From Gammaproteobacteria bacterium (lineage in GTDB: Bacteria; Pseudomonadota; Gammaproteobacteria; Chromatiales; Chromatiaceae): a stretch of 44,657 bases of DNA. The DNA lies in assembly GCA_018812525.1 (NCBI GenBank), contig JAHJDE010000141.1:1-44657 (forward strand), read 5' to 3'. The notes below the pieces were generated by a model that saw only the letters and a program-made list of their open reading frames with translations, was not told the origin of the DNA and searched no databases. The position numbers and the translations under genes were made by a program. This document shows positions 1 through 44,657 of this stretch, piece after piece (position 1 is the first letter of the stretch; each line of letters begins with the position of its first letter).

Positions 1-19
1 AAAACTGCAAGAACCTCTT

Positions 20-135
20 GCGGTTCAGGGATGAACCGCCATTTTCAATGGCCTAAGCCATTGAAAATGAAGAAAACGAAAAATCGCATTTTTCGTTTTC
101 GCCTTGCAAAATGGCCAGGATGGCCATTTTGCAAG
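20..135. repeat. Chain of four perfect hairpins upstream of proC
   Basis: Four perfect inverted repeats lie almost end to end: 20-39 (8-bp stem, 4-nt loop), 40-69 (13-bp stem, 4-nt loop), 72-100 (13-bp stem, 3-nt loop) and 103-135 (15-bp stem, 3-nt loop). A weaker 5-bp stem at 7-21 overlaps the first. The block ends 84 bp before proC. The first unit recurs in reverse orientation at 16059-16089, so at least that part is a dispersed repeat. The left end may continue outside the window. Its function is unknown; it could act as a terminator or REP-type element. Confidence 0.85.
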
Positions 136-219
136 TTCCTCGATGGGACATTAATTGACAGAAATCGCCTTACAGTCCCTTTCCACAACCACGAATTTAG
201 AAGTTATCAGATCAAGCCT

Positions 220-1056
220 ATGAACGAGCAGACCCCTATCGCTTTCATCGGTGGCGGCAACATGGCCGCCAGCCTCATCAGTGGACTCATCACCAACGGC
301 CATGTCCCCCAAAGCATCCTGGTCAGCGAACCCAACCGCGAAACCGCGGCGGGGCTGGCAGCCCGTTTCGGCATCCGGCTGAGCGCGAGCAACGGCGAGG
401 CAGCCCAGCAGGCGGATGTCCTGGTGCTCGCCGTGAAGCCCCAGGTGATGCGGGATGTGGCCACCGATCTGGCTGGCAGCGTCAAGGACCGCAAGCCGCT
501 GATTATCTCCATTGCTGCCGGTATACGGGAACATGCCTTGCGGCAGTGGCTCGGCAATGATATCCGCCTGATCCGGGCCATGCCCAATACCCCCGCCATG
601 ATCCAGTCAGGCGCCACGGTATTGCATGCGGGTCCCGGCGTCTCTCAGCGCCAACGCAACCTCGCCGAATCGATCATGCGCGCCGTAGGACTCATTCAAT
701 GGGTCGAGGACGAGGCGAAGATGGACATAGTTACCGCCCTCTCCGGCAGTGGTCCCGCCTATTTCTTCCTGGTCATGGAGATTCTGGAGCAGGTCGCTAC
801 CGAACTGGGTCTCTCTCCGGAATCTGCCCGGCTCCTGACCTTACAAACCGCCCTGGGGGCCTCCCGTCTTGCCCTGGAGAGCCCGGAAAGCACCGCCACA
901 CTGCGACAGAGGGTCACCTCCCCCGGCGGCACCACGGAACGGGCCATCGGCATCCTTGAGGAAGGGGGGGTGCGCCGCCTTTTCGGTGAAGCCCTCAAGG
1001 GGGCAAAGCAGCGCTCCGAGGAGCTATCAGACATCATGGGCGGAAGGCATGACTGA
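220..1056 (+). CDS. proC: Pyrroline-5-carboxylate reductase
   Basis: ProC reduces 1-pyrroline-5-carboxylate to L-proline with NAD(P)H, the last step of proline synthesis, in the cytoplasm. The 278-residue product begins with a Rossmann glycine motif (AFIGGGNMAASL) and contains the family signature near the middle-to-end (ALSGSGPAYFF, then VTSPGGTTERAI). The length matches the family. An in-frame upstream start at 31 would add 63 residues encoded by the hairpin chain, with no resemblance to ProC, so ATG 220 is preferred. The stop overlaps the yggT start, as in the common gammaproteobacterial yggS-proC-yggT-yggU order. Confidence 0.96.
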   Translation: MNEQTPIAFIGGGNMAASLISGLITNGHVPQSILVSEPNRETAAGLAARFGIRLSASNGEAAQQADVLVLAVKPQVMRDVATDLAGSVKDRKPLIISIAAGIREHALRQWLGNDIRLIRAMPNTPAMIQSGATVLHAGPGVSQRQRNLAESIMRAVGLIQWVEDEAKMDIVTALSGSGPAYFFLVMEILEQVATELGLSPESARLLTLQTALGASRLALESPESTATLRQRVTSPGGTTERAIGILEEGGVRRLFGEALKGAKQRSEELSDIMGGRHD

Positions 1057-1630
1057 GTCATATCTGACGAATCCGGCTGTCTTCCTGGTACAAACCCTGT
1101 TTGGGCTGTATATCCTGGCGGTGATGTTGCGTCTGTTACTGCAATGGGTGCGGGCGGACTTTTACAACCCGGTTTCGCAATTCATCGTAAAGCTGACCCA
1201 TCCCGTTTTACGGCCAATGCGCCGGTTCGTTCCCCCTTTGTTGGGACTGGACATGGCCTCCCTGCTCCTTGCCTGGTTGCTCAAGACCATCGAGATTGGC
1301 ATCGTTCTACTGCTGATGGGCTTTGCCTTCCCTTTCTGGGCGCCCTTGTTGTGGGCAATCCCGGCACTGCTCGAGTTAACGATCGACATCTTTCTCTTTG
1401 CCATCATCATGCAGGCGATCCTCAGTTGGTTCAGCTCCGCCCCCTATAACCCCGTTAATCAATTGCTGCATAGCCTGACCCAGCCGATCCTGTCACCGGC
1501 GCAACGCCTCATTCCACCTATTGCCGGGGTAGATCTGTCGCCCATGGTCGCGATCATCGCCCTCTATCTGCTGGAGATGCTTCTGATGCCGCCCTTGCGT
1601 CTAATTACCGGCATGCCGCAGGGTATCTGA
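1049..1630 (+). CDS. yggT: YggT family membrane protein
   Basis: This 193-residue integral membrane protein has two copies of the YggT repeat, each a hydrophobic helix pair containing a W-F/S-x-x-x-YNP-V-x-Q motif (WVRADFYNPVSQF and WFSSAPYNPVNQL), followed by P-x-x-R-x-x-P-P. The family has been linked to osmotic and potassium homeostasis and cell-division-related functions, but its biochemistry is unsettled. ATG 1049 overlaps the proC stop by 8 nt, which indicates translational coupling. yggU follows after 5 nt. Confidence 0.93.
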   Translation: MTESYLTNPAVFLVQTLFGLYILAVMLRLLLQWVRADFYNPVSQFIVKLTHPVLRPMRRFVPPLLGLDMASLLLAWLLKTIEIGIVLLLMGFAFPFWAPLLWAIPALLELTIDIFLFAIIMQAILSWFSSAPYNPVNQLLHSLTQPILSPAQRLIPPIAGVDLSPMVAIIALYLLEMLLMPPLRLITGMPQGI

Positions 1631-1635
1631 ACGCT

Positions 1636-1935
1636 ATGGATGCCTGGTGGCAATGGGAGGGGGAGGACCTGCTGCTGCGCCTGAGGATACAGCCCAGGGC
1701 CGGGAGGGATGCCTTCGCCGAGCCTTACGCTGATGCCTTTAAGATCCGCATCACCGCACCACCGGTGGACGGCAGAGCGAACAAACACTTGCAACGCTTC
1801 CTCGCCAAGGCCTTTGACGTGACCCTCAAAGATGTCCAGATCGAGGCCGGGGAGGCCTCGCGCGGTAAGCGCGTCCGCATCCAGGCGCCGAAACGAATTC
1901 CACCTGAATTACAGGCGGTTGCAAACCAATCATGA
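1636..1935 (+). CDS. yggU: YggU/DUF167 family protein
   Basis: This 99-residue cytoplasmic protein belongs to the UPF0235/DUF167 family. The recognisable core is RIQPRAGRDAF, then KIRITAPPVDGRANKHL and a C-terminal GEASRGKRVRI. The molecular role of the family is unknown. The gene sits 5 nt after yggT and appears to be the third gene of the proC operon. Confidence 0.92.
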   Translation: MDAWWQWEGEDLLLRLRIQPRAGRDAFAEPYADAFKIRITAPPVDGRANKHLQRFLAKAFDVTLKDVQIEAGEASRGKRVRIQAPKRIPPELQAVANQS

Positions 1936-2045
1936 CCACATGGCCTGGCGTTGCTTTTTCGGGCTATACTCGTTTGGAACAAGTGTTTCATGGTCACTTG
2001 CGGAAGCAAGCACGCCATAACCCCACAGAAGCCGACATTTGACCG

Positions 2046-4028
2046 ATGCACAGCATAGCCCTTGATAAGCAGTTGGGCGCACTCAAGGAATGGAAGGAGC
2101 ACCTCGCGAGAACCATTCTGGCGTATCACACCTGGCTGAGAAACCACAGGATGCTTTCGGCGGAGGCCGAGGAACGCATCCGCTATGGTTTGAGCGCCCT
2201 TAAGAGAGACGAACTCACCATAGCCTTCGTAGCCGAATTTTCCCGCGGCAAGACCGAACTGATCAACGCCATCTTTTTCGCCGATTACGGCCGCCGCCTG
2301 CTCCCCTCCAGCGCCGGGCGCACCACCATGTGCCCGGTGGAGATGTTTTACGACCATGTGAGGGACGAGGCCTATCTCAAGACCCTCCCCATAGAGACGC
2401 GTCAACATCAGCGCTCTCTCTCCAGCTACAAGAACGAACCGGACGCCTGGGTCCACTTCCCCCTCGACATCAATTCGCCCGACCAGTTGGAGCAGACCCT
2501 GAAGGAGGTCAAGCGGACCAAGAAAGTCACCCTTGAGGAGGCCCATCGCCTTGGTCTTTCGGCCCATGACATGGCTATGGGGGAGGGGGGCGAAAACGTC
2601 GCCCATATCGAGATACCCAAGTGGCGCCATGCCCTGCTCAGTTTCCCCCACCCCCTGATGAAAAAGGGGTTGCGGGTATTGGATACGCCAGGACTTAATG
2701 CCCTGGGCAGCGAACCGGAATTGACTCTGAGCATGTTGCCGGCAGCCCAAGCCATCCTCTTCGTGCTTGCCGCCGACACCGGCGTCACCCGGAGCGACCT
2801 GGAAATGTGGCAGCATCATATCCAGGGCTTCCAGAAGGGGCGTCACCGCGGGGTTCTGGTCGCCCTCAACAAGATCGATACCCTCTGGGACGACGAATTA
2901 CAGTCCGAGGCCGCCATCAACAGCACCATCGCCCGGCAGCGGAGTTCGACCGCCAAACTGCTCGATATCCCCGAACGATCGGTCTTCCCCGTATCGGCGC
3001 AGAAGGCATTGGTGGCGAAGATCAAGCGTGACGCCGCCCTGATGAAGCGGAGTGCCTTGCTCGATGTCGAGGACTACCTTTCCGAGGACATCCTCTCCAC
3101 CAAGCAGCAGATCCTGGCCGAAGTGTTGAGCAACAGCATCGGAGACATGCTGTCCAACAGCATCGGGCTGGTCAGTGAGAAGCTGAACAGTGTCCAGAAA
3201 CAGCGGGCCGAGCTACTGGAGCTGACTGGCAAGAGTGATGCCATGATCGAGCACATGCTGTCGGAAACCTCGGACGAGAAGGTCAAGTACAAACAAAACG
3301 TAGGCAGCTTCCTCTCCAGCCAGAAAACCTTGCAGGGCCAGGCGGAAGACCTCCGCCGTACGCTCAGCATGGAATCCCTCGATCAAATGATTGGCCAGGC
3401 CCATGGCATGATGCAGGAGAACTGGACTACGGCCGGCCTGAAGAAGAGCATGCGCTCCCTCTTTGACCAGCTCAATGTCCGGATGGAGGAGGTTACAGCC
3501 CAGGTCGAGGAGACTCGGCGCCTGGTGCGCAGCATCTATCGCCGATTCCAGGACGACCATGGCTTCAATATCATTCAGCCTCGCATGTTCTCGGTGATGA
3601 AGTATCGTGTGCAACTGGAGATGCTGCATCAGGAAGCCGAGATATTCCGCAACAGCACCCTCATGGCGCTGACCGAGAAACACTTTGTCATCCGGCGCTT
3701 TTACAACGCCATTGTCGATCAGGCACGCAAGGTATTTGCTGAAGCGGCCAAGGAGGCAAACGGCTGGACTATGGCCTCCCTTGAGCCGCTGAAATACCAG
3801 ATTCGAGACCATAAGGACCTGCTCGACCGGAAAATCACGGATTTGAAAAAGATCGCTCAATCCCGCGGTACCCTCAACAGCCGCGTCGAGGAGTTGGATA
3901 AGCACAGGGAGGCGGTCGAGGTGGAGCTTGAAAAGCTCAAGCGCATGCAGGGCAGATTGTTCAATAGCGGACAGCCCAAGGCTGCCATTACAGAACGGCC
4001 GCGCCCCCGGCTGGTGGCCAGCAAATAA
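2046..4028 (+). CDS. Dynamin-like GTPase
   Basis: This 660-residue protein has an N-terminal dynamin-type G domain and a long helical C-terminus. The P-loop is at about residues 63-70 (AEFSRGKT, with Ala where Gly is usual), a switch II motif LDTPGLNALG lies near 215, and NKID (G4) near 275. Residues ~370-640 are charged and helical, consistent with a coiled-coil stalk, and no clear transmembrane segment is visible. Bacterial dynamin-like proteins remodel or protect membranes, but the specific role of this branch is not known. It is separated from yggU by 110 bp and probably has its own promoter. Confidence 0.85.
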   Translation: MHSIALDKQLGALKEWKEHLARTILAYHTWLRNHRMLSAEAEERIRYGLSALKRDELTIAFVAEFSRGKTELINAIFFADYGRRLLPSSAGRTTMCPVEMFYDHVRDEAYLKTLPIETRQHQRSLSSYKNEPDAWVHFPLDINSPDQLEQTLKEVKRTKKVTLEEAHRLGLSAHDMAMGEGGENVAHIEIPKWRHALLSFPHPLMKKGLRVLDTPGLNALGSEPELTLSMLPAAQAILFVLAADTGVTRSDLEMWQHHIQGFQKGRHRGVLVALNKIDTLWDDELQSEAAINSTIARQRSSTAKLLDIPERSVFPVSAQKALVAKIKRDAALMKRSALLDVEDYLSEDILSTKQQILAEVLSNSIGDMLSNSIGLVSEKLNSVQKQRAELLELTGKSDAMIEHMLSETSDEKVKYKQNVGSFLSSQKTLQGQAEDLRRTLSMESLDQMIGQAHGMMQENWTTAGLKKSMRSLFDQLNVRMEEVTAQVEETRRLVRSIYRRFQDDHGFNIIQPRMFSVMKYRVQLEMLHQEAEIFRNSTLMALTEKHFVIRRFYNAIVDQARKVFAEAAKEANGWTMASLEPLKYQIRDHKDLLDRKITDLKKIAQSRGTLNSRVEELDKHREAVEVELEKLKRMQGRLFNSGQPKAAITERPRPRLVASK

Positions 4029-4158
4029 CCCTGTTTGCTGATCGCTTTGGCAGAAATCCTTCCCTTTTCCAGGGTATGGATGTTATTCACTCAAAAAAGG
4101 GCTACCTTTCAAAGGTCGGTCCCAACTGCTCGATTCACCCCCAATGGAGGGACAAGCC

Positions 4159-4602
4159 ATGCACAGCAAACTTCCATTCCTCGGTATCCTGCTGCTGCTG
4201 GCGGCAGCACAGCCCCTGTTCGCCGAAGACAGCACGCGTATCGACGGATACAGCATTCATCACGCGACCCTCACCACCGATACGCTGGCGCCGGAAATTG
4301 CCAAGGCATATGGCATCACGCGAAGCCCCAACAGGGGCATGATCAACATCAGTCTGATCAAGGAGAAACCGGGAACTACCGGGACAGCCACTGCGGCCAA
4401 GGTAGAAGTCAGTCTCAAGCGGCTGATGGGGCAACAGGAGGAAGTGGGGATGAGGGAAATCCGCGAGGGAAGCGCCATTTACTACTTGGGGGTGTTTGGC
4501 GTCGTCACCGGCGAGAAGGTCGCGTTCGACATCAAGGTTACGCCAGAAGGCAGCACCGAAGCACTCAAGACATCAACATCAGGGGAGTTCTTCGGTCGGT
4601 AA
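4159..4602 (+). CDS. DUF4426 domain exported protein
   Basis: This 147-residue secreted protein has an N-terminal signal peptide (MHSKLPFLGILLLLAAAQP..FAED). The mature part matches the DUF4426 pattern I recall: a GYSIHHATLTTDTLAPEIAKAY core, then SPNRGMINISLI. Function unknown. ATG 4159 is preferred over 4144 because GGAGGGA lies about 7 nt upstream and the signal peptide starts there. It stands alone between the dynamin gene and a terminator shared with the opposing rpmG. Confidence 0.8.
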   Translation: MHSKLPFLGILLLLAAAQPLFAEDSTRIDGYSIHHATLTTDTLAPEIAKAYGITRSPNRGMINISLIKEKPGTTGTATAAKVEVSLKRLMGQQEEVGMREIREGSAIYYLGVFGVVTGEKVAFDIKVTPEGSTEALKTSTSGEFFGR

Positions 4603-4631
4603 GCCAGGATCAGACAGATCCACAGGGCAAA

Positions 4632-4658
4632 AAAAACCGCCGTTATACGGCGGTTTTT
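4632..4658. terminator. Bidirectional intrinsic terminator
   Basis: A 12-bp perfect stem (A-run, ACCGCCGT / ACGGCGGT, T-run) with a 3-nt loop lies between the convergent DUF4426 gene and rpmG. The A and T tracts on both sides make it usable by both strands. Confidence 0.9.
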
Positions 4659-4675
4659 GCAGCCCAGGCATGGGC

Positions 4676-4831
4676 TCACTTGATCTTGGCTTCCTTATAC
4701 ATTACATGCTGACGGACCTTGGGATCGAACTTTTTAATCTCCATTTTCCCCGGCATGTTCCGCTTATTCTTGGTGGTGGTGTAGAAGTGGCCGGTACCGG
4801 CACTGGAAACGAGTTTGATCTTGTCACGCAT
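4676..4831 (-). CDS. rpmG: Ribosomal protein L33
   Basis: This 51-residue protein of the large ribosomal subunit reads [20 protein letters not shown] at the start and ends [19 protein letters not shown]. It is the short bacterial L33 without the paired cysteines of the zinc-binding form. It follows rpmB after 11 nt in the usual rpmB-rpmG order and ends just before the bidirectional terminator. Confidence 0.97.
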
Positions 4832-4842
4832 TTGGATTCCCC

Positions 4843-5079
4843 TTAAACCTTCTCGCCACGGGTACGCATCTCCGCCAGCACGGCATCAATCCCCTTCTTA
4901 TCGATGATTCGCATCCCCTTGGAGGTGAGGCGGATACGAACCCAGCGGCTCTCGCTCTCGACCCAGAAGCGATGATAATGCAAATTGGGCAGGAAGCGAC
5001 GCCGCGTCTTGTTGTTGGCGTGTGAAACATTGTTGCCCACTACGGGCCGCTTTCCTGTTACCTGGCAAACACGGGACAT
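4843..5079 (-). CDS. rpmB: Ribosomal protein L28
   Basis: This 78-residue L28 starts [20 protein letters not shown] and contains [19 protein letters not shown]. Length and sequence match gammaproteobacterial L28. It is the first gene of the rpmB-rpmG operon, so its promoter should lie in the 5080-5245 gap shared with the divergent DHH gene. Confidence 0.98.
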
Positions 5080-5245
5080 TTTCTTTTCCTCAGTGGATCT
5101 ATCTGCTTCGCCGATATCTTTTATCGACGACCTGAAATCTGGTCAGGGCCGAAAGGCGCGTATTTATATCAGATAAGACGGAGGGCAACAAGGCCTATTG
5201 AGAATGCTATAGTGACGGGCCTGATTCCCCTGGCAATTTTCAAAG

Positions 5246-6217
5246 ATGCAGAACGCCTACGACATTTTCAACGGCGATGCCGATGGCATCTGCGCCCTGG
5301 TGCAGCTCCGACTGGCCGATCCCCGCAATGCGAACCTGATTACCGGCGTCAAGCGGGACATTGGCTTGCTGGCGAGGGTCCCGGATACGGCCCCGGCCGA
5401 GATCAGTGTACTGGATCTGAGCCTGGACAAAAATCGCAAACCCCTGTTTCGGCAATTGGAGCTCGGCAGCCGTATCCTCTACCTGGATCACCACGACCCA
5501 GGGGCTGAAGGGGTGCCCGAGCATCCCGGCCTTACCGCTCACATCGATACCGATCCCAACACCTGCACCAGCCTGATCGTCGACCGGCTATTGCAGGGGC
5601 AATTCCGGAATTGGGCGATCACCGCAGCCTTTGGGGACAATCTGGTCGAAACGGCCGAGGCCTTGTGCCGTCAGGGGGGGCTGGACGAAGAAAGAACGGA
5701 GCTCCTGAAGAAACTCGGTATCTGCCTCAACTACAACGGTTACGGTAACAGCCTGGATGACCTCCACTTTCACCCCGCCGATCTCTACCGCAGCCTTCAA
5801 TCCTTCCAGGATCCCTTGGATTTTCTCCACGAGGGGCGCGAAATCTGGCAAGGGCTGCTTAGCGGTTATGAGACAGATCTCGCCGAGGGTTTGCGGATAG
5901 TGCCGGAGTACTGCGACCCAGCTGTCGCCGTCCTGGTACTGCCGGACGAGGCTTGGGCTCGCCGGGCCAATGGCCCCCTGGGCAATGAACTCTGCAACCG
6001 TTACCCGTCGCGTGCGCATGCCATTGTGACCCACAAGGGACCTGGAGTCCTTCAGGTGAGCATCCGCGCGCCCCTGGACAACAGGACGGGCGCGAATGAA
6101 CTGGCCAGCCAGTTCCCCAGCGGCGGGGGCCGTAAGGGAGCGGCAGGCATCAACGAACTCCCGCTGGCGGAGTTGCCGGGTTTCATCGACGCCATGAGGC
6201 GCTGTTATGGGAAATAA
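5246..6217 (+). CDS. DHH family phosphoesterase
   Basis: This 323-residue protein of the DHH superfamily (phosphodiesterases including RecJ, NrnA and pyrophosphatase relatives) has the metal-binding N-terminal motif FNGDADGICAL (residues ~8-18) and a DHHD motif near residue 80. It ends with a DHHA1-like substrate loop (FPSGGGRKGAAGI, residues ~290-302). The substrate cannot be fixed from sequence; nanoRNA, cyclic dinucleotide or polyphosphate-like substrates are possible. It is divergent from rpmB and monocistronic. Confidence 0.85.
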   Translation: MQNAYDIFNGDADGICALVQLRLADPRNANLITGVKRDIGLLARVPDTAPAEISVLDLSLDKNRKPLFRQLELGSRILYLDHHDPGAEGVPEHPGLTAHIDTDPNTCTSLIVDRLLQGQFRNWAITAAFGDNLVETAEALCRQGGLDEERTELLKKLGICLNYNGYGNSLDDLHFHPADLYRSLQSFQDPLDFLHEGREIWQGLLSGYETDLAEGLRIVPEYCDPAVAVLVLPDEAWARRANGPLGNELCNRYPSRAHAIVTHKGPGVLQVSIRAPLDNRTGANELASQFPSGGGRKGAAGINELPLAELPGFIDAMRRCYGK

Positions 6218-6270
6218 GGCCGGAGACCAAGCCAGTCACCGGACTCGGTGACGCCGCACGCCCTCGATTA

Positions 6271-6479
6271 AGGAGCTGTCCGTAAATAAGTTGGACAATA
6301 TCGCGCTCAGATTTTGGTCAGATTTGGTCGATCTGATTGAGCAAAACCGCCTATTTTCGCGGCAGAGCCGCTCCCACCGCCGGAGCGGCTCCGCCGCGAA
6401 AAGAGATCTATTGAAGATCGGCCAAAGATGGCCTGAAGATGAGATGCGAGATGTACAAGTTATTTCCGGACAGTTCCTA
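6271..6479. repeat. Miniature repeat element B, copy 1
   Basis: This 209-bp element has imperfect terminal inverted repeats (left AGGAGCTGTCCG-TAAATAA, right complement AGGAACTGTCCGGAAATAAC). A central GC-rich hairpin has REP-like arms (GCGGCAGAGCCGCTCCCAC and its inverse). Related copies are at 17468-17647 and 21868-22121. It contains no credible gene and occupies the gap between the DHH gene and the opposing 6518-6865 gene. Confidence 0.85.
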
Positions 6480-6517
6480 AGCACTGGACTGGCTACCGCA
6501 AGAAACAGGATACCGGA

Positions 6518-6865
6518 TCAGAAATCCACGGGGAGATAGAAAAAGACGAATCTCCCATCCTCGATATCGATCATCAAGCTGGCGCCGTGGTAGATCCCGT
6601 AATCCACGTAGCCGGGAACGGCACTGTGCAGATGGCATTCGCTGGCGTGCTGGGGGGATTCGAAGTCCCGGTCCCTGTCGTACCAGGAGAGCAGCATGTG
6701 CTCACCGATGCGCGCCTGGGCCTCCCGCTTGGCGAGGGCCAGGGCCTCCAGATAATCCTTCAGCGGCGGCTCCGGATTGAGCTTCACCTGGGTAATGCCG
6801 GCGAGATCGGGGGCGGTCCGGATCGGGCAGACGAAACCGGAATTTTCAGGATTGTCGTAATTCAT
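6518..6865 (-). CDS. Conserved hypothetical protein, AF1514-like
   Basis: This 115-residue soluble protein has no signal peptide or membrane segment. The stretch from LLSWYDRDRDFESP through ASECH to GYVDYGIYHGASLMIDI resembles the small AF1514/DUF5619-type family as I remember it; the match is uncertain and the function is unknown. It overlaps yjbQ by 4 nt (ATGA-type overlap), so the two are almost certainly co-transcribed. Confidence 0.6.
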   Translation of the reverse strand: MNYDNPENSGFVCPIRTAPDLAGITQVKLNPEPPLKDYLEALALAKREAQARIGEHMLLSWYDRDRDFESPQHASECHLHSAVPGYVDYGIYHGASLMIDIEDGRFVFFYLPVDF

Positions 6866-7278
6866 TGGCCTATCACCGTTGCCGTCACCGTCCGCCGATG
6901 CGAATGGGTGCGGTGTTCATAGAGAAATATACCCTGCCAGGTCCCGAGCGCCAGCCGGCCCCGGCTAACGGGGATACTCAGCTCCACCTGGGTCAGAATG
7001 GAGCGGACATGGGCGGACATGTCGTCGGGACCCTCAAGGGTATGGCTGTAGGACGGATCGGCATCCGGGGCCAGCCGGCGGAGGATGGTCTCCAGGTCGG
7101 AGCGGACGCTGGGATCGGCGTTTTCGCAGAGGATCAGCGAGGCGCTGGTGTGGTGGAGAAAGAGATGGCAGATGCCGGTCTCTATGCCCGAACTTGCTAC
7201 GATGCGGGCCACCTCGCCATTGATGTCCCGGGTCCCGCGGCCATGGGTCGCGAGGGTGATGGATTCCTGATAAGCCAT
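6862..7278 (-). CDS. yjbQ: YjbQ/UPF0047 family protein
   Basis: This 138-residue protein has the YjbQ/UPF0047 signature: LFLHHTSASLILCENADP in the middle and GTWQGIFLYEHRTHSH near the end. The conserved histidines and glutamate form a metal site. Members have weak thiamine-phosphate synthase activity in complementation assays; the physiological role is not settled. It is divergent from recG, with a miniature element (7357-7476) in the shared promoter region. Confidence 0.93.
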   Translation of the reverse strand: MAYQESITLATHGRGTRDINGEVARIVASSGIETGICHLFLHHTSASLILCENADPSVRSDLETILRRLAPDADPSYSHTLEGPDDMSAHVRSILTQVELSIPVSRGRLALGTWQGIFLYEHRTHSHRRTVTATVIGQ

Positions 7279-7356
7279 GTTTCACCTGTTTTTCCAATCG
7301 GCGTATTCTCCCACTAGCGGCGCCGGGGTGCACTGGTGCCAATATCCGGGAATGGT

Positions 7357-7476
7357 ATAACTATTCAGATTGCTCCCAAAAAATGCGATTTTTTGGGGCG
7401 ACCAAAGGACGGAAACCCCTAAAGCTATGGAGTAACCATTCAAATCGCCCAAAACCGGGGCGACCTGAATAGTTAC
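7357..7476. mobile_element. GTAA-ended MITE, copy 1, with 8-bp target duplication
   Basis: This 120-bp non-coding element begins ATAACTATTCAG and ends CTGAATAGTTAC. It is flanked by perfect direct repeats GGAATGGT (7349-7356 and 7477-7484). Inside are two stem-loops, one around 7375-7400 and a second GTAACCATTCA..TGAATAGTTAC unit at 7432-7476, so it may be a nested or doubled copy. It lies in the yjbQ/recG divergent promoter region. Confidence 0.88.
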
Positions 7477-7513
7477 GGAATGGTTAACCTCTCATAATCC
7501 TTGGCGGGACATT

Positions 7514-9589
7514 GTGGACAAGAAAACACCGCTGAACAGCCTGCGTGGCGTGGGGCCGAAAAATGCCCAACGCTTAGGAAAACTGGGGCTCCAATGCGTC
7601 GAGGATGTCCTTTTCCATCTGCCGCTGCGATACCAGGACCGCACCCGCGTGGTGCCGATCGGCTGCCTGCGGGCGGGCGATCAGGCGGCGATCGAGGGTG
7701 TAATCGAGCTGGCCCAGATCAGGCTTGGCCGGCGCCGCTCCCTGCTGGTTCAATTCACTGATGGCACAGGCTCCATTCTGCTGCGTTTCTTTCACTTCAC
7801 CAGTGCCCAGCGAAATGCCTTGCAACCGGGGGTGCGGCTGCGTTGCTTTGGCGAGGCGCGTAACGGTCCGGCCTCTCTGGAATTGGTCCACCCCGATTAC
7901 AGGAGGCTTGACGAGCGGGCGCCCCAGGCGGTGGAGGAGAATCTGACGCCTGTCTACCCCAGCACCGAAGGTTTGCACCAACTCGCCTGGCGTGACATCA
8001 CCGGACAGGCGCTAGGGTTGTTGCAAAGGGATGAACTCTCGCTGCCGGAGCTGATTCCCAGTGAGTTTCTGGCAGCCCAGGGATTTCCCTCCCTCAAGGA
8101 AGCCCTGCTGTTCATGCACCGCCCCCCACCTGATGTGCCAATGTCGACCCTTGATGAGGGAAATATACCGGCCCGGAACCGCCTGGTATTCGAGGAGTTA
8201 CTGGCACATCAACTCTCCTTGCGGTTGCTGCGCCGTAAGCAGCGCGGCAAATCCGCGCCTCCCTTGCGGGGTGACGGGCGATTACAGCAAAGGCTGCTGT
8301 CCAGATTGCCCTTCGCCTTGACCCAGGCACAACAACGGGTAGTGGAGGAGATCGCAGCCGACCTGGTCAGTAACCATCCCATGTTGCGCCTGGTCCAGGG
8401 CGATGTGGGTTGCGGCAAGACCCTGGTCGCCGTCATTGCCGCCTTGCAGGCGATCGAGGCGGGATTCCAGGCCGCCCTCATGGCCCCCACCGAACTGCTG
8501 GCGGAGCAGCATGTCCGCAATCTCTCCGGATGGCTGGTGCCCTTGGGGGTTGAGCCGGGCTATCTCAGCAGTCGCTCCAAGGGCACGGCACGCCGTGAAC
8601 AACTGGCACGACTGGCCGGTGGCGAGTGCCGCCTGGTGGTGGGGACCCACGCCCTGTTTCAGGAAGAGGTCGCCTTTCATGCGCTCGGCCTTGTGATTAT
8701 CGACGAGCAGCACCGCTTCGGGGTCCACCAACGCCTGGCCCTGCACGAAAAAGGGAGGGCGGCGGAGCTTCCCCATCAGTTGGTAATGACGGCCACGCCC
8801 ATTCCCCGGACCCTGGCCATGACCGCCTATGCTGATCTGGATCTCTCTGTCATCGACGAGCTGCCCCCAGGCCGCACCCCGGTCAGGACAGTGGCCCTGC
8901 CCGACAATCGTCGCGATGAGGTGGTGGCGCGGGTGGCCAAGGCCTGCCTGGGTGGACGCCAGGCCTATTGGGTCTGCACCCTGATCGAGGAATCGGAGGC
9001 CTTGCAGTGCCAAGCCGCGGAGGAGACGGCCGCCGGGCTTGCATTAGCCCTGCCGGAGCTATGCATCGGCCTGGTCCACGGACGCCTGAAGGCGGTCGAG
9101 AAGGAGGCGGTGATGGCCCGGTTCAAGGCGGGCGAGGTTCATCTTCTGGTGGCCACCACGGTGATTGAGGTCGGGGTAGATGTCCCCAATGCCAGTCTGA
9201 TGATCATCGAAAACCCCGAGCGCCTGGGGCTCGCCCAGCTCCATCAACTGCGCGGCCGGGTCGGCCGGGGTTCGGTGGAGAGTCACTGCCTGCTGCTCTA
9301 TCACTCCCCCCTGGGCGAGAACGCCCGCACCCGGCTGGAGGTGATGCGCGAGACCAACGACGGCTTTGTCGTGGCACGAAAGGACCTGGAACTGCGCGGC
9401 CCCGGCGAGGTGTTGGGAACGCGCCAGACCGGCCTGGCGCAGATGCGCATCGCCGATCTTCTGCGTGACCAGGCTTGGATTCCTCTGGCCCAGGCAGCAG
9501 CCGATCGGTTGCTGGACCAGTATCCCGAACAGGCAGGACGCCTGATCGATCGCTGGGTGGGCAATCGCCTGGATTACGGGCGCGTGTAA
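7514..9589 (+). CDS. recG: ATP-dependent DNA helicase RecG
   Basis: This 691-residue RecG catalyses branch migration and regression of stalled replication forks and Holliday junctions. An N-terminal wedge/OB domain starts LNSLRGVGPKNAQRLGKLG. The helicase core follows with GDVGCGKT (Walker A, ~residue 295), DEQH (motif II), TATPIPRT (motif III), TTVIEVGVDVPNA and QLRGRVGRG (motif VI). The length matches the family. Translation starts at GTG 7514; no upstream ATG gives a better N-terminus. ubiC follows after about 40 nt. Confidence 0.97.
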   Translation: MDKKTPLNSLRGVGPKNAQRLGKLGLQCVEDVLFHLPLRYQDRTRVVPIGCLRAGDQAAIEGVIELAQIRLGRRRSLLVQFTDGTGSILLRFFHFTSAQRNALQPGVRLRCFGEARNGPASLELVHPDYRRLDERAPQAVEENLTPVYPSTEGLHQLAWRDITGQALGLLQRDELSLPELIPSEFLAAQGFPSLKEALLFMHRPPPDVPMSTLDEGNIPARNRLVFEELLAHQLSLRLLRRKQRGKSAPPLRGDGRLQQRLLSRLPFALTQAQQRVVEEIAADLVSNHPMLRLVQGDVGCGKTLVAVIAALQAIEAGFQAALMAPTELLAEQHVRNLSGWLVPLGVEPGYLSSRSKGTARREQLARLAGGECRLVVGTHALFQEEVAFHALGLVIIDEQHRFGVHQRLALHEKGRAAELPHQLVMTATPIPRTLAMTAYADLDLSVIDELPPGRTPVRTVALPDNRRDEVVARVAKACLGGRQAYWVCTLIEESEALQCQAAEETAAGLALALPELCIGLVHGRLKAVEKEAVMARFKAGEVHLLVATTVIEVGVDVPNASLMIIENPERLGLAQLHQLRGRVGRGSVESHCLLLYHSPLGENARTRLEVMRETNDGFVVARKDLELRGPGEVLGTRQTGLAQMRIADLLRDQAWIPLAQAAADRLLDQYPEQAGRLIDRWVGNRLDYGRV

Positions 9590-9628
9590 AGGGTGAGATA
9601 ATCCTGGCCTTTGGCTAGCAGACCGTTT

Positions 9629-10225
9629 ATGACCGCATTTCGCATCCATCGACCGCTCATGCGTGAACCGCGTTGGTTTTTGCCGGGACAGGGACCTGGG
9701 GATGCTCCCCCGGTGGGCGCCTTGGACTGGCTACAGGATGCCGGCTCTCTGACGCAGCGCCTGCGCGCGGCCTGTGGCGGCGTTTTTAGTGTCCATGTGA
9801 GGCGCCAAGAGTGGTCCCGGGGTTACCCCGGTGAGGCGAAGCTGCTTGGCATAAAACCCTTTCGCGCCGCTTTGGTGCGTGAGGTTGAGTTGCGTTGCAA
9901 CGGGAGGGCCTGGGTCTTTGCCCGGACCCTTATTCCGATATCCAGCCTCCGGGGGGCCGCGCGGCGGCTGAAGATGCTCGGCAACAGGCCCTTGGGCGCA
10001 GTGCTGTTCGCCGATCCGAGCCTGACACGGGGAGAGACCCAGTTCGTATATTTGACGCCAGGGCAGTCCCTCTTCGAATCAGCCGTGGCGGGGCTCAGTG
10101 CCAAACCGGACGGCCTATGGGGCCGCCGAACCCTCTTTCACCTCGCCGGCAAGCCCCTCTTGGTGAACGAGATATTCCTGCCGGGGATACCCCCGGATAA
10201 AGAGGTTGGCCATGCTGAGCCTTGA
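9629..10225 (+). CDS. ubiC: Chorismate lyase
   Basis: UbiC converts chorismate to 4-hydroxybenzoate and pyruvate, the first committed step of ubiquinone synthesis. The 198-residue product has the family pattern [13 protein letters not shown] near the start, central [10 protein letters not shown] and WVFARTLIP, and a C-terminal [25 protein letters not shown] at 9611 would add six residues; ATG 9629 is preferred. The 3' end overlaps ubiA by 14 nt, the conserved ubiCA operon. Confidence 0.93.
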
Positions 10226-11075
10226 GCGTCTGTCTGCCTATGCCGACCTGATCCGTATCCGTCGCCCCATCGGTATCTACCTCCTGCTGTGGCCCGCCCT
10301 CTGGGGGCTTTGGGTCGCGGGCCAGGGAATACCCGACTGGCGCGTGCTGCTGATCTTCGTGCTGGGCGCGGTATTCATGCGCTCTGCCGGCTGCGCCATT
10401 AACGACTTCGCCGACCGCCATATCGACGGCCATGTAGAACGCACTTGCACTCGTCCCCTTGCGACCGGTGCCGTTAGCCCGCGCGAGGCCCTGCTTGTAT
10501 TCACGGTCCTCAGCCTGACCGCCTTCGGTCTGGTGCTGTTTCTCAATTGGCTGACCGTTGCCATGTCCTTCGTCGCAGTTTTTCTTGCGGCCCTCTACCC
10601 CTTCATGAAACGCTACACCCATCTACCCCAATTGGTGCTTGGCATGGCGTTTGGCTGGGCGGTGCCCATGGCCTTTACCACCCTGACCGGGACCGTGGCG
10701 CTGGAGGGATGGCTGCTCTACCTGGCCACGGTAATCTGGGCACTGATCTACGATACTGAATATGCCATGGTTGACCGGGAGGATGACTTCCGTATCGGCG
10801 TCAAATCCACCGCCATTCTGTTCGGCGAACAGGACCGCCTCATCATCGGCCTGTTGCAAGCGGTGATGCTGTCGCTGCTGCTGGCGATGGGTCTGCTGGC
10901 AGGACTGGGGGTCTTTTACTACCTGGGATTTGGACTGGCCACCGCGTCCGCCATCTATCAGCAGTACCTGATCCGTAACCGTGAACGCCATGCCTGTTTT
11001 ACGGCGTTTTTGAACAACTACTACTTTGGGTTGTTTCTCTTCCTGGGACTCTTGCTGGATTACCTGCCACTATGA
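10212..11075 (+). CDS. ubiA: 4-hydroxybenzoate octaprenyltransferase
   Basis: UbiA attaches the polyprenyl chain to 4-hydroxybenzoate at the inner membrane. The 287-residue product has eight to nine hydrophobic helices and both Asp-rich motifs for Mg-diphosphate: [15 protein letters not shown] (residues ~66-80) and [13 protein letters not shown] (~180-192). It directly uses the UbiC product. ATG 10212 (MLSLERL) is preferred to a TTG at 10206. The next gene starts 4 nt before its stop. Confidence 0.96.
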
Positions 11076-11638
11076 AACTCCGAGCCTTGTTGCTGCTGGC
11101 ATCCCTGTTGCTACCCCCGGTCAACGCATATTCCCAGGCGGCTGTGGGGCAGCCGGAGGTACTTAAGTGGGATGCCCTGGTTCCAGAAGACTTCAATCCC
11201 GACAAACTGTTCGAGAAGTACGAACTCGACAAGATGAAAGACGATGACCCCCGCGCCGATGAATTTCTGCGGGAGATGAAAAAGGTCTGGAAGGCGGCGC
11301 CGGTCGTTGAGGCGATGGAGGGGCGCCTGGTGAAGTTGCCTGGTTTTATCGTGCCCCTGGAGACAGAGGGCGACAGGGTCAGCGAGTTCTTTCTGGTTCC
11401 CTATTTCGGGGCCTGTATCCATGTGCCGCCTCCGCCCGCCAATCAAATGGTCTATGTTGTCATGGAGAAGGGCAAAAGCGTCGAGGTAACGGGTGATATG
11501 TTCGAGGCGGTCTGGGTCACCGGCACTTTACACATCAAAGGGACCAGCAACGAGTTGGGGGATGCGGGTTACATACTCAAGGCTACCGCTACCGAGCCCT
11601 ATAAGGAGGAAGAGGGATCCATCTCGGTCGGGCCTTGA
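11072..11638 (+). CDS. DUF3299 family exported protein
   Basis: This 188-residue protein has a signal peptide ([21 protein letters not shown]). The mature part carries the DUF3299 pattern: [10 protein letters not shown], then [20 protein letters not shown] and a C-terminal [12 protein letters not shown]3299 genes often sit beside DUF2796/ZrgA and ABC-FtsX genes, as here, suggesting a role in periplasmic metal handling; the biochemistry is unknown. It overlaps ubiA by 4 nt, so it may be expressed with ubiCA. Confidence 0.82.
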
Positions 11639-11747
11639 TGCCTATGGCGGTGCCCTTTCGGTGAAAGTGGTAAGATCGCCGTAAAAATTGGCATGATAAT
11701 TATTTTTCGATTCAGCGTATTTATCTCTCGTTTATTGGAGTCATGAA

Positions 11748-11945
11748 ATGAAAGTTCAGGAAATCAAGGATATCGCCCTGGGGATGGGGCTGAAGCCGGG
11801 CCGCATGAAAAAGCTCGACCTGGTGCGTAGCATCCAGCGTCATGAAGGTCACAACGATTGCTTCGGGACGAATAGGGTCGCGCATTGCAACGAAATGACC
11901 TGCCTCTGGCGCGCGGATTGCCTGATCGAGGCCAAGAGCGCCTGA
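11748..11945 (+). CDS. Small SAP-domain-like protein
   Basis: This 65-residue protein starts MKVQEIKDIALGMGLKPGRM, a helix-turn-helix resembling the SAP or Rho-N fold that binds nucleic acid. The second half carries four cysteines (about residues 38, 48, 53 and 59) that could bind a metal. A ribosome-binding site (TTGGAG) lies about 8 nt upstream. It sits between the DUF3299 gene and the ZrgA operon and is probably part of this recurrent neighbourhood. Function unknown. Confidence 0.7.
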   Translation: MKVQEIKDIALGMGLKPGRMKKLDLVRSIQRHEGHNDCFGTNRVAHCNEMTCLWRADCLIEAKSA

Positions 11946-11991
11946 GGCAGCGCCGTTCCATCTTCCCCAAAGGCGCTGGTTTTGTTTCGTT

Positions 11992-12070
11992 GTAACTATT
12001 CACCCCCCCTCCCCAACCCTCCCCCTGCAAAGGGGGAGGGGTCAATTTCCGAATTGAGCTGAATAGTTAC
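11992..12070. mobile_element. GTAA-ended MITE, copy 2, with 8-bp target duplication
   Basis: This 79-bp element begins GTAACTATTCA and ends TGAATAGTTAC. It is flanked by perfect GTTTCGTT repeats at 11984-11991 and 12071-12078. Its interior is unrelated to the other copies: a C-rich tract and a CCTCCCC..GGGGAGG hairpin. It sits about 50 bp upstream of the zrgA-like operon, probably near its promoter. Confidence 0.9.
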
Positions 12071-12119
12071 GTTTCGTTATACTTGTACCCCTTCGACCCC
12101 TCTCAAATGGAGCATGGGC

Positions 12120-12668
12120 ATGCGAAGCCAGCGCCGACTCTCTCTCATTTTTTTCCTTTCCCTCTATTACGGTCTGATCGCTCAAGCAGAGGTGCATCGG
12201 CTCCAGGGCGCCCATGTCCACGGCGAGGCCAGGCTCGACATTGCCCAGGAGGGCTCCGATCTGATCCTTGAATTTTACTCGCCGGCCATGGATATCCTGG
12301 GTTTCGAGCACGAACCGGCCGACGAGACAGAGCGCAAAATGGCTCAGGAAGCAGAGAAGAGGCTGCGAGCGGCTGATACCCTCTTCAAGCTGCCCGAAAA
12401 TGCCGAATGCAAGCTAACCCTCGCCGAGGTCAAGGCGGGCGGAGAAATGCATGAGGCTGGGAAAGGGCGCCAGGAGGAAGGGGGGCATCGTGATTACGAG
12501 GCACAATATGCCTTCCGATGTTCGGGAGAGTTTCCGGCCGGGATCGAGGTCCTCCTGTTCGATGCCTTCCCCTCCCTGCACAGGATCCACGCCCAACTGG
12601 CCGGACCGGACGGCCAGAAATCGGTCGAACTTTCTGCGAGCGAAAACCGGATCGAGTTCCGGCAATAA
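12120..12668 (+). CDS. ZrgA/DUF2796 family metal-uptake protein
   Basis: This 182-residue exported protein has a signal sequence (RRLSLIFFLSLYYGLIAQAE) followed by LQGAHVHGEARLDIAQEG, the DUF2796 N-terminal hallmark with metal-liganding histidines. A charged His/Glu stretch (residues ~115-130) may also bind metal. ZrgA of Vibrio is a periplasmic zinc-uptake component working with an ABC transporter, and here the ABC ATPase starts inside its stop codon. ATG 12114 is an alternative start. Zinc as the substrate is inferred from the family. Confidence 0.85.
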   Translation: MRSQRRLSLIFFLSLYYGLIAQAEVHRLQGAHVHGEARLDIAQEGSDLILEFYSPAMDILGFEHEPADETERKMAQEAEKRLRAADTLFKLPENAECKLTLAEVKAGGEMHEAGKGRQEEGGHRDYEAQYAFRCSGEFPAGIEVLLFDAFPSLHRIHAQLAGPDGQKSVELSASENRIEFRQ

Positions 12669-13366
12669 TGGGAGCAGAGCCGCCTGTTGTCGATATACGC
12701 GACCTCGAATATACCTGGCGCGGGGCGGCCGGACCGATCCTGAGGATTGCCCGGCTTTACCTCGCGCCGGCTGAACGCATGTTCGTCAAGGGGCCGAGCG
12801 GGAGTGGCAAGAGCACCCTGCTCGGCTTGGTGGCTGGCGTCAATGTACCCTGCTCCGGTACGGTACGGGTACTGGATCGGTCGCTGGGCAGCATGGGCGG
12901 CAGCACCCGCGACCAATTCCGTGCCGACCATATGGGTGTCATTTTCCAGCAGTTCAATCTGCTGCCTTACCTCTCGGTGATTGAAAATGTCCTTCTACCC
13001 TGTCGTTTTTCCAGGCGGCGCCTGGAAAATGCCTCGGCACGGGGCGATGCCCTGACGGAAGCGAAGCGCCTGCTGGAGCATCTCGATATTGGTCCTGATC
13101 TCTTACATCAGCGGGCCTCCGATCTCAGCGTCGGCCAGCAGCAGCGGGTGGCTGCGGCACGGGCACTGATCGGGGGACCTGAGCTGGTGATCGCAGATGA
13201 ACCCACCTCATCCCTGGACGCCGACCGCCGGAGTGCCTTCGTGAAATTGCTATTCCGGGAATGTGGGGAGACGGGATCGGCACTGATGTTCGTCAGCCAC
13301 GACGACGCCTTGGAACCCCTGTTCGACCGGTCCGTCCACTTGGACGAGATCAACGAGGCCGGCTGA
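12668..13366 (+). CDS. ABC transporter ATPase (LolD/MacB type)
   Basis: This 232-residue ATPase has Walker A GPSGSGKST (~residues 41-49), a Q-loop in VIFQQFNLLPYLSVIENV, ABC signature LSVGQQQRV and Walker B LVIADEPTSSLD. The FNLLPYL-type Q-loop region and pairing with an FtsX-domain permease place it in the LolD/MacB/FtsE class. ATG 12668 shares its A with the stop of the upstream zrgA-like gene and the permease starts in its own stop, so the three are translationally coupled. Confidence 0.92.
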   Translation: MGAEPPVVDIRDLEYTWRGAAGPILRIARLYLAPAERMFVKGPSGSGKSTLLGLVAGVNVPCSGTVRVLDRSLGSMGGSTRDQFRADHMGVIFQQFNLLPYLSVIENVLLPCRFSRRRLENASARGDALTEAKRLLEHLDIGPDLLHQRASDLSVGQQQRVAAARALIGGPELVIADEPTSSLDADRRSAFVKLLFRECGETGSALMFVSHDDALEPLFDRSVHLDEINEAG

Positions 13367-14625
13367 TGGCAATCTTCTCCTTGGCCTGGAAGAGTCTGCT
13401 AAACCGGCGCCACTCTGCCCTGTTGACCCTGTTCTCCATCGCCTTGAGCTGCACCCTGCTGCTGGGAGTGGAGCGCATCCGGCACGAGACCCGGCAAGCC
13501 TTCACTCAAAGCGTCTCCGGGACGGATCTGGTGGTGGGCGCCCGAAGCGGGGCCGTGAATCTGCTGCTCTACTCGGTCTTCCACATCGGCAATCCCACCA
13601 ACAACATCTCCTGGCAGAGTTATCAGGAGCTTGCATCGCACCCCAAGGTGGCCTGGACCATCCCCATCTCCCTGGGGGATTCCCATCGGGGCTATCGGGT
13701 GGTAGGCACCAGCGTCGATTTCTTTACCCACTACAAATACGGCGCCAAGCGTCCGTTGACCTTCTCCGATGGCAGGGCCTTCGACGGGGTCTATGAGGCG
13801 GTGGCCGGGTCCGAGGTGGCGAAGACCCTCGGCTACCACCTGGATCAACGGATCGTCATTGCCCATGGAGCGGGAAACCTGAGCTTCTCCGAGCATGGGG
13901 ACAAGCCCTTCCGCCTGACCGGGATTCTAGCGCCGACCGGAACCCCAGTAGACCGATCCCTCTTCGTCTCTCTGCAAGGCATTACCGCGATCCATGTCGG
14001 CTGGCAAGGCGGCGCCCCGGTTCCTGGCCTGAATCTCTCACCCGCCATGGCGGCAAAACTGGCAAAGGAACCGGACGATATCACCGCCTTCCTGGTCGGC
14101 TTGAAATCGAAGATCGCCACCTTCAACCTGCAACGCCACATCAATGAATACCCCCAGGAACCCCTGACGGCAGTCTTGCCCGGCGTCGCCCTGGGTGAAC
14201 TGTGGGGCATGATGGCCCTGGCTGAGAAGGCCCTGATGGCCATGTCCGCCATGGTGGTTCTGGTGGGGCTTGTCGGTATGCTGAGCCTGATGCTGAGCGC
14301 CCTCAACGAACGGCGGCGGGAGATGGCGATACTGCGCGCCCTCGGGGCGAACCCTTGGCAAATTCTGCTGCTGGTAGTAGGTGAATCCCTCTTCCTCACC
14401 CTCTCGGGAATTCTGGCCGGGCTGCTGCTGCTCTACGCCCTGCTCTGGTTTGCCCAGCCCCTCATTCAAAGCCGTTTGGGGCTCTATATGCCCCTGAACC
14501 CACCCGGCTCAAGGGAAGGTTTGCTGATGGCCGCTGTGGTCCTGGCCGGCCTGCTGGCGGGCCTTGTCCCCGGTCTGCGCGCTTACTATTACTCGCTTGC
14601 CGACGGTATGAATATTCGAGTTTAG
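13366..14625 (+). CDS. FtsX-domain ABC permease
   Basis: This 419-residue inner-membrane protein has one N-terminal TM helix (residues ~15-35), a large periplasmic domain (MacB-PCD-like, ~36-290) and three C-terminal TM helices with the FtsX fold. The cytoplasmic loop ALNERRREMAILRALGANPWQI is typical of the family. With the preceding ATPase it forms a mechanotransmission-type ABC complex. The ZrgA and DUF3299 neighbours suggest it acts on a periplasmic metal-related process rather than lipoprotein export; this is inference. Confidence 0.9.
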   Translation: MAIFSLAWKSLLNRRHSALLTLFSIALSCTLLLGVERIRHETRQAFTQSVSGTDLVVGARSGAVNLLLYSVFHIGNPTNNISWQSYQELASHPKVAWTIPISLGDSHRGYRVVGTSVDFFTHYKYGAKRPLTFSDGRAFDGVYEAVAGSEVAKTLGYHLDQRIVIAHGAGNLSFSEHGDKPFRLTGILAPTGTPVDRSLFVSLQGITAIHVGWQGGAPVPGLNLSPAMAAKLAKEPDDITAFLVGLKSKIATFNLQRHINEYPQEPLTAVLPGVALGELWGMMALAEKALMAMSAMVVLVGLVGMLSLMLSALNERRREMAILRALGANPWQILLLVVGESLFLTLSGILAGLLLLYALLWFAQPLIQSRLGLYMPLNPPGSREGLLMAAVVLAGLLAGLVPGLRAYYYSLADGMNIRV

Positions 14626-14655
14626 GCTCTCCCTGGTGAAAACGAGGATTCTAGG

Positions 14656-15540
14656 ATGAAAAAGTTAATGCTCAGCCTGCTGATTCTTCTGATCAGCATC
14701 GGCCTTTATCTGGCATCCTTTGTCGAGATTCCTTTCGTAGACAAAGAGTCAAACGCCTACTTCACCGGAACGCTCAAATCTGCAACCCTGGCCTACGCGA
14801 CCACCCGAGGGGTGAACGCTGTCGTCTCAGTACTCAAGGAATCTGAGGTCAATGTCTCGCCTGCTGGCGTCGGTCTGACCATCGCGGCGGGGCAGATACT
14901 CGACCCCATCGACGACATGACCGAGCGGCTCTCCTCCGTCATCGTCATGGCCATCGTCTCCCTGGGCATCCAGAAGATCGGCTTTGAATTGGGCGCGGCC
15001 TTCAGCTTCAAACTGGTTGCGGCCCTGATTCTTCTCTTTATTCCCGCCCTCTGGCTGAATCTGCGTGCGCCCAATCCCCTGCTCCGCCTAGCGGTACGGT
15101 TTTGTTATTTCCTGATAGTCTTGCGCTTCCTGCTGCCGATCTCCTCCCTGGTCAACGACTACCTCTACGACAACCTGTTCAAGGCCAGGATTGAGGAATC
15201 AGTAAGGAGCCTCTCGGTGATCTCCTCGGATTACAACGAGATGAGCAGGATGGAGCCAGGGGGGGAAAGGGGCTTCTTCTCCTCCCTGACGGGGGCGGTA
15301 GGGACCGGGATAGAGAAGACCAAACAGGCATTTTCCCGCGTTCTGGAAAATGCAGAGAGCATCATCAGCTCCCTGTTGAACCTGACGACCCTCTACGTTG
15401 CCCTGTTCATTATCCAGGTACTGTTCATTCCACTGGGGATGCTCTGGCTATTGATGGCTCTCGCCCGGTCTCCAGCCACCAATCTCCTGACGGATCGGGT
15501 CTTGGCGCTGTTCGGCAGGCCGGATGTGAGTGAGACCTGA
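14656..15540 (+). CDS. Multi-pass membrane protein of unknown function
   Basis: This 294-residue protein is not recognised. It has an N-terminal hydrophobic segment (residues ~4-20), a helical hairpin around 95-140, a further helix at ~145-165, and a last helix at ~245-270. A soluble, charged section lies at ~170-235. It starts 30 nt after the FtsX permease and could be co-transcribed with the transporter operon. Confidence 0.75.
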   Translation: MKKLMLSLLILLISIGLYLASFVEIPFVDKESNAYFTGTLKSATLAYATTRGVNAVVSVLKESEVNVSPAGVGLTIAAGQILDPIDDMTERLSSVIVMAIVSLGIQKIGFELGAAFSFKLVAALILLFIPALWLNLRAPNPLLRLAVRFCYFLIVLRFLLPISSLVNDYLYDNLFKARIEESVRSLSVISSDYNEMSRMEPGGERGFFSSLTGAVGTGIEKTKQAFSRVLENAESIISSLLNLTTLYVALFIIQVLFIPLGMLWLLMALARSPATNLLTDRVLALFGRPDVSET

Positions 15541-15640
15541 GCGACTGTCAGGCCCGCTGCCCACCACCGGGAATAGGCCAGGCGGACATTTCCTTTCCGC
15601 TGGAGGGACGGCAGGAATATTACCCATAAGGAGGCCAGCC

Positions 15641-16027
15641 ATGCGTTCATTTCTTATCATCCTTTCCCTCGCCCTGGCCTTCCCCGTCCAAGCGGCCATC
15701 TACCGTTGTGAAACGCCGGCGGGTGCCAGCTTTCAGGAATCGCCCTGTGCCGAAGGGGCATCCACTGAGATCAGGGTCAAGGATTACCGGATCGGCACCC
15801 GCGCCCTGCCTAAGCTGGACCTGGGTCTCGATAAGGTACCCCGCCACCGCCCAAGGAGCTACATGCAGAAGGCCCGGAAACAAAACGACCGGGCCTGCTT
15901 TTCCAAGAGACAGCAACTGGAGACCTTGCAATGGAAACTACGGCACGGCTACAAGGCAAGCGCTGGGGAACAGATGCGGCAACGGCGCCGGCAGATCGAG
16001 GACTATATGCGGACCTTTTGCCGCTGA
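15641..16027 (+). CDS. DUF4124-like exported protein
   Basis: This 128-residue protein has a signal peptide (MRSFLIILSLALAFPVQA) followed by IYRCETPAGASFQESPC, the short DUF4124 pattern with two cysteines. The rest is basic and helical (KRQQLETLQWKLR..). ATG 15641 has an excellent Shine-Dalgarno (AAGGAGG). DUF4124 proteins are common periplasmic proteins without an assigned role. Confidence 0.78.
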   Translation: MRSFLIILSLALAFPVQAAIYRCETPAGASFQESPCAEGASTEIRVKDYRIGTRALPKLDLGLDKVPRHRPRSYMQKARKQNDRACFSKRQQLETLQWKLRHGYKASAGEQMRQRRRQIEDYMRTFCR

Positions 16028-16058
16028 TCGGTTATCAAGGCCGGCCGGGCCTCGTTGT

Positions 16059-16089
16059 GCGGTTCATCCCTGAACCACAAGGCTCTTGC
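16059..16089 (-). repeat. Dispersed hairpin repeat, partial copy
   Basis: This 31-bp sequence is the near-identical reverse complement of about positions 7-39, including the GGTTCA-TCCC-TGAACC hairpin. It lies between the convergent DUF4124 and nudE genes, where a hairpin may also serve as a weak terminator. Confidence 0.8.
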
Positions 16090-16126
16090 CTGGAGAAACG
16101 ATGCGCCCGCGTCGACGGTCGGCCGG

Positions 16127-16672
16127 TTACTCCATGCCCAACCGCTGTTTCAACAGCAAAAGGGCCAGGATCGACCGTGCCTCGGTAAAGTCGGGGCGGG
16201 TCAGTAGAATGTGGCTGTCCGCCAGGCGCCAGGGGATGACTTCGATGAACTCGGGCTCGTCCCCTTCGATGCGGTTTTCGTATAAATCACGCGCGACCAG
16301 CATGTGGGTGGTGTGTTGCAGGTAGCCGGGGGCGAGGGTAACGGAGTGGAGCGGTTCGATGATGCGCGCCCCGTAGCCGGTCTCTTCCTGGATCTCGCGG
16401 TCGGCGGCCTGTTCTGCCGTCTCGCCGGGTTCGATGTGCCCCTTGGGAAAGGCCAGTTCGTAGCGGTCCATGCCGGCGGCATATTCGCGTATGAGGAGAA
16501 TGGTCTCCGCATCGAACAGGGGCACCACCAGTACCGCCCCCTCCGGTGAGCCGAGGATGCGCTGATAGCGCCGGGTGGCGCCGTTGGAGAACTCCAGATC
16601 CAATGCCTGGACGCGAAAGATACCGGTGTTGGCAATGAGCTCGGTCTTGTGGATCTTGGGGGGTGTCGGCAT
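16127..16672 (-). CDS. nudE: ADP compounds hydrolase NudE
   Basis: This 181-residue Nudix hydrolase acts on ADP-ribose, Ap3A, NADH and similar ADP compounds. The Nudix box is complete: GHIEPGETAEQAADREIQEE (about residues 77-96) followed by TGYG. The N-terminus and the RILGSPEGAVLVVPL region match NudE. It is divergent from yrfG, the neighbourhood seen in other gammaproteobacteria, which supports the nudE assignment over other Nudix enzymes. Confidence 0.9.
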   Translation of the reverse strand: MPTPPKIHKTELIANTGIFRVQALDLEFSNGATRRYQRILGSPEGAVLVVPLFDAETILLIREYAAGMDRYELAFPKGHIEPGETAEQAADREIQEETGYGARIIEPLHSVTLAPGYLQHTTHMLVARDLYENRIEGDEPEFIEVIPWRLADSHILLTRPDFTEARSILALLLLKQRLGME

Positions 16673-16712
16673 GGTTTTGGTGGCGAATGCTGTCTTGTAA
16701 GTAAATCCTGTG

Positions 16713-16758
16713 GTAACTATTCAGGTCGCCCGGCTTTTGGGGCGATCTGAATAGTTAC
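16713..16758. mobile_element. GTAA-ended MITE, copy 3, with 8-bp target duplication
   Basis: This 46-bp element is almost only two inverted arms (GTAACTATTCAGGTCGCCC and GGGGCGATCTGAATAGTTAC) around a few bases. It is flanked by perfect ATCCTGTG repeats at 16705-16712 and 16759-16766. It lies in the nudE/yrfG divergent promoter region. Confidence 0.92.
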
Positions 16759-16805
16759 ATCCTGTGTAGAGTTTACCCCCTTACCGAACCCGAGAACCCA
16801 CTTCC

Positions 16806-17462
16806 ATGATCAACTGGCGTGAAATCGATACGGTGCTGCTCGATATGGACGGCACCCTGCTTGACCTCCATTTCGACAATCACTTCTGGCTTGAACATGT
16901 ACCCCGGCGATACGCGGAGGCGCGCGGGATGGTGTTGGCGGAGGCCAAGCGGGAATTGCTCGGTCGTTACAACAATATCCAGGGGACCCTGGAGTGGTAC
17001 TGTGTCGATCACTGGAGCCGGGAATTGGAGCTGGATATCGCCCTCTTGAAGGAGGAGGTCAGTCACCTGATCGCGGTCCATCCCCATGTGATCGATTTTC
17101 TCGAGGGGCTGCGCGAGGCGGGAAAGCGGGCTGTGCTGGTGACCAACGCCCACCAGAAGTCGCTACGGCTGAAGATGGAGAAGACCCGGCTCCAGGGCTA
17201 TTTCAATAACATCGTCTGCGCTCACGACCTGGGCCATGCCAAGGAGGAGCAGGCCTTCTGGCACAGGCTGCAACATTTGGAGCCCTTTGATCCGGAGCGC
17301 ACCCTGTTCGTGGACGACAGCCTGTCTATGCTGCGCTCCGCCCGTAGCTACGGTATTCGCTGGTTGCTGGCGGCACTAAGGCCCGATTCGAAGCTGCCGC
17401 CGCACGAGACCCAGGAATTTCCCGCCGTACAGGATTTTTCCAAGGTGATGCCGATCCGGTAG
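16806..17462 (+). CDS. yrfG: HAD-family GMP/IMP nucleotidase YrfG
   Basis: This 218-residue HAD hydrolase dephosphorylates purine nucleoside monophosphates in related bacteria. Motif I is LLDMDGTLLDL (residues ~11-21), motif II LVTNAH (~109-114), and motif IV FVDDSL (~166-171). Sequence and length match YrfG, and the divergent nudE neighbour supports the call. Confidence 0.9.
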   Translation: MINWREIDTVLLDMDGTLLDLHFDNHFWLEHVPRRYAEARGMVLAEAKRELLGRYNNIQGTLEWYCVDHWSRELELDIALLKEEVSHLIAVHPHVIDFLEGLREAGKRAVLVTNAHQKSLRLKMEKTRLQGYFNNIVCAHDLGHAKEEQAFWHRLQHLEPFDPERTLFVDDSLSMLRSARSYGIRWLLAALRPDSKLPPHETQEFPAVQDFSKVMPIR

Positions 17463-17467
17463 TTTTT

Positions 17468-17647
17468 AGGCGTCGAGCAGAAATAACTTGAACATCTTGC
17501 ATCTCGTCTTCAGGCCACATTTGGCCGACCTCAATCGCAAATTCCTCGACGTAGCACTGCTACGCCTGCGGTTTTGCTCAATCGGTTCGACCAAATCTGA
17601 CCTAAATCCGAGCGCAATATTGCTCAAGTTATTCTTGCTCGACGCCT
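17468..17647. repeat. Miniature repeat element B, copy 2
   Basis: This 180-bp element has terminal inverted repeats AGGCGTCGAGCAGAAATAAC on the left and the complement of GTTATTCTTGCTCGACGCCT on the right. It is related to the elements at 6271-6479 and 21868-22121 but lacks their central REP-like hairpin. Its last base is the last base of the ppnN stop codon, so it has inserted or been retained exactly at the gene end, in the convergent yrfG/ppnN gap. Confidence 0.85.
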
Positions 17648-19029
17648 TACCGGACGATTCTATAGCAGGGCTGATACTTCCTGCCCGGCAGCTTCATCCG
17701 CTGCTGGGCGACAAAGGAGGCGAGCAGTTCGTCCATCCGCTCCATGATTTCCGGATCCCCGCAGATCTCGTAAAGCCCCTGGCGTTCCACGGCGCGGATA
17801 CCCTCTTCCTTCACATTTCCTGCCACCACGCCCGAGAAGGCGCGACGTAGGTTGGCACCCAGCAGGTGGCCGGGCTGTTCCCTGTGCAGCGGAAGGCCTC
17901 GCATGTTTTCGTGGGTAGGGGCAAAGGGTTTCTGAAATTCCAGGTCGATCCGCAGCTTCCAGTTGAAGTAGAAGGCGTCGTTCTGGGTTTGCCGAAACGC
18001 CTCCACGCGCTTGACGCCCTCGGCCATTTCACGGGCGACCGCCACCGGATCGTCGATGATGATGCGATAAAGCCCCTGGGCCTGGGCGCCAAGGGTAGCG
18101 CCGATGAACGCATCAATCTGCTGAAAATAGCCCCTGGCCCTGTGCGGGCCCGTGAAGACCAGGGGGAATGGCATGTCGGCATTGTCGGGATGGAGCAGTA
18201 TCCCCAAGAGATATAGGATTTCCTCCGCCGTGCCCACGCCGCCAGGGAAGACCAGAAATCCGTGGCCGACGCGCACGAAGGCCTCCAACCGCTTCTCGAT
18301 GTCCGGCATGATGACCAGGTCATTGACTATGGGGTTGGGGGGTTCCGATGCAATGATTCCCGGCTCTGAGATACCGATGTAGCGCCCGCCACAGATGCGC
18401 TGCTTGGAATGGCCGATGGTGGCACCCTTCATGGGGCCTTTCATGGCGCCGGGGCCGCAACCGGTGCAGATATCCAGCCCGCGCAGGCCCATCTGGTATC
18501 CCACTTCTTTGGTGTAGTCGTATTCGTTGCGGGGGATGGCGTGTCCGCCCCAGCAGACCACCAGGCTGGGTTGCGCGGTCGAACGCAGAATGTTGGCGTT
18601 CCGGAGGATGTGAAAGACGGCGTTGGTGATTCCGCTGGAATGGCTGAGATCGAATCTGAGGCTCTGGTCGATCTCGTCATGGATGAAGATGACATCCCGC
18701 AGGACCGTGAACAGGTGCTCGCTGATGCCCTTGATTATCCGGCCATCGACGAACGCCTTTGGTGGTGCATTATTCAGCTCCAGCTTGATGCCGCGCTCCT
18801 CCTGCACCACCCGTATGTCGAAGTCGTGAAAGCGTTCGAGTAGCTCCTTGCCGTCATCGATATCGCCTCCGCTGTTGAGCACGGCGAGGGAGCAGCTACG
18901 GAAGAGTTGGTAGATGCTGCCTTGGCTGTGGTCGAGTAAATGATCGACCTCGAACCGGGACAGCATATCCAGCCGTCCCTCCGGGTACAGGGTCGCGTCG
19001 ATAGGGACGCTGGACTGGGATTTGGTCAC
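17647..19029 (-). CDS. ppnN: Nucleotide 5'-monophosphate nucleosidase PpnN
   Basis: PpnN (YgdH, LOG-like family) cleaves purine and pyrimidine nucleoside monophosphates to base and ribose-5-phosphate and is regulated by (p)ppGpp in E. coli. The 460-residue length matches. The active-site motif FPGGVGTAEE lies in the middle, preceded by CTGCGPGAMKGPMKGA. The N-terminal domain (DATLYPEGRLDMLSRFEV) is the PpnN-specific extension. The gene is adjacent to rhlB on the same strand, 12 nt apart. Confidence 0.94.
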   Translation of the reverse strand: MTKSQSSVPIDATLYPEGRLDMLSRFEVDHLLDHSQGSIYQLFRSCSLAVLNSGGDIDDGKELLERFHDFDIRVVQEERGIKLELNNAPPKAFVDGRIIKGISEHLFTVLRDVIFIHDEIDQSLRFDLSHSSGITNAVFHILRNANILRSTAQPSLVVCWGGHAIPRNEYDYTKEVGYQMGLRGLDICTGCGPGAMKGPMKGATIGHSKQRICGGRYIGISEPGIIASEPPNPIVNDLVIMPDIEKRLEAFVRVGHGFLVFPGGVGTAEEILYLLGILLHPDNADMPFPLVFTGPHRARGYFQQIDAFIGATLGAQAQGLYRIIIDDPVAVAREMAEGVKRVEAFRQTQNDAFYFNWKLRIDLEFQKPFAPTHENMRGLPLHREQPGHLLGANLRRAFSGVVAGNVKEEGIRAVERQGLYEICGDPEIMERMDELLASFVAQQRMKLPGRKYQPCYRIVR

Positions 19030-19041
19030 GGGTCTCGGGTA

Positions 19042-20304
19042 TCAGGCTGACCTGCGAGGCTGGCGCCGACGGGTGTCACCGCCACCCCTTCTTTCCTGGG
19101 AGGGGTGGAATGCCTCGCGGCGCACCAGGCTATCGCGCGATATCTCGGCCAGCAGTCGGCCCTCGACCGGTTTCACCGGGATTTTGTGGCGGATGAATGC
19201 CTCGATGTCGGGCAGGGAGAAGGCGTGGGTCTCGCAGACAAAGCTGATGGCGTCGCCGGAGGCCCCGGCGCGCGCGGTGCGGCCGACGCGATGGACATAG
19301 TCCTCGCAGTCGTCCGGCAGGTCGTAGTTGATGACGTGGCTGACATCGGGAATATGGAGGCCGCGCGCGGCCACGTCAGTTGCCACCAGAACCTTGACCT
19401 CTCCCTGCTGGAATTTTTTCAACAGGGAGAGCCGCTTCTGCTGGGGCACGTCGCCGGAAAGGATTGCAGCGGGGATACCGTTGCCTTCCAGATAGCCCCA
19501 GACCTTGTCGGCGGTGCGCTTGGTGTTGACAAAGACGATGGTGCGCGAGAGTTCCGAGTGGCGCATCAGGCCGATCAACAGCGGGATCTTCTCCTCGTTG
19601 GCCACCATGTAGGCGCACTCCAGCACCCTGTCGGCAGTAACATTCTCGGTTTCAACCACCAGGCTTCGGGGGTTGTTCATGTGCTCGTAGGCCAGCTCCG
19701 TCACCCGGTAGGAGAGGGTAGCGGAGAAGAGCATGCCCAACCTCTTGTGGGGCGGCGGCATGCGCCGGAGCAGGAAACGGATGTCTTTGATGAAGCCGAG
19801 ATCGAACATGCGGTCGGCCTCGTCCAACACCACAGCCTGGACATGATTCAGGTTGAAAAGGTGCTGCTTGTGGAAGTCGATCAGCCGGCCGGGGGTTCCG
19901 ATCAGCACGTCCAAGCCCGCCTTGACCATCTCGCGCTGCTTCTCGTAATCCGAGCCGCCGTACACCAGGCCGATGCGGAGGCCACAGTGCTTGCCCAGCA
20001 CTTCAGCGTCCTTATGGATCTGCACCGCCAATTCCCGGGTCGGGGCCAGGATGACTGCCCTGGGGTGGGAGGGATCAGGTTCCGTGCCGAGCAGTCGCTG
20101 AAATACCGCGATCAGGAAGGCGGCGGTCTTGCCGGTGCCGGTCTGGGCCTGGCCGGCTACGTCATGGCCGGCAAGGGCGATAGGCAGTGACAGGGCCTGG
20201 ATAGGTGTGCAGTTGTAAAAGCCGGCCTCGTGGATGCCTTGGAGGATTTCAGGATCGATGACGAGGCTGTCGAAAGTGACTTGGGTCAGGTGATGTTTGC
20301 TCAT
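19042..20304 (-). CDS. rhlB: DEAD-box RNA helicase RhlB
   Basis: This 420-residue ATP-dependent RNA helicase is expected to work with the RNase E degradosome. The Q-motif region [19 protein letters not shown], motif [13 protein letters not shown] ([10 protein letters not shown]), SAT (LFSATLSY) and HRVGRTAR are all present. The N-terminus MSKHHLTQ matches RhlB (E. coli MSKTHLTE), which selects ATG 20304 over a TTG nine bases upstream. The tail is basic (about 15 residues), as usual for RhlB, though short. Confidence 0.95.
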
Positions 20305-20406
20305 GAAGCGCAAGGATACAGGAAATCAAGGGTATTTGCGCTTTTCCGAGCGATTTGGTTAGGGATAAGCAGTTCCACATCACTCTCGATAATGGCCATG
20401 CATTCT

Positions 20407-20670
20407 TTACTCTGCCCTGTTGATTCTCAGTCGGGCCAACTCCTCCTTCGCAGTCTTGAAGGTAAGGATGTCGGCAGAGGCTTTATCAGGGTGGGAGCGC
20501 TGCATGATGGACTTCAGCTCAGCGATACGGTCCTGACGCCAGCGACTTGAAACCTCACCCGACCGGTCCTTGAGTGGGGCACGCCGGGCGAACCTTTCCA
20601 GCACCCGCTCCCGACATCGTTTCAAGGTACCGCCGCTCATGTCGTAATAAAGGATGCTTGTGTCGGACAT
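20407..20670 (-). CDS. Small J-domain-like protein
   Basis: This 87-residue protein reads MSDTSILYYDMSGGTLKRCR at the start. Its C-terminal half (IAELKSIMQRSHPDKASAD then a helix KTAKEELARLR) resembles helix II, the HPD loop and helix III of a J domain, the DnaK-stimulating module. Helix I is not obvious. An in-frame start at 20715 would add 15 residues. It stands alone between rhlB and the transglycosylase gene and is not otherwise recognised. Confidence 0.55.
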   Translation of the reverse strand: MSDTSILYYDMSGGTLKRCRERVLERFARRAPLKDRSGEVSSRWRQDRIAELKSIMQRSHPDKASADILTFKTAKEELARLRINRAE

Positions 20671-20897
20671 CCCAATCTGGATGCGTTCTTGTGCTTCGAT
20701 GTATGCGATGCCCATGGGGTAGTCACCGAAATGGAAGATTGCTGTTGCCTGAAGGTAGATCTAATCCTAACCCCGAAAGGACAAAAATACAATATCTAGC
20801 GCAGATACAAGGATGTATGGATTGATATTAATGCTGATTGTGGGCTGTTGGGCAGGCAATTGCACCTGCTGCGGCCCTGAATATCCCGAGACCCCAA

Positions 20898-21731
20898 TCA
20901 ATTCGTTGCGACGATCAATTGCACGATGCTCCAAAGGTTGGGGAGGTACTCCACGGCTGCCTTCATGGACTTGTCGCTAGGGTTGCGTTGCTGGATGGCG
21001 TGGAGGTAGTGGTAGAAATTCGAGAAATTTACGGCGATGCCCTTGGACTCCATCTCGGCAATCATGCGTTTTACGTTGCCCGAACCCCAGTTGTAGGCCG
21101 TGATGGCGAACAGCCAAGCATCAGAATCAGGAAAATTACGGACCTTGGCGAAATAATACCAGTAGCGGCGCAAGTGGATCTGAGCAGCCTTGGTGCTCAG
21201 GGAGGCATCCGAACGAATCCTGTCGGGGTGGTTCTTTTTAAGCTCTGTGGGGGCGTAATCAAGAGACTGAATCTCCTCCACGACGTACCGTCCCAATTGC
21301 CAGTAGCCATAATCCCTGGCCCTCTCCCCCGCATGACCGTTCCACTGGGACTCCAGGTATGGCATCAGTAGAATGATGTTGGGCATCCCTTCCAGCTCAA
21401 CCGTCTTGACGAAGGGATATGAGAGCCTGAATGCCTCATTGTAGGCGTTCCGGCCCAGATCATTACGCCAGCCGACATTGTTCCGGACAGCCCCTGCGAC
21501 CTGCAGAAAGACCTTCTTGCCATCCCCGCGCAGGGAGCTGTCCAAGAATCGTCTGAAAAGGCTGAGTTGATTGCGGGCGAAGTGCTTTGCAGCGGGGTTC
21601 AGGGTGGATTTGTAAGGCTGCCGCCAGGCGGGCATTGTCGATTGGGCCGGGTTCGGTGCCAGCGCCAGCGCGAGGAAGAGGCTTGAGGGCAGCAGTGTCC
21701 TGCTGACAAAACGGGGGGTATTACTTGGCAT
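20898..21731 (-). CDS. Exported lytic transglycosylase-like protein
   Basis: This 277-residue protein has a signal sequence (RTLLPSSLFLALALAPNPAQ). The SLT-fold markers are present: LMPYLESQWNGHAG with the presumed catalytic Glu (~residue 127), then DYGYWQLGR and a C-terminal ITAYNWGSGNVKRMI (~residues 218-232). It would cut the peptidoglycan glycan strand, in the MltD/SLT-related class. No LysM domains are present, unlike MltD. It appears monocistronic. Confidence 0.8.
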   Translation of the reverse strand: MPSNTPRFVSRTLLPSSLFLALALAPNPAQSTMPAWRQPYKSTLNPAAKHFARNQLSLFRRFLDSSLRGDGKKVFLQVAGAVRNNVGWRNDLGRNAYNEAFRLSYPFVKTVELEGMPNIILLMPYLESQWNGHAGERARDYGYWQLGRYVVEEIQSLDYAPTELKKNHPDRIRSDASLSTKAAQIHLRRYWYYFAKVRNFPDSDAWLFAITAYNWGSGNVKRMIAEMESKGIAVNFSNFYHYLHAIQQRNPSDKSMKAAVEYLPNLWSIVQLIVATN

Positions 21732-21867
21732 GCGGGAGAAATGTCCGGGCTTTACTTAATAATCGAACTTAACTTATGGAGTAAATAGACTGAATCAGCG
21801 GGATTTTATCCCAGAGACTCGCCGGCCGATAGAGATATTTTCCGGGGACCCGGACCCAGGTCATCTA

Positions 21868-22121
21868 AGGCGTCGAGCAAGAATAACTTGAGCAATATTG
21901 CGCTCGGATTTAGGAGCTGCCCGGAAATAAGTTGGACAATATCGCGCTCAGATTTAGGTCGGATTTGGTCGATCTGATTGAGCAAAACCGCCTATTTTCG
22001 CGGCAGAGCCGCTCCCACAGCGGTGGGAGCGGCTCTGCCGCGAAACAGATCGATTGAAGATCGGCCAAATGTGGCCTGAAGACGAGATGCAAGATGTTCA
22101 AGTTATTCTTGCTCGACGCCT
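21868..22121. repeat. Miniature repeat element B, copy 3 (composite)
   Basis: This 254-bp element has outer ends of one subtype (AGGCGTCGAGCAAGAATAAC and its inverse at the right). Inside the left end, at about 21912, a second left terminus of the other subtype appears (AGGAGCTGCCCGGAAATAAG). The centre carries the long REP-like hairpin GCGGCAGAGCCGCTCCCAC / GTGGGAGCGGCTCTGCCGC. It looks like a chimera between the forms at 6271-6479 and 17468-17647. Confidence 0.85.
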
Positions 22122-22127
22122 AACAGC

Positions 22128-22215
22128 CTAACGATCAAGGGGCGAGTCGAGCCACCCCGGATGATGAAGGCCGCCTCGCCCCCATGGGGCGGCTCAATCG
22201 CCCCACGATCGTTAG
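22128..22215. repeat. Inverted-repeat element with CTAACGATC ends
   Basis: This 88-bp element is bounded by CTAACGATC (22128-22136) and GATCGTTAG (22207-22215). The arms are imperfectly complementary further in, with a GC-rich hairpin. The internal 29-bp block 22139-22167 recurs exactly at 37139-37167. Its right end overlaps the last 4 nt of the membrane-protein gene at 22212. Confidence 0.75.
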
Positions 22216-23501
22216 CCGGAGCCGGCGCTGTCCTGAGCCTCAAGGATCTTTTTGTCGGTGCGGAGGAAAAGGGCATAGGCCCCGCCGAACATGCGTATTT
22301 GCAACAGAGCGCAGGCCATCAGCAGGAGACCACTAAGCAAACCGGCGTTAGCGATGCCGCGCATAGCGAGAATGGGGCCGGGTAACAGCAGTATCAACAA
22401 GATCAGCAGCAGCCATGGGCTTTTAGCGTCGATGAAGCTGTTCATATGCGGGACTCTGATAACGAACCGACCCAGAAGGGCTTGCCTGTTCTGCAATTGA
22501 AACCAGCTCAGGAAGGGAATGATCTTGAGCAGGGTCCCGCTTGGCATCACCACCCCCACCCCCAATAAGACAAGGGCCGCAGCAACTTCCCCTTGACCGC
22601 CAATGAGCAGGGAGAGTCCAGCCAGAAAGAGACTCGCTGCCGCCGCATGCCAATAAAAGATAACCGGGTCCAGCGTCTTGCGACCCCGTCTCAGCAATTG
22701 CCGGATAAACAGCGTGGCATAGGTGAGAGCCATCAGGGCCAGAAGATATAGTGCTAGTGATCTATCCCATTCCATCATGACAAGGAGTGGCAACAGCAAT
22801 AATAGGGCGAGGGCCATGTAGGCAACTCCCCGCCCAAACCAACCAGGGAATTCGCCTGTGACAAAAAAGAGCGGCACCAACTGGAGGGCGAGGGACATGA
22901 CCAGGAGACACAGCCAACCGGCCAGGGCCAGGGTGGCATGGGTATCGACATGATCAATGAGATGATCCGTCTGTAGCCAATTGTTAAGGACTGCAACCAG
23001 AAACAGGCCGTAGCAAATAGCCAGCAAAAAAATGCCGAGGGCAAAGGCAATGCCCTTAAGGGTGAAGCTCAATGTGCCCAGCCGCAGTAAACCGAGGAGC
23101 GCGACAAGGATAAAGGGGATTGCTGCGAGGCTGACCAGGGATGCGCCCAAGGCCAACAGATGGAAATGACCCAATAGGAACCCCAGGGCCATGAGGGGTA
23201 CGCCGAGATTCAGCAACAGCCACAACAGGAAGCTTTTTTGCTCCAGCCAGCGCAGTGAGAGGCCCGCAATGACCGGCAGCAGTTGGAGCAGAGCGCCAAG
23301 CATGATCTGCGACATGAATCCAAGGGCGACGAGGTGGACCGAGGCCAGGATGGATGGCGCCCACCGCGACCCCAGGTCACCCCCCGTCAGGGCAATGATG
23401 ATGCCGGCCATGAGGAGATGAAAGGGTGCGGCCAGAAAAAAACGGAGGGGTACCTGTACCGGCGGGGCCTGATCCAGACTGAGGCCCGCCGTGTTCAGCA
23501 C
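22212..23501 (-). CDS. Polytopic membrane protein of the denitrification region
   Basis: This 429-residue protein has about 12 hydrophobic helices. Histidines sit in or next to helices (SVHLVALGFMSQIMLG, LGHFHLLALG, HVDTHATLALAGW, YWHAAAASL), a pattern like the haem-binding NnrS or haem-copper subunit I-like proteins, but I cannot assign a family with certainty. Translation starts at GTG 23501, overlapping the DUF2249 gene by 7 nt. Its operon is headed by hemerythrin with an FNR-type box upstream, so a role in NO or nitrite stress is inferred. Confidence 0.75.
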   Translation of the reverse strand: MLNTAGLSLDQAPPVQVPLRFFLAAPFHLLMAGIIIALTGGDLGSRWAPSILASVHLVALGFMSQIMLGALLQLLPVIAGLSLRWLEQKSFLLWLLLNLGVPLMALGFLLGHFHLLALGASLVSLAAIPFILVALLGLLRLGTLSFTLKGIAFALGIFLLAICYGLFLVAVLNNWLQTDHLIDHVDTHATLALAGWLCLLVMSLALQLVPLFFVTGEFPGWFGRGVAYMALALLLLLPLLVMMEWDRSLALYLLALMALTYATLFIRQLLRRGRKTLDPVIFYWHAAAASLFLAGLSLLIGGQGEVAAALVLLGVGVVMPSGTLLKIIPFLSWFQLQNRQALLGRFVIRVPHMNSFIDAKSPWLLLILLILLLPGPILAMRGIANAGLLSGLLLMACALLQIRMFGGAYALFLRTDKKILEAQDSAGSG

Positions 23502-23743
23502 AGCTCTGCCCCCGGCGGAGGTTCCTGTCCCTCCGGCCAGATCAGGATCTCGATCGCGGTGATCGTTCCGGGCAAGGCGGACCAGTTATAGCCCATGTTT
23601 CTCAACATGTTGTAAAGGGGGTAGGGTTCACGCCGATGCAGCACCCTGAGCCAATCCCCCGGCGACATCTCAGCAAGCCCATCCAGTATCCGCTCCAGGG
23701 GCTCTGGTGCTTCCAGTGTGCTAACGTCTAGTATCCGTTCCAT
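23495..23743 (-). CDS. DUF2249 domain protein
   Basis: This 82-residue protein matches the DUF2249 pattern: ILDVSTLEAPEPLERILDGL, a LRVLHRREPYPLY core and a C-terminal IEILIWPEG. DUF2249 proteins are common in denitrification and NO-response clusters and share a TusA-like fold; their function is unknown. It begins 6 nt after the hemerythrin gene and overlaps the downstream membrane gene. Confidence 0.85.
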   Translation of the reverse strand: MERILDVSTLEAPEPLERILDGLAEMSPGDWLRVLHRREPYPLYNMLRNMGYNWSALPGTITAIEILIWPEGQEPPPGAELC

Positions 23744-23749
23744 TTCAAC

Positions 23750-24187
23750 CTATGCGGCGCCAGCCAGCCCTCTCTCCAGGTGCAACTGTATTTCCGGGTC
23801 CAGGGTCTGATCCATCATGGGGTAAAGGATGTTCTCCTCCTTGAGGTTGTGTTGCTGCATCATGATGAGCAGGGTCTCGCATACCCCCCCGACCGCACGG
23901 CGATCCCTGGCAATGACTGACTCCTGTAATTCGTCCAGCAGGCCCCGCAGCTGGATATGTTCCTGCCGCATGATGGCGGTGGGTCCCTGCGTCATGCCGG
24001 TAGCCTTTTCAAAGGCGGGAAATAGCCTTTCCTCCTCGATGGCGAAGTGTTTCTGCATGGACTCGATAAAACGGTCAGTCTCCCCGGAACAGCGAGTCCA
24101 GTCCTTCTTCTGGGCGGAGGATTCGAGGCGGAAAAAGAATTCGTCACAGTCTCGGTGATCCTGCGTCATGATTTCCGAGATATTCAT
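23750..24187 (-). CDS. Hemerythrin-domain protein
   Basis: This 145-residue four-helix protein has the di-iron ligand set of hemerythrin: QDHRDCDEFF (residues ~9-18), KHFAIEEERLFP (~46-57), RQEHIQLRGLL (~78-88) and QQHNLKEENILYP (~111-123). Such proteins bind O2 or NO or act in iron-sulfur repair (YtfE-like). It is the first gene of a leftward operon with DUF2249 and a polytopic membrane protein. A near-perfect FNR-type box (24253-24266) lies about 72 bp upstream, at the right distance for activation. Confidence 0.88.
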   Translation of the reverse strand: MNISEIMTQDHRDCDEFFFRLESSAQKKDWTRCSGETDRFIESMQKHFAIEEERLFPAFEKATGMTQGPTAIMRQEHIQLRGLLDELQESVIARDRRAVGGVCETLLIMMQQHNLKEENILYPMMDQTLDPEIQLHLERGLAGAA

Positions 24188-24252
24188 GGTCTCTCCTATT
24201 CCTGAAATTGGCGCTGATTCGCACCAGTATTCACGCTGCCATGGCTGCCTCC

Positions 24253-24266
24253 TTGATAAAAATCAT
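24253..24266. promoter_or_regulatory. FNR/DNR-type box for the hemerythrin operon
   Basis: TTGATAAAAATCAT matches the TTGAT-N4-ATCAA consensus with one end base off. Its centre lies about 73 bp before the hemerythrin start codon (minus strand), fitting a class II site near -41.5 with a ~30-nt leader. Confidence 0.75.
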
Positions 24267-24300
24267 GCCTTTCGGAGACGGGCCGGATGGGTCAAGCCGT

Positions 24301-24314
24301 TTGATCATTGTCAA
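24301..24314. promoter_or_regulatory. FNR/DNR-type box for nirE
   Basis: TTGATCATTGTCAA has one half site exact and one mismatch in the second (GTCAA). Its centre lies about 66 bp upstream of ATG 24374, consistent with a site near -41.5 and a ~25-nt leader. Confidence 0.7.
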
Positions 24315-24373
24315 GGCGCCTGAGCCCGCCCCTCACTAGCGTTGGCCAAGAGAATTTAGGATCAGGGTGCGGC

Positions 24374-25159
24374 ATGAGTCAGTTGGGTAAAGTGTATCTG
24401 GTCGGGTCAGGTCCGGGAGATCCGGATCTGTTGACGGTAAAGGCCCTGCGCCTTATCAGGTCGGCGGATGTGGTGGTCTATGACCGTCTGGTTTCGGCCG
24501 AGATCCTGGCGCTGATCCCCGAAAAGACCAAGCGCTGGTCAGTCGGCAAGGCGGCAGGGCGGCATTGCGTCCCCCAGGATCAGATCAATCCACTGCTATA
24601 CGACCTGGCGAAACGCTATCCCGCCATCGTCCGCTTGAAAGGCGGCGATCCCTTCATCTTTGGGCGAGGCAGCGAGGAGGCAGAATTCCTGGGGGAGCGG
24701 CGGGTGGCCTTCGAGGTTGTCCCCGGCATCACTGCGGCCGCTGCCTGCACAGCCTACTCGGGGATTCCCCTGACTCACAGGGGCATGAGCCGGATTATCC
24801 ATATCGCCACCGGACACTTCCGCGACGACGAACCCCTTGACCTCGATTGGAGCGCACTGACAGGGCCGGAATCAACCCTGGTGGTCTACATGGGGCTATC
24901 GAACATCGAGCGGATTACCGACGGACTGATGCGGGCCGGCATGCCAGGGGAGACCCCTGCTGCCGCCATCCAGAACGGCACCACCCCCGACCACTACTGT
25001 CTGACCAGTCGAGTGGACCGCTTGGCCTCAGAGGTGAGGGAGGCGGGCATGGCCGCTCCTGTACTATTGGTGTTTGGCGAGGTGGTGCGCCTGGCGGATG
25101 TCATGGGCGGCTGGTTTCTCCCCGCCGCCCCGATGCCCGCGCGGGTCGGGGAGATGTAG
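24374..25159 (+). CDS. nirE: Uroporphyrinogen-III C-methyltransferase (NirE type)
   Basis: This 261-residue SAM-dependent enzyme methylates uroporphyrinogen III at C2 and C7 to precorrin-2, the entry to haem d1 and sirohaem. Motifs are GSGPGDPDLLTVKAL (residues ~10-24), RLKGGDPFIFGRG (~86-98), VPGITAAAACTAYSGIPLTH and a C-terminal LLVFGEVVRL. It is a stand-alone methyltransferase (no CysG dehydrogenase/ferrochelatase part), as NirE is, and its position next to nirS supports the symbol; cobA/sumT is the generic name. An upstream frame start at 24308 adds 22 unrelated residues and overlaps the regulatory box, so ATG 24374 is chosen. Confidence 0.9.
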   Translation: MSQLGKVYLVGSGPGDPDLLTVKALRLIRSADVVVYDRLVSAEILALIPEKTKRWSVGKAAGRHCVPQDQINPLLYDLAKRYPAIVRLKGGDPFIFGRGSEEAEFLGERRVAFEVVPGITAAAACTAYSGIPLTHRGMSRIIHIATGHFRDDEPLDLDWSALTGPESTLVVYMGLSNIERITDGLMRAGMPGETPAAAIQNGTTPDHYCLTSRVDRLASEVREAGMAAPVLLVFGEVVRLADVMGGWFLPAAPMPARVGEM

Positions 25160-25176
25160 GGATAAATCGGGCGGGA

Positions 25177-25746
25177 TTATTTCTCCCCTTTCGACCGCAG
25201 ATAGGGACCGTATTCCTGGTCCGTACCATTGATGTGATTTACCAGCCAGGCCTTCAGGTATTCGGCCAGTTTTTCCAGCGCATCTGCACCCTGCTGCTGA
25301 TACTCCTCCACGAAGCCTTGCACCTTAGCGATCATCGCCTCGTGTATCTGCCTATGCGCCTCGAAACCGGGAAATCCGTGTTTTTGCATCAGCCCTTCCT
25401 CGCGGTCGAAATGAAATACCGTGTAGTCGATCAGCTCATTCAGCGCCTGGTTTTCGAAGTCCGTGCCCGTATGGTAATGCACGGCGGCCTGGAGATTGTT
25501 GATCAGGTTCAGCAGCTTGCGGTGGTCGTTATCGATCGCCTCGATACCAACCGAATAGCCATCATCCCAGGACACGAAGCGGCGCTTCTCCATGCGAGAG
25601 CTGATGTAGGGTATGGCGATGATGGCAGCCAGCACGATCCAGGGGATGGGGCTCGGAATGCCCAGGGCCGCGAACAGCATGATATCCACTACAAGCAGAA
25701 TGCCCAGGCTAAGGGAGAGCAGCAACATACTGACACTTTGCTTCAT
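25177..25746 (-). CDS. Membrane-anchored bacteriohemerythrin
   Basis: This 189-residue protein has two N-terminal TM helices (residues ~7-27 and ~32-50) followed by a bacteriohemerythrin domain. The ligand set is intact: IDNDHRKLLNL, FHFDREEGLM, FEAHRQIHEAMI and NHINGTDQEYG, giving five His plus Glu and Asp. It probably delivers or senses O2 or NO at the membrane. It is convergent with nirE (17 nt apart) and divergent from nirS, so it might share the 25877-25890 box region. Confidence 0.88.
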   Translation of the reverse strand: MKQSVSMLLLSLSLGILLVVDIMLFAALGIPSPIPWIVLAAIIAIPYISSRMEKRRFVSWDDGYSVGIEAIDNDHRKLLNLINNLQAAVHYHTGTDFENQALNELIDYTVFHFDREEGLMQKHGFPGFEAHRQIHEAMIAKVQGFVEEYQQQGADALEKLAEYLKAWLVNHINGTDQEYGPYLRSKGEK

Positions 25747-25876
25747 CAGGACACCTTTGTGTGTTGTGATTCCAAGGTTTACCAGGGTGTGAACCGACCG
25801 GTTGCGGGGTTCGCCGGGGCAATTGTCGGGGCGATCCCTTCCCTATGGAAGCTAACCGTTAGCGATTTTTAGAAAC

Positions 25877-25890
25877 TTGATAATTATCAA
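25877..25890. promoter_or_regulatory. Perfect FNR/DNR box for nirS
   Basis: TTGATAATTATCAA is a perfect 14-bp palindrome. A possible -10 (TAGGGT at about 25912-25917) lies 22 bp downstream, which places the box near -41.5 of a start around 25924 and gives nirS a leader of about 80 nt. Confidence 0.88.
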
Positions 25891-26003
25891 AGCCCCGGAA
25901 TACGGATGGAATAGGGTTGGAGCTGGACGATGCGTGGGCCGTTTCGTGTTGCGCCCAGGCATCCATAAGTGACTTCGGTCAGAACCTACGGGGGATTACA
26001 ACC

Positions 26004-27683
26004 ATGATGAAGATTCGAACTGGACTAAGTACGTTGAGCTTGGCGATTGGGATCGCCCTGGCGGGCGGCGCCTCTGCCGTATCCGCTGAGGGTCCGACCC
26101 TCTCGCCGGAGGACTTTGAAAAGGGCAAGACCATCTACTTCCAGCACTGCGCCGGCTGCCACGGCACACTGCGCAAGGGTGCCACCGGCAAGAGTCTTGA
26201 GCCCGCCTGGACCAAAAAGGATCCCAAGACCGGCAAGGTCTCCGAGGGCGGCACCCTCAAGCTGGGCCAGCAGCGCCTGGAGAAGGTCATTAGCCAGGGG
26301 ACCGAGGGCGGCATGAACAACTTCAGCGACATCCTCTCCCCAGATGAGGTCAAGCTGATTTCGACCTACATCCAGATGCCGGCGCCGATTCCGCCCGAGA
26401 TGTCCCTGGCGCAGATGAAGGCCAACACCAAGGTATATGTCGATCCCAAGGACTATCCGACCAAGCCGTTGCACGGCCGCAACTGGAAGAACTTCTTCGT
26501 GGTCATCGAACGCGATGTCGGCAAGGTCGCCGTCGTGGATGGCGACAAGAAGGAGATTATCGCCCACATCCCCACCGGCTACGCGGTGCATGTGATCAAG
26601 GCGCTGGAGCACTCCAATGCGGCGCATCCCGAAAACCCTGATGATGTTGGCCGATTCTGGTTCACCATGGGCCGTGACGGCAAGCTGAACAAGATCGACC
26701 TCTGGCAGATGCCGGACAAGATGCTGGTGGCCGAGACCAAGGTCGCCTACGACGCCCGCGACGTAGCGGTGACCGGTGACGGCAAATATGCCGTGGCCGG
26801 CGGATACTGGCCTCCGCACTTCGTTTTCGTTGACGCCCACACCATGGAACCCGTCAAGGTCGTGTCAACCCGCGGGGTCAATGTCGATGGCGAGTACGTC
26901 AACGAGTCGCGCGTGGCTGCCGTCTACGACACCCCCAACGAGAAATCGGTCCTGGTGTCGATGAAGGAGCTGGGCCAGATGTGGCAGGTCGACTACTCTG
27001 ACATTGCCAACCTGCGCATCGAGAAGATCGACTCAGCCAAGTTCCTGCACGACGGCTTCTTCGATCCCACCGGCCGCTACTTCCAGATCGCCGCCAACGC
27101 CTCCAACAAGATGGTGGTGGTGGACACCAAGGAGCGCAAGCTGGAGGCCATGATCGACGTGGCCAAGCTGCCTCATCCCGGTCCCGGCGCCAACTGGAAT
27201 GATCCTCAGTGCGGCCCCGTGGCGGGTACCGTGCATCTTGGCGTAGGCAAGTTCACCGTCTGGGGCAACGATCCCAATGGTCATGCGGACAAGGCATGGA
27301 AGATCTGCTACGAGACCGAGACTGATGGCCCCGGCCTGTTCCTGCGTACCCATCCCAAGAGCAAGTACGTCTGGGGTGACCAGACCAAGCATCCGGAGCC
27401 AGAGGTACAACAGACCATCAATGTTCTCGACAAGGAGAGCCGCAAGATCGCCAAGAGAATTCGCGTAACCGATAAGCCGGGCTATGCCGGCGTCCATATC
27501 GAGTTCAACGCAGACGGCTCAGAGGTCTGGGTGTCGGTTTGGAACATGAAGGACTCCAAGAAACCCAACGGGGAGATCGTGATCTACGACGCCAATACCC
27601 TGGAAGAGAAGACGCGCATCAAGGGCTTCTTTGCCCCCACCGGCAAGTTCAATGTCACCAACAGGTCCGAGCACGTGACCTGA
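26004..27683 (+). CDS. nirS: Cytochrome cd1 nitrite reductase
   Basis: NirS reduces nitrite to NO in the periplasm. The 559-residue precursor has a Sec signal peptide (about residues 1-28), a haem c domain with CAGCH at residues 49-53, and an eight-bladed propeller for haem d1. The active-site histidine regions PHPGPGANW and GTVHLGVG are present. The gene starts at ATG 26004 (an ATG repeats at 26007) behind GGGGGAT; a longer reading to 25917 has no signal-peptide logic. It is followed by a strong hairpin and the NirT-type cytochrome. Confidence 0.98.
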   Translation: MMKIRTGLSTLSLAIGIALAGGASAVSAEGPTLSPEDFEKGKTIYFQHCAGCHGTLRKGATGKSLEPAWTKKDPKTGKVSEGGTLKLGQQRLEKVISQGTEGGMNNFSDILSPDEVKLISTYIQMPAPIPPEMSLAQMKANTKVYVDPKDYPTKPLHGRNWKNFFVVIERDVGKVAVVDGDKKEIIAHIPTGYAVHVIKALEHSNAAHPENPDDVGRFWFTMGRDGKLNKIDLWQMPDKMLVAETKVAYDARDVAVTGDGKYAVAGGYWPPHFVFVDAHTMEPVKVVSTRGVNVDGEYVNESRVAAVYDTPNEKSVLVSMKELGQMWQVDYSDIANLRIEKIDSAKFLHDGFFDPTGRYFQIAANASNKMVVVDTKERKLEAMIDVAKLPHPGPGANWNDPQCGPVAGTVHLGVGKFTVWGNDPNGHADKAWKICYETETDGPGLFLRTHPKSKYVWGDQTKHPEPEVQQTINVLDKESRKIAKRIRVTDKPGYAGVHIEFNADGSEVWVSVWNMKDSKKPNGEIVIYDANTLEEKTRIKGFFAPTGKFNVTNRSEHVT

Positions 27684-27717
27684 TAGCCCTGGCAGCCTAA
27701 TCCAGGCAGCTAGAGTT

Positions 27718-27750
27718 GGGTGGGCATGGATCCTGGATCCATGCCCACCC
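27718..27750. terminator. Strong hairpin after nirS
   Basis: A perfect 16-bp inverted repeat (GGGTGGGCATGGATCC and its complement) separated by one base lies 35 bp after the nirS stop, followed by a pyrimidine-rich stretch rather than a clean T-run. It may be a partial terminator or an mRNA-stabilising 3' structure that lets nirS be made in excess of downstream genes. Confidence 0.7.
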
Positions 27751-27813
27751 CTTTCCTTCTTTCCCAACAGACGTGACAGACGGCAGCATAACCGAACAGG
27801 CGGAGCGACCAAC

Positions 27814-29625
27814 ATGGCGGAACTACCCAAGAAACCGAACTTTTTTTCCCGACGAATCCTCTGGGGCGCCACGGTCGGCAGCGCCATCATCTTCTTCGTC
27901 GTCGGGATCATTTTCTGGGGCGGATTCAACACGGCCATGGAGGCGACCAACACCCTGGAATTTTGCACCAGTTGCCATGAGATGCACGACAACGTCTACC
28001 AAGAATACAAACCGACCATCCACTATTCCAACCGCACGGGTGTCAGGGCTGTCTGTTCCGACTGCCACGTGCCGGACCCCTGGATTCACAAGATGGTGCG
28101 CAAGATTCAGGCGAGTAAAGAGATCTTCCACAAGATCATGGGAACGGTGGGTACCCCTGAGAAATTCAATGAACACCGGCTGGAAATGGCCAAGCGGGTG
28201 TGGACAACGATGAAACAGACCGATTCCCGCGAGTGCCGCAACTGCCACAACCTGGAATCGATGAATCCCGAATTCCAACGGCCACGCGCCCGCAAGCAGC
28301 ACCTCAATGCCATGCAGACCGGCCAGACCTGCATCGATTGCCACAAGGGCATCGCCCACAAAGATGTGCGCAAGCAACTCGCCGAGCAGGAGATGGAAGA
28401 GCTGGAGAAGCCCTGGCCCATTTACGTGCGCCCAGTGCCAGAAATGTACACTGAGGGCCTGAGGCGGGTCGAGGCCAAGGAGGCCGAGGTTGCCGAGAAA
28501 CTGAAGGCCGAACAGGAACAGGCCAAGCAGGCTGAACAAGAACGTATCAAGCAGGCCGTGGAGAAGGCATTGGCCCAGCATCAGCCCGCCCAGGCTTCGG
28601 TAGAAGCTGGCGCAGCCCCGGCCGTTGCCACTGTTACAGCGGCCAAGGGTGGCGCGGCTGGCTTCGATGTCGACTGGTCAGCCGTGCCGGATCGGACCAT
28701 CACCCTCTTTTATCCGGGCGAAACCTCGCTCGAATGGGTCATGAATGGCCGCGACCATGGCGGCGCGAGGCCCTTCAATAGCGGTGACCGCTGTTCCGAT
28801 TGCCATGACAAAGAGGCGGCCGACATGGGCGCCAAGATGGTCAGCGGGGAGAAGGCCGAGACGACACCAATCCCCGGCAAGCGCCCCGGCATCCCCGTCA
28901 AGGTCCAGGGTGTCCATAAGGGCGGCGATCTCTATCTGCGCTTCGAGTGGGAGCAGACGGCCCATGTCCCCGTTCCCTTCGTGGAGGGTGGCAAGATGGA
29001 CCCGGATAATTCCATGAAGCTGGCCATAATGCTCGCCTATGACAAGGGCGACGAAGGCGTCGAGTACGCCGATCGCGCCGGCTGCTGGCAGACCTGCCAC
29101 CACGATGCCCGCAAGATGCCGGATGCACCCGATCAGGCCGCGCTGGGCGGTGCCTCCGGGCTCGGCCTGGATCTGTCGGGCGGTGTGACAAAATATCTGA
29201 AGGAGAGCCGTAGCGAGCTTGAGATCAAAGGCAAGGAGGGCAAGAAGCGGGGCGGCTGGGACAAGCTCTTGCCGCCAGGTGATATCGAAGCCGCCCTCAA
29301 GGCCGGTAAATTCATGGACCTGCTGCGCTACAAATCGGGCAAGGGCGAGTCAGAGGACGGCTACATCCTTGATCAGCGGCACATGCTGGGGGGGCAGGGC
29401 TTCCAGGCCGACGCAAGCGAACAGGGCGACAAGTGGATTTTGGTCCTGAAGCGGGCGCTGAAATCGGACAAGCCGGGCGATGTGTCCATCGAGCCAGGGC
29501 AACTCTACAACTTTGGATTCGCCATCCATGACGACTATAGCAATGGCCGCTTCCACCACGTATCCCTTGGGTATAAGCTGGGGCTCGACGACGAGGCGGC
29601 GGAAATTAACGTCAAGGGGCAGTAA
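27814..29625 (+). CDS. NirT/NapC-type tetrahaem cytochrome fused to a haem-binding domain
   Basis: This 603-residue membrane-anchored cytochrome has one N-terminal TM helix (residues ~17-37) and four CXXCH sites at 51-55, 81-85, 141-145 and 173-177, the NapC/NirT quinol dehydrogenase fold. A charged coiled-coil-like linker (~213-262) leads to a second domain (~285-603) with CSDCH at 327-331 and an atypical C-x3-CH (CWQTCH) at 424-429. The C-terminal part (LYLRFEWEQ, GGKMDPDNSMKLA) resembles the ethylbenzene-dehydrogenase/DMSO-reductase-like haem-binding domain. It probably passes electrons from quinol to NirS. Usual NirT proteins are about 200 residues, so this is a fusion. Confidence 0.85.
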   Translation: MAELPKKPNFFSRRILWGATVGSAIIFFVVGIIFWGGFNTAMEATNTLEFCTSCHEMHDNVYQEYKPTIHYSNRTGVRAVCSDCHVPDPWIHKMVRKIQASKEIFHKIMGTVGTPEKFNEHRLEMAKRVWTTMKQTDSRECRNCHNLESMNPEFQRPRARKQHLNAMQTGQTCIDCHKGIAHKDVRKQLAEQEMEELEKPWPIYVRPVPEMYTEGLRRVEAKEAEVAEKLKAEQEQAKQAEQERIKQAVEKALAQHQPAQASVEAGAAPAVATVTAAKGGAAGFDVDWSAVPDRTITLFYPGETSLEWVMNGRDHGGARPFNSGDRCSDCHDKEAADMGAKMVSGEKAETTPIPGKRPGIPVKVQGVHKGGDLYLRFEWEQTAHVPVPFVEGGKMDPDNSMKLAIMLAYDKGDEGVEYADRAGCWQTCHHDARKMPDAPDQAALGGASGLGLDLSGGVTKYLKESRSELEIKGKEGKKRGGWDKLLPPGDIEAALKAGKFMDLLRYKSGKGESEDGYILDQRHMLGGQGFQADASEQGDKWILVLKRALKSDKPGDVSIEPGQLYNFGFAIHDDYSNGRFHHVSLGYKLGLDDEAAEINVKGQ

Positions 29626-29627
29626 CG

Positions 29628-29951
29628 ATGAACGGGCGGCAATGGCTGGTGATAGTTGGATTGATTTGGTCACTGGCCTTGCCTGCCCTTGGTGCAGAGA
29701 CCCATGAGGTCGTCATCCAGAAATTCCGATTCGAGCCACAGGAGGTCCATATCAAGGCGGGAGACAGCCTGCGCTGGGTGAATCGCGAGAAGCGCCAGCA
29801 CCACAGCGTCTTGTTCGAAAGCCAAGACTGGCCCGAGTCGGACTATCTTTTCCCGGAAGACAGCTATGAAAAGAGCTTCCCGGCCCCCGGGGTATACCCC
29901 TACCGTTGCGGCCCCCACCCGGAAATGACCGGGACCGTCCATGTGGAGTAG
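29628..29951 (+). CDS. Periplasmic cupredoxin
   Basis: This 107-residue protein has a signal peptide (residues ~1-23) and a plastocyanin-like fold. The type 1 copper ligands are His58/59, Cys94, His97 and Met100 (YPYRCGPHPEM). It starts 2 nt after the NirT-type gene, so it is co-expressed. No nirM cytochrome c551 gene is seen in this cluster; this cupredoxin could replace it as a soluble electron carrier to NirS. That role is inference. Confidence 0.9.
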   Translation: MNGRQWLVIVGLIWSLALPALGAETHEVVIQKFRFEPQEVHIKAGDSLRWVNREKRQHHSVLFESQDWPESDYLFPEDSYEKSFPAPGVYPYRCGPHPEMTGTVHVE

Positions 29952-29962
29952 CCCTGTATCGC

Positions 29963-29976
29963 TTGATGAAAATCAA
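29963..29976. promoter_or_regulatory. Perfect FNR/DNR box for the nirC operon
   Basis: TTGATGAAAATCAA matches both TTGAT and ATCAA half sites exactly. It lies in the 139-bp gap before nirC. A site at -41.5 would place the start near 30011, inside the left arm of the following palindrome. Confidence 0.87.
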
Positions 29977-29998
29977 AGCCATTAGGTCGGCCTGGAAT

Positions 29999-30062
29999 TA
30001 CGGTGACACTTTACTAAATACACCTCATCCCTATCAGGTGTATTTAGTAAAGTGTCACCGTA
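29999..30062. repeat. 27-bp perfect palindrome between FNR box and nirC
   Basis: Arms 29999-30025 and 30036-30062 are perfectly complementary over 27 bp around a 10-nt loop. The outer ends read TACGGTGACACTTTACTAAA, resembling a MITE or transposon end. It would form a long hairpin in the nirC mRNA leader. No clear target duplication was seen. Confidence 0.88.
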
Positions 30063-30090
30063 GTTCCTAATAGATTATTGGGGGAGAGAA

Positions 30091-30414
30091 GTGCCGGCCC
30101 TATCCTTTTTCTCGAAAATTCTGCCTTTTCTCCTCGTTCTGTCGGCTGGGAAGTCCCTGGCGGACGAGGCACGACAACAGGAGCTGAGGCAGCTTATCAA
30201 GCATGATTGCGGCTCCTGCCATGGCCTGACGTTGCAAGGCGGGCTCGGCCCCTCTCTGACCCCCGAGCGCCTCAAGCCATTCACGCCAGAACAACTCGCT
30301 ATGACCATTGTCCATGGCCGTCCTGGGACGGCTATGCCACCCTGGCGCCCCTTTCTCAGCGATGCCGAGGCGATGTGGCTGGCGCAAGGCCTGAAGACGG
30401 GAGAGTTGCCATGA
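30091..30414 (+). CDS. nirC: Cytochrome c55X, NirC
   Basis: This 107-residue periplasmic monohaem cytochrome has a signal peptide (residues ~1-24) and CGSCH at about 40-44, followed by LTLQGGLGPSL and a Met ligand region (GTAMPPW). Sequence and position directly before nirF match NirC, which takes part in haem d1 maturation or electron transfer. It begins with GTG 30091, supported by GGGAGAG upstream. Confidence 0.9.
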   Translation: MPALSFFSKILPFLLVLSAGKSLADEARQQELRQLIKHDCGSCHGLTLQGGLGPSLTPERLKPFTPEQLAMTIVHGRPGTAMPPWRPFLSDAEAMWLAQGLKTGELP

Positions 30415-31586
30415 GAACTGCTTTCCGGATTGCTACTGCCCTGCTCTGGCTTGGGGTAGCCCATGCCGAGGGACCGGGCCCGCGCGCCACGGGTGACCTG
30501 GGCATCATCGTCGAGCGCGAACATGGCAGCCTGCAACTGATCGAGACCAGCGGCAACAGCATCCTGGCGAAAATCTCGGGCCTCGGCGATCTGTCACACG
30601 CCTCGGCCGTTTTCTCCCGCGATGAGCGGTTCGCCTACGTGTTTGGACGCGACGGGGGGCTGACCAAGGTCGATATGCTTGAACGCAAGATCGTTGGCCG
30701 GGTGGTGCAGTCAGGCAACAGCATCGGCGGGGCCATCTCCCAGGACGGCTCCCTGGTGGCAGTCTCCAATTATACGCCGGGGGGCGTGAAGGTTTTCGAT
30801 GCCCGCACCCTGGAGCTAGTGGCCGATATCCCGGCCGAATTTGCCAAGGGAAAACTCTCCAAGGTGGTGGGCCTGGTGGACGCACCCGGCAACCGCTTCG
30901 TGTTCAGCCTCTGGGACGCGGGCGAGATATGGGTGGCCGATCTTTCCACTCCGGCCAAGCCAGTCGTCGATAAATACCTCGATATCGGTCGCAATCCCTA
31001 CGACGGTATCATCACCCCGGACGGTCGCTACTACATCGCCGGCCTGTTCGGCGATGATGGGCTGGCCCTGCTGGATCTCTGGCAACCCCAGAACGGCGTC
31101 AAGCGCATCCTGCCCGGTTACGGCAAGGGTGAAGAGAAGCTTCCCGTCTACAAAATGCCACACCTGGAGGGCTGGGCCATGGTGGGCGGCCATGCCTACC
31201 TCCCGGCGGTCGGGCGTCATGAGGTGCTGGTGGTGGACATGTCGAGCTGGCAGGTAGTAAAGCGCATCCCGGCCAGGGGGCAACCCGTTTTTGTCGTCGG
31301 CCAGCCCAGCGGACGTCATGTCTGGGTCAACTTTGCCTTTCCTGACAACCAGTACATCCAGGTCATAGATACGCTGGATCAGCGGATCGTAAAGACCCTT
31401 GAGCCGGGCAAGGGTGTTCTGCACCTGGAGTTTGAGCCGCGCGGGGGCGAGGTTTGGGTCTCGGTGCGCGATCTGGACCAAATCCACGTCTATGACACGG
31501 CAAGCTATGAGAGACAGAGTCTCATCGAGTCGAGGAAGCCGAGCGGCATCTTCCTGACTCCCCGCGCCCACCGTATTGGGCTCTAG
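30411..31586 (+). CDS. nirF: Haem d1 biosynthesis dehydrogenase NirF
   Basis: This 391-residue periplasmic protein has a Sec signal (residues ~1-19) and an NirS-like d1 propeller without a haem c domain. Conserved stretches are IVEREHGSLQLIET near the start and MPHLEGWAMVGGHAYLP (~residues 246-262), carrying histidines like those of NirS and NirN. NirF acts on the d1 side chains; it oxidises or binds late d1 precursors. ATG 30411 overlaps the nirC stop (ATGA). Confidence 0.93.
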   Translation: MRTAFRIATALLWLGVAHAEGPGPRATGDLGIIVEREHGSLQLIETSGNSILAKISGLGDLSHASAVFSRDERFAYVFGRDGGLTKVDMLERKIVGRVVQSGNSIGGAISQDGSLVAVSNYTPGGVKVFDARTLELVADIPAEFAKGKLSKVVGLVDAPGNRFVFSLWDAGEIWVADLSTPAKPVVDKYLDIGRNPYDGIITPDGRYYIAGLFGDDGLALLDLWQPQNGVKRILPGYGKGEEKLPVYKMPHLEGWAMVGGHAYLPAVGRHEVLVVDMSSWQVVKRIPARGQPVFVVGQPSGRHVWVNFAFPDNQYIQVIDTLDQRIVKTLEPGKGVLHLEFEPRGGEVWVSVRDLDQIHVYDTASYERQSLIESRKPSGIFLTPRAHRIGL

Positions 31587-31595
31587 GGGTGGACG

Positions 31596-32060
31596 ATGCA
31601 GCCCCATGAGCTCACTTCCCTGGATCAGGCCCTTCTGAACGATTTTCAGCGTGATTTTCCCCTGGAGCCACAGCCCTTCGCAAGGATGGCTCAATCCCTG
31701 GGTGTCGGCGAAGATGTCGTCATCGAGCGGCTGAGGCTGCTCCAGGAGACCGGCCTCATCAGCAGGGTTGGGCCGGTGTTTCCCCCTAACCGCCTCGGCG
31801 TAAGCACTCTGGCCGCCATGGCCGTGAAGGCCGAACGGCTGGAGGAGGTCGCCGCCCTGGTCAGTGCCTTTCCCGAGGTGAACCACAACTATGAACGAGA
31901 GCACCACTTCAATCTCTGGTTCGTGGCGACCGCACCGAACCCTGCGCACCTGGACAGGGTGCTGCATCAGATTGCCGAGCTGACCGGCCTTGAAGTGCTC
32001 GATCTGCCGATGATCGATGATTTTCACATCGACCTGGGGTTCCGGCTGCAATGGACATGA
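31596..32060 (+). CDS. nirD: Sirohaem decarboxylase subunit NirD
   Basis: This 154-residue Lrp/AsnC-like protein has a winged helix near residues 20-60 and the sirohaem decarboxylase motif HNYEREHHFNLWFV (~residues 98-111). It acts with NirL, NirG and NirH to decarboxylate sirohaem at C12 and C18 to didecarboxysirohaem. It is separated from nirF by 9 nt and overlaps nirL. Confidence 0.88.
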   Translation: MQPHELTSLDQALLNDFQRDFPLEPQPFARMAQSLGVGEDVVIERLRLLQETGLISRVGPVFPPNRLGVSTLAAMAVKAERLEEVAALVSAFPEVNHNYEREHHFNLWFVATAPNPAHLDRVLHQIAELTGLEVLDLPMIDDFHIDLGFRLQWT

Positions 32061-32623
32061 AGGTCTTTCCACATCTGCCTGAGGGAGAATCCCAAATGCC
32101 CTGGGAGCGGCGGCCTGAGCTGGACGATCCTGTCCAGCAGGCCCTGATCCGGGCCATTGAGTCCGGTCTGCCGTTGGTGGCACGACCCTATGCCCAGATC
32201 GGCGAGCAACTGCGCATCACTGAGGAGGAGGTTATCCACCGCATCCAGTTGCTGATGGAGAACGACCTGATCAAGCGCATGGGGGTGGTGGTGCGCCATG
32301 GCCAGCTCGGCTACAAAGCCAACGCCATGGTGGTCTGGGACATCCCCGATGAGCGGGTTGTTGAAATCGGCCGCTGCTTCAGTCATTTCCCCTTCATCAC
32401 CCTCTGCTACAGCCGGCCGCGCCGTCTACCGCAGTGGCGCTACAACCTCTTCACCATGATCCACGGACGGGGTCAGGACGAAGTACGGGCGCGGATCGAA
32501 ACCCTGGCCGATCATTGCGCCCTGGACGAGAAGCGTTTCGAGGTGTTGTTCAGCCGCCGCTGCTTCAAACAGCGCGGGGCACGCTACGCCTCGCTCAGGA
32601 ATGAGCCGGACCCTCTCAAATGA
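32051..32623 (+). CDS. nirL: Sirohaem decarboxylase subunit NirL/NirH type
   Basis: This 190-residue subunit is of the NirL/NirH class, with the motif LCYSRPRRLPQWRYNLFTMI and HGRGQDEVR (~residues 116-144). It overlaps nirD by 10 nt. Starts at 32057 (ATGA overlap) or 32096 (MPWERRP, preceded by GAGGGA) are alternatives. NirL is chosen over NirH because the NirH-like unit is the C-terminal half of the next gene. Confidence 0.82.
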   Translation: MDMKVFPHLPEGESQMPWERRPELDDPVQQALIRAIESGLPLVARPYAQIGEQLRITEEEVIHRIQLLMENDLIKRMGVVVRHGQLGYKANAMVVWDIPDERVVEIGRCFSHFPFITLCYSRPRRLPQWRYNLFTMIHGRGQDEVRARIETLADHCALDEKRFEVLFSRRCFKQRGARYASLRNEPDPLK

Positions 32624-33615
32624 GCGCCTTTATAACTGCCCTTGAGAGGGCCTTCATCAATCGATTCCAGGGCAATGTCCCCTTGGTGGCGCGACCTTAC
32701 GAAATAATGGGGGCTGAACTTGGCCTGTCGGAAGCGGAACTCCTGGAGATGATCCGCAGGCTGCTGGAGAGCGGCATCCTGACCCGTTTTGGCCCTTCCT
32801 ACGACGCCTCGCGCATCAAGGGCGAACTGAGCCTGGCAGCCATGGCCGTGCCCGAGGATCGCTTCGAAGAGGTTACCCTCAAGGTCAACGCCCTGCCGGC
32901 CGTGGCCCACAATTACCGGCGCGACCATGCCCTCAACATGTGGTTTGTCATCTCCACCCTTGCGGGAGGTGGCGTGGCCCATTGCATTGACGATATCGAG
33001 TCTGCGACAGGTCTCAGGGTCCTTGACTTCCCCAAGCAGCGGGAGTTCTACCTGGGGCTCCTGCTCCATCTGGGTGAGGACGGCCAGATTGAAACCATAC
33101 CCGCGCCTGACTTGCCATTGAAACCCGCCATTCGACCGGTTGACCTCAACGATGAGATCAGCCGCGCAATCATCAAGGCCACGGAGGAGGGGCTGCCCTT
33201 GGTCGAGGCGCCCTTCGAATGCATAGGCCGGCCGCTTGGCCTCTCCTCCAGGGAGGTAATCGACCTGATGGAGGGGATGTTGGCCAGTGGCGGCATTCGC
33301 CGCATCGGCGCGTTCCCCAACCATTACAAGCTCGGCCTGCGCGGAAACGGCATGACCGTTTGGGACGTTCCCGATGAGGTGCTGGAGGAAGCGGGCCAGG
33401 CCATTGGCGCCCTCGATTTTGTTAGTCACTGCTATGAGCGGCCGCGCCATCCCGGCATCTGGCCCTACAATCTGTTTGCCATGGCGCATGGCAGGGATCG
33501 GGATGAGGTGAGGGCCAAGGGTAGATGCGTCGCCGAACTCTTGGGCGACCGCTGCCGGGGCCAGGACACCCTCTTCAGCACCGCCATCCTTAAGAAGACC
33601 GGTCTCAGGACCTGA
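32620..33615 (+). CDS. nirGH: NirG-NirH fusion, sirohaem decarboxylase
   Basis: This 331-residue protein joins two subunits usually encoded apart. Residues ~1-160 are NirG/NirD-like with HNYRRDHALNMWFV (~93-106), and residues ~175-331 are NirH/NirL-like with CYERPRHPGIWPYNLFAMAH (~270-289). Both halves contain the winged-helix region (ALERAFINRFQGNVPLV and ISRAIIKATEEGLPLV). ATG 32620 overlaps the nirL stop (ATGA). Fusions such as NirDL are known in other bacteria; here D and L are separate and G and H fused. Confidence 0.9.
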   Translation: MSAFITALERAFINRFQGNVPLVARPYEIMGAELGLSEAELLEMIRRLLESGILTRFGPSYDASRIKGELSLAAMAVPEDRFEEVTLKVNALPAVAHNYRRDHALNMWFVISTLAGGGVAHCIDDIESATGLRVLDFPKQREFYLGLLLHLGEDGQIETIPAPDLPLKPAIRPVDLNDEISRAIIKATEEGLPLVEAPFECIGRPLGLSSREVIDLMEGMLASGGIRRIGAFPNHYKLGLRGNGMTVWDVPDEVLEEAGQAIGALDFVSHCYERPRHPGIWPYNLFAMAHGRDRDEVRAKGRCVAELLGDRCRGQDTLFSTAILKKTGLRT

Positions 33616-33670
33616 TAGGCTGTGAATAATCCCCCGCCGACTGCGGATGGCCCTGGACGAGGAGAGAGCG

Positions 33671-34864
33671 ATGTTTCGCCTGACCCGGTTTCTCAAATCA
33701 TTGGCCGATGATTCCGGCGGCCAGCACCACCAGATGGTGGCGCCGACTGGCCCCGTGGTCATCTGGAACCTGGTCCGGCGCTGCAACCTGACCTGTAAGC
33801 ATTGCTATTCCACCTCGGCCGACAAGGACTTCCAGGGGGAGTTGAGCGGCGAGGAGGTCGGCCAGGTGATGCTGGACCTCAAGGACTTCGGCGTGCCGGT
33901 GTTGATTCTCTCCGGCGGCGAGCCCCTGATGCGCCCGGATATCTTCGACATCTCCCGGCAAGCCAAAGCCATGGGCTTCTACACCGCCCTCTCCAGCAAC
34001 GGCACCCTGATCTCCGAGGAGAATATCGGCGCGATCCAGGCGGTGGGTTACGATTATGTCGGCATCAGCCTGGATGGCATCGCCGAGACCCACGATCGGT
34101 TTCGCCGGCGCCAGGGGGCCTTCGACGAGGCACTGCGGGGCATCCGCCTGTGCCGGGATGCGGGGGTCAAGGTCGGTATCCGATTCACCCTGACGGCGGA
34201 AAACGCGGCGGATCTGCCCGGGCTCCTGCACCTGATGGAGGCAGAAGGGATCGAGAAATTCTACCTGTCGCACCTCAACTATGCCGGTCGCGGCAATAGG
34301 AACCGCGCCGGTGATGCCCACTTCCGCGTCACCCGGTATGCCATGGAGTTACTGTTCGATACCTGCTGGAATAGTATCCGGAGCGGCAAACCGAAGGAGT
34401 TCGTCACCGGCAACAACGATGCCGATGGCGTCTTCCTGCTGCACTGGATCAGGGAAAACCAGCCGGACAAGCTGGCCCGCATTCTTCCTATGCTCCGCCG
34501 CTGGGGCGGCAACGCCTCCGGTGTCCATGTGGCCAATATCGACAACCAGGGCAATGTTCACCCTGACACCATGTGGTGGGACTATAATCTGGGCAATGTG
34601 CGCGACCGGCCCTTCTCGGCCATCTGGCGGGACGAGAGCGATCCGCTCATGGCTGGCCTGAAGAAAAAACGGCGTCCTTTAGAGGGGCGTTGCGCGCGCT
34701 GTAGCTACCTGGACATCTGCGGGGGGAACAGCCGCACCCGTGCCTGGCAGCTGACCGGTAATTTTTGGGCAGAGGACCCGGGTTGTTATCTCACCGATGA
34801 AGAGATCGGCTTGAGTGAGAACAAGAACGAGAATATTCCCATGTTGGAGCAGAGGATTGTCTGA
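33671..34864 (+). CDS. nirJ: Radical SAM haem d1 biosynthesis protein NirJ
   Basis: This 397-residue radical SAM enzyme introduces the d1 side-chain changes by replacing propionates with oxo groups. The cluster motif CNLTCKHC is at about residues 37-44, LSGGEPLMRPD follows (~79-89), and a C-terminal cysteine-rich SPASM-like region (CARCSYLDICGG) is near 345. ATG 33671 is preferred because GGAGAGAG lies just upstream; the frame opens at 33647. The next gene begins in its stop codon. Confidence 0.93.
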   Translation: MFRLTRFLKSLADDSGGQHHQMVAPTGPVVIWNLVRRCNLTCKHCYSTSADKDFQGELSGEEVGQVMLDLKDFGVPVLILSGGEPLMRPDIFDISRQAKAMGFYTALSSNGTLISEENIGAIQAVGYDYVGISLDGIAETHDRFRRRQGAFDEALRGIRLCRDAGVKVGIRFTLTAENAADLPGLLHLMEAEGIEKFYLSHLNYAGRGNRNRAGDAHFRVTRYAMELLFDTCWNSIRSGKPKEFVTGNNDADGVFLLHWIRENQPDKLARILPMLRRWGGNASGVHVANIDNQGNVHPDTMWWDYNLGNVRDRPFSAIWRDESDPLMAGLKKKRRPLEGRCARCSYLDICGGNSRTRAWQLTGNFWAEDPGCYLTDEEIGLSENKNENIPMLEQRIV

Positions 34865-35346
34865 TGACTGGTAGTTGCCGGCTTGGCTGGGGCCTTGCGA
34901 TCCTTTTTTTGATCGCCACACTGACCCTTTCCTATACCTTTCTGATTCAGGGCAAGACAGGCCCCTCAAGTGATGGACGCACAGCCATCATCCTGACTCC
35001 CGGCGAACGCGACCTGGTCCTTACGGAGATGCGCGCCTTTTTGACTGCCGTTCAGGCTATTATCGACAAGGCCAACCAGAAGGATGCCCCTGGAATCGTC
35101 AAGGCGGCCCGCGCTGTGGGCATGCAGACAGCCGGCGCGGTACCGGTCAGTCTCATGGGTAAATTGCCGCTGGCGTTCAAGGAACTGGGGATGGGGACCC
35201 ATCACCGGTTCGATCAATTGGCGCTTGATGCGGAACAGATGGAAGATACCCAGCAGGTTCTGATGGATCTCTCCGTCCTGTTGAATAATTGCATTGCCTG
35301 TCATGCCGCCTATCGCATTGAAGCGGAGCAACCATGTACCCCCTGA
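34864..35346 (+). CDS. Cytochrome c'-like periplasmic protein
   Basis: This 160-residue protein has an N-terminal signal or TM anchor (residues ~7-29) and a C-terminal CIACH (about residues 145-149). A helical region without other motifs fills the middle, the pattern of class II cytochrome c' proteins that bind NO. It is coupled to nirJ (ATGA) and overlaps nirN by 13 nt. Electron transfer to d1 enzymes or NO buffering is plausible; not shown. Confidence 0.78.
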   Translation: MTGSCRLGWGLAILFLIATLTLSYTFLIQGKTGPSSDGRTAIILTPGERDLVLTEMRAFLTAVQAIIDKANQKDAPGIVKAARAVGMQTAGAVPVSLMGKLPLAFKELGMGTHHRFDQLALDAEQMEDTQQVLMDLSVLLNNCIACHAAYRIEAEQPCTP

Positions 35347-36983
35347 AATATCTCCCGCTGGCATTTCTGTTGACCGCCTTCCCCGGATGGTGCGATGTCG
35401 CGGTGGACAAGGGGGCTGGAAAAGAGCAGCCGGCCCTAGTGATGCCGAAGGGGGAGAATGCGGTAGTCCCCGGTGACGGGCAGCCCAAGAAATCCCCCCC
35501 GGGGGCGGCCGATCTCTTCCTGCAGCATTGTGCCGAGTGTCACGGCAAGGAACGGCTCGGCGGTATGGGGCCGGCATTGTTGCCGGAAAATCTGGGGCGC
35601 TTGCGGAAAACCGATGCAGCCGATGTGATCGCCAACAGCCGACCGGCGGTTCAGATGCCTAAGTTCGCCGACAAGCTGGCGCCCGAACAGATCCAGTCCC
35701 TGGTCGACTACATCTTCACCGCCTTGCCGGAGGTCCCGCGCTGGGGCATGGAAGAGATCGCCGCCAGCCGGCAAATTCTGGTGCCCCCGGAAAAGCTGCA
35801 CGCCAAGCCGGTCCACTCGGCCGATCCCATGAACATGTTCGTGGTGGTGGAACTGGGGGATCACCATGCCACCATCCTGGACGGCGACAAATTCGAGCCC
35901 ATTCACCGCTTCAAGACCCGCTTCGCCCTGCATGGGGGGCCAAAGTATTCGCCGGATGGGCGCTTCGTCTATTTCACCTCGCGCGATGGCTGGATCAGCA
36001 AGTTCGACATGTACAGCCTGCAACTTGTCGCCGAGGCGAGGGCCGGAATCAATGCCCGCAACTCGGCTATCTCTGACGATGGCCGCTATCTCATTGTCGC
36101 CAACTATCTGCCGCACACACTGGCCCTGCTGAATACGGAGGACCTGAGTCCGGTCAAGGTCATAGATGTCAAGAACGAGGCCGGCGTCGGATCCCGCGTC
36201 AGCGCCGTCTACACGGCCGATCCGAGGCACAGCTTCGTTGCTGCCCTGAAGGACCTCCCTGAGGTCTGGGAGATCAACTATCAGAACCCGCCGCCCGATG
36301 GTTTTGGCGAGTGGATGCACGACTACCGGGCAGACTCGGGCGAAGGGGCGACCCCCAAGCGTTTTCCCATCCGCAAGATACAGGTCAGCGATTACCTGGA
36401 CGACTTCTTTTTCAGCCAGGACTACAGCACCCTCATCGGCTCCTCGCGCAAGGGTGGGGGCCAGGTAGTAGATCTCGATCTGGGGCGCACCACCCACAAG
36501 CTCAAGCTGCCTGGAATGCCGCACCTGGGCTCCGGCATCACCTGGACCTACAAGGGCCGCCGCGTCATGGCCACGCCCAATCTCAAGGAGAGCACGGTCA
36601 CCATCATCGATATGGAGAACTGGAAGGTCATCAAGCAACTCAAGACCCTGGGGCCGGGCTTTTTCATGCGCAGCCACGAGAACTCCCCCTATGCCTGGGT
36701 TGATGTCTTCTTCGGCCCCAACAAGGATGCCGTGCACATCATCGACAAGGAGAAGCTGAAAATCGTCAAGACCCTGCGTCCGGAGCCGGGTAAAACCGCC
36801 GCCCATGTGGAGTTTGACAAGGATGGCGGCCACGCCTTGTTGAGTATCTGGGAGTTGGACGGCGCGGTGATTGTCTACGACGCCAAGACCCTGGAGGAGG
36901 TCAAGCGGCTACCCATGGTCAAGCCTTCCGGCAAGTACAACGTCCACAATAAGATCACCCGCTCAGAGGGGACAAGCCACTGA
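35334..36983 (+). CDS. nirN: Haem d1 biosynthesis cytochrome NirN
   Basis: This 549-residue periplasmic protein has a signal peptide (residues ~1-20), a haem c domain with CAECH (~66-70) and a d1-type propeller related to NirS. The histidine stretch MPHLGSGITW (~residues 398-407) corresponds to the d1 pocket. NirN dehydrogenates dihydro-haem d1 and hands it to NirS. NirS-like at first sight, it is distinguished by its longer N-terminus, sequence and position as last gene of the nir block. Confidence 0.92.
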   Translation: MYPLKYLPLAFLLTAFPGWCDVAVDKGAGKEQPALVMPKGENAVVPGDGQPKKSPPGAADLFLQHCAECHGKERLGGMGPALLPENLGRLRKTDAADVIANSRPAVQMPKFADKLAPEQIQSLVDYIFTALPEVPRWGMEEIAASRQILVPPEKLHAKPVHSADPMNMFVVVELGDHHATILDGDKFEPIHRFKTRFALHGGPKYSPDGRFVYFTSRDGWISKFDMYSLQLVAEARAGINARNSAISDDGRYLIVANYLPHTLALLNTEDLSPVKVIDVKNEAGVGSRVSAVYTADPRHSFVAALKDLPEVWEINYQNPPPDGFGEWMHDYRADSGEGATPKRFPIRKIQVSDYLDDFFFSQDYSTLIGSSRKGGGQVVDLDLGRTTHKLKLPGMPHLGSGITWTYKGRRVMATPNLKESTVTIIDMENWKVIKQLKTLGPGFFMRSHENSPYAWVDVFFGPNKDAVHIIDKEKLKIVKTLRPEPGKTAAHVEFDKDGGHALLSIWELDGAVIVYDAKTLEEVKRLPMVKPSGKYNVHNKITRSEGTSH

Positions 36984-37014
36984 GAAGTGGTACAGGGATG
37001 TACCGATTAGGGAC

Positions 37015-37167
37015 CTAACGATCATGCCTGTCCTGAGCGGAGTCGAAGGAAGCGGAGTCGAAGGAAGCGGAGTCGAAGGAAGCGGAGTCGAAGGAAGCGG
37101 AGTCGAAGGAAGCGGAGTCGAAGGAAGCGCAGTCGAAGGGGGCGAGTCGAGCCACCCCGGATGATGA
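37015..37167. repeat. 15-bp tandem repeat inside a CTAACGATC-type element
   Basis: The element starts with CTAACGATC (as at 22128) and holds seven units of AGCGGAGTCGAAGGA at 37036-37140 (the last unit differs by two bases). It then continues with a 29-bp block (37139-37167) identical to 22139-22167. The read-through frame GVEGS is not considered a gene. The tandem array is likely to vary in copy number between strains. Confidence 0.85.
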
Positions 37168-37246
37168 GAAAAGGCGCAAGGATGCGCCGGTTATGGGCCA
37201 AAGGATGGAATTGACAGGAAAGGATTGTGCGGTCAGCCCTTCCAGC

Positions 37247-37447
37247 TCAATCCCCCTTTTTGGTTTCTCGCTCCGGCTTGACCCGAGCGTTCATCGGTAT
37301 CATGGGATCGTCGTCGTCCATCAGGATGCGGTGGGCCGGACCTTCCATATCCTCGAACTGGCCGCTGCGCACAGACCAGACGAAGGCCCATATGGCTCCT
37401 GCCAGCATGATTAGCGCGAGGGGAATCAGAAAATAGAGGCTGCTCAT
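37247..37447 (-). CDS. ccoS: cbb3 oxidase maturation protein CcoS
   Basis: This 66-residue protein has one TM helix (residues ~3-25) and the CcoS signature WAFVWSVRSGQFEDMEGP followed by an acidic RILMDDDDP stretch. CcoS is required for cofactor insertion into cbb3 cytochrome oxidase. Its start codon lies 1 nt after the stop of the feoB remnant, and no other cco gene is in the window. Confidence 0.9.
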   Translation of the reverse strand: MSSLYFLIPLALIMLAGAIWAFVWSVRSGQFEDMEGPAHRILMDDDDPMIPMNARVKPERETKKGD

Positions 37448-37448
37448 A

Positions 37449-37619
37449 TCATTTCTCCGCTTGAATTACGGTGACACCCGGCCAATTGCCGGTGCGTTGG
37501 TGGATGCCGGTCAGGATATTGAACAGGGCCGTCTTGCCGCAGTTCGGATTGCCGGTCAGGGCAATGGTCAGTTCACTTCGTCCGGCGGTTTTCCCGGCAT
37601 CCTGTTCACAGCAGCCCAT
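37449..37619 (-). pseudogene. feoB: Truncated FeoB (N-terminal remnant)
   Basis: This 56-residue frame starts right after feoA and reads the beginning of the FeoB G domain: G1 [14 protein letters not shown] (~residues 21-34) and then [12 protein letters not shown]. It diverges within VIQAEK and stops. Full FeoB is 600-800 residues, so the rest of the ferrous-iron permease is missing. The end carries GTGTCACCGTAATTC, close to the palindrome end near nirC. Confidence 0.85.
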
Positions 37620-37621
37620 GA

Positions 37622-37879
37622 TCAGCACCCCGCCTCTTCCAGCACGACGCGCAAGCGGTCGGCCAAACCGGGTCCAATGGCGACCCGCGCCCCCTGATTG
37701 GCCACCACCACCCCGGCACCGCGCCTCTGCGTCACCGTCAAACGGAAACCCACCCGGAGTCCTAATCCCAGGAGCTTCCGGATCAGAAGGTGATCGCCAT
37801 CGATGGCCCGCAGCAGCACCCGTTGACCAACCTTCAATTGATTCAAGCGATATTCAGTGTCCACTGGCTGGCAACTCAT
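37622..37879 (-). CDS. feoA: FeoA family ferrous-iron transport protein
   Basis: This 85-residue protein matches Feo[16 protein letters not shown], then [14 protein letters not shown] and [19 protein letters not shown]. It is an SH3-like small protein supporting FeoB. The ATG at 37879 lies 3 nt from a Fur-like palindrome (37883-37897), so there is little room for a ribosome-binding site. The downstream feoB is only a fragment. Confidence 0.88.
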
Positions 37880-37882
37880 AGG

Positions 37883-37897
37883 TAAGAATGATTCTTA
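37883..37897. promoter_or_regulatory. Fur-like box at feoA
   Basis: TAAGAATGATTCTTA is a perfect 7-1-7 palindrome similar to the Fur core. It sits immediately before the feoA start codon, suggesting iron-dependent control. Confidence 0.65.
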
Positions 37898-38238
37898 TTA
37901 ACGAGATTATCCAGCCGTCATATTAGTGTCAACTGAAATATTTCGAGATCCCGTCAAATGCTTGACAGGGGGGGGGGGGGGTTATTCATAATCCACAGCA
38001 GCGCAAAGGGATATCGGAAGCTATGTGGTGATTCCTCGCTATCCCTATCCAATCCAGCAAACGCACCCGCGGATCAAGGAGACATGGATTAATGATCGAC
38101 ACAGCCCTCCAAAAGAATCCAGCCGCCCTTGGTGGACTTCAATATCGGTTATCCCGTGCCAGATCCTGGGTGAAAAGCCTGATCACGGGAGAGCGACCGA
38201 GAAGCGCCCTTTTCCCAGATTATTCGAAAGTCTCGTTG
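37898..38238. other. Intergenic region with a run of 14 G
   Basis: No supportable gene in this 341-bp stretch. It holds a G14 homopolymer (37968-37981), which could be slippage-prone, and the approach to the first toxin-like locus. Promoters were not identified with confidence. Confidence 0.6.
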
Positions 38239-38351
38239 GCATCATAAATCCCGGCGTCACAACAATTTCATGATGGAGGAGCAGCCAGGCACGACACAGG
38301 ACAATTCGGTCAAGATCAAAACACATAGGCAAACAATGGAGATAATCAGTC
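38239..38351 (+). promoter_or_regulatory. Conserved leader, locus 1
   Basis: This 113-bp leader ends at ATG 38352. The same length with six differences is found at 43835-43947, and about 93 bp of it at 39865-39957. It contains a GGAGGAG with two ATG codons just before it (38270, 38273), which open a short frame in all three copies. The last 30 bp carry AATGGAGATAATC before the gene start. Confidence 0.85.
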
Positions 38352-39263
38352 ATGGGTACTCTACGCAAGGCAGTGACGGCAACGATCAATACGGCGAGGA
38401 GGGTGACAACCACCCTGACCAACACCGCCAAGAAGGCAGTGACGGCAACCACCAATACGGCGAAGCGGGTGGCTACCACCCTGACCAACACCGCCAAGAA
38501 GGCAGTGACGGCAACCACCAATACGGCGAAGGGGGTGGCAACCACACTGACCAACACCGCCAAGAAGACAGCAGTGAATTTCTCGAAGATTGTAAAAAGT
38601 GACCTCGCGCAGTTTGCAAAGAGTCCTATTAAGTCAAGTGCAAAGCTGTTTGGAAATATTATAGGAAACAACTGGATTAGTGGGTCTACTGATGTAGCGG
38701 AAGTAGGATTGAAGGTTCTTGGCAAGTCTGGAAATCTTGTAAAGGCTGTCCCTGTTGTTGGCACTGCGGCAGCCGTTGGATCTGGCGTATATTCTACTAT
38801 TCGGGACTATCAAAAGGAGACAACACAGGCAGGGAAACAGCGAGTGATTGCTGGCGGAGTTGCTGATGGTGCCGTTGCAGCGGGTACTATGTACGTAACA
38901 GGGGCTCTTGCAACCGCTGCGGCCACCGCTGTTGGTATCGCAGCTACACCTGCCCTGCTCTTCGGCGCAACTGCGGCACTAGGCGCATATCTCATATACG
39001 AGGGCATTGGAGGAAGTGATAAAGTCAAAGCCTGGGGAGGAAATACGTTGGATTCGGTTAAAGGCATCTTTGGTGGTAACAAACCATACTCTATCATCAC
39101 AGATGGCCCCAAAGGAATCCCATCGCTGACAACAGCCACCACCATATTGGCGAGTAATGCTTCCATCGCTTGGAAGGACCACACTAAGCTACAAACAATG
39201 GGTGGCAACGCTAACTTAAATACGATGCGAGGCGGCAGCAACGGCTTATTGGCTGCCGCGTAA
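38352..39263 (+). CDS. Toxin-like protein A, repeat N-terminus and hydrophobic C-terminus
   Basis: This 303-residue protein is not recognised. Residues 6-71 are three 22-residue repeats rich in Ala, Thr and Lys (KKAVTATTNTAKRVATTLTN). Residues ~72-175 are mixed; ~175-220 form an Ala/Gly-rich hydrophobic double helix (GTMYVTGALATAAATAVGIA, PALLFGATAALGAYLIY). The last ~80 residues are polar. The hydrophobic hairpin near the C-terminus recalls pore-forming colicins. No signal peptide is seen. It shares its leader with two other loci and is followed by a 4-TM protein. Confidence 0.75.
   Translation: MGTLRKAVTATINTARRVTTTLTNTAKKAVTATTNTAKRVATTLTNTAKKAVTATTNTAKGVATTLTNTAKKTAVNFSKIVKSDLAQFAKSPIKSSAKLFGNIIGNNWISGSTDVAEVGLKVLGKSGNLVKAVPVVGTAAAVGSGVYSTIRDYQKETTQAGKQRVIAGGVADGAVAAGTMYVTGALATAAATAVGIAATPALLFGATAALGAYLIYEGIGGSDKVKAWGGNTLDSVKGIFGGNKPYSIITDGPKGIPSLTTATTILASNASIAWKDHTKLQTMGGNANLNTMRGGSNGLLAAA
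38367..38564 (+). repeat. Three 66-bp tandem repeats in the toxin-like gene
   Basis: Units 38367-38432, 38433-38498 and 38499-38564, each 22 codons, differ by a few bases. They lie in the N-terminus of protein A. Confidence 0.92.
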
Positions 39264-39283
39264 CATCCATAGCAACCCTAGAT

Positions 39284-39303
39284 CGCCCTACGAATGTAGG
39301 GCG
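39284..39303 (+). terminator. Probable terminator after protein A
   Basis: An 8-bp perfect stem (CGCCCTAC / GTAGGGCG) with a 4-nt loop, 20 bp after the gene, is followed by GTTTCAGTT. The T-run is weak. Confidence 0.55.
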
Positions 39304-39330
39304 GTTTCAGTTATAAGCTTGAGCAAGCAT

Positions 39331-39858
39331 ATGTCAGAATATTTTCCTGTGGCGCCGCCAGAAATAAACGACAAAATGAAGCAAGAATTACTTTCCGTGC
39401 TTGCAAAGTACGACCCGTATTATGGCATATTACTGCTATGCATGATCCCGCTCTATGGATTAATTTTTTTTGCGGGAGACGACTTTAATGGCAAAGCAAT
39501 TGGAACCAGCACTGTTGCCTTCTTCGTGCTTTCTCTCTATATATATATGTTCCGCATGGCAAAGACTATCAGAGCGATTGAAAATACCTATGGATTTATT
39601 TATAGACCCATAGACAATCCATCTGGCGCGATCATGATGTCTTTGTTGATATCAGGACCGTTCTTGTATGCTGCCTACATTGTGTTGCTTAGAAGAGAGG
39701 CCACTCTTTCCATATACGATATTGCCAATCTTTTCTCAGACAAATTCTTGTCCCTTAGCTTTCTTTGTTCTTCACTAGGGGGGATGCTCCTAATCGCATC
39801 AATATTACATATCATTCAACTATTCAGAATAAATAAGGCCAGAAACACCAACCGATAA
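39331..39858 (+). CDS. Four-TM membrane protein (candidate immunity protein)
   Basis: This 175-residue protein has four hydrophobic helices at about residues 35-55, 64-82, 105-122 and 143-163. Base composition is lower in G+C than the core genes. No family is recognised. It lies directly after toxin-like protein A and before the next locus, the position of a colicin-type immunity protein. ATG 39331 is preferred; a TTG at 39319 would add four residues. Confidence 0.7.
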   Translation: MSEYFPVAPPEINDKMKQELLSVLAKYDPYYGILLLCMIPLYGLIFFAGDDFNGKAIGTSTVAFFVLSLYIYMFRMAKTIRAIENTYGFIYRPIDNPSGAIMMSLLISGPFLYAAYIVLLRREATLSIYDIANLFSDKFLSLSFLCSSLGGMLLIASILHIIQLFRINKARNTNR

Positions 39859-39864
39859 TTGCAT

Positions 39865-39957
39865 ACAACAACTTCATGATGGAGGAGCAGCCAGGCACGA
39901 CACAGGACAATTCGGTCGAGATCCAAGCACATAGGTAAACAATGGAGATAATCAGTC
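39865..39957 (+). promoter_or_regulatory. Conserved leader, locus 2
   Basis: This 93-bp leader matches 38259-38351 with a few differences. Its short frame from ATG 39876 stops after about 20 codons (TAA). It leads to ATG 39958. Confidence 0.85.
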
Positions 39958-42192
39958 ATGGGCGCTCTAAGCAAGATAAAGAAAGCAGTAACCAAAGTAG
40001 CAAAGGCTGTAACGAAACCCGTTAAGCAAGCAACAAAGGCCGTTACCAACGTCGTCAAAAGCGTTAGCAAACCGGTTGTGAAGGCGGTATCGAGTGTTGC
40101 CACCGGCGTTAAAAAGGTGGCGACGAATGTCGTCAGGGGGGTAGCCAAGGCGCCCGCCAGGGTGCTGGGGTCGGCTGCCTCCGGTATCAAGAAGGTCGCA
40201 ACCAGCACCCTGAAAAGTGTCGGCAAGGTTGCTTTGAAGGTCGCCGTCACGGCGGCAAAGGTGTCAAGCAAGCTGGGTGTCGCCGGACACATCATCGATG
40301 TCGCCTTGGTGGCCTACACCGGCGGCGCCTATGCCGCCGCGAAGCTGGCGGCAAAAAAGGTGATCACCCACCTCGCCGCATCCGCCGTGGCAAAGAAACT
40401 GGCGCCAAAGTCGAAACTGGCGGCCTCAGTCGCCTCGGCACTGATTAGCGGCGGTTCCACGAAATCATTGGCACTCAAGCAAGCCGCATTGTCAGCCACA
40501 CAGCGATACGCCATCAACAAGGCAGGACAGCAACTCGCCAAGAAGTCGAATACCCTGGCATCCGCCCTCAATATCTACAATGGCGTAAGTTCAGTGGCCG
40601 CCCTGGGCCGACAAGTCAGCTCCGTTTCCAGCGGTGCCCGGCAGCTTGGCAAATACATGGCCCCTGCCAGCCGCGCTCTACCTGCTCCCAACCAGAAACC
40701 AACTGGACAGACGTTCCCCTTAGCGGCTAAGGGCGGCGCCACTAATATTCGTGCCTTGCCATCAGCCGCAGGCAGCTACACCATCAAAAAGGGTGACAGC
40801 CTTTGGACGATCTCCAGTCGCACGGGGGTGCCTGTTGCGGATCTGATGAAGGCCAACGGTATCAGCAATCCTAATCTGATTCGGACAGGCGCCAAACTAA
40901 GCCTGCCAGTAACTTATACAGCCGGAAATTCGCGCAACCTGTCGGCTCAGAATGCTGCCTATATCAACGGAAGGAGCAGCGGCAGTGGTCCATCCAGCTT
41001 GGCTGGGTCATCCAGTTCAATTGTGAATAGGGCCGATAGGACGGGCGATTTTTTCTGGAAGGACGGAAAACTTACGATTGTAGTTACAGGCAAAAGGAAC
41101 GGAGATGCCAATTCGTATCAGTCCGGTGCGCCCGTTTATATGCCGATGAAGACCAACGGCATTGGCACTCAGAATCTGATACAGACAGGCACCGAGTCTT
41201 ACTCACCGATGGCCAATGCACCGCAGGGTGGAATAAACGGTAATAGTTCCTTCGACCTATTTGGCGCAGCAGCAGATACGGTCTGGGGCACTGGCGTTAC
41301 CCTTATGAAGACTATGACCGGTACTTATGTCTACCGCCCCAGCCCATACGGGGGAATCGGACCTGACGCTAAAATGAGGGCCTTGACCGATAGACTAGGG
41401 CTCAGGACGAAGTTTGATCACACGCCAGTGAAAGGCGCATCGATATTCAACAGCAATTATAATAATGGCATGCTGGGCAATGAGGAGTTGGCTGCAAAGA
41501 AGACGAGCTTCTTTAGGAAACCTAACACCGAAGTGGTCTATCTCAATGGCAAACCCTGGGGCAAGGGTAACAGCCCGGCAGGTTCTACCCGCGTTGATGT
41601 CCAGAGTAGGAATTTCGGGAAGGATATCTTTGAGAGCAAGGTTGTCAAAGAATTGTCTTACTCCAAAGGGCAGGCCCAGGCCAATGCTTACGCCGATATC
41701 ATCAGCAAAGCCAACGGTTTTCCAAGCAAATGGAGCTATCCGGCGAAGTGGGCCGGGAGAGCGCTCGGAGTCGTCGGGGTTGCTATGGAGGGCTGGCGCG
41801 TCATTGACGCGGGCCAAACATATGGGTGGGACAACCCGCAAACTAAACGGACTGGAGCCCAGGTAGGTGGTGCATTATCAGGTGGGGGTGCGGGCGCAGT
41901 TATAGGATCTATCCTGATACCTGTGCCTCTTCTTGGCACCTTGGTAGGTGGAATAGCTGGTAGTTATATTGGCGATTGGCTAGGCGGCGTAACCTATGAT
42001 TCGCTTAGTCCATCGGCAGAGGCCATACCCACCAGGCCCGCACCCAATCTCCTGCTGGCTGCTTCACGCACGACCCCTGTTTCTATTGGCTGGATTGATA
42101 ATAAGGGGATGACTCCAGCGACTGGTACAGGCAGCTCTCTAAGCAGGCGGTCTGCACCCACCACCGGAAGACTGGCCTCATTTGGGCGTTGA
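39958..42192 (+). CDS. Toxin-like protein B with LysM domain
   Basis: This 744-residue protein has a basic Lys/Ala/Val N-terminus (residues 1-~115, KKAVTKVAKAVTKPVKQA) and an Ala-rich segment (~115-250). A LysM domain follows at ~274-317 (YTIKKGDSLWTISSRTGVPV), the peptidoglycan-binding module. From ~500 the sequence changes; VYLNGKPWGKG then GSTRVDVQSRN (~525-550) resembles restriction-endonuclease-like toxin domains. A Gly/Ala-rich hydrophobic stretch (~634-681) ends the protein. No signal peptide is seen. The N-terminus is nearly identical to that of the gene at 43948. Function and toxicity are inferred. Confidence 0.75.
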   Translation: MGALSKIKKAVTKVAKAVTKPVKQATKAVTNVVKSVSKPVVKAVSSVATGVKKVATNVVRGVAKAPARVLGSAASGIKKVATSTLKSVGKVALKVAVTAAKVSSKLGVAGHIIDVALVAYTGGAYAAAKLAAKKVITHLAASAVAKKLAPKSKLAASVASALISGGSTKSLALKQAALSATQRYAINKAGQQLAKKSNTLASALNIYNGVSSVAALGRQVSSVSSGARQLGKYMAPASRALPAPNQKPTGQTFPLAAKGGATNIRALPSAAGSYTIKKGDSLWTISSRTGVPVADLMKANGISNPNLIRTGAKLSLPVTYTAGNSRNLSAQNAAYINGRSSGSGPSSLAGSSSSIVNRADRTGDFFWKDGKLTIVVTGKRNGDANSYQSGAPVYMPMKTNGIGTQNLIQTGTESYSPMANAPQGGINGNSSFDLFGAAADTVWGTGVTLMKTMTGTYVYRPSPYGGIGPDAKMRALTDRLGLRTKFDHTPVKGASIFNSNYNNGMLGNEELAAKKTSFFRKPNTEVVYLNGKPWGKGNSPAGSTRVDVQSRNFGKDIFESKVVKELSYSKGQAQANAYADIISKANGFPSKWSYPAKWAGRALGVVGVAMEGWRVIDAGQTYGWDNPQTKRTGAQVGGALSGGGAGAVIGSILIPVPLLGTLVGGIAGSYIGDWLGGVTYDSLSPSAEAIPTRPAPNLLLAASRTTPVSIGWIDNKGMTPATGTGSSLSRRSAPTTGRLASFGR

Positions 42193-42199
42193 TTGGCAT

Positions 42200-42235
42200 A
42201 CGGCAGGAAACCGCCGGATAGTAGTTTCCTGCCGT
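42200..42235 (+). terminator. Hairpin after protein B
   Basis: A 12-bp perfect stem (ACGGCAGGAAAC / GTTTCCTGCCGT) with a 12-nt loop lies 7 bp after the stop, without a clear T-run. It may attenuate transcription into the next gene. Confidence 0.55.
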
Positions 42236-42264
42236 CCTTACTTGACGTTTGACGGGGATTATTA

Positions 42265-43128
42265 GTGTCTATTTGGGATGATGATCCGAAAAATATTATC
42301 GGTGGCTGGGAATACCTTTACGAACACGAAGGACTGTGGGCCAGGATTAGAGGGCGCGGGCCTTATAGCCTTCGTAGTAAATGGAAGGAGATTCGGGTAC
42401 GGCTGGATGAGCTGTGCCAGACCATGCCCAAGCTCAAGCAGGCCAAGGCGCAATGGTCCGTACGGGAGGCAGACCTATGTGGTTACAGGCCTTACGAGCC
42501 GGTGATGGATATAGACCTGCGCCTGGCAAGTCCCGAGGTGATAGGGGCGGAATTGCAGCGACGGATCGATCAGCAGGGAAGCAGGATAGAGGAACTGTGC
42601 AATCTGGTCGCCCCCTGGGGGATTGACCTGGATGGAGGTATCGCCAGCCTCGATGCGCTGAACCTGTGGTTTTCAGCCTACCTCCGCTTGTTCACCAAGA
42701 AGGAGTTTCTTGCCCATGTCCGGGAAAACAAGGCACCCCACTGCAATCCCTATAATCATCGAGCCCCCGTCGTCTGGTATTCCATCAGTATGGATATCTC
42801 TCTTTACATGATGTCCATGCTGCAAAGAGCATGCCCTTGCGCCCATTGGGGAATCAGCAAAACCAAACAAGAGCATGTACTTTTTTATGACCGCCTGGTT
42901 CAACCTTTATACAACCGCCCGGTTCTTATCCTTACATCATCGAACGACGCCTACGCCGATTTCGAGCAGGACCTCTGGTTTGTAATGCGATTGTTAAATG
43001 GAAATAATGTTACGAGAAGTTACCTTTTCTGGCTCAGTCGTGAATACAAGAAAAAGGTGACGGCCTGCCAGCGGCTCGCCAAAAAGAAATCAAAAAAGAC
43101 CAAGGCGAACGCCTCAAATGTAGCTTAG
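42265..43128 (+). CDS. Hypothetical protein (candidate immunity or accessory)
   Basis: This 287-residue soluble protein has no signal peptide or clear family. It is rich in aromatic residues (residues 5-40, WDDDPKNIIGGWEYLYEH) and ends with a Lys-rich tail. It starts at GTG 42265, preceded by GACGGGGAT. Following toxin-like protein B it is placed like a cytosolic immunity protein; this is inference. Confidence 0.68.
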   Translation: MSIWDDDPKNIIGGWEYLYEHEGLWARIRGRGPYSLRSKWKEIRVRLDELCQTMPKLKQAKAQWSVREADLCGYRPYEPVMDIDLRLASPEVIGAELQRRIDQQGSRIEELCNLVAPWGIDLDGGIASLDALNLWFSAYLRLFTKKEFLAHVRENKAPHCNPYNHRAPVVWYSISMDISLYMMSMLQRACPCAHWGISKTKQEHVLFYDRLVQPLYNRPVLILTSSNDAYADFEQDLWFVMRLLNGNNVTRSYLFWLSREYKKKVTACQRLAKKKSKKTKANASNVA

Positions 43129-43338
43129 TGAATTAGCATCAGTGAAGCACAATGGTCAGGCACCCTGCCAACGGCAGGTCATGAAAATTGCCAAAACAAA
43201 GGTTACAACAAATGGAACCGATGAGGCGTAAGGCAAGCGGACGTTAACGGACCCAAATAATGACAATACCGCAGGATGCCTTATAACGCCTAGCATCCGG
43301 CAGCACAGGCTCAACGGGCGTTATTTCGGGAATAGGTC

Positions 43339-43779
43339 ATGAAGAAACTACTGTCCACTTTTATTTTGATGCTGGCTACCCTGCTGGCATATAGCACGCC
43401 AGTTTACGCCAAAGGCATCCCTCTCTTTTTCGGGGAGCAAGAAGAGATCCATAAAATAGCTGACGTGAACCTGAAAGGCGGGGAGGGCGAGGATCTATTC
43501 ATAGGATACAGAACACGTGAACTCTACCTTCTCGCCGGGGTTTATGTCACGGATGAAGGGTATATCCTGGGCGTAACAAGCGATGAAAGCAAATACTACC
43601 CGTTTCCCTCGGGTGATGAGCTGAAAGCGTTTCAGGAGTCCGGGATGCTTCCCGAGAAACTGCCGGAATACAGCTTATCCACATTGGATTATATTTTCGG
43701 GTATTCGCTCTGGCTGATAGCCTTGCTTGGGCTCTTGTACTATTTCATGAAAAAGGCCCTGGTAAAACGGGACCATTGA
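43339..43779 (+). CDS. Exported membrane-anchored hypothetical protein
   Basis: This 146-residue protein has a signal peptide (residues ~1-24), a periplasmic domain, and a C-terminal TM helix (~118-138) followed by basic residues. No family is recognised. It lies between the locus-2 cargo gene and the third leader and could be a second immunity protein. Confidence 0.68.
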   Translation: MKKLLSTFILMLATLLAYSTPVYAKGIPLFFGEQEEIHKIADVNLKGGEGEDLFIGYRTRELYLLAGVYVTDEGYILGVTSDESKYYPFPSGDELKAFQESGMLPEKLPEYSLSTLDYIFGYSLWLIALLGLLYYFMKKALVKRDH

Positions 43780-43834
43780 GGGATCAAAAATGATCATAAC
43801 TTGGCGGCTTCACGAAGGGATTTTTCACGGACTA

Positions 43835-43947
43835 GCATCATAAATCCCGGCGTCACAACAATTTCATGATGGAGGAGCAGCCCGGCACGACACAGGACAA
43901 TTCGGACAAGGTCAAAATACATCGGCAAACAATGGAGATAATCTGTC
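43835..43947 (+). promoter_or_regulatory. Conserved leader, locus 3
   Basis: This 113-bp leader differs from 38239-38351 at six positions, with no insertions or deletions, and precedes ATG 43948. The short upstream frame from 43866 runs on past the gene start in another frame. Confidence 0.87.
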
Positions 43948-44657
43948 ATGGGCGTTCTAAGCAAGATAAAGAAAGCAGTAACCAAAGTAGCAACGGCTGT
44001 AACGAAACCCGTTAAGCAAGCAACAAAGGCCATTACCAACGTCGTCAAAAGCGTTAGCAAACCGGTTGTGAAGGCCGTATCGAGTATTGCCACCGGCGTT
44101 AAAAAGGTGGCGACGAATGCCGTCAGGGGGGTAGCCAAGGCGCCCGCCAGGGTGCTGGGGGCGGTCACCTCCGGCATCAAGAAGGCCGCGACCAGCACCC
44201 TGAAAAGCGTCGGTAAGGTGGCCGCGAAGGTCGCCGTCACGGCGGCAAAGGTGTCAAGCAAGCTGGGTGTCGCCGGACACATCATCGATGTCGGCCTGGC
44301 GGCCTACACGGGCGGTGCCTATGCAGCCGTCAAGCTGGCGGCAAAAAAGGTCATCACGACCTATGCCGCGTCAGTCGTGGCAAAAAAGCTTGCCAAAACA
44401 TCGCAACTGGCGGCCTCTGTCGCATCAGCACTGATTAGCGGCGGTTCCACGAAATCATTGGCACTCAAGCAAGCCGCATTGTCAGCCACACAGCGATACG
44501 CCATCAACAAGGCAGGACAGCAACTCGCCAAGAAGTCGAATACCCTGGCATCCGCCCTCAATATTTACAATGGCGTAAGTTCAGTGGCCGCCCTGGGCCG
44601 ACAAGTCAGCTCCGTTTCCAGCGGTGCCCGGCAGCTTGGCAAATACATGGCCCCTGC
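43948..44657 (+). CDS. Toxin-like protein C, partial (runs off the window)
   Basis: The N-terminal ~236 residues of a third family member closely match protein B. The stretch 44428-44657 matches 40438-40667 with one synonymous difference, whereas the first 470 bp differ more. The C-terminal domain lies outside the window. It carries the same Lys/Ala/Val N-terminus and is expected to have a different C-terminus. Confidence 0.8.
   Translation, partial: MGVLSKIKKAVTKVATAVTKPVKQATKAITNVVKSVSKPVVKAVSSIATGVKKVATNAVRGVAKAPARVLGAVTSGIKKAATSTLKSVGKVAAKVAVTAAKVSSKLGVAGHIIDVGLAAYTGGAYAAVKLAAKKVITTYAASVVAKKLAKTSQLAASVASALISGGSTKSLALKQAALSATQRYAINKAGQQLAKKSNTLASALNIYNGVSSVAALGRQVSSVSSGARQLGKYMAP

Follow-up and report, generated by a model that had tools for sequence, protein, structure and literature searches.

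The three short repeats described here are very probably type II miniature inverted-repeat transposable elements (MITEs) of ISBst12-like IS66 elements, moved by a transposase supplied in trans. This reading builds on their ends and target duplications, on copy number, on one exact and two spanned empty sites, and on IS66 transposases enclosed by the same ends in other genomes. The window, i.e. the whole stretch of DNA analysed (44,657 bp), belongs to a draft genome of 215 contigs from a member of the Chromatiaceae. None of its three elements carries a transposase gene, and their features are as follows.

7357-7476, no strand assigned: element 1, a 120-bp MITE of composite type with inverted ends ATAACTATTCAG and GTAACTATTCAG
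7349-7356 (left) and 7477-7484 (right), no strand assigned: perfect 8-bp target duplication GGAATGGT of element 1
7432-7476, minus strand: degenerate 46-bp unit that makes up the right end of element 1, with internal end GTAACCATTCAA
11992-12070, no strand assigned: element 2, a 79-bp MITE of C/G-hairpin type
11984-11991 (left) and 12071-12078 (right), no strand assigned: perfect 8-bp target duplication GTTTCGTT of element 2
16713-16758, plus strand: element 3, a 46-bp MITE and member of the 46-bp family, a near-perfect palindrome with a 19-bp stem
16705-16712 (left) and 16759-16766 (right), no strand assigned: perfect 8-bp target duplication ATCCTGTG of element 3

Inspection of the sequence confirmed the three elements at these positions, with inverted GTAACTATTCAG-like ends and a different perfect 8-bp direct repeat around each, as the preliminary description had it. 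Its statement that the ends are shared was also correct, but not to the letter, the left ends reading ATAACTATTCAG in element 1 and GTAACTATTCAC in element 2. Likewise, the insides differ only in part, since positions 7432-7476, the rightmost 45 bp of element 1, represent the 46-bp unit in degenerate form (60.6 bits), with the internal end at 7432-7443. Relatives of element 2 elsewhere in the genome were of the same C/G-hairpin type and measured 77-154 bp. The 11-mer GTAACTATTCA was found, with at most one mismatch, at 7 sites in the window against a shuffle mean of 0.17. The proposed location upstream of genes was borne out for predicted genes: element 1 is flanked by a UPF0047 gene and recG, a ZrgA-type gene lies downstream of element 2, and element 3 is flanked by a NUDIX gene and a HAD-family gene.

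A genome search for the 12-bp ends, as had been suggested, revealed many further copies: 144 sites with at most one mismatch, compared with 3 for the control. Own-genome loci covering 100 of these 144 sites, less C21:14653, yielded 57 distinct end-clusters, for which the best-matching end pair was taken, the same rule being applied in the swapped-flank control. A perfect 8-bp duplication was present in 37 of these 57 clusters, and flanks matched at six or more of eight positions in 46. When right flanks were swapped 200 times, no perfect match was obtained, and the mean was 0.04 for matches at seven positions and 0.47 for matches at six. Flanks of the remaining 11 clusters agreed at three positions at most, in some cases through nesting or decay; L020 was counted among them only because of a one-base offset of its perfect repeat. 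In a set of 14 loci, a second inverted end was present within 130 bp in seven, the other seven being single matches; judged by eye, six of the two-ended loci had a perfect 8-bp duplication and one a match at 7 of 8 positions. Terminal inverted repeats, a duplication of fixed length, the lack of a transposase gene and many dispersed copies are thus combined, as in MITEs. Among 112 genomes, the 12-mer occurred in 42, many of them with the one or two sites that may arise by chance, whereas the reversed control occurred in 17.

Dispersed palindromes of this kind might also be retained as RNA hairpins acting as terminators or regulators, the duplications being remnants of an older spread. The transcript of element 3 is indeed predicted to fold strongly (19-bp stem, -33.2 kcal/mol, z -10.8), and of 34 sites with a perfect duplication, 13 fell inside open reading frames of at least 120 aa, whereas for positions drawn at random from those loci the share was 73% (bare reading frames were counted, spurious ones included, and 3 of the 37 sites were dropped as too near a locus end). 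However, two close inverted ends suffice to produce a palindrome, and surviving insertions of any kind are expected to avoid genes. Moreover, no terminator-like site was detected in the three window regions scanned, nor any Rfam match in the window at the gathering threshold, and retention as RNA hairpins is considered very unlikely.

Insertion of the elements as MITEs was further supported by comparison with a genome of the same genus. There, the site of element 3 was empty to the exact base, with a single copy of ATCCTGTG, which is the outcome that the preliminary description had named as evidence of transposition. It had also held its reading to be untenable if the genome harbored no other copies and relatives no empty sites; both were found. 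Five further sites were compared, of which two were spanned without the element: L090 by a gap-free alignment in which the target 8-mer was kept at 6 of 8 positions, and L027 by a diverged one. The junction was diverged at L094, one flank and a short piece were recovered at L106, and L091 had no match in the same-genus genome. The loci corresponding to elements 1 and 2 were devoid of the 12-mer at up to two mismatches and were too diverged for a base-exact reading.

Regarding the source of the transposase, an IS66-type enzyme had been proposed from the ends and the duplication length. This was supported, and narrowed to a DUF6444/ISBst12-like enzyme rather than a classical one, by four related genomes (G016, G032, G058 and G068) in which exact copies of the 12-bp ends bracket an IS66-family transposase. 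In these relatives, the end-bearing elements have a single transposase gene, with domains PF03050 and DUF6444. Both ends were inspected in nine autonomous-type copies, and seven of them displayed a perfect 8-bp duplication (five G058 copies, a 449-bp deletion copy from G058 and the G032 copy); the G016 and G068 copies had no matching duplication. More widely, 6 of 29 retrieved IS66 loci carried the 12-mer with at most one mismatch, plausibly placed and oriented. DUF6444 scored over the cut-off in all five scanned end-bearing transposases with a readable N-terminus (G016, G032, G058, G068 and L057 of G003). Thirteen of the 23 loci without proper ends were scanned as well: nine transposases had LZ_Tnp_IS66 (eight over the cut-off) and no DUF6444, at loci without the 12-mer at one mismatch or less, three had neither N-terminal domain, and one had DUF6444 under the cut-off. 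These domain and end patterns point to the DUF6444/ISBst12-like branch as the owner of the ends, an assignment that is not absolute because, at two mismatches, an end-like stretch also follows the transposase at L045, which has classical domains, and at L066, which lay outside the domain scan. The end-like stretch of L045 adjoins an apparent GTAAGCGG end. The use of DUF6444 as a branch marker is an observation of the present analysis, while the name ISBst12 is taken from the description of ISDge4 (PMC12898284).

In the genome under study, neither PF03050 nor the G068 transposase as query retrieved a cognate transposase among the 215 contigs, which is no proof of absence given the fragmentation of the assembly. 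A cognate transposase in the same genome is usual for a MITE, but it is not required. The only IS66 element retrieved here by PF03050, located on C178, is truncated and lacks the ends. It was rejected as the mover: its frame continues into other sequence, and its locus contains no 12-mer at up to two mismatches and only three scattered matches at up to three. With PF03050 it scored 305 bits, like classical transposases, against about 155 bits for the end-bearing ones. The same-genus genome keeps a broken, decayed relative of the end-bearing transposase, with end CTAACTATTCAG. The enzyme has presumably been lost from the present genome since, or is missing from the draft assembly.

The lack of a cognate IS66 transposase in this genome might suggest that another family producing 8-bp duplications moved the elements and that their likeness to IS66 ends is fortuitous, the more so as the search for transposases at the ends covered family IS66 only. 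Against this stand the full 12-mer on both sides of IS66 transposases in four genomes, its proper placement at IS66 loci as counted above, and the resemblance of the ends to those published for ISDge4 (PMC12898284). This explanation is considered very unlikely.

Mobilization by an IS66 transposase of the ISBst12-like branch, which probably moved the present copies, can be envisaged as follows. A transposase supplied in trans would bind two GTAACTATTCAG-like ends and transfer the enclosed DNA to a target cut with an 8-bp stagger, and repair of this cut would leave the 8-bp duplication. The sequence between the ends would matter little, and several unrelated insides could therefore use one machinery. 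When the insides of the MITEs were compared with four autonomous elements, the terminal 11-15 bp were common, all else being matches of 8-10 bp that carry no weight; no autonomous element with subterminal DNA resembling these insides was found. The internal end of the 120-309 bp elements would apparently be used too.

The 46-bp unit consists of two 12-bp ends with 22 bp between them; it occurs by itself and also forms one end of these longer elements. Free or embedded, it was found at no fewer than 43 places in this genome, a lower bound derived from 72 rows after merging of strands, with 150 of the 3021 first-look candidates scored; none was found in the same-genus genome. Among 38 units examined, 19 were free-standing with 8-bp repeats, 16 were embedded in composites and three were unclassified. 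The free-standing units presumably move by themselves. Alternatively, they may be products of slippage in place, in which composites of 141-225 bp that had already jumped were shortened between the outer left end and the internal end with the 8-bp duplication left intact. In composites, some 95 bp or more separate these two ends, which are direct repeats of each other, and a hybrid junction could account for variant A41, present in 11 of the 19 free units and in none of the 16 embedded ones. On the other hand, the free-unit pairs L095 and L097, and L020 and L114, each at different sites, have derived changes in common that are absent from all 16 embedded units, and the internal-end base is kept in 8 of the 19 free units, which slippage could yield only through a 5-bp match. 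Slippage is considered unlikely, if less so than the alternatives above. Another possibility is that the 46-bp unit, whose shortness and stiffness would prevent its ends from being looped together as in ordinary transposons, moves in a folded form, as an extruded palindrome hairpin whose stem would make one complete transposon end for an IS66-type transposase; this is considered very unlikely.

Other genomes contained small units as well. In G270, a 29-bp unit had a perfect duplication (AAGATTTA), and the flanks of the neighbouring 31-, 32- and 63-bp units matched at 2, 6 and 3 of 8 positions, respectively; the 12-mer at one mismatch or less is no commoner there than the control (16 sites against 16). 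The sequences of the 29- and 31-bp units suggest that they arose from a longer MITE by CTGAA-microhomology deletion, and they resemble the deletions expected from slippage. In G133, where the 12-mer is hardly enriched (18 sites against 15), flanks matched at 1 of 8 positions around a 39-bp unit and at 8 of 8 around a 169-bp unit, and in G014 at 3 of 8 around a 46-bp unit on C184 and at 8 of 8 around a 43-bp unit. In G026, two ends abut to form a 24-bp unit; it had no duplication and was dropped.

These data link palindromes scattered through the genome to a transposase branch that has received little study, and suggest the 12-bp end as the main shared requirement, the repeated 46-bp element being a direct test case for the minimum spacing of ends in a DDE transposon. 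They also call for caution, in that such hairpins should not be named terminators or REP-like elements before their flanks have been checked for an 8-bp repeat.

The elements are of a known kind and provide a clear new example of it, with a 46-bp member that is unusually small, at the lower end of MITE sizes. Among open-access publications, judged from their listings, no IS66-derived MITE with these ends was found; likewise, by titles and opening lines of abstracts, none of the seven papers containing the 12-mer or an 11-mer of it concerned transposons, the full 12-mer, in either orientation, appearing in one of them, on a silkworm CRISPR method. The main text of a review on prokaryotic MITEs (PMC10969869), in the version available, does not contain the term 'IS66'. 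As in the type II MITEs outlined there, the present elements are short, lack a transposase, resemble the parent IS only in their terminal repeats and are flanked by direct repeats; the size given is 50-500 bp, and the 46-bp family falls just below. The 46-bp unit had been presented as one of the smallest mobile units, which is adequate for a repeated family of this length, but shorter MITE copies are on record for QMITE1 of Coxiella burnetii, whose sizes form a graded series between about 400 and 39 bp (PMC10969869). According to that account, the terminal and direct repeats of QMITE1 are better preserved than its core; the comparison made here covers sizes and repeat preservation. Its short copies are presented as decayed versions of one element, whereas the 46-bp form was found in 19 free-standing copies. 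MITEPsy1 of Pseudomonas syringae is similarly short (100 bp) and devoid of a gene, and its movement has been seen, but its account reports a 4-bp duplication and a probable IS5-type parent (PMC3189936). Another close system is ISDge4 (family IS66, ISBst12 group), for which the published description (PMC12898284) gives ends GTGACTACTCAGCA and GTAACTGCTCAGCA and records an 8-bp repeat as well as actual movement. The likeness lies in a single IS66 transposase gene, as in the end-bearing relatives, in ends GTGACTACTCAG and GTAACTGCTCAG and in the 8-bp duplication; ISDge4 is autonomous, whereas the window elements lack the transposase gene.

The three elements of the preliminary description were confirmed on the window sequence, each at the following position on the forward strand and each flanked by a different, perfect 8-bp direct repeat.

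7357-7476: element 1, 120 bp
11992-12070: element 2, 79 bp
16713-16758: element 3, 46 bp

Inverted ends of the shared type GTAACTATTCA(G) were present at all three elements, two outer ends being one base off the 12-bp terminal inverted repeat (12-mer); 11-mer ends at ≤1 mismatch occurred seven times in the window (0.17 expected). Element 1 also has an internal end. The insides had been described as different, but the right 45 bp of element 1 matched the model of the 46-bp family, to which element 3 belongs (60.6 bits), so that these two elements have a common module. A promoter-like pair (TTGAGC, 18 bp, TATACT; 9/12; one found against 0.2 in shuffles) at 12054-12083 starts inside element 2 and ends past its right repeat, just upstream of a ZrgA-type gene.

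The suggested search of the window's genome (3.52 Mb, 215 contigs) for the 12-bp ends gave 144 sites at ≤1 mismatch against 3 for the control, and 82 against 0 for the exact 12-mer. Paired ends in own-genome stretches were grouped, blind to flanks, into 57 clusters, all distinct sequences, and the best-matching pair was then taken per cluster. Flanks matched at 8/8 in 37 clusters, 7/8 in 7, 6/8 in 2 and ≤3/8 in 11, while swapping right flanks between clusters (200 rounds) gave no perfect match and means of 0.04 at 7/8 and 0.47 at 6/8. No two of the 37 perfectly duplicated 8-mers were alike, and their A+T content was 55%, against 39% in the loci. Of 34 perfect-repeat sites, 13 lay within ORFs of ≥120 aa, compared with 73% of random places, a crude indication that insertions survive in, or prefer, intergenic DNA.

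Element families
(i) 46-bp unit: near-perfect palindrome
(ii) Composites, 120-309 bp: the 46-bp unit forms one end
(iii) C/G-hairpin elements: 77-154 bp
(iv) Sister set, members of 46, 59 and 127 bp whose ends are of the GTAACCGTTCAG / GTATCCGTTCAC type: likewise flanked by perfect 8-bp repeats, and in several cases lying within other MITEs (L093:809-854, L113:363-489, L116:655-713, L126:681-807, L096:697-823)

The 46-bp model, made from 19 copies, gave at least 72 strand-wise matches in the window's genome, or at least 43 places once strands were merged (free and embedded), none in the same-genus genome, and a single place (43 bp) in one of 36 other genomes searched. Inspection of 38 distinct units distinguished 19 free-standing copies, 16 embedded in composites and 3 damaged or unclear; repeats of the free units were perfect in 13, perfect with a one-base offset in 1, 7/8 in 4 and 6/8 in 1. 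The short form could also be the product of slippage in place within a longer composite, whose outer left end and internal end are direct repeats, and the distribution of A41, found in 11 of 19 free units and in none of 16 embedded ones, would fit this explanation as well. However, in each of two pairs of free copies, located at different sites, both members carry the same change, which none of the 16 embedded units has, and movement of the 46-bp family as a unit is therefore favoured.

The proposed comparison with relatives yielded an empty site: in the same-genus genome, the region of 16713-16758 aligned through, with a single ATCCTGTG and the element absent. Five further sites were queried there with joined flanks. 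For L090, a 183-bp composite, the alignment was gap-free across the junction, with 6/8 of the target 8-mer, and the site of another 46-bp copy (L027) was spanned without element in a more diverged alignment; the alignment was diverged at the junction for L094, reduced to one flank and a short piece for L106, and L091 gave no match. The sites of elements 1 and 2 were too diverged in that genome for comparison at base level, the matching loci containing no 12-mer at ≤2 mismatches.

An IS66-type mover, as previously suspected, was supported by IS66-family transposases bracketed by 12-mer ends in four genomes (G016, G032, G058 and G068), within elements of 1.5-2.3 kb. All four transposases contained PF03050, the three scanned exceeded the NF033517 cut-off, and terminal repeats were limited to 12-15 bp. 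Perfect 8-bp repeats flanked five G058 copies, one copy reduced to 449 bp by internal deletion and the element of G032, and were absent from the ends of the G016 and G068 elements. Five MITE sequences compared had their terminal 11-15 bp in common with the four autonomous elements; remaining matches (8-10 bp) carry no weight. The exact 12-mer was found in 42 of 112 genomes (own included), against 17 for the reversed control.

Ends at ≤1 mismatch in plausible place and orientation accompanied 6 of 29 IS66 loci, a seventh match being excluded as lying within a frame. DUF6444 was present in all five transposases with such ends that were scanned and whose N-terminus could be read; among 13 scanned of the 23 other loci, nine had the classical LZ_Tnp_IS66 domain (one just below cut-off), three had neither domain and one had DUF6444 just below cut-off. 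Since end-like stretches at two mismatches also lie 3' of the transposase in L045 (classical) and L066, this branch split is clear for close matches only. The TAG within the right end CTGAATAGTTAC is the transposase stop codon in G016 (L071:2512-2523) and G058 (L072:2806-2817), so this end is also coding. The 2266-bp G058 element (L072-L076) contains another gene, upstream of that for the transposase (e.g. L072:700-1374); it matches Dam/D12 adenine methyltransferases weakly, under curated cut-offs, and may encode a methylase with a passenger or regulatory role.

In the window's genome, the sole IS66 transposase found was truncated and without the ends, and the G068 transposase as query gave no match. 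The same-genus genome contained a broken transposase relative in three pieces (57-71% identical, end CTAACTATTCAG) and one further weak fragment elsewhere. Ends, repeats, the empty site and, in other genomes, transposases within the same ends were observed directly; an ISBst12-like transposase acting in trans would recognise the 12-bp ends, and may move any DNA between two of them.

Named genomes were also scanned by pattern, which gave 14 loci, seven with paired ends (five Mariprofundaceae MAGs, one gammaproteobacterial MAG and one labelled Deferribacteres) and six of these with perfect 8-bp repeats. Insides differed among the seven, which indicates that the end sequence is in use far outside this bacterial family. 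Short elements (24-54 bp) in which both ends are exact were rare, with 3 genomes positive among 369 of the class (own included). Some loci were unusual. A 29-bp unit (L203, G270 C2:46252-46280), consisting of two ends and 5 bp within a perfect 8-bp repeat AAGATTTA, is probably a deletion remnant. Four direct copies of GTAACTATTCAG at 838-bp spacing in L084 (G017 C116) resemble a head-to-tail unit and may be an assembly effect. A 1280-bp stretch, L082:758-2037 (G065 C76), had near-identical inverted ends of about 50 bp beginning with GTAACTATTCAG, no matching 8-bp repeat and, among the frames listed, none above 115 aa wholly within it.

No transposon papers with these ends were found among the open-access papers searched. 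ISDge4 of Deinococcus geothermalis, assigned to the ISBst12 group, has ends GTGACTACTCAGCA / GTAACTGCTCAGCA and an 8-bp repeat, and its movement has been observed (PMC12898284). MITEs are already known; a review gives their size as 50-500 bp, and the main text searched does not contain 'IS66' (PMC10969869). The 46-bp copy had been considered one of the smallest mobile units; MITE copies as short as 39 bp are already published (PMC10969869). The present elements are MITEs of a known kind whose repeated unit is unusually small.
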